From positions 1 to 64,000 of the forward strand of contig CANXME010000291.1 in assembly GCA_948144175.1 (NCBI GenBank): DNA of 64,000 nt, in the 5' to 3' direction. Below are positions 1-64,000 of this stretch, in pieces (the stretch's first letter is position 1; every line of letters starts with the position of its first letter). The stretch comes from Closterium sp. NIES-65. Lineage: Eukaryota > Streptophyta > Zygnematophyceae > Desmidiales > Closteriaceae. A program made the translations under genes and the position numbers. A model generated the notes under the pieces. That model was given only the letters and a program-made list of their open reading frames with translations, searched no databases and was not told the DNA's origin.

Positions 1-169
1 ACCACACCCAGAGCGCCTCTTCTGACCACTGCTTCATGCGTCAAGTCGCCTCCCTTTCTTGCTGCTGCCACCACTCCACCTTCCGCCGTGCCTCTTCCAG
101 TAAACTTCGAGCCCAGAGCTGCTCCATTTAATTCGCCTTCCACTCCTGCTACTCTGTCCCCTCTTCCGC

Positions 170-3100
170 TCAACTGTGGTGATTGCTCCCTTTCGTCTTG
201 ATTTTGCCTCCCTGCTTGCTGCTCCTGGAAGAGGGCTTGCTGCTGCTGCTGCTGGCTGTGTGGGAGGTGGCGCTGCTGCTGCTGGAGCGAGTGAGGGAGG
301 CGGGGTCAGGGGAGGAGGAGGAGGCCACGGGGGAGAGGCGGAAGGAGATGGGCGACGAGGACACGAGGGACGGCGAGCGCTTGTGCTCGTCCATAGGGCA
401 GGAGTTCTGGAGAGGCAGGGGGGGGAGGGAAGAGGGAGAAAGGGTAGAGGGAGGGAGGGGTTAGTTCGAGGCGCCTTACCCATGGGCGAGGAGGAGACGA
501 GGGAGCGCGAGCGCTTGTGCTCGTCCATAGGGCAGGAGCTCTGGAGAGGAAGAGGGAGGGAGGGAGGGAGGGAGGGAGGGGGGGAGTGGTTGTGATGTGA
601 TCGTCCATGGGGCTGGCGCTCTGGTGGGGCAGAGAACATGGCGGGTAGAGCGAGGGAGGGAGGGAGGGAGGGGGCACAACATGGGAGGGTGTTTGGGCAC
701 AGTGAAGACGGGCGAGGATGACACGAGGGAGGGCGAGGATGACACGAGGGAGGGCGAGGATGACACGAGGGAGGGCGAGGATGACACGAGGGAGGGCGAG
801 GATGACACAAGGGAGGGCGAGGGATGACACGAGGGAGGGCGAGGATGACACGAGGGAGGGCGAGGATGACACGAGGGGAGGGCGAGGATGACACGAGGGA
901 GGGCGAGGATGACACGAGGGAGGGCGAGGATGACACGAGGGAGGGCGAGGATGACACGATGGAGGGCGAGGGATGACACGAGGAGGGCGAGGATGACACG
1001 AGGGAGGGCGAGGATGACACGAGGGAGGGCGAGGATGACACGAGGAGGGCGAGGATGACACGAGGGAGGGCGAGGATGACACGAGGGAGGAGCGAGGATG
1101 ACACGAGGGAGGGCGAGGATGACACGAGGGAGGCGAAGGATGACACGAGGGAGGGCGAGGATGGACACGAGGAGGGCGAGGATGACACGAGGGAGGGCGA
1201 GGATGACACGAAGGGAGGGCGAGGATGACACGAGGGAGGGCGAGGATGACACGAGGGAGGGCGAGGATGACACGGAGGGAGGGCGAGGATGACACGAGGG
1301 AGGGCGAGGATGACACGAGGGAGGGCGAGGAATGACACGAGGGAGGGCGAGGATGACACGAGGGGGCGAGGATGACACAGGGAGGGCAAGGATGACACGA
1401 GGGAGGGCGAGGATGACACGAGGGAGGGGCCGAGGATGACACGAGGGAGGGCGAGGATGACACGAGGGAGGGGCGAGATGACACGAGGGAGGGGCGAGGA
1501 TGTACACGAGGGAGGGCGAGGATGACACGAGGGAGGGCGAGGATGACACGAGGGAGGGCGAGGATGACACGAGGGAGGGCGAGGATGACACGAGGGAGGG
1601 CAAGGATGACACGAGAGGCGAGGATGACACGAGGAGGGCGAGGATGACACGAGGGAGGGCGAGGATGACACGAGGGAGGGCGAGGATGACACGAGGGAGG
1701 GCGAGGATGACACGGGGAGGCGAGGATGACACGAGGGAGGGCGAGGATGACACGAGGGAGGGCGAGGATGACACGAGGGAGGGCGAGGATGACACGAGGG
1801 AGGGCGAGGATGACACGAGGGAGGGCGAGGATGACACGAGGGAGGGCGAGGATGACACGAGGGAGGGCGAGGATGACACGAGGGAGGGCGAGGATGACAC
1901 GAGGGAGGGCGAGGATGACACGAGGGAGGGCGAGGATGACACGAGGGAGGGCGAGGATGACACGAGGGAGGGCGAGGATGACACGAGGAGAGGGCGAGGA
2001 TGACACGAGGGAGGGCAGGATGACACGAGGCGAGGCCGATTCGTTCTGTGGGGTTCACACATGAACGTTCTGGGGTTCACACATGAACGTTCTGGGGTTC
2101 ACACATGAACGTTCTGGGTTCACACATGAACGTTTCTGGGGTTCACACATGAACGTTCTGGGGTTCACACATGAACGTTCTGGGGTTCACACATGAACGT
2201 TCTGGGGTTCACACATGAACGTTCTGGGGTTCACACATGAACGTTCTGGGGTTCACATATGAACGTTCTGGGGTTCACACATGAACGTTCTGGGGTTCAC
2301 ACATGAACGTTCTGGGGTTCACACGTGAACGTTCTGGGGTTCACACATGAACGTTCTGGGGTTCACACATGAACGTTCTGGGGTTCACACATGAACGTTC
2401 TGGGGTTCACACATGAAACGTTCTGGGGTTCACTACATGAACGTTCTGGGGGTTCACACATGAACGTTCTGGGGTTCACACATGAACGTTCTGGGGTTCA
2501 CACATGAACGTTCTGGCGTTCACACATGAACGTTCTGGGGTTCACACATGAACGTTCTGGGGTTCACACATGAACGGTTCTGGGATTCACACATGAACGT
2601 TCTGGCGTTCACACATGAACGTTCTGGGGTTCACACATGAACGTTCTGGGGTTCACACATGAACGTTCTGGGGTTCACACATGGCGTTCTGGTGGGGCAG
2701 AGAAAATGGGGGGTAGAGGGAGTGAGTACAGCAAATAAGATTGAGTGAGTGAGTGAGTGGGTGAAGGGTAAAGAGGTTGAGGGAAAGAGGAGGAAGAGGT
2801 TACTTCATTACTATCACCATATACCATCACCACCAGACCAGACAACATGATCACCGCATACCAGCATGGCGGCCATCTTTTCCTCCAGAAGCTGCACCTG
2901 CACTGCTCGCCATGAGAACTAGCGCGTGCACCGATGCATATATCACAGCCACATCCCACCTTGCCTCACCACATTCCACCGCACAGCATCACATACCAGC
3001 ATGGCGGCCATCTTCGCCTCCAGCAGCTGCACCTGCACCGCTCGTTGCTCTGCCTCCCTCTCTGCCTTCTCTGCCCGCCTCTCTGCTGCCTGTGGGGGAG

Positions 3101-6100
3101 GGAGGCACAAAGACAGACAAGCAGAGAGGTTGCAGGGGTGGGAAGAGGGAGGGAGGAAGAAGCTTCCTTCCTTCCGCACCTTATCTGCCTGCCTCTCTGA
3201 TGCCTGGGGCAGGAAAGGAAAACGATGCCTCCTTTGCCTAAGAAACTGGGACAGAAAAAAAAGGAATGAGGCCTCATTGCCTAAGACCCATAAACCTTCA
3301 ACACCCCTGCACAGCATTACGGAATTGGGACTGTGGTGTGCAAGACCCTGCTGTTCCCACAACCCACGACAGTTGAACTCCATGCCTCCACTCCTCCTAT
3401 TAGCCGAGGTTGTTTTTGAGATGTCTCAAAAACAACCTCGCTTCACATTGGCTGGGGAGAGTTTTTGAGACGTCTCAAAGACAACCTCGCTTAACTCAAT
3501 GCCTCCACTCCTCCTATCAGCCGAGTTACATCCTCCTGAGTGAGAGACGCCTGGTCAACACCTCTTGCAGCTCCTCACAGCCCCAGCCACCTGCATACCT
3601 CTCCAGCTCTCACCCTCCAGCAACCTGCACAACTCTCACCCTCCAGCAACCTGCACAACTCTCACCCTCCAGCAACCTGCACAACTCTCACCCTCCAGCA
3701 ACCTGCACAACTCTCACCCTCCAGCAACCTGCACAACTCTCACCCTCCAGCAACCTGCACAACTCTCACCTCCAGCAACCTGCACAACTCTCACCCTCCC
3801 TCCCCCAACGAGGTGACTTTTGAGTCGACTCAAAAGTCGCCTGGTCCACCTCTTGCAGCTCCTCACAGCCCCAGCCACCTGCATACCTCTCCAATGCACA
3901 ACTCCCACCCTCCCTCCCCCAACCCCCAATCCACCCAAACAACGCACCCCCCATCCCAGCCGTGTGACGCCCTCCTGAGGGAGCGACACCCGGCCCAGCT
4001 TCAGCAGCTCCTCACCTCTCCTCACCTCACAGCCTGTATTGAAATCACTTTTGAGAATTCTCAAAAGCTTCAGCAGCTCCTCACCTCACCTCACCTCACA
4101 GCCTCAACCCTGCCGGCACCTCCCCCACAGCCTGTATAACTCTCACCCTCCACCCAACTGCCGCCCCGCTCAGAGCCCCCACAAGCGCACCTCCACGGTC
4201 TCCATGAGTCGAGTGACGTCCTCATGGGTGAGCGACGCCTGCCCCAGCTCCAGTAGCTTCTAGCTAGCCTCATCCCCCATACCTCTCCTCTCCAGACCCC
4301 CCTACAGCCCCCCCCAGCGCACCTCCACGGTCTCCATGAGGTGAGTGACGTCCTCCTGAGTGAGCGACGCCTGCCCCAGCTCCAGTAGCTCTTAATATCG
4401 CCAACCCCATACCTCTCCCGCCCATATCTCTCACAACCCCTCTCACAGCCTCCCCCTCCCCACACACCCTCCAAGCGCACCTCCACGGTCTCCATGAGGC
4501 GAGTGACGTCCTCCTGAGTGAGCGACGCCTGGCCCAGCTCCAGAAGCTCCTGCACCACTGACTCGTCACACTCCATCTGATATGGCGAAGGGGGGAACAG
4601 GGAGAGGCAGACAAAGGGGAATGGAGCCCTGTTGACGCCTGCCCCAGCTCCAGTAACTCGTCTACCACTGACTCGTCACACTCCATCTGATATGGCGAAG
4701 GGGGGAACAGGGAGAGGCAGACAAAGGGGAATGGAGCCCTGTTGACGCCTGCCCCAGCTCCAGTAACTCGTCTACCACTGACTCGTCACACTCCATCTGA
4801 TGTGGCGGAGGGGGGAACAGGGAGAGGCAGACAAAGGGGAATGGAGCTCTGTTGACGCCTGCCCCAGCTCCGTAGCTCTTGTACCAGTGACTCGTCACAC
4901 TCCATCTGATGGGCGGAGAGGAAACAGAAAGTGTGCCGGGGAGGGGGAGGAGAAAGGGGAGCAGGGGAATGGCAGGGACGGGACAACAAGGGCGTTACGT
5001 TCAAATACCACGGCACAGGCATGGCATGGCATGACGGGCATGGCAGGCAGGGCATGGCATGGCATGGCATGGCATGACGGGCATGGCATGGCATGGCATG
5101 GCATGACGGGCATGGCATGGCATGGCATGGCATGGCATGGCATGGCATGGCATGGCATGGCATGGCATGGCATGGCATGGCATGGAATGGCATGGCATGG
5201 CATGGCATGGCATGGCATGACATGACTCACCATGACAGGGGTGGTTGATCGGCCTGGTGCATCCTCATCACTGTCGTTGCTGTGCCTGCTCAAGCAGCAG
5301 CAGCAGCAACAGCAGTGAGGAAAGAAAGACAACAGATCACTTAAGTCGACTCAACATGCCCTCGAGTCAGCTGAAAGATGAGATCATCGTCATCACTCAA
5401 CTGTTGAACAGTGCACTGCTGAGTTTTGAGGCACCTCAAAACAATTTTTGAGGCGCCTCAAAAATCGACTCAAGATGCCCTTGAGTCAGCTGAAAGATGA
5501 GATCATCTTCATCACTCAACTGTTGAACCGTGCACTGCTGTTTTGAGACGTCTCAAAACACTACTTCAAACACTGCAGTTTCAACTGCGTACCTCCTCGC
5601 TGCTCTCTGCGTCCCTGCTCTCTAAACCCGAGCCCCTAAACCCTCAACCCTCCCCAACTCTCTGCTTTTAAAGCTGCCTTTTCCCGCTAGAGACATGCCT
5701 GACGCCTCTGACTCCCACCGGCTCTCTTTCTGGGATTCCCTTAAGCTCACCGCTCGCTCACCCCCTTCCCCTTCATGCGTTTCCTCAGTGCATCCCCTCC
5801 CCTCACTCCGTCTGGTGCGTCTCTTTCTTCTCTCACTCCTTGCACTGTCGCCTCACGTGCAGTGAGGTGTATTTTGAGGCGCCTCAAAATACACCTCACT
5901 GTCCTCTCCTCAGTGCATCCCCTCCCCTCACTCCGTCTGGTGCGTCTCTTTCTTCTCTCACTCCTTCAACTGTCGCTTCACCCCTCAAGAGCCTTGAATC
6001 ACCGCCTCCCACCCACCTCTCTGCGTCTCTGCTCTTGAAGCTGCCTTCTCTCGCTGGTGACATACCAGACGCCTCTGACTCCCACCGGCTCTCCACTTCC

Positions 6101-9100
6101 ACTGGGGGACCGTGGACGGAGGTCGGGGTAAGAAGGTCAGGGGTAGGGGAGGAGAGGGCGGGTGTGGGGAGTTGACTTTTGCGTCGACTAAAAAATGTCT
6201 CTGACTCCCACCGGCTCTCCACTTCCACTGGGGGACCGTGGAGGGAGCTCAGGGTAAGAAGGTCCGGGAGGGGAGGAAGGAAGTGGGGAGAGAGCAGTGA
6301 GTGCAGGGATGAGGGCGTTTGTAGAGGGCAGAAGCACACATGCTGTGCACAGCACTATACAATACACCCATTATTTTCTTTCAACAGCGACACAAGCATA
6401 TCAAACCCAACTGCCCCCTCTGCAGTAGAATACGCACCTGGCCCCTGCAGTCACCTGTCCCCTCCCCTCACTTCCCCCCCCCCCCCACCTCACCTGCACT
6501 GCAAACCTCACCTGCCCTCTTTGCTCACCTGCCCCCTTTGCTCACCTGCCCCCTTTGCTCACCTGCGCCCTGCTCCAGGCTGCGGTAGAGCTCAAAGCGC
6601 AGCACCTCTCTACACCCTCCCTGCGCAACATGCACCAGACACGTCTGCCCCCTGCGCAACATGCACCAGACACGTCTGCCCCCTGCGCAACATGCACCAG
6701 ACACGTCTGCCCCCTGCGCAACATGCACCAGACACGTCTGCCCCCTGCGCAACATGCACCAGACACGTCTGCCCCCTGCGCTAAACACCCCTCACCTGCG
6801 CCCTGTCAACCGCACCCCTCACCTGCGCGGCTGCTCCCACCCTCACCTGCGCCCTGCCCCCCCTGCCCTCACCTGCGCCCTGCTCCAGGCTGCGGTAGAG
6901 CTCAAAGCGCAACACCTCGGATTTGGCCAGCTCGTCCCGCAGACGAGCACACTCCACCTGCCACGACACGCACGCACATGGGAGAGAGGGAAAGAGGGGC
7001 ATTTTGAGTCGTTTAGGAATACAGCTCGTCCCTGCATGTGTGCACACACACACGCACGAACGCACGCGTGCACACATGCAGGGAGGCAGAGACGGGGCGA
7101 GCAAAGGCTCACACAAGTCGTGTTCTGAGTCGACTCAAAACACAACAACCCCCTCACCTGCAGGGCGAGCACGCCAGAGTCATCGAGCTCCTCCAGTCGC
7201 TCTTCCAGCAGCGCCTGCACCAACACGGGATTCATCTCCGCTGCCCTCTCGCCCGCCCTCCGCTTCCACTCGTCTGTGCACCCACGGTAGGGAGAGGGGG
7301 TGGTGAGGGTGGGAGGGGGGGGGGGGGGGGGGGAGAGGGGGGGGTTGAGGGGGGAGGAGAATCTGAGTCATCGAGCTCTTCCAGCAGCGCCTGCACCAAC
7401 ACGGGATTCATCTCCGCTGCCCGCTCCCCTGCCCTCCGCTTCAACTCATCTACGCGCACAGGGGTGGGGGGGAGGAGGGGGGGGGTGGGGGTGGAGGGGT
7501 CGAGGGGGGGAAGGAGGAGTCATCGAGCTCCTCCAGTCCCTCCTCCAGCGCGCCGGGTTCATTTCCGCTGCCCGCTCCCCCGCCCTCCGCTTCCACTCCT
7601 CTGCGCACCCAGTGAAGGGGGGGGGGGGGGGGAGAGGATAAGGGGAGATGGGGGAGGAAGAGAGAAGGGCAAGAGAGAGAAGGATTTGAGACGTGTCAAA
7701 ACTCGACTGCTCCAACGCTGTATTCATCTCCGCTGCCCGCTCGCCCGCGCTCCGCTTCCATTCCATGTCTCTGTTCTGTGCGCCCAAGGGTAGGGTGGGG
7801 GAGAGGGGGAGGGAGAGGGGAGGAGGGTAATAGGAGGAAGGATTTAAGACGTCTCAAAACAAGGCTGCGCCAAGGTCTAATGCTCGCTCGCCCGCCCTCC
7901 GTTTCCACTCCTCTGCACACACACCAGGGAGGAGAGTGGGGGGAAGGAGGGAAGGAGGGGAGTAGGAAAGGAGTCTAAAACTCGTCAGCACCACGGAGGC
8001 AATGGGATGCCCTCGAGTCGACTCAAACCACATCTTAGATGCGCAAGCAGGGCAGGGCATGGCACGGCACGGCAGCCCACTCACCGCAGCGAGAGGCCAT
8101 GGCTTGCAGCTCCATCTCCAGCGCTGCTGCTTGTGCCCTCGCCTCCTCCACTTGCTTGTCCTGCCAGCCCAACCACATCAATCACATCACAGCAATCACA
8201 TCAACCACGATATGGACGCTTCAAAAACCATCTCCAGCGCTGCTGCTTGTGCCCTCGCCTCCTCCACCCATCTGCTTGTCCTGCCAGCCCAACCACATCA
8301 ATCACATCACAGCAGACCGGCGAGGCGAGGCAACGAGACAGATTCGATGCTTGACAAAACTAACAAGGGAACGGAACAGCGAAGAGACAAACGAGCCCTA
8401 AAATGTGCAACCGGAAAGGCAATGTAGCAACAGCGTGGTGAATGAAGGGCGCCATGTTTCCCTCGAGGCACCTCACAAAACGAAAGGAGGTGTAAGTCGT
8501 TGGATGGCAAGAGGAAGGGCTCACAGCAGGGGTGCCATTCTTGAGCTGCTCCTGTAGTAGCAGGTCCTCTAAGGCGTCCCTCTCCTCGCACACCTGCACG
8601 CACGCATGGTCACAAGTATCATGTGGGACAAACAATGTTAGAGGCGAGTCGATTAAAGCAGCTCCTGCAGTAGCAGATCTTTCAAGGCGCCCCTCTCCTC
8701 GCACACCTGGACGCATGGTCACGGAGTCACGAAATTCACAAGGGGAGGCACATATGACTGCATGATGGGAATGCACGACGGAAAGGCATGACCGGAATGC
8801 ATGACGCGAATGCATGAGGGGTATGCATGATGGGAATGCATGATGGGAATGCATGAGGGGAATGCATGAGGGGGCATGAGGGGAATGCATGATGGGAATG
8901 CATGAGGGGAATGCATGATGGGAATGCATGATGGGAATGCATGATGGGAATGCATGAGGGGAATGCATGATGGGAATGCATGAGGGGAATGCATGATGGG
9001 AATGCATGATGGGAACGCATGAGGGGAATGCACGACGGGGATCAACGCTGGGAATGCACGACGGGAACGCATGCGCGTGAGACCATGCGAACACACAGAT

Positions 9101-9452
9101 GCATCAGCGGGCGGTTACACATCGAATACTGCCTGTGAACCAACAGTCACATCAACGTGAGAAGGTACAGGACGGATATGCGAGCATACGTTGATACAGA
9201 TACGGATGAGTGCAAAACTACAGTCACCCTGAACCGCGTACAGACTGCATTATCATACATGAGGTTTCAAACATGGAGCTGAACCCTAGAAAAAAGCAAC
9301 AGAAACGTTGAACGGTAAAGCGACATTAACGAGGACCAATACTTACGAGAATAGCGCGCGGACAGGGCGACGCGGAGACACACCTGTTGGTAGCTCGCTC
9401 GAAGCTCCTCTAGCTCTCTTCCCATGTCCGATAAGCTGTTGGCCGTTGGACC
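170..9452 (-). CDS. Coiled-coil protein gene, multi-exon, 5' end not found
   Basis: Function not recognised. Exons with GT-AG borders (high to low): 9452-9384, 8593-8525, 8160-8085, 7273-7158, 6957-6873, 6101-6066, a tentative 5279-5231, 4576-4481, 3089-2997 and terminal 406-170. The first six join in consistent phase; one further exon is probably missing between 6066 and 5279. The pieces are rich in E, L, A, R and K with heptad-like spacing (for example [47 protein letters not shown]), so a long coiled coil is likely. The tail is Ser/Pro-rich and basic and stops at 170. A cytoskeletal or scaffold role would be only a guess. The first exon was not seen between 9453 and 10844. Nearly every exon has decayed partial copies in its flanking introns, and the introns also carry minisatellites and short palindromes. 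Confidence 0.55.
476..640 (-). repeat. Decayed copies of the terminal exon
   Basis: Two copies of the acceptor side of the terminal exon (intact copy starts at 406) lie upstream of it. One, at about 537-476, again encodes a [22 protein letters not shown] peptide. A shorter one lies around 640-597. Both keep the exon sequence next to the CTCCAG-type acceptor and then diverge. Confidence 0.6.
717..2034. repeat. 20-bp minisatellite, about 65 copies
   Basis: Unit gagggcgaggatgacacgag, tandem for 1.3 kb with scattered single-base insertions and deletions. The unit closely resembles bases 354-380 of the terminal exon (gacacgagggacggcgag region), so it probably arose by amplification of an exon fragment. 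Long open frames across the array are an effect of the repeat and are not annotated as genes. Confidence 0.9.
2040..2684. repeat. 22-bp minisatellite, about 29 copies
   Basis: Unit built on ttcacacatgaacgttc followed by tgggg. It directly follows the 20-bp array. The motif catggcgttctggtggggc at its right end (about 2681-2699) resembles the exon-copy remnant at 605-630, which suggests this array also grew from an exon-copy fragment. Confidence 0.9.
2868..2918 (-). repeat. Partial copy of exon 3089-2997
   Basis: The donor-side half of the coiled-coil exon is repeated, including the MAAML end and its GTATG donor. The acceptor half is missing and the reading frame is altered. Confidence 0.6.
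3405..3440. repeat. Palindromic junction element, 36 bp, centre ATGT
   Basis: Arms are complementary over 17 bp on each side, with TTTTTGAG/CTCAAAAA innermost; only the two central bases do not pair. It lies between two copies of the same ~25-bp intron segment (3382-3406 and 3499-3523). Confidence 0.85.
3461..3482. repeat. Palindromic junction element, centre ACGT
   Basis: GTTTTTGAGACGTCTCAAAG with one mismatched pair. It is followed by the same acaacctcgctt sequence that follows the 3405-3440 copy. Confidence 0.8.
3604..3795. repeat. 26-bp minisatellite, about 7 copies
   Basis: Unit caccctccagcaacctgcac followed by aactct, inside an intron of the coiled-coil gene. Confidence 0.9.
3815..3838. 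repeat. Palindromic junction element, 24 bp, centre TCGA
   Basis: Perfect 24-bp palindrome, GACTTTTGAGTC and its complement. It immediately precedes the second copy (3839-3894) of an intron segment whose first copy is 3558-3610. Confidence 0.9.
4048..4067. repeat. Palindromic junction element, 20 bp, centre AATT
   Basis: Perfect palindrome CTTTTGAGAATTCTCAAAAG. It separates two ~39-bp direct copies, 3998-4036 and 4066-4104. Confidence 0.9.
5019..5222. repeat. Pentanucleotide microsatellite (GGCAT)n
   Basis: About 40 units of ggcat with a few interruptions (gacgggcat), in an intron. Confidence 0.95.
5423..5442. repeat. Palindromic junction element, centre GCAC
   Basis: GTTTTGAGGCACCTCAAAAC; arms pair over 9 bp and the two central bases do not. 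Confidence 0.85.
5444..5465. repeat. Palindromic junction element, 22 bp, centre GCGC
   Basis: Perfect palindrome with TTTTTGAGGCGCCTCAAAAA at its core, one base after the preceding copy. Confidence 0.9.
5539..5560. repeat. Palindromic junction element, 22 bp, centre ACGT
   Basis: Perfect palindrome with GTTTTGAGACGTCTCAAAAC at its core, directly after the second copy of the 119-bp-offset duplication. Confidence 0.9.
5782..5981. repeat. Tandem duplication with palindrome at the junction
   Basis: Copies 5782-5857 and 5907-5981 (offset 125 bp) match almost base for base. The 42-bp palindrome 5860-5901 lies between them. Confidence 0.85.
5860..5901. repeat. Palindromic junction element, 42 bp, perfect, centre GCGC
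   Basis: The longest family member. Every base from 5860 to 5901 pairs, with TTTTGAGGCGCCTCAAAA in the middle and CAGTGAGGTGTA / TACACCTCACTG as outer arms. Confidence 0.95.
6198..6229 (-). repeat. Truncated copy of exon 6101-6066
   Basis: Repeats the [10 protein letters not shown] coding segment and its acceptor. The donor end is replaced by a degenerate palindrome (cttttgcgtcgactaaaaaa, about 6176-6195). A further short remnant of the same exon lies near 5708-5730. Confidence 0.65.
6562..6603 (-). repeat. Partial copy of exon 6957-6873
   Basis: Repeats the donor half ([15 protein letters not shown] plus GTGAG donor). The [13 protein letters not shown] half is missing. Confidence 0.65.
6621..6781. 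repeat. 31-bp minisatellite, 5 copies
   Basis: Unit ctgcgcaacatgcaccagac followed by acgtctgcccc. It lies between the intact exon 6957-6873 and its partial copy. Confidence 0.9.
7120..7143. repeat. Palindromic junction element, centre TCGA
   Basis: TGTTCTGAGTCGACTCAAAA core with a single mismatched pair, 15 bp from the donor of exon 7273-7158. Confidence 0.85.
7685..7700. repeat. Palindromic junction element, centre ACGT
   Basis: TTTGAGACGTGTCAAA with one mismatch, at the truncated end of an exon copy. Confidence 0.75.
7843..7858. repeat. Palindromic junction element, centre ACGT
   Basis: TTTAAGACGTCTCAAA with one mismatch, at the truncated end of an exon copy. Confidence 0.75.
8013..8026. 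repeat. Degenerate palindromic junction element, centre TCGA
   Basis: GAGTCGACTC core with partly decayed T/A arms, upstream of exon 8160-8085 on the plus strand. Confidence 0.6.
8229..8282 (-). repeat. Frameshifted copy of exon 8160-8085
   Basis: Repeats DKQ and the following codons, but a small insertion shifts the frame and the donor end is replaced by a cttcaaaaa remnant. Confidence 0.65.
8660..8707 (-). repeat. Decayed copy of exon 8593-8525
   Basis: Repeats [16 protein letters not shown] and then meets a stop codon. A gcgagtcgattaaagc palindrome remnant lies at the truncated end. Confidence 0.65.
8770..9060. repeat. Minisatellite, about 13-bp unit
   Basis: Units of gaatgcatgatgg alternating with gaatgcatgaggg, about 20 copies, in the intron between exons 9452-9384 and 8593-8525. 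Confidence 0.9.
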
Positions 9453-9571
9453 CTGGTGGCAGCGAAGAGGTACGCGAAAGTGGGTAACGAGACGTATATC
9501 GTCTACGTGTGCGTGATCGGGGGATCGGAAATATTAAGACTCGCGAGAAAGGAGGATCGCTTTGGAATGCG

Positions 9572-9589
9572 TTTTGAGACGTCTCAGAA
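9572..9589. repeat. Palindromic junction element, centre ACGT
   Basis: TTTTGAGACGTCTCAGAA with one mismatched pair, upstream of the most 5' recognised coiled-coil exon. Confidence 0.8.
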
Positions 9590-10844
9590 GCAGGTGTGCG
9601 GTATAGGACAACGGATGGGATAGCTCGACAAAGAGATGAAAGAGCTGTTCAAAGTGCCGACATACAAGAAACGACCGCTCCGAGATTTCGTTACAAACCG
9701 GGGAGGCCTACGCTGCAGCGCAAGACATGCACTACAAACGCATCGCGGCTCTGACATCACAAAAAAACTGGAAAGAAAGGTGTCAACGGACACATCAAAG
9801 GAGGCGTATCAGCGGACGCATCGGAGATGCATATACACGGAGGGCTGTAAGAGAATAAGGACTAGCCTGTGGGACGTAGTACGAAGCCATGGTTGCCGCC
9901 ATCATCTGAGTGTTGCTCTCATGAAAGCAGGAAAGAAAGGTAACCTCTAGACCAGAAGAACCCAGGGGAGGACGTGGATGTGAGTATGCTTTGGGGTATG
10001 TGATAAATGTGAGCCAGACGAAGCAGGAAGAGCCGTTGAGTGCACTGAATGCATGTGTGGATTGGAGTGGATATGACTTTCTGCGCTTTGCCGAACCAGG
10101 TGGGTTTGGTCCATGGCGGAAGGGCTTACGGCTGCCGAACCTGATTTGTGATGCGAACCTGCGGTTCATCAACACCCCAGTTGGTCTGGTGAGGTACTGC
10201 CACATGGAGGATCCGCCAGCCGTGATGGGGGAACGAGGCGAAATCTGGCGAAGGAATTTGGCGATTCCACCGACCTGGACACAGTCACAAGGAACTGCGC
10301 CACATCTCCTGCCTTTTGGTTGTGGTCAGCCTGTGGCGTTGTGTCTTCGTTGGTTCGTTGGTTGGTTGGTTCGTCGAGTTTGCTCCCGTTCGGAAATGTC
10401 TTGTTTTGTCTGGTCACGTCGAAATTGACGCTCTTGCGCAAATAGCGGCTTCGTGTCTTCGGGTTCAGCCTTGTACAGTACCCTTCTCGTCGTCACCACT
10501 CTGGTCCGGAACTTCGGAATTACGGCGTACGGTCAGGAGGGCCCGCCCGTTACACTCACGCGTCGTATCGTAGAAGCAACTCTGGGTGCTGAAAGCGCCT
10601 GTGTTAACGGCGGACATCCCTCGAACAAAACCCCATTTTCTCCGACCCCTCTAAAAGGTCATCGAAACGACGCACCTTGAAGCTACACGCTGAGTAGTTG
10701 TGTCAATAAAGCATCACAGGTTAGCATAAAACAAATCAAGCCGCTCCATTTAGGTCGTCTGAGAGATACAGCAGGTAAGAATACTCCTGGTCCATTGTTG
10801 GACTTCACCAGTCTCGCCTCACCTCTGCAACATTTCCTTTGAGG
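9590..10844. other. Unassigned stretch before gypsy A-1
   Basis: I see no exon, known repeat or RNA gene that I can support. Short open frames exist on both strands, but none shows a recognisable motif or convincing splice context. The 5' exon and promoter of the coiled-coil gene may lie here. The pre-insertion sequence for gypsy A-1 can be read as gaggcagcg joined to caaaaactg. Confidence 0.4.
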
Positions 10845-10849
10845 CAGCG

Positions 10850-11176
10850 TGTAAGGAATTTTCTCGGCATTCCTTACGGGGCCGACTACATCGCGTACAG
10901 CAACAGCCGATTGTTCGCCCGTTACTGCTAACGGAACTTCGCCGACTTCGCGCGCACTGTTTTGCCAAACCTCGCACTGCTGGCATGGCCGTATCGGCCT
11001 ACGCTTCGGGACTAGCCCGAGCCTCGCTCCAGCGTAGCACTAGCAAGCTCGCACGCACCGCATAACCGTTTTGCATGTTTCGCGTATAAATGTTCGCTCA
11101 TGCCTTCGCTCACATTTGGTACTCGTTTGACACCTTAGTGCAATTCTCGCTACTTCGATTCATTGCACCCGTAACA
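10850..11176 (+). repeat. 5' LTR of gypsy A-1
   Basis: 327 bp, TGTAAGG to GTAACA. It contains a TATAAA box at 11085-11090, the likely element promoter. Confidence 0.95.
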
Positions 11177-11192
11177 CTTGGTTATCAGAGCC
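11177..11192 (+). other. Primer binding site of gypsy A-1
   Basis: cttggttatcagagcc directly after the LTR resembles the plant TGGTATCAGAGC site complementary to initiator tRNA-Met, with one extra T. Confidence 0.75.
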
Positions 11193-11359
11193 CCTTTCTT
11201 TCGGACCGCGCATCTCCGCACACCAGGAAATCAACTTTTGATTTTTCACTCGAAGGGACTCACGCACCTTAGCCCCTAGGAGCCGCTGTCCTCGCGTTCT
11301 CTCGTAAACGCGTGCAGCCACGACTGCGCCTAGACTAAGACGAGCCGACGCCCTTCGTC

Positions 11360-12529
11360 ATGGCTGAAAATATCGACGTCACCACCCTCACGCAGGAGCG
11401 TTTGAACGATCTGCTGCGACAGCTGCACGAAAGCTCCGAGGAAATCGCGGCATTAACGGCAGAACGCTCATCGCTGCAAAATGACCTCATGAGGGCACAA
11501 CAAGCACAATCTCAAGCACCTGGCACTCCGATTCAACCTGCACCCTCAACATCACAACACGGGAGTGTGGGGCAACCCGCGAGCGCGGCCACCGATGGCG
11601 TCGTCCGCCCCGACGGAGACGACGACCACGGCACGACACACCCCATAGCGACGCATGCGGCCCCAAGTCAGCCTCGCGTCACGATTTCGGCACCAACCCA
11701 CGACTCGGGACTGCCGTCACCGATGCCGCTGAAGCCGCAGCGCCCGCCATGCTTTGATCCGAGTCAACGGGGTGGTCCTACCGTTCAGGCGTGGTTGTTC
11801 ACAATGAATGTCTTCTTCGACGCCAACTACGTCTCGGAGGACTCGGCGAAGATTCGATACGCCGTGTCGCTGCTACGAGGACCCGCCATGGACTGGTGGC
11901 GCGTCATCGTCACGAAGCCGACAGACTACGCGACACTACCGACACGGGAAGGACAAACCGGACCCTGGGCGCCATCGTATTTCGTGGAGGTGCCCCAGTA
12001 TCGCACGTGGGACGCGTGGTGCGCAGGTTTGCGCGCTCGATTTGAGCCAATTGCGGCTTCGATCGCGGCGCGACAGAAGCTCCGCACTTGGCGCCAACTC
12101 GGTTCCGTCCAGGACTACACGAGCGGATTTCTGGCGCTATGCGAACAGGTGGGCTACATGCATGAGAGCGAGCGCATCGACCGCTACATCGGCGGCCTGA
12201 AGCAGGACATCGCTCAGGAAATCCAGCTTCGCGGCGTCACCGAATTTCAGGAAATTCTCACTATGGCGGAGAAGCTCGACTTCTTTCGCCAACCGAGACC
12301 GGGGTCCTACGGAAACAACAACTGGGGACATCGGCCTCGTGGGACGAACGAAAGCGCCACGATACGCGCCGTCGCCGCAAATGCCGCTGCCGCACCGTTC
12401 AAAGGGCGCTGCTTTGCGTGCAATCGGCCGGGACATCGCAAGAGCGAATGCCCGGAAAACGCTAAGGGAAAGGGGGAAGCTGAGCAGCAGACACAGACCA
12501 AGCAGCAGGGAAACGCTGGAAGTCAGTAG
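11360..12529 (+). CDS. gag: Gag of gypsy A-1
   Basis: 389 residues. It starts MAENIDVTTLTQERLNDLL with a short coiled coil (about residues 8-50), then a Pro/Thr-rich linker. A retrotransposon gag core follows (about 135-300: WLFTMNVFF, MDWWRVIV, LRARFEP, YTSGFLALCEQVGYM). A CCHC zinc knuckle CFACNRPGHRKSEC lies near residue 350 and should bind the element RNA. The ATG is the first in frame and 184 bp after the LTR. The end overlaps the pol frame by 46 nt and holds a frameshift heptamer. Confidence 0.93.
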   Translation: MAENIDVTTLTQERLNDLLRQLHESSEEIAALTAERSSLQNDLMRAQQAQSQAPGTPIQPAPSTSQHGSVGQPASAATDGVVRPDGDDDHGTTHPIATHAAPSQPRVTISAPTHDSGLPSPMPLKPQRPPCFDPSQRGGPTVQAWLFTMNVFFDANYVSEDSAKIRYAVSLLRGPAMDWWRVIVTKPTDYATLPTREGQTGPWAPSYFVEVPQYRTWDAWCAGLRARFEPIAASIAARQKLRTWRQLGSVQDYTSGFLALCEQVGYMHESERIDRYIGGLKQDIAQEIQLRGVTEFQEILTMAEKLDFFRQPRPGSYGNNNWGHRPRGTNESATIRAVAANAAAAPFKGRCFACNRPGHRKSECPENAKGKGEAEQQTQTKQQGNAGSQ

Positions 12530-15500
12530 CAGACGGGCCCCCTACTGACAGGTCACGCCGCTCGCCCGACCCAACCGACCCTCACCGAGTGATTGTGCCG
12601 GTTCACGCAATCGACCACACCCGGCCGAATAAGGAGGGTACCACGGTAGACAGCCCTATACTGCTCAGTGGGAAAATTGGGACGGACTTAGTTAAAATCT
12701 TCGTAGATGGGGGAGCCAGCCACAGCCTCATTAACACTGCTACGGCACGAAAACTGCGACTGCCACTGGACAGATGCTTACCTGAGATCGACGCACGACT
12801 GGTAGACGGCACGCCACTGGCAATACGGGAACGCGTAGACCGAGTTCGAATTCGATGCGGGGGTAACTTCACGTTTAGCCAGGAAATGCTCGCAACGACC
12901 CTCGACGGAACCGACATTTTACTCGGGCGTGATTGGCTGCGACGACACAATCCGCGAATTGACTGGACGACGGGTGACTGCACCGTGCGAGTGAACGGTA
13001 ACAACATCGCCTTACCTCGCTGGGGCTCGCCTGGGTCTTCGTCGGTGCGTGTCAATGCGATCACGATGAAACGCGCTGTAGCGGCCGGAGCTGACGTGTA
13101 CGCGGTTGACATTCGGGAAGCCGAGGCAGCAGACAAGGGAGGGGGTTTACAGAAACTGCTGACCGACGTACCGAGTGATCTGGCAGCACTGTTAACACGA
13201 TACAGTGACATTTTCCCGGATGACTTACCGACGGGACTGCCACCTCAGCGACCGCACGATCACAGGATAGAACTGGAACCGGGGGCACACCCAACAGTAC
13301 AGCGACAGTTCAGACTGACCCAACCCGAACTAGACGAACTAAGGAAGCAGCTCGATTACCTGCTCGAGAAAGAATTCATTCGCCCTAGCTCGTCGCCCTT
13401 CGCCGCACCAATACTGTTCACACCGAAAAAGGACGGGGGTTTTCGCATGTGCATCGACTACAGAGCACTGAACAGGGTTACCATCAAATCCCGTTACCCC
13501 ATCCCACGAGCCGACGAACTGATCGACCAACTGCGCACAGCCCGGGTTTTCTCGAAAATTGACCTCCGGGGAGGCTACCACCAAATCCGCGTCAACCCAC
13601 CCGACTGCCCTAAAACCGCATTCCGAACACGCTACGGATCCTTCGAATACACCGTCATGCCATTCGGACTGACCAACGCCCCCGCCACTTTCCAAATGAC
13701 CATGAACGAAGCATTCCGCCCACTTTTAGATAAGTGCGTCATCGTTTATCTGGACGACATACTGATTTACAGCCCTGACAGAGCACAGCACTTACAAGAC
13801 ATCGAAGCAGTTTTAAAAATCCTGAGTGAGAACCGCCTACTGACCAAAGCATCTAAGTGTGAGTTTTTACAGGACCGCCTGGAGTTTTTGGGACATGTTA
13901 TTTCAGCTGCAGGAGTGGAAATAGACCCGAAGAAAATTGCGACGATTCAGGCTTGGCACGCGCCGACCAACTTGACCGAGTTGCAGAGTTTCCTGGGGTT
14001 CGTCAACTACGTGCGCCGGTTCGTCCCCGACATGGCGAAGCTGACTGCCCCGTTGACCGACCTGCTGAGGAAGGGGGTTGAGTACACGTGGGGGGAGAAA
14101 GAACAAGCTGCCTTCTCGGCTCTCAAAAACATTTTGTGCTCACCGCCCGTGCTTCACATCGCAGATCCACACCGTCCGTTCGAGCTCGTCACTGACGCAA
14201 GTGACATCGCTGTGGGAGCAGTACTGTTGCAGGACTTCGGGAATGGCCTCCAGCCAATCGCGTACGAGTCCCGCAAGCTACACCCGCCCGAACGCAACTA
14301 CCCGATACACGACCGTGAAATGCTGGCGATCGTGCACGCGTTCAAAGTTTGGCGGTGTTACCTGACTGGCGCCGACGTGACAGTACGGACAGACCACCGT
14401 TCACTACAGTACCTTCGCGCCCAACCGAATCTCAACCCACGACAGATTCGCTGGTTGGACTATCTTGAGTCCAATTTTCACTACACCGTCACGTACAAAA
14501 AAGGAGCATCCAACATCGCCGACGCTCTCACCCGCCCCACCGCCCAACTCCACGCCATCCTACTCGCCCAGACCAACCCACTTTTAACTGGCCTATTCAC
14601 CCACGGATACCGCACCGACCCATTTTTCACGACCGGAAATTCACAGCAACTGGCAGAAGCAAAAGGGGTCTATTACGTAAAAACAGGCACCAACCGCATT
14701 TGGGTACCCGCGTACTCACTACTGAGGGAGCTGCTGCTGCAGGAGGCACACGACGGGATTACCTCGGGACATTTCGGGGTAGAAAAAACACGACAGCAAC
14801 TGCAGCGGTACTATTACTGGCCGGAGCTGTTGACCGACGTACAGCAGCACGTGGGCTCGTGCCCGACGTGTCAGGTGATAAAGAGTTCAAGGAAGCGGAA
14901 GGCGGGTCAATTGCAGCCGATCCCACCGCCCGAACGCGCCTGGCAGCAAGTAACCATGGACTTCGTCACAGGGTTACCTTCGAACCCTGGGGGTAACGAC
15001 GCGGTGATGGTCGTCGTGGATAGGCTGACGAAGATGGCACACTTCGCTGCGTGCAAAAAGTCGATCTCAGCCGAGGAGACCGCTCGCCTGTTCATCGCAG
15101 CCGTTGTTCGCCTGCACGGGATACCAGCAGCAATTATCAGCGACAGGGACACGAAGTTTACCAGCAACTTCTGGAAGAACCTCTGGGAGCAGTTCGGGAC
15201 CAGGCTACAGTTCAGTTCGTCGTACCACCCCGAGACCGACGACCAAATGGAGCGGACGAATCAGACGATGGAGCAGTTGATTCGTGCCACGTGCGACGAC
15301 CCCACGACCTGGGAGCAGCAACTGCCGCTGATCGAGTTCGCGTACAACAACGCCACATCAGCCACGACGCAGCAGTCCCCGTTCTACCTGAATTATGGGC
15401 AAAACCCCACAGTGCCCATGACGCCGAGTCCAGACAACCCAACGCCACGTGCACAACAATTCGCCGAAGTCCTGCAAGCTGCCCGCGCCAGAGCCGCCGA

Positions 15501-16017
15501 AGCAATAAAAAAGGCCAACGTCATCGCTAAGCGCAACGCTGATCGCCACCGCCGCCCTGTCACGTACCAATCTGGAGATTACGTGCTGCTCGACACGCAA
15601 AATCTGCGACTGCCCGACGTACCGAAATTACGACCGCGCTACTGTGGACCATTCCAAATCAGTCACATGATCACACCCGTCACCGCACACCTCCTGTTGC
15701 CAACCGACTGGTACATCAGCCCTTCGTTCCACGTCAGCCTACTTCGCCCATACGTCCCGACCACAAGTCAACTGCCGCGTCACCGCCCACAATCAATGAC
15801 TCGCCCTGCATCGGAGCCGATCATCGAGCCCGAAAAAATCCTAAGCCATCGGATCCGCCACCCCACGGGAATCAGGAGGATTGAATTCCTCGTTCGCTGG
15901 AAGGACCGCACGCCAACTGAAGACAGCTGGGTGCCCCTGCCCAACATCGAAAACCACTCTGCCCTGCAAGTGTACCTGAGGAGCCGGGGATTCCGCGATA
16001 TACACGCACTCGCGTAG
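12484..16017 (+). CDS. pol: Pol of gypsy A-1 (PR-RT-RH-IN-chromodomain-like)
   Basis: Open frame of about 1,177 codons, with no ATG needed if made by frameshifting. Protease: FVDGGASHSLI near 12700, with DGG where DSG/DTG is usual. RT: FRMCIDYRALN, YPIPRADELIDQL and the catalytic VIVYLDD (about 13740-13760). RNase H: LVTDASDIAVGAVL (about 14190). Integrase: HHCC-type finger ending CPTCQ (about 14870), then a DDE core with IISDRDTKF and ERTNQTMEQ. The motif before the catalytic E reads DDQME here against DGQTE in A-2. The C-terminus (FLVRWKDRTPTEDSWVPLPN) is chromodomain-like. It ends at a TAG next to the polypurine tract. Confidence 0.93.
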   Translation, partial: AADTDQAAGKRWKSVADGPPTDRSRRSPDPTDPHRVIVPVHAIDHTRPNKEGTTVDSPILLSGKIGTDLVKIFVDGGASHSLINTATARKLRLPLDRCLPEIDARLVDGTPLAIRERVDRVRIRCGGNFTFSQEMLATTLDGTDILLGRDWLRRHNPRIDWTTGDCTVRVNGNNIALPRWGSPGSSSVRVNAITMKRAVAAGADVYAVDIREAEAADKGGGLQKLLTDVPSDLAALLTRYSDIFPDDLPTGLPPQRPHDHRIELEPGAHPTVQRQFRLTQPELDELRKQLDYLLEKEFIRPSSSPFAAPILFTPKKDGGFRMCIDYRALNRVTIKSRYPIPRADELIDQLRTARVFSKIDLRGGYHQIRVNPPDCPKTAFRTRYGSFEYTVMPFGLTNAPATFQMTMNEAFRPLLDKCVIVYLDDILIYSPDRAQHLQDIEAVLKILSENRLLTKASKCEFLQDRLEFLGHVISAAGVEIDPKKIATIQAWHAPTNLTELQSFLGFVNYVRRFVPDMAKLTAPLTDLLRKGVEYTWGEKEQAAFSALKNILCSPPVLHIADPHRPFELVTDASDIAVGAVLLQDFGNGLQPIAYESRKLHPPERNYPIHDREMLAIVHAFKVWRCYLTGADVTVRTDHRSLQYLRAQPNLNPRQIRWLDYLESNFHYTVTYKKGASNIADALTRPTAQLHAILLAQTNPLLTGLFTHGYRTDPFFTTGNSQQLAEAKGVYYVKTGTNRIWVPAYSLLRELLLQEAHDGITSGHFGVEKTRQQLQRYYYWPELLTDVQQHVGSCPTCQVIKSSRKRKAGQLQPIPPPERAWQQVTMDFVTGLPSNPGGNDAVMVVVDRLTKMAHFAACKKSISAEETARLFIAAVVRLHGIPAAIISDRDTKFTSNFWKNLWEQFGTRLQFSSSYHPETDDQMERTNQTMEQLIRATCDDPTTWEQQLPLIEFAYNNATSATTQQSPFYLNYGQNPTVPMTPSPDNPTPRAQQFAEVLQAARARAAEAIKKANVIAKRNADRHRRPVTYQSGDYVLLDTQNLRLPDVPKLRPRYCGPFQISHMITPVTAHLLLPTDWYISPSFHVSLLRPYVPTTSQLPRHRPQSMTRPASEPIIEPEKILSHRIRHPTGIRRIEFLVRWKDRTPTEDSWVPLPNIENHSALQVYLRSRGFRDIHALA
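12508..12514 (+). promoter_or_regulatory. -1 ribosomal frameshift heptamer GGGAAAC
   Basis: G GGA AAC is in the gag frame and fits the canonical X XXY YYZ slippery form. The pol frame is the -1 frame, open from 12484, while gag stops at 12527-12529. The identical heptamer occurs in A-2 at 31469-31475. Any downstream stimulatory structure was not computed. Confidence 0.75.
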
Positions 16018-16047
16018 CGGAGGGGGCTTCTTAAGGGGGGGGGGTAG

Positions 16048-16374
16048 TGTAAGGAATTTTCTCGGCATTCCTTACGGGGCCGACTACATCGCGTACAGCA
16101 ACAGCCGATTGTTCGCCCGTTACTGCTAACGGAACTTCGCCGACTTCGCGCGCACTGTTTTGCCAAACCTCGCACTGCTGGCATGGCCGTATCGGCCTAC
16201 GCTTCGGGACTAGCCCGAGCCTCGCTCCAGCGTAGCACTAGCAAGCTCGCACGCACCGCGTTACCGTTTTGCATGTTTCGCGTATAAATGTTCGCTCATG
16301 CCTTCGCTCACATTTGGTACTCGTTTGACACCTTAGTGCAATTCTCGCTACTTCGATTCATTGCACCCGTAACA
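16048..16374 (+). repeat. 3' LTR of gypsy A-1
   Basis: 327 bp, two differences from the 5' LTR. It is followed by the CAGCG target duplication. Confidence 0.95.
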
Positions 16375-16450
16375 CAGCGCAAAAACTGATTTTGCATTAC
16401 CATTTTGATTTTTTTTTTACCATTTCATATTTTTGTAACAAACTTGCGAA

Positions 16451-19400
16451 TCATTTCCATGATCTCCGTTCGTGCAGTTTGGAATGCAGGAGCTGATGTG
16501 ACAGCACTGAGTCAAGAAGTGCACTCCCCCCACGCCTCCACATCTTCTCGCACCAATCAGAGACCTCCACCTGGGCATTTCAAGGACCAATGGAACAAGG
16601 CGTTTGTTCTAGTAAACTGAAAACATAGAACATTAACACCGTTCCAAAAATAAGGATTCAGGAGAAACGACCATGAAACATGTGCACGTTCTTGGCGCAA
16701 AAGCACCGAGGAAAAAACACCACACAAAAGATGATAGGCAATTTACCTCAAGAAATGGCTTGTTGGAGAGGAATTGGCCATCCACTGTGTACTCTCGATC
16801 GCCCAGGTCCACCACGAGAGCAAGAGGCAAAGAGTCCACACACGACGACAGCTCCACATCCAGTGCTGCTGCCCCTGCTACGTCTTCTTTGCCTGCCCCT
16901 GCTGGCCCTGTCAGGCCTCCTTTGGCTGCCCCTGCAGCATCCCCCTCTCCTCCTGCCCCTGCGCCTGCTGTGGGTGGTTTCTTGCTCATGCTGGAAATAG
17001 CTGCAGAGGAGGAAGAAGCAAGAGAGAGGGGCACGGGATGGATGCGTGGTGTGAAAAGATGGGATGAGTGGCACCGTTTTTGAGGTGAGCAGGACAGGAG
17101 GGTAGTCATCCAGTTTTGTAATGCCACATTCTCACGCTTTTCCTCCAAAACTTAGAAGACGTGTGGGACAAAAATTTGAAGACGTGTGGGACAATATGGG
17201 CACTTTGGTTTGGGAGACATCGGCCAGAGAAAACGAGCATTGGACACCACCCAGGCACGCACCTGTGATTCGTCCCATGCAGTACCCTGTGCCGCCCATG
17301 TGCTCGCCCTTCCTGCCCAGCCTCTCACCCACAGCTGTCGACACTCTCTTTCTTTCTCCACCCTGAGTCACCAACCAGCTCTCCCTACACTCAACGCGCA
17401 CCTGTGATTCGTCCCATGCAGTACCCTGTGCCGCCCATGTGCTCGCCCTTCCTGCCCAGCCGCAGCCGCAGGAAGCACCCCGTTGCTTGCGCTGACAGCT
17501 CGCCCTGCGCCTGCCACCTGCCACGGGGAAATGGTAGACAGCAGAGAGAAGGAATGGGAAGGGTGAATTAGGGTGGCAAGAAATGGGAGGGACCTGAGAA
17601 GGAGCATGAAGTGGGAGTAAGAAGCGCCCGGTTGCCTGTGCTGACAGCTCGCCCTGTGCTTGCCACCTGCCACGGGGAAATGGTAGGCAGCAGAGAGTAA
17701 TAGCACACAGTGAACAGGGTGACAGTGGGATGGGTTAAAAAAAAGGAACATGTGAAGGAAGCAGGGAGCACCCCGTTGCCTGCGCTGACAGCCCGCCTTG
17801 CACCTACCACCTGCCTCAGGGAAATGGTAGGCACCAGATAGTAATCGCACACTGTGAATCAGGGTGGAAAGGAATGGGCAGGGTCTGAAAGGGAGCATGT
17901 GAGGGAAACAGGAAGCATGCAGGGCGGCAACAGCGCAGGCAGGGCCTGCGCTGACAGCTCGCCATGTGCCTGCCACCTGGCACATGGCGACACGGGATGA
18001 CATGAAAAACAGGGGGCAATGGGCCGAGTCTAAGAAGGAGCATGTAGAGGTTACAGGAAGCACCCCACTGCCTGGATTCCCTTGCCACCCTGCCACATGC
18101 CCTCTGCCCCCTTGCCACCCTGCCCCCTGCCCCCTGGGAGCTTTGCTCATGCCTTGCCTGCCTCCAATAGCACACCAGGGAGCTTTGCTCCTTCTCTTTT
18201 CCCCACAACTGCAACCCACTCATCTTCCCCACCCACCACACACGCACCTCTGAAAGTCTCTCCTGGACAGGCGAGCCCCTTCCACTGCCTCCAATAGCAC
18301 ACCAGGCAGCCTCGCTTCTCCTCTTTCTCCCACACCTGCTCCTCCTTCCTTCCCCACTTCCTCTCCCTCCACTTGTCGCCCTTCTCCTCCATTCCCCTGC
18401 CGACCCTCCCCACCCCACATCTCCCAATCCCATGCCCCCCCACTTGGGCCCCTCTGCTGCCGAGCCTGCTGCTGCGCTTCGTGCGTCCGAGCCGGCTGCC
18501 TGGCTGTGAGCAGCCACGCCCAGTCATACACCGAATCTGGTGCCGGACCTGGCACTGGGGCTGCCGAACCTGACGCCAAAGCAAGGGGTCCACAGGGATG
18601 GTAGCCTTGCTCTGGCTGTTGTGTGGCCCCCCCTGTGAGGCCCAGAGCATGAGGGGGAGGAGAATAAGGAGGGCGAGGGGTGAGAGGGGGAGGAGCATGA
18701 GGGGTAGGAGGGGTGAGAGGGGAGAAAGTGGGAGGTTTGGAGGAGTCAGGTCTTTCGGGTACCTGATGGTTCACTGGTGCCTTCTCAACATGCATGCCTG
18801 CTGCTGCAACTGCTTCTGCTGCTCCGGCTGCTGCTGCTGCTGCTTCTGCTGTTGCTACTGCTGCTGCGTCTGCCCCTGCTGTGGCTGCTGCTGCCGCTTC
18901 AGCTGCTGCTGCTGCCATATGTGCATAGCCTGCAGTGGCGGCAGCACCACCTGCAGCACCATCTACAGCAGCAGTGCCAGCAACAGCAGTGTCATTTATA
19001 GCGTGACAGGAGGGCCGGGTAGGAAGCAGAGGCAGGACAGCAGCGTGAGAAAGAGCGAAGGGAGAGCATGCATTCACAGCAAGCTCCTCTGGAGCAGCAG
19101 GGATAGGAGCAGCAGGAGTCAGGTCAGGCAGAGCAGCAAGGGGAGGGAGGGGCTCAGGAAGGACTGGAGGAGCAGGGAGAGCAGGAGCAGTGGGGCCGGC
19201 AGGGGCAGTGGGGCCGGCAGGGGCAGTGGGACCGGCAGGGGCAGTGGGGCCGGCAGGGGCAGTGGGGCAGGCAGGGGCAGTGGGACCGGCAGGGGCAGTG
19301 GGGCCGGCAGGAAGCTTGGGGTTGGTAAGGGGAGTGGGAGCGACAGCAGGGGAGGGGGCGACAGGGGTAGTGAGGGCGACAGCTATCTCAGGCCCGATGG

Positions 19401-22400
19401 AAAACAGGCTCCGCTCCTCCTTCAGCACTGCGCAGTCCGCCGCCCAGTGGCTGCCGCCCACCCCGCACCAAAGACAAAAGTACAGCTCCTCTTTTGTCCA
19501 TCCCATCCTCCTCACCCGCTTCACCTCCCTCACCATCCTCGCCACCCCCACCATCCCCTCGCTGCCCACACTCTTGCAGTCCTTGTCTCCCCCACCACCC
19601 CTCTCACTCCCTTTACCGTCCTCGTCTCCCCCACCACCCCTCTCACTCCCTTTACCCTTCTCTTTGCACTCTCTCCTCTTCCCCTCCTCCAGCCCTGCTC
19701 CCTCCTCCCCTCCTCGCATCTCCTCCTTCCCACTCCCCTCTTCGCCCCCTCCTTCTTCCATCCCTCTTCCCTCCCTCCCTCCTTCCCCTTCCCCTTCCCC
19801 ATTACTCCGACATCCTCCCACCAAAACTCCTCCCAACACCTCTCCACCGCTCTCAACCCAGTCACACAGCCGTGCAACCAGCACAAGCACCTCTCCATCG
19901 CGGGTTTCAGAGCACCTCAGTACAGTGTGCCCCACCGCCCCACAGAACATGCACTGTGGAGAGTCAATCCCAGTCCCAATGCCAATCCCAACGCCATTCC
20001 CAACTTTGACCTCCAACTCCTCCTGGTGTTCAGTTCTCAAACTTCTCCTGGTAGGATTAACCAAGTCCCGCGACTCTCCCTGCTCCTCCTTTCCTTCTCG
20101 CTTGAGAATTCCCCCTTCCTCCTGCTGTCTGCTTTCCTCCCTCCTCTCGCCTTCCATTTCCTCCATCTCCTCGCCCTCCTCCTCCATCTCCTCTACCTCC
20201 TCCTCCTTCTCCTCCTCCCCCGCATCCTCCTTCTCCTCCTCCACCTCCCCCTCTACCCATCCAGACAAACCCAGGTCGCGCTCTTGCTGTCCAATCAGCT
20301 CATGCCACGTAGCAGCATCCTGAAGCCACGATCTGATAGCTGCCACGTTGGCAGAGTGGTGCGACCAGCTGAGAGACTGGGGCCCAGGAGAGGGAGGGAG
20401 AGACGGTGGGTAGAGGGGGCTATTGAGGAGGAGGTGGGGAGGTGGGGAGAAGTCAGTGCGGAAATGAGGTGGCTGATTTGCCTCAGCTGAGGGAGGCGGA
20501 GGTGGGGAGGGAGAGGGAGGAAGCTGTAGGTTTGGACGTTGAGGGCTGAAGGGAGCAGCAGGAGCAGCAGCAGGAGCAGCAGGAGCAGCAGGAGCAGCAG
20601 CAGCAGCAGCAGCGGAATCAGAAGCCAGAGCAGGAGCATGAGCAGCAGCTGCACCACCAGGATCCCCATCACCGAGAGAAGCAGCAGCTGCTACATCATC
20701 ATCATCATCAGCAGCAGTAGCAGCAACAGCAACAGCAGCTAAATCAGCAGCACAGCCAGAAGCATCACCAGAAGCATCATCAGCAGCAGCTGGCAGCATA
20801 TCAACATCATCCACAGAACCCGCCTCAACGGAGTGTGAGGGCCTGGCGCCCTCCTGCTCCTCGTCCAGCACTGCCCTCCGCGCCACTGCTCTCGCTATCA
20901 GACACGCCCTCTCCACCAACCCTCCCTGCTCGCCCTCTCCCTCTCCACATTGCTCCCCACCGCAGCCGCCACCAGCAGCATCAGCACCAGTACCAGCACC
21001 GGTACCAGCTCCAGCACCATCGCCAGCGCCAGCAGCATCACCACCACCAGCGCCAACAGCAGCATCAGCAGCACCACCACCAGCACCACCAGCAGCAGCA
21101 CCAGCAGCAGCACCACCACCACCACCAGCACATCTCCTCTGCCGTTTGCCTCTGCGTTTCCTGCTCCACACCTCGCCAGGCACCGCCCTCTTCTGTGCAG
21201 AGGCACCAGCACACCTGCTGGCTGCAAACATCGAGTCTGACGCAGCCGCTCCCGCTCCCACTCCTGCTGCTGCTCCCGCTCCCGCACCCGCTCCCACTGG
21301 TGCTGCTGGTGGTGCACGAACGCACGATCCTGCTGCCTCCACTGCTCTCCGCCTCGACGGTTGGCGCCTGCCTGTGAGGAACGGAGAGAACCGAGGAATG
21401 CTTGCTACCAAGTGTTTTGCTGCTTCTGCTGCTTCTGCTGCACCCACTTGCTGCTGCTCATCCTGCTGCTGTCTCTCCTGCTGCTGTCTCTCCTCCTGCT
21501 GCTGCTGCTGCTCTAGCTGCTGATGACCCATTTCGTTTCGAAGTCCCGCAATATCCCCTCCTCCTGCCTCCCTCGCAACGCGAACCAGTTGCACTCGTCC
21601 CTCCATATCCTGCCCGCCCAATCCCAAGCCTGCCACCTGCTGTGGTGCTGCTAGTAGTAACCCCTGCTCCCCTCCCCTCCTCCCAACCCCACCTTCTCCC
21701 CTCTCGCCCCCACTTATGTCAAATGCCAAACGAGGCCCGATCAACCGCTCTATCCAGCTCGCCCCGTTTCCCCTCCCCACTGATCCCCTCCCCCCACTTC
21801 CCCTTCCCCCCATTCCACTCCCCCCGCTTCCCCTTCCCCCGCTTTCCCTCCTCCCACCTCCACCACTTCTCACTCCCACTGCTTCCTCAGCAGCCCCTTC
21901 CCCTTCCCCTTGCCCCGATCCTGCTCCTGCCCTTGCTACTCCAGGGGGAGGCTCTACCCTCAATGCAGCAGGGGGAGGCTCTATCTGTTGATCGTCTGTG
22001 CCCTGTTCCGTCACCACGCCCAGGCCGCTGCCACCCAGGCCACTGCCGCCCAGGCCACTGCCGCCCAGACCACTGCCGCCCAGGCCACTGCCGCCCAGAC
22101 CATTACCGCCCAAGCCGCTGCCGTCACCCAAAACGCCTGAAACACCACCACGAATGCCACCTGACGACCCAGCTGCAACACCGCCTGCGATTCCACCTGA
22201 AGCACCACCTGCGATTCCACCTGAAGGCCCGCCCAGAATTCCAAGAAACCCTAAATCAGGGACAGGGCAGCTGTTGCTCCCCACCCCACCGCTGCCACTG
22301 TTGGCATGCCTCCGCCCATATCCTCCCACGCCCCCTACCCTCTCCGCACCCCCTTCCCTGCCCAAGACCCCTGGCCCTTCCACAACACCTTGGCCTCTCG

Positions 22401-23840
22401 CATTGCGTCCTCCCCCCTGCCCACTCACGTTGTTCCCCGCCCCTTGCTCCCTTACAAACCTTCTCCTACGGGAGAACTGCAGAGGACTTTGCCCCAGTCT
22501 CGTCCGTGCCTCGCCCCTCCCTCCCCTACCTCCCCTGCTTCCTACCACCACCCCCTGGGCCTGGTTCCCTCCTCTTCCCCCACCCGCCTCTCCCTGCGGA
22601 CTACTCCCACTTGCCCTCCTCCTCCTCCTCCTCCTTGCCTCAAAGCTCCCTCTGCTGCCGCCTCCAGAGCTCCCCCCGTCCCTCCCCTGCAGCAACCGCA
22701 GCACCAGCCTATCCCTCTCCCTCCGCCCCCTAGGCCTATTACCACTAACGCCACTAACGCCCCTAACGTCCCTAACGTTCCTAACTCCCCTAACGTCCCT
22801 AGTGTTCCTTACGCCCCTTCCGCCTCTAACGCCTGTAACATCCCTCTGCCTCTCCTCCCTCTCCTCTCCCCCCTGTCTCTCCCTCTCCCCACTCTCCGCT
22901 CCCTCCCTCTCCCGCTCCGCCCTCTCCCCGTCCCCCTGCCTCTCTCGTCCCCTCCTCTCCACCCCTTCCGCCAACGCACCGCCTCTGCTCCCCTCCTCCT
23001 CCCCTGTTGCGAACTCACTGCTCCCCCCCTCCCCTTCATCCGCTGTGAAACTCCCCTGCGAGGTCCACCCCTCGCCCTCCCCGAGGCTCTCCCTCAGATG
23101 CATCAACAGAGACCCTGTGGGCACCTCGCCTTCTCCTTCCCTACCCGCTCTCCCTCCCACTCTTCCTACTGCCCCCGCTCCTCCCACTCCTCCCATTCCC
23201 TCTACTCCCCTCACTGCTCCCCCTTGCGTTTGCTGCCAGAACCCTGGCATTCTAAACGCCTGCCCTTGCCGTCCCTCGCCTCCTTGAAGCCCCAACTGCG
23301 GCCGCCACAGCCCCTGCTGCCCCAGCTGCCGTTGCTGCCGCTGCTGCCCGTGCTGCTGTGCACCTGGGAGTGCGAGAGGCCCAGGAACGGAGAGCTGGTC
23401 TTCTGACTCTGCTGCCGCTGCCACTGCCAGTGCATGCTCGTCTGAACCCCCACTGTCGCCCGCTGGCACCTCTATGGGCTCTGGTCTCGCCCTTGGGCGA
23501 CGTGTCGTGGTGGGGGTGAGGGCAGTGGCAGGAGGGGGAGCAGTGACAGGAGGAGGAGCAGTGGCAGGGGGGAAAGCAAGAGGCGCAAGATCAGCAGCAA
23601 GGACCGCAAGAGAAGCAGCAGCAGCCGCGGGAGCAGCAGCAGCAAGAGGTGAGGTGGCAGAAGCAACGGGTGAGGTGGCAGCAGCAACGGGTGAGGTGGC
23701 AGCAGCACCAGGTGAGGTGGCAGCAGTGCCCACGGCTGCTGCAAGATCCGTATTGGGATGGTCAGCAGCAGTCACAGCACGAGTGGTGACAGGAGGGGCA
23801 GCATAAGCGGCAGCAAGGACAACAGGAGCAGCAGCAGGAC

Positions 23841-23886
<46 letters not shown>

Positions 23887-24029
23887 TGGCACGGGCTCAT
23901 ACGGATCGTTGACCTTATTCAGCCCTGTAGTCTCATCATTGGGCTCATAGGCGCCAGCCAAAGCAGGCAGAAACGCGTGCTCTGTTGCAGAATGGGTACG
24001 TTTCGGTGCCATTACCGCCAATCCTACTT

Positions 24030-24079
<50 letters not shown>

Positions 24080-27000
24080 CCACCACCACCAGCTGCTGCA
24101 GCATCAACCACTGGCGTTGCCTTCCATGCTGTTGCGTGGTCTGCGTCAGCAGCAACCTCTCTGGCTATACATTCGCCAGTTACAAGAGCTTGCAGCACAA
24201 CCTGCTCTGACACGCTACCACCGCACAACTGGGAAGGCGTGTCAGCCGTTTCAGGCCCAGCTACCCTGCCCTCTGAGACCTTGCCTTGAGCTTTTCTCCT
24301 AGCCTCCTCTTCTGTTTCTGCTACTGCGAGCTTGAGCCTTTTGGTGCTTCCCTCAGCGACTAATCCCGGGGGGGCACCAGCAGCACCAGAAGCAGCAGCA
24401 GCAGCAGCAGCAGCAGCGTGCATGGGCGCTCCACACTCCTCGCGTGTTCGTACCTGGTCTACTGCCCGTGGTTTGCTTTTGCTTACCACCCTTGGTTGGT
24501 CCCCTTCCCTTGCTTCACCAACTCTCTGTTGCTGACCCACCGATCTTCCACGGCTTACAGCCCTTACCCACCCCCCAAACGATCCGCCAACTGCTTTCCT
24601 CTGCTGCCGCACCGAGCCCGCCTGTGAGCCGCCTGGTCGGCACAGAGAGCGGTTCAGATGGGTGCTGTGTAACAGTTGGACAGCAGGAGACGGGTCGGCA
24701 GTTGTAGTGGTCGCGGTAGTGGGCAGGGTGGCAGCAGGGGAGGAAGGGGTTGGAGGAGTAGTGAGAGCAACTGTGGTTTGCAAAAGCGGACCGGATGCAA
24801 CGAATTTCGGGAGCGAGGTGTCGCGTGTCATCTCGAGCACAAACGCGTCCCACTCGCCTCCTGCCTTCCCCCTCGCACACTCCCCCCACGCACTCTCCCC
24901 CCTCGCACTCTCCCCCCTCGCACTCTCCCCCTTCTCACCCTCACCCCTCTTCCCACAACCACCACCCTCCTTTTCCCCACTCCCATTCCCACTCCCCTCC
25001 CTTCCCTTCTCCCCACTCCCACTCCCCTCCCTCTCCACAGCACTGCACTTCTCCCTGTAGCCACCCGCCCGGCCTCTACTCCTAGACTCCGTGTCTCCAC
25101 CTATTATCCCTGTCCCCGTCCCTGGTCGCATTCCTACCCCTTCCTCTCCCCCTGCCCCTGTCCCTGCCCCACCTGCGCCTACCCCCCCACCTGTGCACCC
25201 CCGTTCCTCCCCGTCCGCGTCCTCGCCAAACGCCTCCCATCCGCACGACACAGGCACCTCAAACCGCCGCGCCAGTCCCCCAGGCGGAGTTCCCGGGAGA
25301 GGGGTTCCAGCAGCCGGAGTCCCCCCAGGCGGAGTCCGCGGGAGGGGGGCACCAACAGGCGGAGTCCCCGCGGGAGGAGTTCCCCCAGGCGGAGTCCCCG
25401 CAGGTCTCTTTCTCCGCTCCACACGTGACCCAGGCGATTTTCGACCCTGCAACTCCACCCCCTGCTCCCCCTGCCTCCTCTCCCCAACCTGCCTCCCCTC
25501 CGCCCCCTGCCTCCCCTCCCCAGCCTGCCTCCCCTGCTCCCCCTGCTCCCCCTGCTCCTCCAGCTGCCGCTTCCTGTTGCTTTGACTAAAGGCGCAGCCG
25601 CTGGATTGTTGTTTTCTTGACTCTAGAACGTAATCACTCGTCTTGCTTGGGTGAATGTTAACCTTTTCTGTGCTTGCGTCTCTACCAACCTCTCTCCTTC
25701 CCCCGGCCTCCGCAGTTCCGCCTGCTACTCTTCCACCAGCAGGCCCCGCTCCACTTTCTCCTCCCCAGACGTTCCCCCAAACGCCCGCACGTCCATGCCC
25801 ATCCCCTTCCGCCAGCGCCCTTCCGCCCATGCCACCACCGCCCCCCCCGCCTTCCATCATGTACGACCGACCATACTCCCCCTCCCCTCGCCCGCCGCTG
25901 GCCCACCCGTCGCTCTTCCCCCTGCTGCTCGAGCTCCCGCTTCCCGCTCCCCTGGTTCCGCGCCCGTCCCCCTGCTCCCCTCTCTGGAGCCCCTGCTCAC
26001 TTGCGGAACCAGGAGCGGTGGCGGAAGGAACGCCTCCGCGCGCAGAGGCGCACAACGACCGAGACCCTGATCTTGACCCCGACTGCGGAATCTTGAACTC
26101 GCCCCCTCTCACCCGCAGATCCGCGGAAGTTCTCCCCTCGCTCCGCTGCCCGCGCGAGGTACCCGCACTGCCTAGCGCCCTGCTAACCGGCGTACCAAGG
26201 GCCTTGAGAATACTCTGAGGCGGGTAACTTAATTCCCCAACGGCTGCCCGGCTGCAGCTCCTGCTCCGTACCACACTTGGCGGCGGGTTAGTTAAACTCC
26301 TGGGAACTGACAGGCTCCGCCTTATCAGGCCTTCCGCTTGCGTCATTTGAGGCGGTTGAGAGGGATGAGAAGGTTCAAAGGGTTGAGTCTCTTGGGTCGG
26401 CTTAGCCGGTTGAGTGGTATAAATCGGTCGAGAGGGATGAGAGGGTTGAGTCCGTTGTGTCGGTTCCCAGGCTGAGCGCCGCTTGAGCAACCGCGCCGTC
26501 TCCAATCCCTCGCGCTCATCCCCGCCACTACGGTCCCCGAATCTCCCGCCTTCCCCTCTCTCCCGCCCCAGCGACTTAAGGTTCGGTCCATGTGCCTGAC
26601 TAGGAAACGCGGTGACGGCGGCGGAGGCGGAAGCGGAAGCGGCGGCAGAAGCGGAAGCGACGGCGGGAGCGGAGGCGGAAGCAGAAGCGGAACCTGTAAG
26701 AAACGCCGGGCCTTGCCACAAGTCGTAGCGCTCTCTGCCACCAGTCCGCCCACCCCGCCGACGCTGCACGTTCCGCTCGGACTCATCCGCCGCCGCTCCG
26801 GTTTTTCGCGCTGACGAAGCCGATATAAGCTGAGGTTGCGCGGGAAATGCGGGTGCTACGGGCACGCTGCCAATCCCCCCAGCCAATTCCGCCATCAGGG
26901 CTATCGCCGCCCAGTCTTCCCAGCCCGGGGGAACACCCCCTAGCGCCATCGGCGCTGTCAGCGCAACAGGCGCTGCTGCAGACGTCGCGCCAGCGGGGGC

Positions 27001-28074
27001 TGCGGGGAAAGCGGGAAGGGGGGGCGTAGAACCCGTGGCGGGAGATGAAAGGGGGAAGAGCGGAAGCAGTCGGGAGGTTGCTGGGCTTCCGCCACTATCC
27101 CGCCCGCGGCTTCCGCTGCCCTCACGCCCGCGACTTCCGCTCCCCTCACGCCCGCGACTTCCGCTCCCCTCACGCCCGCGACTTCCGCTCCGCTCAACCA
27201 GAGGCGCCCACGCGCTGAGATACGGGTGCGCGGCCTCCTGTCCCCGTTTGCCCGTCGGGAAAGCTGCGTCCCGCGAAGCCTCTGCGCGCGCGTCTGTAGC
27301 AGTTTGCTGAAGCGGTTGCGGTTCGATCCCCGTGATTGGTCCCAGCTGAGGTGGGTTACTCCAGAGCATTGTACGGGGCACGGCCATTGGCCCGGACGGC
27401 GTCGCCACGTCAGACGACGCCGCGTCAGCTACTGCAGTCGAAATCGTTCTAGCAGTTACAGACCCAACAGCTTCGGATGACCCCAGTCGGTGCCTCGTAG
27501 GAAATTCATGCGAGCCTGCAGATCGTCCTAACGACGGTCCCGTTGGAGACGGCGCGAAAACCGGTCCTTGAGAAAACAGCCTCGATCTCAGTCCGTTATT
27601 CTCGGCAGGTAATAAAGACTCTGAGCCTGACCGAGGCTCTGATTGCCAGCCTAGGCGATGCTCTGGTAGCGAGCCCGAGCCACGCGTTGAGAGAGGTCCT
27701 ACACACGGTCCTTTTGAAGATGGTGTGGACATTAGCGGGTCGTGGCTAAACGGTGCTGAAACCGACGGTAGCGGTCCTGAAAATGGCGGCGGTTGAGCGT
27801 GTGAGGCCGGGGATACAAGAGACTGGACGAACGGCTGGCCTATCAGGTCAAACGTGAGGTTCTGTGCTACAGGAAAAGCTTTGCTCTTTGGTGCGGCGTC
27901 GTGCATTGGAGTCGCCTGGACGGGTCGCTCGGAGGCAGCAGGACACGACGAGTCCATCGCGACCGTTGGTTCGGCGAACGGAGCGTTGAGATGCGGTGGG
28001 GTCAGAGGTCTAGGCGAATCGTGTCGGCTATTCCAGCCAGTGTCAGGATTCCAGGTCCAATGAGAATTCTCCAT
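16451..28074 (-). CDS. Giant zinc-knuckle and Plus3-domain protein, 4 exons
   Basis: Exons 28074-18248 (9,827 nt), 17517-17402 (116), 17000-16747 (254) and 16570-16451 (120) join in consistent phase with GT-AG borders, giving about 3,438 residues and a TGA stop. Exon 1 is disordered: Gly/Ser/Arg, Pro-rich and poly-Ala tracts (near residues 1330 and 1400). Two CCHC knuckles follow, CMFCGAVGHTVLRC (about 2707) and CLWCGVGGSHWAADC (about 2865). Across the exon 1-4 joins come LLEAVEGARLSRRDFQR, CFLRLRLGRKGEHMGGTGY, LSNKPFLE and a C-terminal KLHERRSWK. From memory this matches a land-plant family with paired knuckles and a Plus3 (Rtf1-type) fold that has FLRLRLG, GTGY and SN-FLE motifs; a nuclear role is inferred. 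The ATG is the first in a frame that stays open for 9.8 kb. Exon 1 is much longer than I expect for the family. Confidence 0.8.
17257..17330 (-). repeat. Partial copy of exon 17517-17402 (donor side)
   Basis: The sequence coding GEHMGGTGYCMGRIT and its GTGCG donor is repeated in the intron downstream of the intact exon. Confidence 0.75.
17635..18200 (-). repeat. Partial copies of exon 2 (acceptor side) and of the exon 1 end
   Basis: At about 17690-17635, 17820-17770 and 17985-17935 the acceptor CAG and the first 40-50 bases of exon 17517-17402 recur with a period near 150 bp. At about 18190-18150 a copy of the LPGVLLEA-coding end of exon 1 appears. None has a complete exon. Confidence 0.7.
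19188..19315 (-). repeat. 18-bp coding repeat in the giant exon
   Basis: Units of ggggccggcaggggcagt encode repeated (T/A)-A-P-A-G-P steps in the protein. Similar coding repeats occur at about 22020-22125 (GLGGS type), 25290-25400 (PPGGT type) and 27110-27190 (GSRGRE type). Confidence 0.85.
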
Positions 28075-29814
28075 TGTAACTATACGGCTTGTATAAATCC
28101 TCTCGACCGGCTTTCTCGGGAGAGTGCCTAATGTGCGCTTCGGGGGGTGTCAGTCTATGGAGCTTATTACACTACTGCTTGTAAAGGCCTCTGGAATGGG
28201 ACACACTCTGTACTGGCTAGTAATGGTTTCTCAGAACTCATAAGAAAAAACTACTTGCCTCGCGTAGAAGCCTGTGGAATGGGACACACTCGTTTTGCAC
28301 GACCTCGTACTGGGAGAAATGAGTGAGAGGGAAGCAAAGAGACGCGCGGCTGACGCAACAGCTAAGTTACTCCGCTGGTACGCACAGGTCTTTCTTCGAT
28401 TCTGCCAGTCCAGCAGATCATAAAAGGACAAAATCCATCATTTTCCTTCCGCTCAGCATTTGTTTCTGCTTCTTTATGGCAAATGTAAGAGCAGGACGTG
28501 TTTTTTTTATGAATTTATGATGTCTCACCGCAAGTCACGCTCCATCACAGACACTAAGGAAACCGTCGATTGCAATCGTCACGTGGCTCTCGTCTCATCC
28601 TGGTAACAACCCCAATGCCAGACGAACCGCGACCCAATGAGAAGGGTGTGGCCGTCGAGTCGCCTTCGCTGGCATAAGGGAACCTCGAGAACAAACCCTT
28701 TTTGCCATAGCGGTGGCTGTAGAGCGGATGCCTGGAGTGTGTGTTGTGGCTGGCTGCTGGCAAAAAAGGGAGTTTCCTTTTCACGCGGAGGCGGCACGGT
28801 AGAAGCTGAGCAAGAGTGTCCGTCGGTCCTAAAGTGAAAGAGATCTCTTCCAACAGGCCGCATCCATTCACCCGCAAGAGATTTCGCTGGGGGCACTGCT
28901 GCCGAATCCTCCTCACGAGGAAACCCTCGTCACGCAATGAGAGCTTGCTGGGAAAACCCAATCCCAATGCTGCCTAATCTTGATTTTTCATGTCCCGCGC
29001 AACAGACGCATGTGATGATCCATGTGAATCTCACGTGATGCGCTTGTAAAAACGAATCAGCAGTCGACAGCTCGAACTGTCTGACTTGTGAAAAGCTCCT
29101 GGAAGCAAGCCCCTCGATATTTGACCTCGATGATTTTCTGTTGAACTCGTTTGCTTTTCCGAGATACCCAGTTGTAGACAAAAGAAATCCCAGTTGTCGG
29201 GAAACCAACTTATGGGTGGACATTTTTTTCTTTACGGAAATAGGGAAATCCTCTGATTGATCGCGAAATCCACAGATAGACAGGAACTTGGTTCTGGATG
29301 GGTTGTGTTCCTTTTCCTTTTTGGGCCAATGATCGCTTCAGAAAGTAGGCAATCGCCAGCCTTTTCAGCATTTTGGTGAAGGGACAAGCTCCAACGCGTG
29401 GCAGTATCAGAAGCACCTGGCCAATAGATCGGTCTAGAAAATGTGAAACAGCGCTTTGAAAGTTCCGTAACTGTTCATCAAAAGCAGCTGAGCACGGTAT
29501 AGTGCAATCTAAAGCGGTTCTACCACCTCGTCACTTTCAAACTAAACTCATCAGTACGAACTGAATATTGCAATTTTCTAAAGGGGCTTAGATGCACTGT
29601 ATATTTTTTAATTTAATTTCTTATTTCTTTTTATCTTTATATGGGTTTATAATTTCACAAACAACTGCCACTGGTGCTAGAATTTTTTGCTATTGTGTTT
29701 TCTTGTATGAAACATACTAGACAACACGACAGGCTTCACTCATGGTGAAATCGGAGACAATGTTGGGGAGTACTGTGTATCTGGCTGTGCAGATCATTCG
29801 ACCCTGAAACATGT
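28075..29814. other. 5' flank of the giant gene
   Basis: No supported gene. A segment containing ctggaatgggacacactc type sequence occurs twice (around 28190 and 28270). AT-rich stretches lie near 28430-28520 and 29600-29660. The promoter and 5' UTR of the minus-strand giant gene should be here, but I cannot point to a convincing core promoter. Confidence 0.4.
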
Positions 29815-29819
29815 GGTTG

Positions 29820-30146
29820 TGTAAGGAATTTTCTCGGCATTCCTTACGGAGCCGACTACATCGCGTACAGCAACAGCCGATTGTTCGCCCGTTACTGCTA
29901 ACGGAACTTCGCCGACTTCGCGCGAACTGTTTTACCAAACCTCGCACTGCTGGCATGGCCGTATCGGCCTACGCTTCGGGACTAGCCCGAGCCTCGCTCA
30001 ACCGTAGCACTAGCAAGCTCGCACGCACCGCGTTACCGTTTTGCATGTTTCGCGTATAAATGTTCGCTCATGCCTTCGCTCACATTTTGTACTCGTTTGA
30101 CACCTTAGTGCAATTCTCGCTACCTCGATTCATTGCACCCGTAACA
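29820..30146 (+). repeat. 5' LTR of gypsy A-2
   Basis: 327 bp, TGTAAGG to GTAACA, with the same TATAAA box as A-1 at about 30055. Confidence 0.95.
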
Positions 30147-30329
30147 CTTGGTTATCAGAGCCCCTTTCTTTCGGACCGCGCATCTCCGCACACCAGGAAA
30201 TCAACTTTTGATTTTTCACTCGAAGGGACTCACGCACCTTAGCCCCTAGGAGCCGCTGTCCTCGCGTTCTCTCATAAACGCGTGCAGCCACGACTGCGCC
30301 TAGACTAAGACGAGCCGACGCCCTTCGTC

Positions 30330-31490
30330 ATGGCCGAGAATATCGACGTCACCACTCTCACGCAGGAGCGTTTGAACGATTTGCTGCGACAACTGCACGA
30401 AAGCTCCGAGGAAATCGCGGCATTGACGGCAGAACGCTCATCACTGCAAAATGACCTCATGAGAGCACAATCCCAAGCACCTGGCACTCCGATTCAACCT
30501 GCACCCTCAACATCACAACACGGGAGTGTGGGGCAACCCGCGAGCGCGGCCAGTGATGGCGTCGTCCGCCCCGACGGAGACGACGACCACGGCACGACAC
30601 ACCCCAGAGCGACGCCTGCGGCCCCAAGTCAGCCTCGCGTCACGATTTCGGCACCAACCCATGATTCGGGACTGCCGTCACCGATGCTGCTGAAGCCGCA
30701 GCGCCCGCCATGCTTTGACCCGAGTCAACGGGGTGGTCCTACCGTTCAGGCGTGGTTATTCACAATGAATGTTTTCTTCGACGCCAACTACGTCTCGGAG
30801 GACTCGGCGAAGATTCGATACGCCGTGTCGTTGCTGCGAGGACCCGCCATGGACTGGTGGCGCGTCATCGTCACGAAGCCGACCGACTACGCGACACTAC
30901 CGACACGGGAAGGACAAACCGGACCCTGGGCGCCGTCGTATTTCGTGGAGGTGCCCCAGTATCGCACGTGGGACGCGTGGTGCGCAGGTCTGCGCGCTCG
31001 ATTTGAGCCAATCGCGGCCTCGATCTCGGCGCGACAGAAGCTCCGCACTTGGCGCCAACTCGGTTCCGTCCAGGATTACACGAGCGGATTTCTGGCGCTA
31101 TGCGAGCAGGTGGGCTACATGCATGAGAGCGAACGCATCGACCGCTACATCGGCGGCCTGAAGCAGGACATCGCTCAGGAAATCCAGCTTCGCGGCGTCA
31201 CTGAGTTTCAGGAAATTCTCGCTATGGCGGAGAAGCTCGACTTCTTTCGCCGACCGAGACCGGGGTCCTACGGAAACAACACCTGGGGACATCGGCCTCG
31301 TGGGACGAACGAGAGCGCCACGATACGCGCCGTCGCCGCAAATGCCGCTGCCGCACCGTTCAAAGGGCGCTGCTTTGCGTGCAATCGGCCGGGACATCGC
31401 AAGAGCGAATGCCCGGAAAACGCTAAGGGAAAGGGGGAAGCTGAGCAGCAGACACAGACCAAGCAGCAGGGAAACGCTGGAAGTCAGTAG
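30330..31490 (+). CDS. gag: Gag of gypsy A-2
   Basis: 386 residues, nearly identical to A-1 Gag but three residues shorter in the early coiled-coil region (a 9-nt deletion before SQAPGTP). The zinc knuckle CFACNRPGHRKSEC is intact. The GGGAAAC heptamer at 31469-31475 and the overlap with the pol frame are conserved. Confidence 0.93.
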   Translation: MAENIDVTTLTQERLNDLLRQLHESSEEIAALTAERSSLQNDLMRAQSQAPGTPIQPAPSTSQHGSVGQPASAASDGVVRPDGDDDHGTTHPRATPAAPSQPRVTISAPTHDSGLPSPMLLKPQRPPCFDPSQRGGPTVQAWLFTMNVFFDANYVSEDSAKIRYAVSLLRGPAMDWWRVIVTKPTDYATLPTREGQTGPWAPSYFVEVPQYRTWDAWCAGLRARFEPIAASISARQKLRTWRQLGSVQDYTSGFLALCEQVGYMHESERIDRYIGGLKQDIAQEIQLRGVTEFQEILAMAEKLDFFRRPRPGSYGNNTWGHRPRGTNESATIRAVAANAAAAPFKGRCFACNRPGHRKSECPENAKGKGEAEQQTQTKQQGNAGSQ

Positions 31491-34400
31491 CAGACGGGCC
31501 CTCTACTGACAGGTCACGCCGCTCGCCCGACCCAACCGACCCTCACCGAGTGATTGTGCCGGTTCACGCAATCGACCACACCCGGCCGAATAAGGAGGGT
31601 ACCACGGTAGATAGCCCTATACTGCTCAGTGGGAAAATTGGGACGGACTTAGTTAAAATCTTCGTAGACGGGGGAGCCAGCCACAGCCTCATTAACACTG
31701 CTACAGCACGCAAACTGCGACTGCCACTGGACCGATGCTTACCTGAGATCGACGCACGACTGGTAGACGGCACGCCGCTGGCAATACAGGAACGCGTAGA
31801 CCGAGTTCGGATTCGATGCGGGGGTAACTTCACGTTTAGTCAGGAATGTCAGAATGTTATTCTTATGTTCTAGCCTGTAGTGGGGTGCTCTATAGCGAGT
31901 ACAACCCTTCTAGGGTTTGCTATTTGTATCCCCATTTCTGCTAGTTCAATCCTCTTTCTTCTTCTAACTTTTGACATGCTATCAGAGCAGGTCGATCCCC
32001 TTGGATCGATCCTCTGGGTGGGCTCACCACCTCGTTGCTTCCGCTGCAACTGCTACTGCTACTCTCTGTGCCGCACGCCCCGTGGCGTGCGGCATTTTTT
32101 CTTCCCGCCCTGCGCCCCGAGGTGCACGGCGGTTTTCTGCCCGCCGTGCGCCCCGAGGCGCGCGGCGGTTTTCTGCCCACCGCGCGCTCGGGGCGTGCGG
32201 CGGTTTTCTGCCCACCGTGCGCCTCGAGGCGCGCGACGGTTACCTGCTTTGCGCGGCGGTATTCTGCACGCCATGCGCTCGGGACGCGTGGCGGTTTTCT
32301 GCCCACCGCGCACCTTGGGCGCACGCGGCGGTTTCGCGTTCCGTCGACCCGCACGCCCGTCCCCGTCGACCTGCGTGCGGCTCCTCGTCGCCCTTCGCGG
32401 CGGCCCCGTCAACCCGCGCGCGGCTTCCGGTCGCCCTTCGTGGCGGCCCCGTCGACCCGCGCGCCGCCCCTGGGGACCCGTGCACCCGTCCCCGTCGACC
32501 CGCGCGTCACCCTGCGGCCCCCCTCCCCGCACACCTGAGTTCGATTACCGCACATCCGAGTTCGCTTCCCGTAAGCTTGTGCACGCTTCACGCACACCTG
32601 AGCTCGCTTACCGCACACTCAGGGTATGGGGGTGACGGGTATGGGGGTGATGGTTGTGGGGGTGTCGGTTGTGCGTGCCGTCCCCTTCTCCTCCTCCTTC
32701 GTCTCCCACTGCTGCAGCTGTCGCTGAGGGGGGTGGTTGTGTGGGAGACTCGGGTTTAGGGTTTAAGGGGGGTGCGTGGGAGTGGAGCTAGGAGCGTATC
32801 AGCGGGTGTGTGTTGGGGGAGTTGGATAGTTAGGGAAGCTGCATGGAGGTTGCCGTCGTGTCGTCAGCAGCACCTGTATTCCGGGGGCTTCGCCCGGTAG
32901 CCCAGTCGTAGCCAGCTGTGCCAGCCGCCCGTGGGTCCGTTGCTCGTCTGCCGCTACTTTAGCCGCGGGGCCAGTTACTCCAGTATTCCGGGGGCTTCGC
33001 CCGGTAGCCGCTGTGCCAGTGTGCCTCCTGTTGCCCGAGTGTCTGCAGCTTCAGCCGTCGCCTCCCAACTCCTCTCGCTCTCACTCCTCCTCCTCACTTG
33101 CCCGTTGTGACCACCACTAGCTTTGCTCATAATTGTGCACTTGAACTTACTTCTTGAACTTGTGCTCAGAATGTGTGGTGACATTGTGATCCACCCTGAG
33201 CTTGTACTGCTTTGCTTGCTCTGCTGATTACACCCCACTTTGGCTATGGGGGTGTGTCAGAATGTTATTCTTATGTTCTAGCCTGTAGTGGGGTGCTCTA
33301 TAGCGAGTACAACCCTTCTAGGGTTTGCTATTTGTATCCCCATTTCTGCTAGTTCAATCCTCTTTCTTCTTCTAACTTTTGACAAGGAAATGCTCGCAAC
33401 GACCCTCGACGGAACCGACATTTTACTCGGGCGTGATTGGCTGCGACGACACAATCCGCGAATTGACTGGACGACGGGTGACTGCACCGTGCGAGTAAAC
33501 GGTAACAACATCGCCTTACCTCGCTGGGGCTCGCCTGAGTCTTCGTCGGTGCGTGTCAACGCGATCACGATGAAACGCGCTGTTGCGGCCGGAGCTGATG
33601 TGTACGCGGTTGACATTCGGGAAGCCGAGGCAGCAGACAAGGGGGGCGATTTACAGAAACTGCTGACCGACGTACCGGGTGACCTGGCGGCACTGTTAAA
33701 ACAGTACAGTGACATTTTCCCGGATGACTTACCGACGGGACTGCCACCTCAGCGACCGCACGACCATAGGATAGAACTGGAACCGGGGGCACAGCCAACA
33801 GTACAGCGACAAATCCGACTGACCCAACCCGAACTAGACGAACTAAGGAAGCAGCTCGATTACCTGCTCGAAAAGGAATTCATTCGCCCTAGTTCGTCGC
33901 CCTTCGCCGCACCAATACTGTTCACACCGAAAAAGGACGGGGGTTTTCGCATGTGCATCGACTACAGGGCACTGAACAGGGTTACCATCAAATCCCGTTA
34001 CCCCATCCCACGAGCCGACGAACTGATCGACCAACTGCGCACAGCCCGGGTTTTCTCGAAAATCGACCTCCGAGGAGGCTACCACCAAATCCGCGTCAAC
34101 CCACCCGACTGCCCTAAAACCGCATTCGGAACACGCTACAGATCCTTCGAATACACCGTCATGCCATTCGGACTGACCAACGCCCCCGCCACTTTCCAAA
34201 TGACCATGAACGAAGCATTCCGCTCGCTTTTAGATAAGTGCGTCATCGTTTATCTGGACGACATACTGATTTACAGCCCTGACAGAGCACAGCACTTACA
34301 AGACATCGAAGCAGTTTTTAAAATCCTGAGTGAGAACCGCCTACTGAACAAAGCATCTAAGTGTGAGTTATTACAGGACCGCCTGGAGTTTTTGGGACAT

Positions 34401-36521
34401 GTTATTTCAGCTGCAGGAGTGGAAATAGACCCGAAGAAAATTGCGACGATTCAGGCTTGGCACGCGCCGACCAACTTGACCGAGTTGCAGAGTTTCCTGG
34501 GGTTCGTCAACTACGTGCGCCGGTTCGTCCCCGACATGGCGAAGCTGACTGCCCCGTTGACTGACCTGCTGAGGAAGGGGGTTGAGTACACGTGGGGGGA
34601 GAAAGAGCAAGCTGCCTTCTCGGCCCTCAAAACTATTTTGTGCTCCCCGCCCGTCCTTCACATTGCAGATCCCCACCGTCCGTTCGAGCTCGTCACCGAC
34701 GCAAGTGACATCGCTGTGGGAGCAGTACTGTTGCAGGATTTCGAGAACGGCCTCCAGCCAATCGCGTACGAGTCCCGCAAGTTACACCCGCCCGAACGTA
34801 ACTACCCGATACACGACCGCGAGATGCTAGCGATCGTGCACGCGTTCAAAGTTTGGGGATGTTACCTGACTGGCGCCGACGTGACAGTACGGACAGACCA
34901 TCGCTCGCTACAGTATCTTCGCGCCCAACCGAATCTCAACCCACGACAGATTCGCTGGTTGGACTATCTCGAGTCCAATTTTCACTACACCGTTACGTAC
35001 AAAAAGGGTGCATCCAACATCGCCGACGCTCTCACCCGCCCCACCGCCCAACTCCATGCCATCCTACTCGCCCAGACCAACCCGCTTTTAACTGGCCTAT
35101 TCACCCACGGATACCGCACCGACACATTTTTCACGACCGGAAATTCACAGCAACTGGCAGAAGCAAAAGGAGTCTATTACGTAAAAGCAGGCACCAACCG
35201 CATTTGGGTACCCGCGTACTCACTACTGAGGGAGCTGCTACTACAGGAGGCACACGACGGGATTACCTCGGGACATTTCGGGGTAGAAAAAACGCGACAG
35301 CAACTGCAGCGGTACTATTACTGGCCGGAGCTGTTGACCGACGTACAGCAGCACGTGGGCTCGTGCCCGACGTGTCAGGTGATGAAGAGTTCAAGGAAGC
35401 GGAAGGCGGGTCAATTGCAGCCGATCCCACCGCCCGAACGCGCTTGGCAGCAAGTAACCATGGACTTCGTCACACGGTTACCTTCGAACCCTGGGGGTAA
35501 CGACGCGGTGATGGTCGTCGTGGATAGGCTGACGAAGATGGCACACTTCGCTGCGTGCAAAAAGTCGATCTCAGCCGAGGAGACCGCTCGCCTGTTCATC
35601 GCAGCCGTTGTTCGCCTGCACGGGATACCAGCAGCAATTATCAGCGACAGGGACACGAAATTTACCAGCAACTTCTGGAAGAACCTCTGGGAGCAGTTCG
35701 GGACCAGGCTACAGTTCAGTTCGTCGTACCACCCCGAGACCGACGGCCAAACGGAGCGGACGAATCAGACGATGGAGCAGTTGATTCGTGCCACGTGCGA
35801 CGACCCCACGACCTGGGAGCAGCAGCTGCCGCTGATCGAGTTCGCGTACAACAACGCCACATCAGCCATGACGCAGCAGTCCCCGTTCTACCTGAACTAT
35901 GGGCAGAACCCCACAGTGCCCATGACGCCGAGTCCGGACAACCCAACGCCACGCGCACAACAATTCGCCGAAATCCTGCAAGCTGCCCGCGCCAGAGCCG
36001 CCGAAGCAATAAAAAAGGCCAACGTCATCGCTAAGCGCAACGCTGATCGCCACCGCCGCCCCGTCACGTATCAATCTGGAGATTACGTGCTACTCGACAC
36101 GCAAAATCTGCGACTGCCCGACGTACCAAAATTACGACCACGCTACTGTGGACCATTCCAAATCAGTCACATGATCACACCCGTCACCGCACACCTACTG
36201 TTGCCAACCGACTGGTACATTAGCCCTTCGTTCCACGTCAGCCTACTTCGCCCATACATCCCGACCACAAGTCAACTGCCGCGTCACCGGCCACAATCAA
36301 TGACTCGCCCTGCATCAGAGCCGATCATCGAGCCCGAAAAAAATATAAGCCATCGGATCCGCCACCCCACGGGAATCAGGAGGATTGAATTCCTCGTTCG
36401 CTGGAAAGACCGCACGCCAACTGAAGATAGCTGGGTGCCCCTGAGCAACATCGAAAATCACCCTTCCCTGCAAGTGTACCTGAGGAGCCGGGGATTCCGC
36501 GATATACACGCACTCGCGTAG
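31445..36521 (+). pseudogene. pol: Pol of gypsy A-2, interrupted by a TRIM
   Basis: The protease part (31445-31846) keeps DGGASHSLI. The frame is then broken by the TRIM and resumes at 33385 with MLATTLDG. From there to the TAG at 36519-36521 the RT (VIVYLDD), RNase H, integrase (DGQTERTNQ, the usual form) and chromodomain-like end are open. An open frame of 1,077 codons begins with an ATG inside the TRIM 3' LTR (33288) and runs into pol. Confidence 0.9.
31847..33384 (+). mobile_element. TRIM-like non-autonomous LTR element 1
   Basis: 1,538 bp. The 130-bp LTRs at 31847-31976 and 33255-33384 start TGTCAG and end GACA; the target duplication AGGAA is at 31842-31846 and 33385-33389. A primer site tgctatcagagcaggt follows the 5' LTR. 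No gag or pol coding is visible. The interior (about 32090-32520) is GC-rich, with degenerate tandem repeats around ggttttctgcccgccgtgcg and cgtcgacccgcgcg. Confidence 0.92.
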
Positions 36522-36550
36522 CGGAGGGGGCTTCTTGAGGGGGGGGGTAG

Positions 36551-36877
36551 TGTAAGGAATTTTCTCGGCATTCCTTACGGAGCCGACTACATCGCGTACA
36601 GCAACAGCCGATTGTTCGCCCGTTACTGCTAACGGAACTTCGCCGACTTCGCGCGCACTGTTTTACCAAACCTCGCACTGCTGGCATGGCCGTATCGGCC
36701 TACGCTTCGGGACTAGCCCGAGCCTCGCTCCAGCGTAGCACTAGCAAGCTCGCACGCACCGCGTTACCGTTTTGCATGTTTCGCGTATAAATGTTCGCTC
36801 ATGCCTTCGCTCACATTTTGTACTCGTTTGACACCTTAGTGCAATTCTCGCTACCTCGATTCATTGCACCCGTAACA
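36551..36877 (+). repeat. 3' LTR of gypsy A-2
   Basis: 327 bp, followed by the GGTTG target duplication. Confidence 0.95.
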
Positions 36878-36920
36878 GGTTGGGAGGGAAGAGAGCAAAC
36901 CCACTGCTTGCTTTGTTTTT

Positions 36921-37340
36921 GGGTAATTACCTTCTGGGTAACCAACATCGAGGTCGCTGACGTCAAAAGTCACCTACGCGGCTCGATGGTACCCGTCAGA
37001 TCATGCGCGCCCCTTCGTGGTACCCATCTTCCCTCCGTGGTACCCATCTTCCCTGCGTGGTACCAATCAACTGTGCTCTATTGAGCTTATAAACGTTAAG
37101 ACAATATACTGAAAAACGCATTGAAACCCTTGCTGTACGGTGTACAGCTTGGTTGTAATGTTGCGGTACCAGTCAGGGAATTCGCGCACAGTTGATGGGT
37201 ACCACGCAGGGAAGATGGGTACCACGGAGGGAAGATGGGTACCACGAAGGGGCGCGCATGATCTGACGGGTACCATCGAGCCACGTAGGTGACTTTGACG
37301 TCAGCGGGCTCGATGAGAGTTACCCAAAAAGTAATTACCC
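36921..37340. mobile_element. Foldback MITE, 420 bp
   Basis: Both ends read gggtaattac inward, and the terminal inverted repeats extend about 150 bp (36921-37070 against 37185-37340). They include tandem gggaagatgggtaccacg units. Flanking T-runs could be a TTTTT target duplication. There is no coding capacity. It lies about 0.9 kb upstream of the first early-nodulin-like gene. Confidence 0.85.
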
Positions 37341-37450
37341 TTTTTTTGGGCATCCACTGTTGTCAGTGAGAACGTGTCTGTCTTATTCTGCATTCGTAGC
37401 CCTCTTATTCCGCTCCCTCTACAGCGCAGGTTCCAGAAGAATCGGTCGCT

Positions 37451-37489
37451 ACCAACCACCAAGGTGTTTGTCTGCCCGACATTTTCTGG
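37451..37489 (+). promoter_or_regulatory. Upstream block shared by both early-nodulin-like genes (copy 1)
   Basis: accaaccaccaaggt and tgtctgcccgacatt are shared with 41827-41867, and flanking bases gaagaat-ggt also match. It lies 786 bp before the ATG of gene 1. It could be a promoter element or a residue of the gene duplication. Confidence 0.5.
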
Positions 37490-38274
37490 ACGCTTGCCAT
37501 CCCGCTCGTGTGTAGCGTGTGGTTCTTCAGAATTCTGCTGTACAGTACACAGGACTATATGTGCGCAAGCAACAGAACCCTTGTTTCCGCCTTGTTGCCC
37601 CGTCAAAATCCGAACATCCTACAGAATCCCTCTGCAACGTACGGAACCTTACCTCAACTCGATGAACCCCCGCCCCATGTTCTCCGTTGTTCCAGCTCGC
37701 AAACCGAACTCCTACCACACACACAACGCCGTCTCAGCTCGTGTCTGTAGGGTTGACATGTCAGGTGAGAGCGTGTCAACCCAAAGCGCATTCAAATTAG
37801 AATGTCAAGCACTAGTGTCAGGTCAAAGCGCAGGTACGAACATCAGCGACGCAATTTCATTGGTTTGAGAATTTGTCATGGGTAGATCTGCTAGGCAACG
37901 AACAATTCAAAAGACATATTATGTGCTTCGTGAGATCGGCACCTGCGACAATCTTGTCTCGTTTGTAGGTTTGTATGTGCCAATTTCAAAAGTGTCCGAC
38001 GATTTGTATTGGCTGGCAACCTGCAATTTCTGAACACTCTGCCAACAATGTTGGCAGAGTGTCAAAATGCCAAATTGACACTGCCCACTTCGACATGTCA
38101 TCCCTACGGACACGACCTCACCTCCCCATAATATCATACCTCATCTTTGCGCCTTTTCCCAACAGGAAACGCCTAGTCCTGGTTCTCCCATTTCCCTCTC
38201 ACCCACACCTTTACCCGCCCGAACAGAGTCCCCTTCCGAACCAGTCAGCACTTACCCATCCAACCTTCGTCATC

Positions 38275-40890
38275 ATGTCGCGCCTAGTTCCTCTGCGGCT
38301 CCACCTCCTCCTCCTTGCCGCCCTCGTCCTCCTCGTCGGTACGTACCTCCGCACTGCCCGCACTGTTCCACTACCGAGGTTACGCAAATTAGTTCGCTGT
38401 TCTGTTATCGAGCCTGCGCAAATGAGTTCGCTGTTCTGTAATCGAGTTTGCGCAAATGAGGGGAGCGCGGAGCAATGAGGGGAGCGCGGAGCAATGAGCG
38501 GAGCACGGACACGTTACATGTGCCTCCTCTCCTTTGTGCAACTCGAGGCTGACCGCGTTCTTCTATTATCGGCGTGCTCTTCCTCGCGAGGCGCCAAAGT
38601 TTCATACTCCTCCTCACGCTTTCAAACTCCGCCCCCATTCGCCTGTCGTTCCTCAATTCGCCTCGCGCCCATATTTTTGCTCCTCCACGACCCACCTCCC
38701 CCTCCTTTTCCTCTACTCTTCCCCACCCCCTCCCCTCCTCCCCCCCCCCCCTTCCCTCCCCACACCCTCCTGTTCCCCCTCTCCCCTCCTTCCCTCTTTC
38801 CGCAATCCCCGACTTCCCCCGCCGCATACCCGCTGCTCACGCGTGCTCTTCGGCGACGACTTTCAACGTCATTCGCCGCTCGCTCCTCCTCAGGCGGCGC
38901 CGAGGCACAGGTATGCCTACGTGGACGGACTCGCATGCAACCTCGTGTGCATGCGAGGAGGCACATTCGCGACATGCGAGAACGTACGTTCGCGACATGC
39001 GAGAAGGCACATTCGCGACATGCGAGGAGGCACATTCGCGACATGCGAGAAGGCACATTCGCGACATGCGAGGAGGCACATTCGCGACATGCGAGAAGCC
39101 ACATTCGCGACATGCGAGCAGGCAGATTCGCGACATGCGAGAAGGTACATTCGCGACATGCGAGAAGGCACATTCGCGACATGCGAGAAGGCACATTCGC
39201 GACATGCGAGGAAACACATTCAAGAAATTCGTGGAGCCGCCTCCTTTCCCTTCCCCTCTGCTTCTTCCCCCTCTCCCTCGCTATCCCCTCGTCGCCTTCA
39301 TCGTAGATTCGCGACATGCGAGGTGACATGCTCGTACTGCTTCCCTTCTCTCCCTCACCCCTTCCCTTCCATCTCAATGCTCTCTTCCTCCTTATATCCC
39401 TTTGCTTCCGCCCCCCTCTCTACGTTCGCGAAGCTTTGAAGAAAAACGAAACGTTCGCGAAGCTTTGAAGAAAAACGAAACGTTCGCGAAGCTTTGAAGA
39501 AAAACGAAGTTCTAGCGAACCTTGCTCGCCAATGACGCGAAAGAAAGGCCTCTTCGGTTCAGGATCGCGACGTTCAACTAATTATGTCTCCCTCCCGCCT
39601 CTCTCCCTCCCGCCTCTCTCCCTCCCGCCTCTCTCCCTCCCGCCTCTCTCCCTCCCGCCTCTCTCCCTCCCGCCTCTCTCCCGCTCGCCTCTCTCCCGCC
39701 CCTCTCACTCTCAACCCTCCGCCCCCTCTCCCCGCGGACTCATCAAATTTCCCCCCTTCTCCCCACCCCCTTTGCCCCCTCTCTCCACGTGCAGAAAATT
39801 GTGTACGTGGGAGGCAGCTCGAACCGGTTGTTTTCCCTGTGAGGCTGGTACCGAGTCGACTCAACAAGACTCCCTCCTCCCCCAATTCGCCCCTTTGCCC
39901 CCTCTCCCCGCGTGCAGAAAATCGTGTACGTGGGAGGCAGCTCGAACCGGTTGGTGTCCCCATGGGGTTTCGCAATGAAGGACTGGAAGGCACCCAAGGT
40001 GCTGCCTGGCGACAGCCTAGGTACGCATGCTCCTGCGGGTGTGTGTGAGTGTGAGTGTGATGTGTGTTGTGTGGTGTACGAATGATGTGCGAGTGTGTCT
40101 GTGTGTATGTGGGTGGCTGTCCCCGTGCCGTTTCGCGATGAAGGACTGGAAGGCACCCAAGTTGCTGCCTGGCGACAGCCTGGGTACGCCCGTGTCCTGA
40201 TGTGCGTGTGCTGATGTGATGTGCGTGTGCTGATGTGCGTGTGCTGATGTGATGTGCGTGTGGTGATGTGCGTGTCCTGATGTGCGTGTGCTGATGTGAT
40301 GTGCTGCGCGAGTGTGTGGGTGGCTCCCTCACTGCCTTCCTCTCTGTCTTCCTGCCTGCAGTGTTCCAGTGGTCGGGAGAGGTCCATTTGGTGCACAAAG
40401 TATCACACTTCACTTGAGAAGGATGTGTAATACATGTAACTCCCTGCCCCCCGCGTCACGCAGTGTTCCTACCCCTCTGCCCTCCTTGCCCTCCTACCCC
40501 TCTGCCTGCAGTGTTCCAGTGGTAGGGCGAGGTGCACAAGGTCAACGCGGCTGAGTAAGCTGCATGCACGTTTGTCAACTCCTTTCCCCCCCCTCCCTCC
40601 CTCCCTCCCTCCCTCCCTCCCTCCCTCCCTCCCTCCCTCCCTGCCCCCCTGCCCCCCTGTCTGCAGTGCTCCAGTGGTCGGGCGAGGTGCACTCGGTGCA
40701 CAAGGTCAGCGCGGCTGAGTATGCCGCATGCACGTTTGTCAAGGCGAAGCAGCTCGCACGCAACCGCAACTACGGGAGCTACTGGTACAAGGTGAACTGG
40801 AGGGAGTACGGCAAGACCATCTACTTCAGCAGCAAGGCCAACAAGGACTGCAGCCTCGGGATCAAGGTGGCGTTCAGTGTCGGGTCGTAA
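38275..40890 (+). CDS. Early-nodulin-like / phytocyanin-fold protein 1
   Basis: Exons 38275-38338, 38894-38910 (17 nt), 39918-40020 (103 nt) and 40667-40890 (224 nt) join in phase to about 135 residues. The product starts with a signal peptide (LHLLLLAALVLLV, then AEAQ at the likely cleavage site), so it is secreted. The cupredoxin core begins KIVYVGGSSN and includes WKAPKVLPGD and GEVHSVHKV. Phytocyanin copper sites use His, Cys, His and Met/Gln. Here the first His-like position (HSV) remains, but the late segment YFSSKANKDCSLGIKV lacks the Cys, His and Met/Gln ligands while keeping a disulfide-type Cys, as in early-nodulin-like proteins. No GPI tail is seen. Partial copies of exons 3 and 4 lie in the introns. 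Paralogue of 42298-44598. Confidence 0.82.
38958..39222. repeat. 23-bp minisatellite, about 12 copies
   Basis: Unit acattcgcgacatgcgag followed by aaggc or gaggc, in intron 2 of early-nodulin-like gene 1. A single stray unit lies at about 39307-39322. Confidence 0.92.
39426..39512. repeat. 29-bp tandem repeat, 3 copies
   Basis: Unit gttcgcgaagctttgaagaa followed by aaacgaaac, in the same intron. Confidence 0.9.
39588..39690. repeat. 15-bp tandem repeat, about 7 copies
   Basis: Unit gcctctctccctccc, pyrimidine-rich, upstream of the first exon 3 copy. Confidence 0.9.
39795..39836 (+). repeat. Truncated copy of exon 3 (gene 1)
   Basis: Acceptor gtgcag plus the codons for KIVYVGGSSNRL, then it diverges. 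It is followed by the degenerate palindrome gagtcgactc (39853-39862) and by the tandem copy that contains the intact exon 39918-40020. Confidence 0.75.
39853..39862. repeat. Degenerate palindromic junction element, centre TCGA
   Basis: GAGTCGACTC between the truncated and the intact copy of exon 3. The T/A outer arms have decayed. Confidence 0.55.
40116..40182 (+). repeat. Partial copy of exon 3, donor side (gene 1)
   Basis: Repeats the codons for MKDWKAPKLLPGDSL and a GTACG donor. The acceptor half is absent. Confidence 0.75.
40362..40580 (+). repeat. Two decayed copies of exon 4, acceptor side (gene 1)
   Basis: Starting at 40362 and 40512, each follows a tgcag acceptor with tgttccagtggt. 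The first diverges after VHLVHKV; the second has a TAG and a deletion. The intact exon begins at 40667 after a (CCCT)n tract at about 40590-40645. Confidence 0.75.
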
Positions 40891-41826
40891 GAACTTTGAA
40901 CTTCTGAAAGAGAATGTGTACACGTACTGTAGTGGTTGGCTCTGTGGCTGTCTCCGGTATGGTTGTTGGGGGGGCTGTACGATATGTATGAGCGCATGGT
41001 TTGAATTTCTTTTGGTTCGGTTTGATTTATTTTGATTTGGGAAGGGACACGACGTCTTGACTCAGGTCATTACCCATGCATTTCTTGGATAACTCTGACC
41101 GGGCGGGCAGAACAATCTGCAAGCCGAATCAGGGGATTTCATTTGCGGTGTCTCTCCCCCCCTTTTCTTCCTGTTGATTTGAATCTTACTGTGCTTTGGA
41201 AATGCGTCTAACATGAAGGCTACGTTCCACTTTCTGCCTTTGCGTGCGTTCCTCTTTCTTCGTAGGAAATAAAAAATGCGATTCATTGCTCCATCTAATA
41301 CCAGAGAATAGAACAATGCGTAACGCAAGACCAGGCACAATGAAGGGTAAGACAAGTCGAGATGAAAAGGTTGTTTGAACAACTATGTCAACCAAGAATC
41401 AGAAAGACCATTATTCTCAACTCAGACCTAGCAGTACAGTACTTGAAAAATTGAGGTAATTGTACACACTGGAGCCAGGTGAAGGGCAAACTTGTTTTCC
41501 TTACGTTGCATACTACATCAGCAGATGTAGTGAACTTATTGAGAATGTAATGACAGTTCCCGCTGGTGTAGTTATAAGGTCAGGTCCAAGTTATGCTAGT
41601 ACAGTACCGAGTCAATGTTAGGACGATCACCACAGCCGCGCTCACGGGTCTTTCTTGTCCCCTTGTTGTGACATTTTCTGGCGGCGCAGAACTTTCCACC
41701 CCGAACACTTGGGGAGATGCGTGAACAGACTGGCAATGTAACTGTAATTTTTCGGGCAGCCACTGCCGCCTTGAAGGGCGAATTGGCGCCCTTTTTTTCT
41801 CCAGTGCGAGCGGAAGAATTGGTTAT
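40891..41826. other. Intergenic, between the two early-nodulin-like genes
   Basis: Contains the 3' flank of gene 1 and the distal upstream region of gene 2. I see no gene, known repeat or RNA that I can support. Confidence 0.5.
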
Positions 41827-41867
41827 GACCAACCACCAAGGTCAGTGTCTGCCCGACATTCTCGTGG
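41827..41867 (+). promoter_or_regulatory. Upstream block shared by both early-nodulin-like genes (copy 2)
   Basis: Matches 37451-37489 over accaaccaccaaggt and tgtctgcccgacatt, 431 bp before the ATG of gene 2. The sequence just before both ATGs is also similar (cccctt-cga-cccagt type), consistent with a duplicated promoter. Confidence 0.5.
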
Positions 41868-42297
41868 AGCTTGTTCATTTGCATTTGCATTCCGCTCCGC
41901 ACAAACAAAGCTGCGACCATGTACGTAGCTCAGAGATCGCTCGTGTTCTGTGCGGTTCATTCAGGTTCACAAACTCCGTGACGGCCCAACAACTCAGTGA
42001 AATCCCAGAAACAGCAGCAACGCCTCGTTTACCTACCTCATCCCTCTGCACCGCAATTCACCGCAAGCTTCCAAATCCCGATTCCCGAACTCCATGTTCT
42101 CCCCGTCTTGTCCTCCCACCGACCAAGCTCCAACAATCCTACCTTCTCCCCTCAAGGAACATGTGTACATATTTTGTGCCCCCTTAACTCAACATCATAG
42201 CCCGCAATAATCCCCTTTCTGTTTCCGCTCACGGACTAGCATCCGCCTGAACAATTCCCCTTCGAGCCCAGTACCGTCCATCCCAGCTGTCACAATC

Positions 42298-44598
42298 ATG
42301 GCGCGCGCAACCAATCATCTGCGGCTCCTCCTTGCCGCACTCGTCCTCCTCGTTGGTACGTGCTTCCACTCATTTCGTGCGATCGGTACGTGATTCTGGG
42401 GACCGCCCGTGCTGTTCTACTTATCGATGTGCTCTCCCTCTCGAGGCGCCATCGCGTCCTACTCCTTCTCACGCTTTGAAACTCCGCCTTACCCTTTTAC
42501 TATACTCAGTCCTACCGCTTTCGAAGTCAGTCCTACCGCGCTCAAACGCGGCATGTACCACTGCTTCCGTCTGCTCCGCTTTCTCTCCACATTCCTCCAC
42601 ACACCGTACTACGGCGAATGTCTAACGCACGTCGCATCTACTCGCAAGGCTCCTTCTCCCTCCCCAAATCGTCCCATTCCCTCACGTTTCTCAATCCGAC
42701 TCGCGCCCATACCATGTTACTCTCCGCTGGTTTCTGAGAATTTTCAAAATCCAGCTTCTCGCTCCCCAGATAGTCCCTTTCCTCACGTTCCTCAGTTCGC
42801 CTAGCGCTCATGTTTTCCTCTTTTCTCACCCGCGACCTTCTCCTCCTCCCCCCCTTCACTCCTCCCGCGACGCCCTACCCCTCCCCCTTCCGCAATCTCC
42901 GATGTGCGCCCCGTGCCCGCGGCCGCCGATGTCCGCCTCTCCGGCGACGATGATCAACGGTCACCGCCATTCGCCGCTCGCTCCTTCTCAGGCAGCGCCG
43001 AGGCGCAGGTAGGGCTGCGAGAAACATTCGCCAAGTTCGAGAAACCACGTTCGCATATTTCATAGAAGCACTTCCGTCTCTCCCCACCCCCATCTCCTCA
43101 TCTCCCGCACCCTTCCCCTCCTCCCCTTCCTCTCGTAAGTGAGACATGCTCGTTCTGCTTCCCTTCTCTCCCTCACACCCCTCCTGTTCCCTCCGAGGGA
43201 GTCCCTCCTCCCTCCCTCCCGTTCTTGCTCCCTTCCCCTCCGTCCTCGCTATCACGCTCATCTCCCTCCCCCCTCCTCTCTCTCCCTTTCCTCTCCCCGC
43301 GTGCAGGAATTGGTGTTCGTGGGGAGCAACAACGGCACGTGGCTGTCCCCGTGCTGCTACCTTAGGAGTTGACTCAAGAACTCCCCCAACTTATGTGCGG
43401 CTCTGCCCCCGCCCCCTCTATCCTCTCCCCTTGTGCAGAAAGTGGTGTATGTGGGGGGCAATAACGGCCGGTGGCTGTCACCATGGGGCTTTGCGGTGAA
43501 GGACTGGAAGGCGCCCAAGGTGCTGCCTGGCGACCTGCTAGGTACGTCCGTGTCCGAGTTGGGTGCTGCTGCTGCTGCTGCCGCTGGTACTACCGCCCAA
43601 GTGCAGCAATTGACAATGGTGGTTTTCGAGTGGGCGGGGAGCGGTAACGCTGTCAGGAAGGAATTTTGATTGCAAGATTTACAACCCAGGTCTGATCTGG
43701 CACACCGGGCCTGATCTGGCACACCGGGCCTGATCTGGCACACCGGGCCTGATCTGGCACACCGGGCCTGATCTGGCACACCGGGCCTGATCTGGCACAC
43801 CGGGCCTGATCTGGCACACCGGGCCTGATCTGGCACACCGGGCCTGATCTGGCACACCGGGGCCTGATCTGGCACACCGGGCCTGATCTGGCACACCGGG
43901 CCTGATCTGGCACACCGGGCCTGATCTGGCACACCGGGCCTGATCTGGCACACCGGGCCTGATCTGGCACACCGGGCCTGATCTGACACACCAGGCCTGA
44001 TCTGGCACACCGGGCCTGATCTGGCACACCGGGCCTGATCTGACACACCGGGCCTGATCTGGCACACCGGGCCTGCTCTAGCACACCGGGCCTGATCTGG
44101 AAGCACAGCACACCACAACCACCAACTCTGGTCTTTGAGTTTTTTAGGGTTAAGTAATGAATTGTGGCTCAAGGGCTGAGGCTCACCAGCTGGCGCAGGG
44201 CAGAGTGCAGAGCAGGTAGTGCAGAGTGAATCACATCTACAAGGTGGCGCCAGGGCACTACGGCATGTCGGCAAGATGACAGACAGAGCTCTCGAGTGTA
44301 GATATTGATCCCAGAATGACAGCTACCTCTCCTGCCCTTGATATCTCCCTCCCTCCGCTCTCCGTTACCTGTAGTGTTCCAATGGGTGGGCGAGGTACAC
44401 TCGGTGCACAAGGTTGACGTGGCGGATTACACTGCATGCACGTTCCTCAACGCGAAGCAGCTCGCACGCAGCCGCAACTACGGAAAGTACATCTACAAGG
44501 TGGTGCCCAAAGATTACGGCAATACCATTTATTTCAGCAGCAAAGCCAACAATGACTGTAGCGACGGGATCAAGGCGTCATTTGTTGTTGGATCGTAA
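42298..44598 (+). CDS. Early-nodulin-like / phytocyanin-fold protein 2
   Basis: Exons 42298-42355 (58 nt), 42992-43008 (17 nt), 43439-43541 (103 nt) and 44375-44598 (224 nt) use the same phases as gene 1; exons 2-4 have identical lengths. The signal peptide is LRLLLAALVLLV with AEAQ at the likely cleavage site. The mature part begins KVVYVGGNNGRW and includes WKAPKVLPGD and GEVHSVHKV. The C-terminal segment YFSSKANNDCSDGIKA again lacks the expected Cys, His and Met/Gln copper ligands. It is probably a secreted cell-wall or membrane-surface protein like early-nodulin-like proteins; binding partner unknown. Intron 3 carries a 19-bp minisatellite, and a truncated exon 3 copy lies in intron 2. 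Confidence 0.82.
42659..42815. repeat. Tandem duplication with a degenerate palindrome between copies
   Basis: Copies 42659-42720 and 42757-42815 share tccctcacgtt, tca-tcc/tcg and gcgccca/gcgctca blocks. The palindrome-like TTCTGAGAATTTTCAAAA lies at 42732-42749 between them, in intron 1 of gene 2. Confidence 0.6.
43307..43360 (+). repeat. Truncated copy of exon 3 (gene 2)
   Basis: After gtgcag it repeats ELVFVGSNNGTWLSP and then diverges into a stop. It is followed by gagttgactc (43368-43377), a decayed palindrome core, and then the intact exon 43439-43541. Confidence 0.75.
43684..44097. repeat. 19-bp minisatellite, about 22 copies
   Basis: Unit ctgatctggcacaccgggc, very homogeneous, in intron 3 of early-nodulin-like gene 2. 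The long minus-strand open frames across it are repeat artefacts. Confidence 0.95.
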
Positions 44599-44835
44599 CA
44601 TTTTTGTTTGAATAAGGTGTACAGTCACCGTAGAGGTTGTATCATTAAGTGTACTTGCCAGCAGTGAGCTGTATTATAAGGGAAGCTGTACCATATGAAT
44701 GAGCACGTGAGTTTGTTGGGAGAATGTATACCGTCTATGAACCACCATCTCATAACCCTAGACCGCCATCCAGACCTAATATGGATGTAGGACATAGCTG
44801 TCTGATGTAGGATTTAATTCTGGAGTTGACAGACA

Positions 44836-45015
44836 TGTTGGAAACAAGTAACTTAAGCGCCTCTGTCGTGTCGAAACACCAATTCAGAAGCGAAGCGAAA
44901 CATATCGAAACATTGGCGAGTCAACCCTCGAAGGTTGAACAGTTGCTGGAAGTTACGCGAAAGTCAAAGGTCAGCGACCTTTGACCTGACAAGTACAGCG
45001 CGACAGCAAGGACAA
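44836..45015 (+). repeat. LTR fragment, copia-type
   Basis: Starts tgttggaaac and matches, in inverse orientation, the LTR at 51075-51420 over cctctgtcgtgtcgaaacac, gtcaaaggtcagcgaccttt and acagcgcgacagcaagga. The remaining LTR and interior are absent. Confidence 0.75.
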
Positions 45016-45408
45016 ACTATCATAATAGTAGCCTTACGGTCATTGGGCTGAGAAAAGCCCTTAGCATCTTTGCAGGGGTGAACTCTGAGTAGGACTGATG
45101 TAGTAGTAGCGGAAGCGTTTAATGAAGAGTTGTGAACCACCTTGCGCTAGTACAGGCCCTCAGATTGGTTTGAGGGTATGCTGATGGATCAGCGTGCCCC
45201 TGCCAACCAGGTGTCCAAATCAGCGTTGGTGGTTTTCTTTATACTGATACTGTCAGTGTAATTTTTTGTCCTAAACTGAACCTGCAGTGTAAAAAAACCA
45301 AAAAAGCAGAGCTGATGCAACAGTGCATGGATGCGCCCAAAGTTACCATTGTGACAAACAGCAGCACCAATACCGCATGCTGGCTGAATCTACCACTAAC
45401 AAACTAGC
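45016..45408. other. Unassigned stretch
   Basis: No coding or repeat feature recognised. It includes the 3' flank of the hAT-like gene. Confidence 0.5.
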
Positions 45409-48400
45409 TCATGTCATGTCTTCATCAGAAGAAACGCTCGCATCATCACCACTACTACTGGCATCGTCAACACTCTCACTACCACCGCCTGCAGAACCAC
45501 ACATGCCCTCGTTTAGGTCCTCCTCCTCCACCACCCGGCAGCCACTCCCCTTAACAAACTTGGCCTTGGCTCGCTCCTTCACTGGCGCAGCTTGCTCCTT
45601 GCACTTGCTGGGGCGCCTTTTCCTGGTGCTCCGCCAGATGTCCAGCACCTTATCCCACTCCATGTCGTAGTTGAGCAGACTCATTGCCAGCAAATCTCCC
45701 AGCTTGGCGTTGCAGAGACTCGTTCGGCGCCACGACTTGATCACATTCTGGCGGGAAAATCCGCGCTCGCACTCGACTGTGCTGAGAGGCAGAACAGCGA
45801 CCGCAACCCATAGACGGACTAAGTTGGGGTAGCTGGTCTGCCAGTCGTTGGTCTGCAAGATGGCCTTCAAACCTGTGTGAAAGGGCTGCTCTTCCTTGGG
45901 GGCAGTGGAGAGCACCGGCAGGAACGTGCGCAGCTCCGCTCGTGCCGCACGCTTCTGGACACCTGCGAAACGGGTTGAGCACAACCAGGGTAGAAAGTCA
46001 AGCGCACAACATGGGAATAACGCAACCACGGAAACGGCAATGCATACACGCAGGTCAGTGGGGATCTATTTCTCGCTCACCAGGCAAGATCGTGTCCCGG
46101 TTCTAGGCCTGAAACAGATGGACGAGGCCATGCAGGTGCTCCTTGCACTCTGCGTCTCTTGCCTCGACGCCCCTCGGCCACGAGCAGGGCATGAAGAGCT
46201 TCGCCCCGTTCAAGCGCGTCAGGTCTCCCAAGCGCAGCTCGAGGCTGTACACTAGCTCGCGGGCGAATGAGCGGCAGCAGGTGTAGCAGCCTTGCACGTC
46301 CCCGCTGCTGGTGGTGTATCCCTTGACTGCCTCCTCGTGCAGCTGGAACTTGTGTACACAAGGCTGACCCTCCTTGTCCACCCCTTCCACAGTCACTTCA
46401 CGGCAGTCGGGCGAGGTGTGCCGCGCGGGGAAAGCAGACAGCAGCTCACTGGTCCCACCGCCAAACTGCTGGCCACAGTTCAGGTACCTCTGCTCCATGT
46501 AGATGATGGTCCGCCTCACCTGGGAGTGCAGTGCAGTGAGGTCGACCTGTCGGTGGGGGGAGAATTGGTACACCGAAACAAAAGATAAGTACCTGGGAGA
46601 AGAAGAGAACTGCAAAACAGAACTCAACAACTCACCTGTCGCTTCTGGAATAGCAGGTTGAGCGCGTTGAGTGCCGTGTGCACATCTGCCAAGAAGAACA
46701 AGAAGTAATGAAACTTGAACGACGTTACTAAGTGGTACATCGTCTTGTCCGACTCCTCGAGCATAACGATGACAGCAGGCAGAACGCGTACGAATCGTGC
46801 GATTGCATCGCCGCGACTCAACCAGCGGACGCTGTGGATCCCCTGGACCTCGAGGTTGGTATGCGTGAACACTTCCTGCAGCTCCTTGAACTTGCGGTTG
46901 GAGTTGCTGGATCTGCCGAGATCTTCTGCCACTGCGCGGATAACTGCGTCGATTATGCCAAGCTCGGGTAGTGCCTTAGCCGCCTCCTTTGCAGCAAGCG
47001 ATTCCCTGCCACGAGTAGAAATGCACGGGTGCGGGTGTTAGAATTCGCACTGCGACATACCACGTTGCACATCTCATACCGCAACACCACCACCACAGCA
47101 ACAGTTTACCTGTGTGCGATGCAGTGAGAAGCCACCACGTGCAGGACCTCCAGTCGAAGACGCCCAACGAGGCCCGTGTCGTTGCCTATCATCACAGGTG
47201 CCCCATCGGTGCTGATACTCGCCACCTTCTCCACCGGCAGGCTAATACTGTCAAGGAATCCCGTGATCTTAGCATAAAGAGATGCTACATCACACTTCTC
47301 GACGGAGAGGTTAGTAAGAAACTCTATGGTGACGGCATGCTCACGCAGAAAGGTTACAAACACAATCATGTGCTTCCCTTTGACGCGGTCCGTACTCTCG
47401 TCGCAGCTCAGACCAATGAATGGACTCGAATAAATGAATTCTCTCTGGCGCGCACGAAGGTATGTCGCTATTGCGGCGGTGATCTCTTCAAATCCGTACC
47501 TGCACGGGCATCAACGCGTGTGGTTAGTGATAGCTTCACGTATATCACATCCCCCGACGATATGTACTAGAGCAGTGTCACTTACGTCGTATAGTAGGCA
47601 CCATAACTGCTCTTTGGGAAGCCAGGTGTGCCACGCTGCGCTAGATGTTGGACGAGGTCGACGTACATCTCGATCGGGGCGTCGGACTTAGCGATGAAGA
47701 GTGCCGTCTCAAATAGCGCGAGCAGGCGCTCCTTCTCGACGTCTTTCACCTTCTTGTTGTCGTCAATCCGGCGGTTAGCTTTGAGCGCCGCCTCGGCTGT
47801 CCTCTGTCTGCGCAGAGCGCGGTGGTGCTTCCTTGTGCGTTGATGCTTCCGCATTGCCTGGGTCTGCACATCGGTCGCCCCTTCTCCTTTGGCGCCGAAG
47901 TTCGTGCCCACACCGCCATGCACAATGCAGACCGAGCACTTGATTGACGGGAATCCTGCACTCGTCTGACACAGAACAAGCCACGGAGAGTCGTCAGACC
48001 ACTATTTGTTGAACATAAATAAGGCATCCTGGTATTTCTCCTCGGCTATGTCGGGCAGTTCTGTTTCGGAGGTAACCTCAACCGCTTTCCCCTTCTGTTT
48101 ACGCTGTCGGGCCTCCGGGGAGGATTTCCCCACACCAGACGTTGGCGTAGCTTGACTGGCACCCCAGTTGATCTTTGTTTGTCGGTACGTCACTTTGATA
48201 CCCCTTTTGAGACGAGGTCCGACGGGAGTAGTTCCGGCAGCGACAGGATGACGGTTCCTTGTGGGTTCGGGAGCGGCAGGAGTTGATGCGGCAGCGTCAG
48301 GAGTTGATGCGGCAGCGTCAGGAGTTGATGCGGCAGCGTCAGGAGTTGATGCGACAGCGTCAGGAGTTGATGCGGCAGCGGCAGGAGTTGATGCGGCAGC

Positions 48401-48625
48401 GACACGAGGTAATGCGGCAGCGCCAGCATGCGTCGAACACTCGCCCTGCGTCCAGATGGTAGGTGCCTCGGGGCCCGAGGAAGGGAAAACAACGGTAGGA
48501 GCTGATGGCGAGACTAACACGTGAGCAGTTGAAGCTCATCGTAAGAAGTCTAGGCCAGTAAGGGCGGCTGGCTTCGTGGCTGGGACGGATTCAGGGTTGT
48601 CACCTGCGGGCGTTGGATCCGCCAT
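45409..48625 (-). pseudogene. hAT-transposase-like zinc-finger gene with two in-frame TAGs
   Basis: Exons 48625-48604, 48513-47586, 47499-47110, 47005-46636, 46546-46081 and 45962-45409 join in consistent phase. Order: MADPTPA, a repetitive A-S-T-P-D linker, a TTF-type finger segment (CSVCIVHGG and MRKHQRTRKHH), IGLSCDESTDRVKGKHMIVFV, VASHCIAHR, HSVRWLSRGDAIARF, SFKFHYFLFFLADVH, and the hAT dimerisation motif STVECERGFSRQNVIKSWRR, with an acidic tail ending in TGA. Such proteins derive from hAT DNA transposases (ZNF862-like group). In-frame TAGs interrupt it at 48002-48004 and 46103-46105. Preserved splice phases argue for recent loss or for an active gene with altered splicing. I found no terminal inverted repeats. 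Confidence 0.72.
48262..48425 (-). repeat. 21-bp coding repeat, about 7 copies
   Basis: Unit gcgtcaggagttgatgcggc plus a, encoding the A-S-T-P-D-A-A repeat in exon 2 of the hAT-like gene. Confidence 0.9.
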
Positions 48626-49051
48626 GGCTGCTCAGCTGTGCTGAGCGTGCCGAGCTTGAGAGGGAAGCTACTGCCAGGTTGAGCTTGAACGTCACTTCCT
48701 GCAGGGGTTCACGACGAGTGCAGGAACAGAATGAGGGAGCAGATGGGGGTAACCCCTCTCCCGAGCCGCCATGGCGAGGGATCGTGGTCCTGGGTTTCCG
48801 TCTTTCCAAGCAAGATGACAACACCCCCACCCACCCCACTGCCATATTTTATGGCGTGTTGGTGTGGACCGTGCCAGCAGCGGTGTGCTGTCTGTGTTCT
48901 CATTGGGCAGTTGTTCAACTAGGTTCATCGTACTCTGGTGTGATGGCTTCCAGCGAGGCAAAACGGTTCGGCGCGCACATGCTGTAAGTACAGCGCATGT
49001 GAAAAGATTCCAAGTGTGTGGGTGGGGTGGGGTTTCGTGGGAAGGTACAGT
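48626..49051. other. 5' flank of the hAT-like gene
   Basis: Short open frames on both strands without recognisable motifs; no supported feature. Confidence 0.4.
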
Positions 49052-50543
49052 TGTGAAAGTTTAAAGAGAGAAAGAGAGGGCTGCACTAGCAAGAATGGGG
49101 ATACAAATAGGAAACCCTAGAAGGGTTGTACTCGCTATAGAGCACCCCACTACAGGCTAGAGCATAAGATAACATTCTGACACACCCCCATAGCCAAAGT
49201 GGGGTGTAATCAGCAGAGCAAGCAAAGCAGTACAAGCTCAGGGTGGATCACAATGTCACCACACATTCTGAGCACAAGTTCAAGAAGCAATAGTTTCAAG
49301 TTCACAATTATGAGCAAAGCTAGTGGTAGTCACAACGGGCAAGTGAGGAGGAGGAGAGAGAGTGAGAGGAGAGGAGATAGGAGGCGACGGATGAAGCTGC
49401 AGACACACGGGCAACAGGAGGCACACTGGCACAGCGGCTACCGGAACAACGCTCCGGAATACTGGAGTAACTGGCCCCGCGGCTAAAGTAGCGGCAGACG
49501 AGCAACGGACCCACGGGCGGCTAGCACAGCTGGCTATGACTGGGCTACCGGACGAAGTCCCCAGAATACAGGTGCTGCTGGCGACACGACGGCAACCTCC
49601 ATTCAGCTTCCCCAAACTATCCCACACTCTCGGCACACGCCCACTGCTCAAACCATAGCTCCACTCCCACGCACCCCCCTTAAACCCTAAACCCCAGTCT
49701 CCCACTCATCCACCCCCCTCAGCGACAGCTGCAGCAGTGGGAGACGAAGGAGGAGGAGGAGCAAAGGGAGGAATGCACAACTGCCACCCCCATACTCGCC
49801 ACCCCCTACTCGCCACCCCCCAGGTGCGCCCCCCTCAGGTTGCCTCGACAGGCGACGGGAAAAGGAGGGGGGGGGGGGCGGTGCACATGCCGTAGGTAGG
49901 GCGACGGGGCCGGGGTCGCAGGTAGGGCGACGGGGCCGGGGCCGGGGCGCTGGTAGGGCGACGGGGCTAGGGCCGGGGCTGCAGGTATGGCGACGGGACC
50001 GGGGTCGCAGGTGACGCGACGGGGCCGGGGTCGCAGGCAGGGCGATGGGGCCGGGGCCGTAGGTAGGGCGACGGGGTGCGACGCGCGGGTCCCCGTCGCC
50101 CGTCGCAGCGCCTCCCGGGGGGGGCGCGCCGAGTGACGGGGCAAAAACCCGTCGCGCGCCTTGGGGTGCATGGTGGGCAGAAAACCGCCGCGCGCCTCGG
50201 GGCGCACGGCGGGCAGAAAACCGCCGCGCGCCTCGGGGCGCACGGCGGGCAGAGAACCGCCGCGCGCCTCGGGGTGCACGGCGGGAAGAAAAACTGCCGC
50301 ACGCCACGGGGCGTGCAGCACATAGAGTAGCAGTAGTAGTTGCAGCGGAAGCAACGAGGTGGTGAGCCCACCCACAGGATCGATCCAAGGGGATCGACCT
50401 GCTCTGATAGCATGTGAAAGTTTAAAAAGAGAAAGAGAGGGCTGCACTAGCAAGAATGGGGATACAAATAGGAAACCCTAGAAGGGTTGTACTCGCTATA
50501 GAGCACCCCACTACAGGCTAGAGCATAAGATAACATTCTGACA
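49052..50543 (-). mobile_element. TRIM-like non-autonomous LTR element 2
   Basis: 1,492 bp on the minus strand. The 131-bp LTRs are at 49052-49182 and 50413-50543; the target duplication ACAGT is at 49047-49051 and 50544-50548. The LTRs match element 1 (31847-33384), and the primer site tgctatcagagcaggtcgat is shared. The interior holds GC-rich tandem arrays around cgacggggccggggtcgcag (49900-50090) and gcgcctcggggcgcacggcg (50150-50300), but no coding sequence. Confidence 0.92.
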
Positions 50544-50799
50544 ACAGTCTGTAAACGCGTCGCCCCCCCCCCCCCCCCGCCCGGGCGGTCAAGTCCGTTT
50601 CAGTGTGACTCGCTGAAGTATACTGATTCGTCAGTGTTACTTGTTCTGAAACACGCAAATTGGTCAGTGTGGCAAAATTGCAAATACTGAAATTACAGTG
50701 CAAAAATGAGGCATATACTGATTTTTCAGGGAAAACGGAAATCAGAGCTACAAATTCAGCGTAATCAACGTGTTTTACGCTGATATCTGAGGGCCTGCG

Positions 50800-51063
50800 T
50801 GTCAGAATCCCAACCACTAGACCATTGGGATAAAAGGGCTTGTTAAGTAGCGGGTTAGTGCGCCCATAACCCCCCAGGCCAACGTGCCTGTAACCCTTCC
50901 CTAGGATCAATCGGGGATCTCCAGTGGACCTCTGACACCCCCCCGCACTGAGATGCGCGAGGTGCACACACTGGGATTCGAACCCGAGACCTTCGCTCTA
51001 ATACCATGTCAGAATCTTAACAAGCTCTTTTATCCCAATGGTCTAGTGGTTGGGATTCTGACA
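50800..51063 (-). mobile_element. 264-bp foldback element with tRNA-like primer site
   Basis: Begins tgtcagaatc and ends gattctgaca; the target duplication CTGCG is at 50795-50799 and 51064-51068. The outer ~47 bp (50800-50846 and 51017-51063) form an inverted repeat. Reading on the minus strand from 51063, a 57-bp LTR-like arm is followed at 51006 by TGGTATTAGAGC, an initiator-tRNA-Met-type primer site, and by GGGTTCGAATCCC, a T-loop-like box. It resembles a SMART/TRIM element, but its second arm is inverted rather than direct. Confidence 0.7.
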
Positions 51064-51074
51064 CTGCGCTAGTA

Positions 51075-51420
51075 TGTGAGGGCAAAGTAAGTTGATTAAA
51101 GCAAAGAGATACAAGATTATATAAGAGTACAAGGAATATGAGGAGATACAGTTGTAACTACTTTACTGTTGCTGTTGCGGTTCGATACAGTGACGACTCG
51201 GGCAACTGCTCTGTAGCGAGTCAGTTGTGTGTCCTTGCTGTCGCGCTGTACTTGTCAGGTCAAAGGTCGCTGACCTTTGACTTTCGCGTAACCTCCAGCG
51301 GTTACTTCAACCTCCGAGGGTTGACTCGCTTGTGCCTCGATATGCTTCGCTTCGCTTGTGCCTTGGTGTTTCGACACGACAGAGGCACTTAAGCTTGAAT
51401 GTTTCCAACACTCCCCTTCG
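51075..51420 (-). repeat. Copia-type LTR (3' LTR remnant)
   Basis: On the minus strand it starts TGTTGGAAAC and ends CCCTCACA, with a TATATAA box near 51120. A purine tract (gaagcgaagggga) lies just outside its start, as expected of a 3' LTR, but the element body is missing and TRIM-like 3 begins at 51472. Confidence 0.7.
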
Positions 51421-51471
51421 CTTCTGGAGTGTCGCTGTTGGTGACGTGGCTCTGTCCAGTCATCAGCATGC

Positions 51472-52560
51472 TGTCAGAATATTATAGCTTACTTATTTGT
51501 GTAGGCTATAGTGGGGTATCCCATAGGGGGTACAACCCAACTAGGGTTTCCTATTTGTACTCACTTCATTCGTAGTCATTTCCATTCACGTTCCTTTCTT
51601 CACATGGAATCAGAGCAGGTCCCATCCTAGGGACTGTTCTTTAGGGCCCACCGAAGCGCGCCCGAGGCGCGCGCCTTTTTTTTAGCGACCCTTCGAGTCG
51701 CCCTTTTCCTTCGCGGCCCCGCCGCCCTACTTCGCGGCCCGACCGCCGCCCTACTCGCGGCCCAGCCGCCGCCCTACCTTAGCGGCCCACCCGCCGCCCT
51801 TGCTAGCGGCCCCCCCGTCGCGTCGCGGCCCCGCCACCCCTTCGAGCGGCCCCGCCCCTTCGTCGCGGCCCCGCCACCCCTTCGAGCGGCCCCGCCACTC
51901 TGTCGCGGCCCCGCCACCCAGTCGCGGCCCCGCTACCTCTTCGCGCGGCCCCGCCACTTCGTCGCGGCCCCGCCACTCCCTCGAGCGGCCCCGCCACTCT
52001 GTCGCGGCCCACCCGCCGCCCTACCTGCGGCCTCCCCGCCGCCCTACCTGCGGCCGTCCGCCGCCCTACCTGCGGCCGTCCCGCCGCCCTACCTGCGGCC
52101 TACCCGCCGCCCTACCTGCGGCCGTCCGCCGCCCTACCTGCGGCCGTCCCGCCGCCCTACCTGCGGCCTACCCGCCGCCCTACCTGCGGCCGTCCGCCGC
52201 CCTACCTGCGGCCGTCCCGCCGCCCTACCTGCGGCCTACCCGCCGCCCTACCTGCGGCCCGCCCGGCCGCCCTACCTACACGGCCCAGTAGCAGCCGAGC
52301 CGCCCGGAGCAGCCGAGCCGCCCAGGAGCCACCGAGCCGCCCAGCAGCAGCCGAGCCGCCCAGCAGCAGCCGAGCCACCCGGAGCCGCCGAGCCGCCCAG
52401 CAGCAGCCGAGCCGCCCAGGAGCCGCCGAGCCGCCCAGCAGCAGCCGAGCCGCCCAGCAGCAGCCGAGCCGCCCGGGAGCCGAGCCGCCCAGCAGCCTAG
52501 CGGCCGTGTCGCCAGGCGACCTTCCTCCCGAGCCGACCGACCTGCCTTGCCCGGTGAGCA
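51472..52560 (+). mobile_element. TRIM-like element 3, left LTR and GC-rich interior
   Basis: A 133-bp LTR (51472-51604, TGTCAGAATA to TTCACA) related to the LTRs of TRIMs 1 and 2 is followed by a primer site tggaatcagagcaggtccc. The interior is a series of GC-rich tandem arrays: cggccccgccaccccttcga at 51715-52020, ccgccctacctgcggccgtc at 52010-52280, and gccgagccgcccagcagcag at 52285-52500. I could not find a matching right LTR, so the end is approximate and the element is probably truncated. Confidence 0.7.
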
Positions 52561-53055
52561 CTGCACTGCTGTCACTGCGTACCCTTCCCCTACTCATGGT
52601 GTTTACTGGTGGGGGCGGCAGCAACTACGATGTGGAGGGACCGGTGCTCATAGCAATATGACAGAATCTCCTACTCAAGTGTAGAAACCCTACATCGTAT
52701 CCTGGCCCTCTTCCTTACAGCTTGCAAAACCTACTTTTTTCGCCGCGGCAAGCCATCCAAGAAACGCAATCGCACCACTACAAACGGAGCCCAAGCTGCC
52801 ACATGGCACAAACTCCTCAAATTCCTGCCCAATGGGTCTCCCCAAATCCACCCAGCACTCCGGGCGTCCTGGCTGTTCAACAGCCCCTTCCAACCACCAT
52901 AAACGCAGCTCTACATCTACTGCTTCCGACACAGAGTGGGCAGGATAACCTCCTGTCTGTGAACTTAGTTCAGCTGAAGAAACGCTAAGTGCTTAGCGTA
53001 GGCCTCTGGCTTGGGTTACACCTTGTTTAGCCTCTAAGTTGTCTGGGTTACGACT
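52561..53055. other. Unassigned stretch
   Basis: Lies between the GC-rich arrays and the LTR of gypsy B. An 80-codon minus-strand open frame (52932-52690) has no motif I recognise. No feature supported. Confidence 0.4.
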
Positions 53056-53397
53056 TGTTACGAGTGCAATTGAGTGATCGAGCGAGAATTGCACTATCGA
53101 AGCAAGAGTACAATGAGCGAAGGCATGAGCGAAGAATATATAGCGAAACTACAATGGTAACGGTAATGGACTATGGTTGTCGCGCGACGGGCATGGGACT
53201 GAGGTTTGGGGGAATGTCGAAGCGGAGGCCTGCAGCGCGGGTTACCCGCCGAGCCGTGAGGTCGGGGTGCGACGTGCAAAGGTGGCGGGAGGATTGTCGA
53301 TGCGAGGGTTTCGAGTGGTAACGGTGCTGACTGTGGTGCTACAATGGTGTACGCGCTGAGCGGGGACGCGAAGTAAGGAAAAGGAATTTTCCTTACA
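53056..53397 (-). repeat. 3' LTR of gypsy B
   Basis: 342 bp; on the minus strand it starts TGTAAGGAAAATTCC and ends ATTGCACTCGTAACA, alignable with the gypsy A LTR at both ends but clearly diverged. Confidence 0.85.
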
Positions 53398-53539
53398 CTA
53401 CCCCCCCCCCCCCCTAAGGAGTTCCTCCTTATGAAAGCGCGTGTACATCCCTGAAGTTTCGGCTGCGCAGATACTCTGTGAGGACGGGGTGGTATTCGAC
53501 TATGTCCAGGGGAGCCCAGTTGTCTTCGGTGGGTGTACG

Positions 53540-54620
53540 TGTCAACGGGAGTTGGGTATTGGCCCCGTCCTCGCTTGGGCGGAGCCGACTTCGTGGTCGG
53601 GTGTGAGGGGAGCAGCCGACCTGTAGCAGTGGGTGAGCTGGTCGACGAGGAGGTCGACCTGCACGGGGGACCACTGCACGGGCGCCGACTTCAGGGTGGC
53701 GCCGACTTCAGGGAGGTCGTCTTGGGAGTCGACCTGCGGAGGACGTCAACTTGGCGAAGCCGACTTCGGCGGTCGGCTAATGGACTACTAGTCGACCTGT
53801 TAGTGGTCGACTGGACCTGGTGGTCGACGAAGGAGGGGCCGACGTCGACCTTGACTCAGGGCGCCAAGCAGGAAGACGCCAAGCAGGAGGACGCCGCCCT
53901 GGAGGCCTGGTTGGCGTCCCGTGCGTCTGCACGGCGTCCGGGGTCCGGACGCCGATCTGGGCGTCGGGTCCCGACACCGACCTGGGTGTCTAGTCGGCGT
54001 CCTGGGAGGAGGGGCGCCGCTCTGGAGGTGTGGTCGGCGTCCCGGGCGTCTGGACGCCGACCAGGGGGTTCGGAAGGCGTCCTGGGCGCCTGGACGCCAG
54101 ACTGGGGACGCCGGGCATGCGTGACCGGCTACGGACTGCGTGAGCCGACCAGGCGTGGTTGCCCGGTCGATCGGGATATCCCGAGGTCGACGTGGCTGGT
54201 GGGCACAGTCGCTGGCGTGGAGTCTGCCAGGCGTCTGCGTTGCGCACATGACAGGGAAGTGCGCACCAACCAGCTGCGCGCACCTGCGAAGCAGGTGCAC
54301 CGTTGTCCTGCGGGTGCAGCGCTGGGCAGCCGACTTGGTGAAGCGCTGGCACACCGTGGACTTGCAACGTTGGCGAACCGCTACCCTGCTACGCTGGAGG
54401 TCGACCAGCAGCCTAGCTAGCTCTGATGTAGTCAATGTTGCCAATGTTGTTGCTACCATTGTTCTGAACTTTTCCTAGTGAAACTCTTGCCAATTTTCCC
54501 CGTGAATTAGCAAGTAGTGTGTGCACAAGGAAAATGACTAAGGACTAACGAACGCAAAGATCACACGAGCACACGTGCCTAGCCCGTAGCCTAGCTCCCG
54601 TTGCTGCAGTTATCTCCGCA
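53540..54620 (+). repeat. 5' LTR of the copia element
   Basis: 1,081 bp, TGTCAACG to ATCTCCGCA. The interior is rich in gtcgac and gacgcc steps (for example cgtcgacc, ggacgccgac), which give long open frames on both strands that I regard as non-coding. Confidence 0.92.
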
Positions 54621-54651
54621 TGGTGCGGTGAGCGTGGATCGAACACGCGAC
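54621..54651 (+). other. Primer binding site of the copia element
   Basis: Starts TGGTGCGGTGAGCG immediately after the LTR. The reverse complement has a CCA end, an acceptor-like strand and a 5-bp T-stem enclosing TTCGATC (54621-54651), so the match to a tRNA 3' end appears unusually long. I could not identify which tRNA. Confidence 0.65.
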
Positions 54652-54744
54652 GTAGTTCAGTCTAGCCGACTTAGCACATACCGATCGTGTTCGTAGACCG
54701 GCAGCCGTGAAGTCACTAGCGTGCGCGTAGGCGACGCCGAGGTG

Positions 54745-57700
54745 ATGGACACCCTGGAGGGACGGCTGGAGGATGCGAGGAGACGCCATGAGGCCCAGGA
54801 GTATGGGGCGATACCCTGGGCAGTCGTCGAGGCCGGACTCCGCTCCGTGTGGGCGGCGGAGCATCCCCCTTCTCGACCTGCCTCTCCTCGACCGGTGAAC
54901 AACGACGGCGGCGTCGATGTGGGCGTCAACGCCGGCGGAGGTCAGGTCGGCAGCAGTGTGGGAGGCACGTCAAGGCAACGAGGTGTGATACACGCCGGTG
55001 AAGCCGGCGGCGTTCAGGCGAGAGGGATGCAGTCGTCGGCGGCTGCAGGCTCCTCACATGGTGACGGCGGTGGGCGTCGAAGTGGGCTGTCGCCGATGAC
55101 GGCGTCCCAGGTGACGGCAGGTGGGATTGCACCGAGCTACGGCTACTTCAAGTTTACGCCGGACAGGATCTCGGTCACCCCTCCGCTGGTCGGTCGACCC
55201 GACATTCTCACCTGGAAGGAAGCCATCGAGCCCCAGCTGGAGATGGCCGGGCTGATCGGCTTCGCCCGAGGGACCGTGACGACGCCGAGTGAGCACCACC
55301 CCGACCTGCGTGCGGAGTTTCGCGCCGTGCAGCTGTTGACCTTCACGGTCATCTCGCGGTGCTGCTCGCCGGGCGTGCAGATTGCCTTGAAGTGGTGCCG
55401 GGAGTACCTCGACGCCGACCACCGGGCGTGGCACTTCATTGAGTCGACGTACCAGGTCACCGACGACCTGTTCATCGCCCAGCTGGAGGGACAGCTGGCA
55501 CACCTGCGTATGGGCGACGAGGAGAGTGCGACCGACTACTGCAACCGAGCCAGGCGAATTCTCGCCACCATCAGGATGGCCGGCGCGCAGTACTCCACGG
55601 CATCGTACATCACCCATGTCATGCAGGGTCTCTCTAGCAGCTACAACCTGCTGAAGCGGCTGTCTATGGCGCCGAGCACAAGGGCGATGCTCAACGAGGA
55701 CAACCTGACCTCGTACATCCTGCAGGACGAGGCGATGCAGGAGGCAGAGCGATCGCAGGAGCTCTTGGCGCAGGCAAACTTCGTCGCCCCTGCGAAGCAA
55801 GGAGGCCGACCAGGACAGCGCGGACAGTCTGGTGGCGGCGGGAGCGGTAGCTGGAAGTCGACCAAGGAGGTCGAGAAGAAGTCGACCAAGGACGGCGGTC
55901 GAGGAGGAGGTCGACGTCGAGAGTGCTGGATCTGCCACAGCCCCGATCACCTCTCCTTCGATTGTCCCGACCGCAGTGACTCCGACGACGACGACAAGGG
56001 CGGCCGCGGGAGGTCTGGCAGCCGTTGTCCTCGTTGTGGAGGAAATCATCCGCGCAAGGAGAAACAGTCGACCAAGGCATCGACTTCGGCGAAGGACGCC
56101 GACTCCGTTGCAGGCGGCAAGGGGCGAGACGACAAGATGGCGTCGTGCTCGCTGGTCGGCGTCGTGGAGCCGCCCATCTCTCTGGCGCCGGAGGCCGGAG
56201 AGGACTTCCAGGCGGTGGCGGCGGCTGTGCAAGCAAACCCGGCGGTGGTCCTGCTCGACAGCGGTTGCTCCCACCACCTGATGGAAACGAAGGAAGCCTT
56301 CGTTGACCTGCAGCCGAGTGGCTCCATCAAGCACGTGCGCGGCTTCAATGGGGCGCTGCAGGACGTTCAGGGCAGTGGCACCGTCGCTCTGCGAGGAGAG
56401 GCCGGGAAGGAGGTGCTCATCCCCGACGTGTTGTACGTCCCAGGTGTGCGAGCCAACCTGCTGTTGGCCGGCCAGCTGAAGGAGCACGGAGTGAAGCTGC
56501 AGGAGGACGGAGACGGCATGCTGCTCGTCTCGGTAGCAGGGGAGGTGCTCGGGCGGGCGACGTACTCTGGGCGAGTCCTCTGCACCGACCTGCGTCCCTG
56601 CGCGACGAGGTCGACGCCGCCCACGTCGGAGGTGGTGGCTCTGCGGGCGATCGTCTCGAAGACAAAGTCGACGCCGGACCGGATGCATGCGAGGCTTGCA
56701 CATGTCGGGATGGACACCATACGGAGCTCAGCAAAGAACGAGGTCGCCACTGGGCTGGACCTCAAGTCCGCGATGGACGCCGACTCCCCGTGTGTCTTGT
56801 GCGTCGGCGGGAAGCTGGCGCGACACACCTTCCCTGACCACGGCTCCGACGCCGACGACGTGCTGGCCGTCGTGCACATCGACCTGTGCGGGCCGTTTCG
56901 CGTGGCTGCCAAGGATGGCAGCCTGTACTTCTTGCTGCTGAAAGACCGCAAGACCCGTTACGTGTGGGTGAAGCCGGTCGCCAAGAAGTCAGGTGCCTTG
57001 CAAGTGTTCGTGCAGTGGCTGGCGGTGGCTGAGCGGCAGACGAAGAAGTCGGTGTTGATGCTGCGCTCAGACCGGGGAGGGGAGTTCCTCGGGAAGCAGT
57101 TCACCGGCAAGGGGATCGTCCATGACCTGACCTGCCCATACACCCCGCAGCAGAACGGCATGGCGGAACGGGAGATGAGGACGGTGGTGGAGTCGGTGCG
57201 GACAATGCTGCTGCACATGGGTGTGCAGCACCACTGGTGGCACCTCGCTCTGCGGCAGGCTGTCTGGGTCCGCAACTGCCTTGAGAGGTCGACGCTGCCG
57301 CCGGGGACGACGCCGTACCAGCTGCTGACCGGGAAGAAGCCCGACTTGTCGCTGGCGCGGGTGTGGGGCTGCATGGCGCAGTTCCTTGTCCCTGAGCAGC
57401 AGCGTAGTGGGAAGCTGAAGCCGAAGGCCAGGTGGGGCCTGCACCTTGGCGTGTCGGCGGCGAGCAAGGGCTGGGAGCTCCTTGACGTCGCCACTGACCG
57501 TGTGGTCACCACATCGGACGTGGTGTTTTACGAGGAGATGTCACTGGCCGAGTGGAAAACGGAGCATGGGCCGGTGTCCGGCCGGTCGCCGTCCACCCCG
57601 CCCACTGACACCTCGTCGGCGACGCTGCCACTCCTCGCCGAGGTCGGTGAGCTTGCTACTGAGGGCGTTGAGAACGTCCACACCCCTACCCTTCACCCTC

Positions 57701-59832
57701 TGACCCCTGCCCCTCCCCTCGTGGCCGACCTGCGTGGGCTGACGCCGCCTTCGGCGCTGGCCAGGTGCATCGCCGGTGGCCGACGTGACGAGCGGCGAAT
57801 CGACGTGGGATTGCAGTCGACAGGGGAGGAGCAGGTCGAGGAGCAGCAGCCGACAAGAGAGCCGGCTGCCGTGAAGCCGACCACGGAGCAGTCGGCGACC
57901 GGGCCGTCGGCAGGGGAGCCGACCACAGGGGAGAAGTCGGCTGGGAAGCCGGCCGCACTAGAATAGTCGGCTGGGACGCCGACTGAGGAACAGCAGGACG
58001 CCGAGGGCAGCGACAACAGCGACGATGGAAGGGACGCCGAGGAGGTCCAGCAGGGACCACGGCGTTCAGGCCGACTTCGGAGGCCGCCTGACTTCTTCGT
58101 CCCCGCTGCCTTCACCACGGTGTATGACGTGGATAATGACGACGACCTGCTGTACGACGACGCCGAGGAGGATGAGGAGTTTCCGGAGCTCGACCCCGAC
58201 ATGCTAGCCGACCCCGAGCACCGTTGGGACATCTCGACGATGACGGTGAAGGAGGCGTTGGCGAGCTGGAAGGGCCCGGCGGTGAAGGCCGCCATGGAGG
58301 AGGAGATTCGCAGCCTCATCAACATGGGCACTTGGGAGCTGGTCGAACGCCCGCCGGGGGTGAACGTCATGAAGAACCGGTGGGTGTTGACGACGAAGTA
58401 CCACATCGACGACACCGTCGAGCGAGAGAAGGCGAGGCTGGTCGTGAAGGGCTTCACACAGGTGTATGGCGCCGACTACGACGAGACGTTCACGCCGATG
58501 AGCAGCTACGTCACGTTGAGGATCTTCCTCAGCATCGTCGCTGTCCTCAACCTCAACCTGATGCAGCTCGACATGAAGAACGCCTTCTTGCAGAGCAAGC
58601 TCGACCGGGTGCTGTACATGTCTCAGCCGGACTACTTCAACGATGGAACTGGCCGGGTATGTAAGCTGCTGAAGAGCCTGTACGGGCTGAAGCAGTCGCC
58701 GCTGTTGTGGTACTTGGCGCTCAATGATGTGCTGGTCGGCGCCGGGTGGAAGAAGAGCCAGGTCGACGAGTCTCTCTACTTCAAGGTTGGCGAGGATGGA
58801 GTGGCCTGCTGGGTGCTGGTCTACGTCGACGACCTACTTGCCGCCAGCAGCAGCACCACGATGCTGAAGGAGCTGAAGGAGCTGCTGGAAGCCGCCTTCG
58901 AGCTGCGTGAGATCTCGCCGGTGCAGAAGTATCTCGGGCTGGAGATCGTGCGCAACAGGTCGGCGGGGAAGCTGTGGCTGCACCAGCAGGGCTACGCCGA
59001 CAAGCTGCGTAGGCGCTTCCTCGACGAGGAGGAGACCGGGCGCACCCCGAAGACGCCGGTCTCGGTCAGTGCCTACGCCGAGCTCACCTTTGATGATGAG
59101 GAGGCGCAGGAACGGCAGGAGGAGGAGTACCGGCAGAAGGTCGGCTCGCTGCAGTTCGCGGCGACGACGACGAGGCCAGACATCGCCTTCGCCTGCAGCA
59201 AGCTGGGGAGCGGCCTCACGGTGAGGAGCGACCAGCACTGGCGCGAGGTCGACCGCTGCCTTGCCTACCTCGCCAACACACGTGACACTGCCCTGGAGTT
59301 CGGCGATGGACCTGAGTCACTGGAGCTGGTCGGCTACGTGGACGCCGACGACGCTGGTGATAAACAGAACAGGACGAGCACGGGTGGCTACGTGTTCGTC
59401 TACGGAGGGGCTGCAGTCTCCTGGTCGAGCCAGCGCATCAAGTGCGCGATGTTGTCGTCGACTGAGTCGGAGTACGTGGCGGCCACTGAAGCTGGCAAGG
59501 AGGGACGCCGCCTTCGCTTCCTCCTCGCAGAATTCCGGCAACTGGACGCCGGGAAGCCGACTGTCCTGCGAGTGGACAACAAGTCGGCCATCACGGTCGC
59601 CGAGGGCATGGGGTTGACGGGCAACCTCAAGCACATGGAGCGGCGACAGGCCTGGCTGCAGCACATGGTGAAGCGCGGGAAGTTCTCGCTGCAGTACATC
59701 CCAATTGCTGAGCAGCCGGCCGATTTCCTGACGAAGGCGCTGCACTATCCGGCCTTCAACCGGTGCTCCGTCGCAATCGGTCAGGTGCGCTTGGCCGACG
59801 TGAGCGACGGCGACAACGACGTGCAGCAGTAG
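54745..59832 (+). pseudogene. gag-pol: Gag-Pol polyprotein of the copia element, one in-frame TAG
   Basis: A single frame from the ATG at 54745 (MDTLEGRLEDARRR) to the TAG at 59830-59832, broken only by a TAG at 57964-57966. Gag carries a CCHC knuckle CWICHSPDHLSFDC (about residue 393). Protease has LLDSGCSHHLM (about 504). Integrase has the HLAHVG/CVLC finger and DDE motifs HIDLCGPF, LRSDRGGEF and QNGMAERE. The TAG lies in the variable linker before RT. RT follows with LVYVDDLLAA and RNase H with STESEYVAATEAGKEG. One point mutation separates it from a complete frame, unless the TAG is read through. Confidence 0.9.
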
Positions 59833-59960
59833 GTGCCATGCCCTCTTGCATGGCTGGTGCGGTGACCAGCGTGCTGTGTGTTGGGTGCACGCTGACGGGC
59901 TATTCTCAGAGCTGTACTGCCGTGTGGGCTGGGTGCCCAAGCGTGAACGCGGCAGGGGAG

Positions 59961-61041
59961 TGTCAACGCGAGTTGGGTATTGGCCCCGTCCTCGCTTGGG
60001 CGAAGTCGACTTCGTGGTCGGGTGTGAGGGGAGCAGCCGACCTGTAGCAGTGGGTGAGCTGGTCGACGAGGAGGTCGACCTGCACGGGGGACCACTGCAC
60101 GGGCGCCGACTTCAGGGTGGCGCCGACTTCAGGGAGGTCGTCTTGAGAGTCGACCTGCGGAGGACGTCAACTTGGCGAAGCCGACTTCGGCGGTCGGCTA
60201 ATGGACTGCTAGTCGACCTGTTAGTGGTTGACTGGACCTGGTGGTCGACGAAGGAGGGGCCGACGTCGACCTTGACTCAGGGCGCCAAGCAGGAAGACGC
60301 CGAGCAGGAGGACGCCGCCCTGGAGGCCTGGTTGGCGTCCCGTGCGTCTGCACGGCGTCCGGGGTCCGGACGCCGATCTGGGCGTCGGGTCCTGACACCG
60401 ACCTGGGTGTCTAGTCGGCGTCCTGGGAGGAGGGACGCCGCTCTGGAGGTGTGGTCGGCGTCCCGGGCGTCTGGACGCCGACCAGGGGGTTCGGAAGGCG
60501 TCCTGGGCGCCTGGACGCCAGACTGGGGACGCCGGGCATGCGTGACCGGCTACGGACTGCGTGAGCCGACCAGGCGTGGTTGCCCGGTCGATCGGGATAT
60601 CCCGAGGTCGACGTGGCTGGTGGGCACAGTCGCTGGCGTGGAGTCTGCCAGGCGTCTGCGTTGCGCACATGACAGGGAAGTGCGCACCAACCAGCTGCGC
60701 GCACCTGCGAAGCAGGTGCACCGTTGTCCTGCGGGTGCAGCGCTGGGCAGCCGACTTGGTGAAGCGCTGGCACACCGTGGACTTGCAACGTTGGCGAACC
60801 GCTACCCTGCTACGCTGGAGGTCGACCAGCAGCCTAGCTAGCTCTGATGTAGTCAATGTTGCCAATGTTGTTGCTACCATTGTTCTGAACTTTTCCTAGT
60901 GAAACTCTTGCCAATTTTCCCCATAAACTAGCAAGTAGTGTGTGCACAAGGAAAACGACTAAGGACTAACGAACGCAGAGATCACACGAGCACACGTGCC
61001 TAGCCCGTAGCCTAGCTCCCGTTGCTGCAGTTATCTCCGCG
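59961..61041 (+). repeat. 3' LTR of the copia element
   Basis: 1,081 bp, same length as the 5' LTR. It ends ctccgcg where the 5' copy has ctccgca. Confidence 0.92.
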
Positions 61042-64000
61042 GTACGGTCTTTCCAGCGGATCAGGAACTCGATCCTTCGGGCTCCTCGAGGGTCACGAAC
61101 TCTGTGGCTCAGAATATTCTCGGGTGTGATGATTGGTTCAGTCGGCGGTCGTGTCATGCTGGCTTGGCGATTACGTGGCAGTTGGCTTGTGGACGGTATG
61201 TAGGGGCGAAGTACGCTGACATGGAAGGACGGGCTGACGTACCAGTCAACGAGGAGGAGGAGATGGGCGGTGACGGGCGTAATCATGTGGCTGATGCGGA
61301 ATGCTCCACAGTATCGGGGGCGAAGTTTTGAGGTGATGGGCAGGCGGAGGTTCTGGGTGTCAAGTAAAACTAGGTCGTCGGGCTGGTATGTAACAGGTCG
61401 GCGGTGGCGGTCGGCGTTACGTTTAGCGATGATGTTCGATTTTTTTATTGCGTTTGCTGCCCGGGTCCTTGCTGCTCGTAAAATTTTGGTGAACTGTTGT
61501 GCTCGTGGCACCGAGTTGTCGGGATTTGGGGTCATGGGTACTGTCGGGTCTTGTCCGTAGTTCAGGTAGAACGGCGACTGTTGGGTTGTGGCGGAGGGTG
61601 AGTTATTGTATGCCAATTCGATGAGCGGCAGTTGCTGTTCCCAAGTGGTTGGGTCGTCGCACGTGGCCCGAATGAGTTGTTCCATTGTCTGATTTCTCCT
61701 CTCTGTCTGTCCGCCGATCTCGGGGTGGTATGAGGAACTGAATTGTAGTCGCGTGCCAAATTGTTGCCACAGGTTCCGCCAGAAGTTGCTAGTGTTCGTG
61801 TCTTGGTCGCTGATGATTGCTGCTGGTATCCCGTGCAGTCGAACGACGGTGGAGATGAAGAGGTGTGCTGTTTCTTCGGCTGTGATTGATTTTTTGCAGG
61901 CTGCGAAGTGTGTCATTTTCGTCAGTCGATCGACGACGACCAGGATCGTGTCGTTCCCACTTGCCCCAGCCGGTAACCTCGTGACGAAATCCATCGTCAC
62001 CTGCGGCCAAGCATGCTCTGGGGGTGGTATCGGCTGCAACTGTTCTGCCAACCGCTTTCGCGATGATTTCATGAGCTGGCAAGTGGGACACGATGCCACG
62101 TGTCGTTGTACGTCGGTCAACATCTCGGGCCAGTAATAATACCGCTGCAGCTGTTGCCGTGTTTTCTCTACCTCGAAATGCCCCGAGGTAACTCCGTCGT
62201 GTGTCTCCTGTAACAGTAATTCCCGTAGCAGTGTATACCCGAGCACCCAGATGCGGTCGGTCCCGGCTTTTACGTAATAGACTCCCCTGGCTGCTGCGAA
62301 CTGCTGCAAATTTCCTCCTGTGAAGAATGGATCCGTTTGGTACCCGTGGGTAAATAGGCCTGTCAGTAGGGGGCTGGTCTGGGCGAGTAGCATTGCATGG
62401 ATCTGGGCAATGGGGCGGGTCAGTGCGTCGGCGATGTTCGAGGCTCCCTTTTTGTAGGTGCCCGTGTAGTGAAAATTGGACTCGAGAAAATCGAGCCAGC
62501 GAATCTGTCGTGGGTTGAGGTGTAGCTGTGCGTGGAGGTACTGTAGTGATTTATGGTCTGTCCGTACTGTCACGTCTGCGCCGGTCAAATAACAGCGCCA
62601 CACTTTGAACGCGTGCACGATCGCAAGCATTTCACGGTCGTGTATCGGGTAATTTTTCTCGAGCGGATGTAGTTTTCGTGACTTGTATGCGATGGGCTGT
62701 AGGCCGTTGCCGAAGTCCTGTAGCAGTACGGCTCCGATGGCGGTGTGGGTCGGCGATGCGCAGGACGGGCGGTGAACAGAGAACATTTTTCAGGGCAGAG
62801 AAGGCAGCATGCTCTTTCTCCCCCCACGTAAAAACGACTACCTTCCGTAACAAGTCCGTCAGCGGCGCTGTTAACCGTGCCATGTCGGGGACGAACCGAC
62901 GCACGTAATTGATGAACCCCAAAAAGCTCTGTAGTTCCGTGATATTCGTCGGGGGGTGCCAGGCTTTCACCGTATCCAACTTCTTTGGGTCAATTTTGAC
63001 CCCAGCCTTTGAAATAACGTACCCAAAAACTCTAGCCTGTCCTGAAAAAACTCGCACTTGGAACCCTTTGTCAGTAGCCGATGCTAGTATAAAATTTTAA
63101 AGATTGCTTCCAGATCTTCGAAGTGCTGCTGCTTGTCGCGTCTGTAGACGAGGATGTCGTCGAGGTAAACTATCACGAATTTATCTAAAAGTGGCCTAAA
63201 CGTCTCGTTCATGGCCATCTGAAATGTCGCTGGTGCGTTGTTCAGCCCAAAAACCATCACGGTGTACTCGAACGACTCGTACCTAGTCCGGAAAGCTGTT
63301 TTGGCGCAGTCCGGTGGTTCGACCCTAATCTGATGGTAACCTTCCCTTAAATATATTTTCGAAAAAACTTGTGCTGTTCGCAGTTGGTCTATCAGTTCGT
63401 CGGCGCGGGGAATGGGGTACTGCGACTTGTTGAGCACTCGGTAATATATGCACATTCGAAAACCTCCGTCTTTTTTTGGCGTGAATAGTATCGGTGCGGC
63501 GAACGGTGACGAGCTCGGTCGGAAGAATTTCTTCTCTAACAAGTAATCTAATTGCTTCCTCAGTTCGTCGAGCTCGGGTTGTGTCAGTCTGAACTGGCGC
63601 TGTACAGTTGGCTGTGCCCCCGGTTCTAGTTCTATCCGGTGTTCATGTGCTCGCTGAGGTGGTAGTCCTTCCGGTAAGTCGTCGGGAAAAATCCCGGGGT
63701 ATCGTTTCAACGGTTCTTGCAGTTCGGAGGTACTTCTGCCGGTAGTTTCTTGAAATCACTCGGCTGCTCTGCTCCCTCTACCACTGTAATGTCGACTGCG
63801 TACACGTCAGCTCCAGCAGCGACAGCCCGTTTCATGGTGATGGCGTTGACGTGTACCGTTGAAGACTCGAGCGATTGCCAGCGAGGTAGCTCAACCCAGT
63901 TACCGCCACTTCGCACAGTGCAGCTACCCGTCGTCCAATCAATTCACGGGTTATACCGTCGCAGCAAATCATGTCCCAGTAAAAGGTCGTGTCGATCTAG

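Follow-up and report, generated by a model that had tools for sequence, protein, structure and literature searches.

The window, a 64,000-nucleotide stretch of a contig from Closterium sp. NIES-65, carries a cluster of short palindromes of the form TTTTGAG-N4-CTCAAAA. Fourteen matches to TTTTGAGNNNNCTCAAAA were found at two mismatches or fewer (seven exact, three with one mismatch, and four with two), whereas 100 shuffles gave 0.19 on average; 13 of the 14 lie in 3414-9589. The first-pass annotation had listed at least twelve copies in 6 kb, and all 12 of its coordinates fit, several of its starts being the outer edges of longer palindromes (e.g., 3405 and 5860). Two copies it called decayed are also present, one at 6177 and one at 8015, the latter as GAGTCGACTC with partial arms. 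Its related cores farther downstream fared unevenly: 42732 is a two-mismatch core, 39853 is a bare 10-mer GAGTCGACTC, and 43368 has nothing within three mismatches. The copies, and the duplications found around some of them, are as follows.

3405..3440, no strand: palindrome, core 3414-3431, ATGT centre (decayed ACGT); arms reach 9 bp further on each side (CGAGGTTGT..ACAACCTCG)
3463..3480, no strand: palindrome core with one mismatch and an ACGT centre; ACAACCTCGCTT of the 3414 copy recurs in its right flank
3815..3838, no strand: palindrome, TCGA centre, core 3818-3835, left arm GAGGTGAC
3998..4035, forward strand: left copy of a 38-bp duplication flanking the palindrome at 4049
4048..4067, no strand: palindrome, AATT centre, core 4049-4066; left arm 13 bp, right arm none
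4067..4104, forward strand: right copy of the 38-bp duplication, 97% identity to the left copy
5343..5421, forward strand: left copy of a 79-bp duplication around the palindromes at 5424 and 5446
5424..5441, no strand: palindrome core, GCAC centre (decayed GCGC)
5444..5465, no strand: palindrome, GCGC centre, core 5446-5463
5462..5540, forward strand: right copy of the 79-bp duplication, 94% identity to the left copy
5539..5560, no strand: palindrome, core 5541-5558, ACGT centre; its right arm, CACTACTTCAAACAC, equals the N12 and CAC of a long-arm form also found at C6:43844; no junction duplication was detected here, as at three others of the 50 copies
5782..5856, forward strand: left copy of a 75-bp duplication flanking the palindrome at 5872
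5860..5901, no strand: 42-bp perfect palindrome, GCGC centre, core 5872-5889, N12 CAGTGAGGTGTA; its N12 is preceded by CACGTG at 5854-5859, the CAC of which is common to the left duplication copy
5907..5981, forward strand: right copy of the 75-bp duplication, 96% identity to the left copy
6177..6194, no strand: decayed core, two mismatches, TCGA centre
7123..7140, no strand: core, one mismatch, TCGA centre
7684..7701, no strand: decayed core, two mismatches, ACGT class
7842..7859, no strand: decayed core, two mismatches, ACGT centre
8015..8024, no strand: GAGTCGACTC with merely partial arms
9572..9589, no strand: core, one mismatch, ACGT centre
42732..42749, no strand: weak core, perhaps chance, two mismatches, AATT class

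Many other genomic loci match the palindrome at 5860..5901 over 27 to 48 bp, and because so many loci have the same arms, we discarded the idea that host sequence had been copied into them.

The 874-Mb genome, whose protein matches point to Closterium, contains 30,327 exact copies of TTTTGAGNNNNCTCAAAA, compared to four of the reversed control. The count overstates the number of events because arrays of copies with 37-, 42-, and 53-bp periods are present and some whole segments occur two or three times. The centre was self-complementary in 46 of 50 genomic copies listed, arrays included, whereas 16/256 would be expected, and the enrichment that the annotation had proposed is thereby upheld. 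The self-complementary centres were TCGA, GCGC, ACGT, and AATT, and the other four (TTGA, TCAA, ACAT, and AATC) are each one substitution off, three by CpG decay. Moreover, 37 of 44 palindromes were members of the TTTTGAG-N4-CTCAAAA family. A search for the palindrome elsewhere with TTTTGAGTCGACTCAAAAG, which represents one class only, returned no matches in viral_contigs and none in genome_contigs. We conclude that the palindrome family is real and that its signal exceeds what was first claimed.

The palindromes sit at junctions of local direct duplications. Such a junction was found at 46 of the 50 copies examined, compared to 14 of 80 random points, and at 37 of 41 independent copies once arrays were collapsed; four of the 50 had no clear duplication. 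The duplicated length is variable (16 to 96 bp in 24 clean cases), the target sequences of copies are unrelated, and the duplicated stretches differ. At C6:109299, alignment to two tandem paralogous exons showed that each carries the left flank, the stretch, and the right flank once, with the palindrome absent, and this copy is therefore an insertion with target duplication. Thus, that the palindromes are dispersed insertions with target duplication is well supported. The two target copies are 0.79 to 0.98 identical in 19 of the 24 clean cases, and many insertions are old because the two copies often differ. The same divergence led us to reject a linker or assembly artefact. Some duplications are still 100% identical, and the palindromes are in that part recent. 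Base composition at 48 host ends gave no clear target motif, and we set aside an endonuclease motif at the targets on that basis. No poly(A) was seen in the inserts read. As we read the sequence, the C6:109299 copy arose in the apparent end of a coding exon.

In the sample examined, each insert consists of two inverted halves between two target copies. Read from the centre outward, a half has a fixed inner end and comprises NCG and CTCAAAA, the latter constant and rarely truncated, then a variable 12-mer (N12), and, where the arms are longest, CACGTG. The CACGTG box stands exactly 12 nt outside the core in 1,175 arms genome-wide (arrays included), compared to none in the control and about 15 expected. 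The N12 took 57 distinct forms in 76 long-arm loci and was nearly free of C on the strand read (31 of 912 letters), a scarcity to be expected of an unstructured template. The two arms of one copy match each other beyond what their class requires. Neither the duplications nor the variable 12-mer nor the CACGTG box had figured in the first-pass annotation.

Outer ends are truncated at varying distances from the core, between 0 and about 20 nt, and the core itself is seldom truncated. Random truncation from both ends is disfavoured, as truncation mostly halts at TTTTGAG. In 264 kb, we found 54 self-complementary GAGNNNNCTC sites, of which 35 were full-armed, 5 had other centres, and 14 remained; these 14 had one arm mismatch (8 sites), two (1 site), or arms partly or wholly missing (5 sites), and as many as 5 of the 14 could be chance sites or cores that were truncated. 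At spacings of 0 to 14 other than 4, the 264 kb contained no TTTTGAG..CTCAAAA pairs, and the longer spacings listed there resemble neighbouring copies. The outer ends tend to have 1 to 3 bases in common with the target. Indeed, microhomology between host end and outer arm averaged 0.875, compared to 0.37 expected (P of about 0.002), over the 24 usable ends of 36 in the TCGA class, the 12 ends with nonconsensus inserts having been dropped.

Half-units also occur in other arrangements. Head-to-tail half-units at 17-bp spacing gave 87 matches, compared to none in the control, a small minority next to the 30,327 palindromes; the search pattern itself set the 17-bp spacing, and the genome-wide search covered that spacing alone. 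Two loci, L042 and L050, also show head-to-tail half-units, and joins of other kinds were noted at L037 and L050. Half-sites that lack a mirror half gave 258 matches with a non-G base after GAGTC, the base being A, i.e., CpG decay, in 78 of 100 matches listed, and 237 matches with a non-C base after GAGTCGA (arrays included). A pool of half-site genes as the source of template was considered and set aside, there being few half-only matches, one of which (L050) was read. Hybrid centres (GCGT or ACGC) appeared in 8 of 76 long-arm copies, compared to CpG decay in 3 of 76, and in none of the 50 copies listed genome-wide. The hybrids would fit an occasional join between two different templates, or they may be plain A-to-G mutation.

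How might such an insert form? The reading that we tentatively favour, and to which we give somewhat less than an even chance, is that both 3′ ends of a staggered break receive a copy of a short RNA and that the two matching tails then join head to head (dual priming), a process that would have occurred tens of thousands of times. Both the RNA template and the enzyme are what we infer from the inserts. The event would start with a staggered break or a nick pair in host DNA. The putative template would be a short RNA with GNCUCAAAA (or UUCUCAAAA) at its 5′ end, followed by a 12-mer very low in G and then CACGUG. A candidate reverse transcriptase, perhaps telomerase-like, Penelope-like, or of the LINE type, would copy the RNA onto both 3′ ends, each priming through a 1- to 3-base microhomology whose position within N12 or CACGUG varies; outer truncation would follow from that variation. 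Copying would run as far as the RNA's fixed 5′ end. The two matching tails would then be joined, either via their self-complementary tips or end to end, and the target would be duplicated when the overhangs are filled in. Snap-back of the left end as the sole route was rejected, as the right arm can exceed the left and still match the consensus (L042). The annotation was right that palindromy is kept as the centre covaries. Selection need not be invoked, however, because a head-to-head join of identical halves yields a self-complementary centre.

Dual priming is consistent with the finding of a duplication junction at 46 of 50 copies, the variable duplicated length, and the empty site at C6:109299. 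It also fits the microhomology at host ends with no clear motif at 48 of them, arms that vary in length around a core that seldom does, the CACGTG box 12 nt out, and the variable N12. Arms that match within a copy beyond class, head-to-tail half-units, and hybrid centres point the same way. Half-sites without a mirror half are few, however, and the template gene would be among them; one-ended events would be expected, so the model needs obligatory two-ended joining. The arm match within a copy exceeds what two fully independent templatings would give, most clearly in the GCGC class. Moreover, no poly(A) was seen, 4 of 50 copies have no clear duplication, and the microhomology rests on 24 of 36 ends of one class. 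Head-to-tail units can also stem from array expansion, the joins at L037 and L050 differ, the hybrid centres are possibly A-to-G mutations and are absent from the 50 listed copies, and as many as 5 of 14 incomplete sites could reflect core truncation or chance.

Protein sites typically have this layout, with two constant boxes separated by a free spacer of fixed length, here 12 nt, and a protein may bind the palindrome core. Perhaps, then, the insert is a very small DNA element, palindromic and 18 to about 54 bp long (CACGTG-N12-TTTTGAG-NNNN-mirror), which a transposase or integrase moves in trans by binding TTTTGAG and CACGTG, with N12 an unconstrained spacer that hairpin repair keeps palindromic. 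Arms that match within a copy, and a common unit that is the whole palindrome and not the half, agree with such an element. We nonetheless consider it rather unlikely, as duplications of 16 to 96 bp are not of fixed length, outer ends are truncated with microhomology to the target, no longer element was seen in 264 kb, and head-to-tail half-units exist. The annotation's minimal hairpin mobile elements came closest of its four readings, insofar as the palindromes are dispersed insertions with target duplication. Footprints of an excised inverted-repeat transposon do not agree, a fixed centre with varying outer ends being the reverse of a footprint, and hairpins acting in pre-mRNA leave the flanking direct duplications unexplained.

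Alternatively, pre-existing palindromic DNA (a fragment, hairpin, or genomic donor) might be captured as filler in duplicating end joining, with a bound dimer shielding the core while the arms are trimmed back. Breaks are known to give rise to small duplications (PMC8355091), and microhomology at outer ends and variable arms around a mostly intact core would fit. Capture would need the same fragment tens of thousands of times, however, and head-to-tail half-units and hybrid centres are not expected of it. Generic fillers are diverse or come from nearby, whereas the same exact core was found in 8 of 25 duplications (11 to 50 bp of filler, score of at least 22), with no other recurrent filler by eye, and pure duplications with 0 to 2 bp of filler are rare (3 of 189). 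We regard filler capture as unlikely. Telomerase itself, leaving break-healing scars of telomeric sequence on both ends, with the 17-mer TCGAGGTGACTTTTGAG or its relatives as a telomere-type repeat, could account for head-to-tail 17-mers and for break-end microhomology as described for mammalian interstitial telomeric insertions (PMC2246262). High N12 diversity ill fits one telomerase RNA, and we find this explanation highly improbable. Least credible, to the point of being nearly dismissed, is ordinary repeat biology, in which a chance palindrome was spread by tandem repeats and segmental duplications and the count reflects amplification. Arrays and repeated segments do occur, but unrelated targets with different duplicated stretches already contradict it, 41 of 50 copies remain independent after arrays are collapsed, and the centres fall into four classes and the N12s number at least 57.

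MITEs and fold-back elements are short, noncoding, palindromic, and dispersed, with target duplication, and the Closterium inserts resemble them in each respect. MITEs, however, have precise ends and short, fixed target duplications, whereas in Closterium the outer ends and the duplications vary. Patch-mediated duplications in plants duplicate a short local sequence at a break. CST/Pol α-primase produces small tandem duplications at 3′-overhang breaks (PMC8355091), and the available part of that report makes no mention of a constant palindromic filler such as that in Closterium. A short local duplication at a break is common to both of these and the Closterium inserts. For LINE-1, dual or twin priming has been put forward, though not proven, at 39 primate loci: reverse transcription of an L1 mRNA with poly(A) is primed by both 3′ ends of a staggered cut, and the cut has a motif (PMC2837659). 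Dual priming in Closterium would share with it inverted copies between target duplications and junction microhomology (PMC2837659). The Closterium half is about 27 nt at most, however, with neither poly(A) nor a clear cut motif seen, and tens of thousands of copies lie in one genome, compared to the 39 primate loci (PMC2837659). Of the marks of LINE/SINE retroposition, variable target duplication and microhomology were found, and an endonuclease motif and a poly(A) or other 3′ tail were not. Interstitial telomeric insertions are attributed to a proposed RNA-templated addition to break ends, with microhomology of at least 1 nt and target duplications reported in some (PMC2246262). The proposed break-end addition in Closterium is like them in microhomology and target duplication, but their insert is telomeric repeats and the Closterium insert is a head-to-head palindrome with a variable 12-mer (PMC2246262). 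Finally, palindromic repeats are reported to proliferate in another green alga, Volvox, a likeness in description; those lie in organelle genomes, whereas the Closterium palindromes lie on contigs with LTR retrotransposons and introns (PMC2670323).

No description of a dual-primed palindromic insertion of the Closterium type was found in the open literature searched. Among the classes of mobile element and repair scar that are known to us or appeared in the literature searched, none combines a fixed centre with variable outer ends, duplications of tens of bases, and constant boxes on either side of a variable 12-mer. The inserts look like the scar of an undescribed addition of fixed sequence to both broken ends. 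We speculate, with more doubt than conviction, that Closterium has an RNA-templated "adapter" end joining, in which a ribonucleoprotein with a family of very small template RNAs would tail both ends of a staggered break identically and the tips would anneal, sealing the break and leaving tens of thousands of scars, each duplicating local DNA. If so, the templates would have a constant 5′ GNCUCAAAA, a variable low-G 12-mer, and CACGUG, and the process would have seeded Closterium introns and local duplications. The palindromes are abundant, partly recent, and simple to score between strains, and they make directly testable the question of whether end joining in general can be carried out by a reverse transcriptase that has its own dedicated template. 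Palindrome insertion may also account for the decayed copies of neighbouring exon ends inside Closterium introns.

The core TTTTGAG-N4-CTCAAAA occurs in 30,327 exact copies in the genome (874,075,685 bases in 2400 contigs), and the reversed pattern, which served as the control, occurs in 4. Within the window, TTTTGAGNNNNCTCAAAA is found 14 times at up to 2 mismatches, 7 of them exact, where dinucleotide shuffles expect 0.19. In a 264-kb sample comprising the window, the next 50 kb of its contig (C291) and C6:1-150,000, 37 of the 44 perfect palindromes with an arm of at least 8 are members of the family. Moreover, the centre, the middle four bases of the core, is self-complementary in 46 of the 50 copies among the matches listed, arrays included. 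Thus, the covarying palindromes that the first-pass annotation reported in host introns from the sequence alone are present far above chance level, and their centres are strongly enriched for self-complementarity. One class of the palindrome (TTTTGAGTCGACTCAAAAG) had 0 matches in viral_contigs and genome_contigs, and our searches of open-licence papers listed nothing recognisable as the TTTTGAG-N4-CTCAAAA family. A phytocyanin read from the window had 11 protein matches, every one from Closterium, with 93-99% identity across 70-78% of the query to NIES-53, Naga37s-1 and NIES-64. Published assemblies of Closterium peracerosum-strigosum-littorale range from 438 to 975 Mb (PMC10407611).

Symmetry extends beyond the core. 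In 82 outward flanks of 41 independent copies, the consensus GTCACCTCG follows CTCAAAA and fades to near background by about position 10. The palindromic extension averages 2.51 bases, a mean reached in 0 of 2000 shuffles of partners inside centre class (shuffled mean, 1.25); in 93% of copies the first outer base pairs with its mirror. The excess of arm matching is significant for the TCGA (P 0.002) and GCGC (0 of 2000 shuffles) classes and not significant for ACGT (P 0.11) and AATT (P 0.08), both small classes. Because the arms within a copy match beyond their class, we conclude that both arms derive from one template or from similar ones. AGGTNNN-core-NNNACCT had 665 matches across the genome (control, 0), and in those listed NNN mostly mirrors its partner:

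Mirrored NNN by centre, among the matches listed
TCGA: GAC/GTC
GCGC: GTA, GTG, CGT, TGT, GTC
AATT: TGA

The ACGT matches listed have mismatched NNN in three of four (TAT versus TGT, TAT versus CAT, GAT versus TGC), and in a few others listed NNN is off by one or two bases.

The longest arms reach CACGTG precisely 12 nt outside TTTTGAG. Among 162 local flanks, CACGTG lies at that offset exactly in 3 and within one mismatch in 10, versus a mean of 0.8 and a maximum of 5 at 43 other offsets. The same prediction applied genome-wide held for 1,175 arms, counting those in arrays, and for 0 in the control; about 15 were expected by chance from 60,654 arms. The intervening variable 12-mer, tabulated for 76 loci from 100 matches listed, takes 57 distinct values. 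Its position 6 is A in 73 loci and its position 7 is G in 70, and C makes up 31 of 912 letters. The centres of these loci are ACGT in 58, hybrid GCGT/ACGC in 8 and products of CpG decay in 3. Few elements have a CACGTG box on both sides: the matches listed include two such cases, on C62 and C229.

Arms may stop at any point from 0 nt to past CACGTG, and an incomplete core is rare. Self-complementary GAGNNNNCTC sites number 54 in the 264 kb, of which 35 have complete arms and 5 have unrelated centres; the remaining 14 have one arm mismatch (8), two (1), or arms wholly or partly missing (5, versus about 1 by chance). At outer junctions of the TCGA class, with 12 further ends left out as non-consensus inserts, the host carries on the element consensus for a mean of 0.875 bases versus 0.37 in shuffled hosts (P about 0.002), and at least one base does so at 14 of 24 ends versus 6.2 expected. 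Host ends at insertion sites showed no clear motif.

In printed flanks, local direct repeats converge on the palindrome. When dynamic programming required a direct repeat to end within 30 nt to the left and begin within 30 nt to the right, a junction duplication was found at 46 of 50 copies with a score of at least 30 and at 40 of 50 with at least 40, versus 14 of 80 random points whichever threshold was applied; we take those 14 to be tandem arrays. Copies C6:112012, C6:135166, C291:5541 and locus L036 failed, and 37 of 41 independent copies passed once arrays were collapsed. The duplication spans 16-96 bp in the 24 copies whose inserts do not exceed 15 nt on either side; in 5 of these the duplicates are still 100% identical, for example at C6:109299 (60/60 bases). 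The nested pair C6:85821/85850 suggests, by eye, a 9-bp duplication. An ungapped scan of the 264 kb, which overlooks many palindrome duplications seen by dynamic programming and whose palindrome counts are lower bounds, kept 189 non-overlapping local duplications: 3 pure (0-2 bp filler), 115 with filler above 50 bp (7 with the core), and, at a score of at least 22, 25 with 11-50 bp filler (8 with the exact core). Apart from the core, no recurring sequence was seen by eye in those 25 fillers.

The filled site at C6:109299 is organised A-D-palindrome-D-B, where D is the duplicated stretch and A and B are the left and right flanks. Two downstream tandem paralogous segments carry a single D and lack the palindrome:

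Filled-site positions covered by the paralog alignments
C6:109203-109294 and 109213-109296: across A+D
C6:109328-109402 and 109321-109402: across D+B

Because the paralogs hold D once and without the palindrome, we conclude that, at this one locus, palindrome and duplication arrived together. One paralog has TTTTGAG at the corresponding point with the mirror half missing (GAATTTTGAGGCC), which we take to be chance. Filled sites also have paralogs (C1658 and C347; C2137 and C416) that include the palindrome at 99-100% identity and are later duplications or uncollapsed copies. On the minus strand, D looks like a putative coding-exon end with a GTGAGT donor. After insertion, the first D copy would retain exon and donor, and the palindrome and second D copy would become intronic. 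Such placement would allow insertions to persist close to exon ends, and the same process may be the source of exon-like fragments inside window introns.

Units also occur head to tail. The query TTTTGAGNNNAGGTNNNTTTTGAG, which itself sets the unit spacing so that spacing is an input and not a result, had 87 genome-wide matches (control, 0), often in period-17 arrays and including two class-mixing joins, ACG-AGGTGAC. Loci L037 and L050 show other joins, and at locus L042 a second right half trails the palindrome's own. Mirrorless half-sites are otherwise few: 258 have a non-G after GAGTC (A in 78 of 100 listed), and 237, arrays included, have a non-C after GAGTCGA.

How the inserts are made may be explained, tentatively and short of an even chance, by RNA-templated tailing of both break ends, resembling dual priming. 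In this model, both 3' ends of a staggered break would be extended by copying a short template whose 5' end is fixed, and the resulting tails would then be joined at their tips. Its chief rivals are a palindromic element mobilised by a hypothetical transposase, which we consider unlikely, and the capture of protected palindromic DNA, which seems rather improbable. Two-ended templating would be expected to give the fixed inner end, the variable outer end marked by microhomology, the target duplication, the repeated units and the hybrid centres. Moreover, a self-complementary centre would need no selection, because a head-to-head join of identical tails always gives a palindrome. The putative template would have few G between its 5' end and CACGUG, consistent with its being unstructured. 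LINE-1 dual priming has the geometry proposed here (PMC2837659), and interstitial repeats made by telomerase share the junction microhomology (PMC2246262). Templated tailing has two main difficulties, namely that half-sites are rare and that arms match strongly in the GCGC class; both would be resolved if joining needs two like tails and one ribonucleoprotein handles both ends. Alternatively, the hybrid centres GCGT/ACGC could be A-to-G mutations; they are absent from the 50 exact copies listed.

We note several other repeats. At window 3540-4900, several decayed copies of an exon-like stretch (cctccacggtctccatgagg..) occupy a putative intron, partly without palindromes, and the apparent real exon adjoins it at about 4490. 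Repeats of the CATGG and GCATGATGGGAAT types form simple arrays at window 5020-5230 and 8760-9060. Window 5200-6300 is found in three copies at about 100% identity (C291, C2137, C416), a recent segmental duplication or uncollapsed haplotypes. Locus L047 (G000:C2039:1417760-1418220) is an array, D-PPP-D-PPP-D, in which three adjoining GCGC-type palindromes (PPP) with arms like CAGTGAGGTGTA lie between copies of one host stretch, itself repeated. At C6:136185-136470, a 24-bp unit, TTTTGAGGCGCCTAAAAAATCACC, recurs about 12 times in an array that is apparently a satellite derived from a decayed GCGC palindrome. A perfect palindrome outside the family, TTGCAAGTCGGCGCCGACTTGCAA, lies at 3326 of locus L031, with a second copy nearby at 3425. 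Finally, the repeat immediately left of the C6:109299 insertion (L026:9000-9203) is high-copy, with dozens of matches, mostly at 85-94%, and elsewhere is often arranged in tandem steps of about 104 bp.
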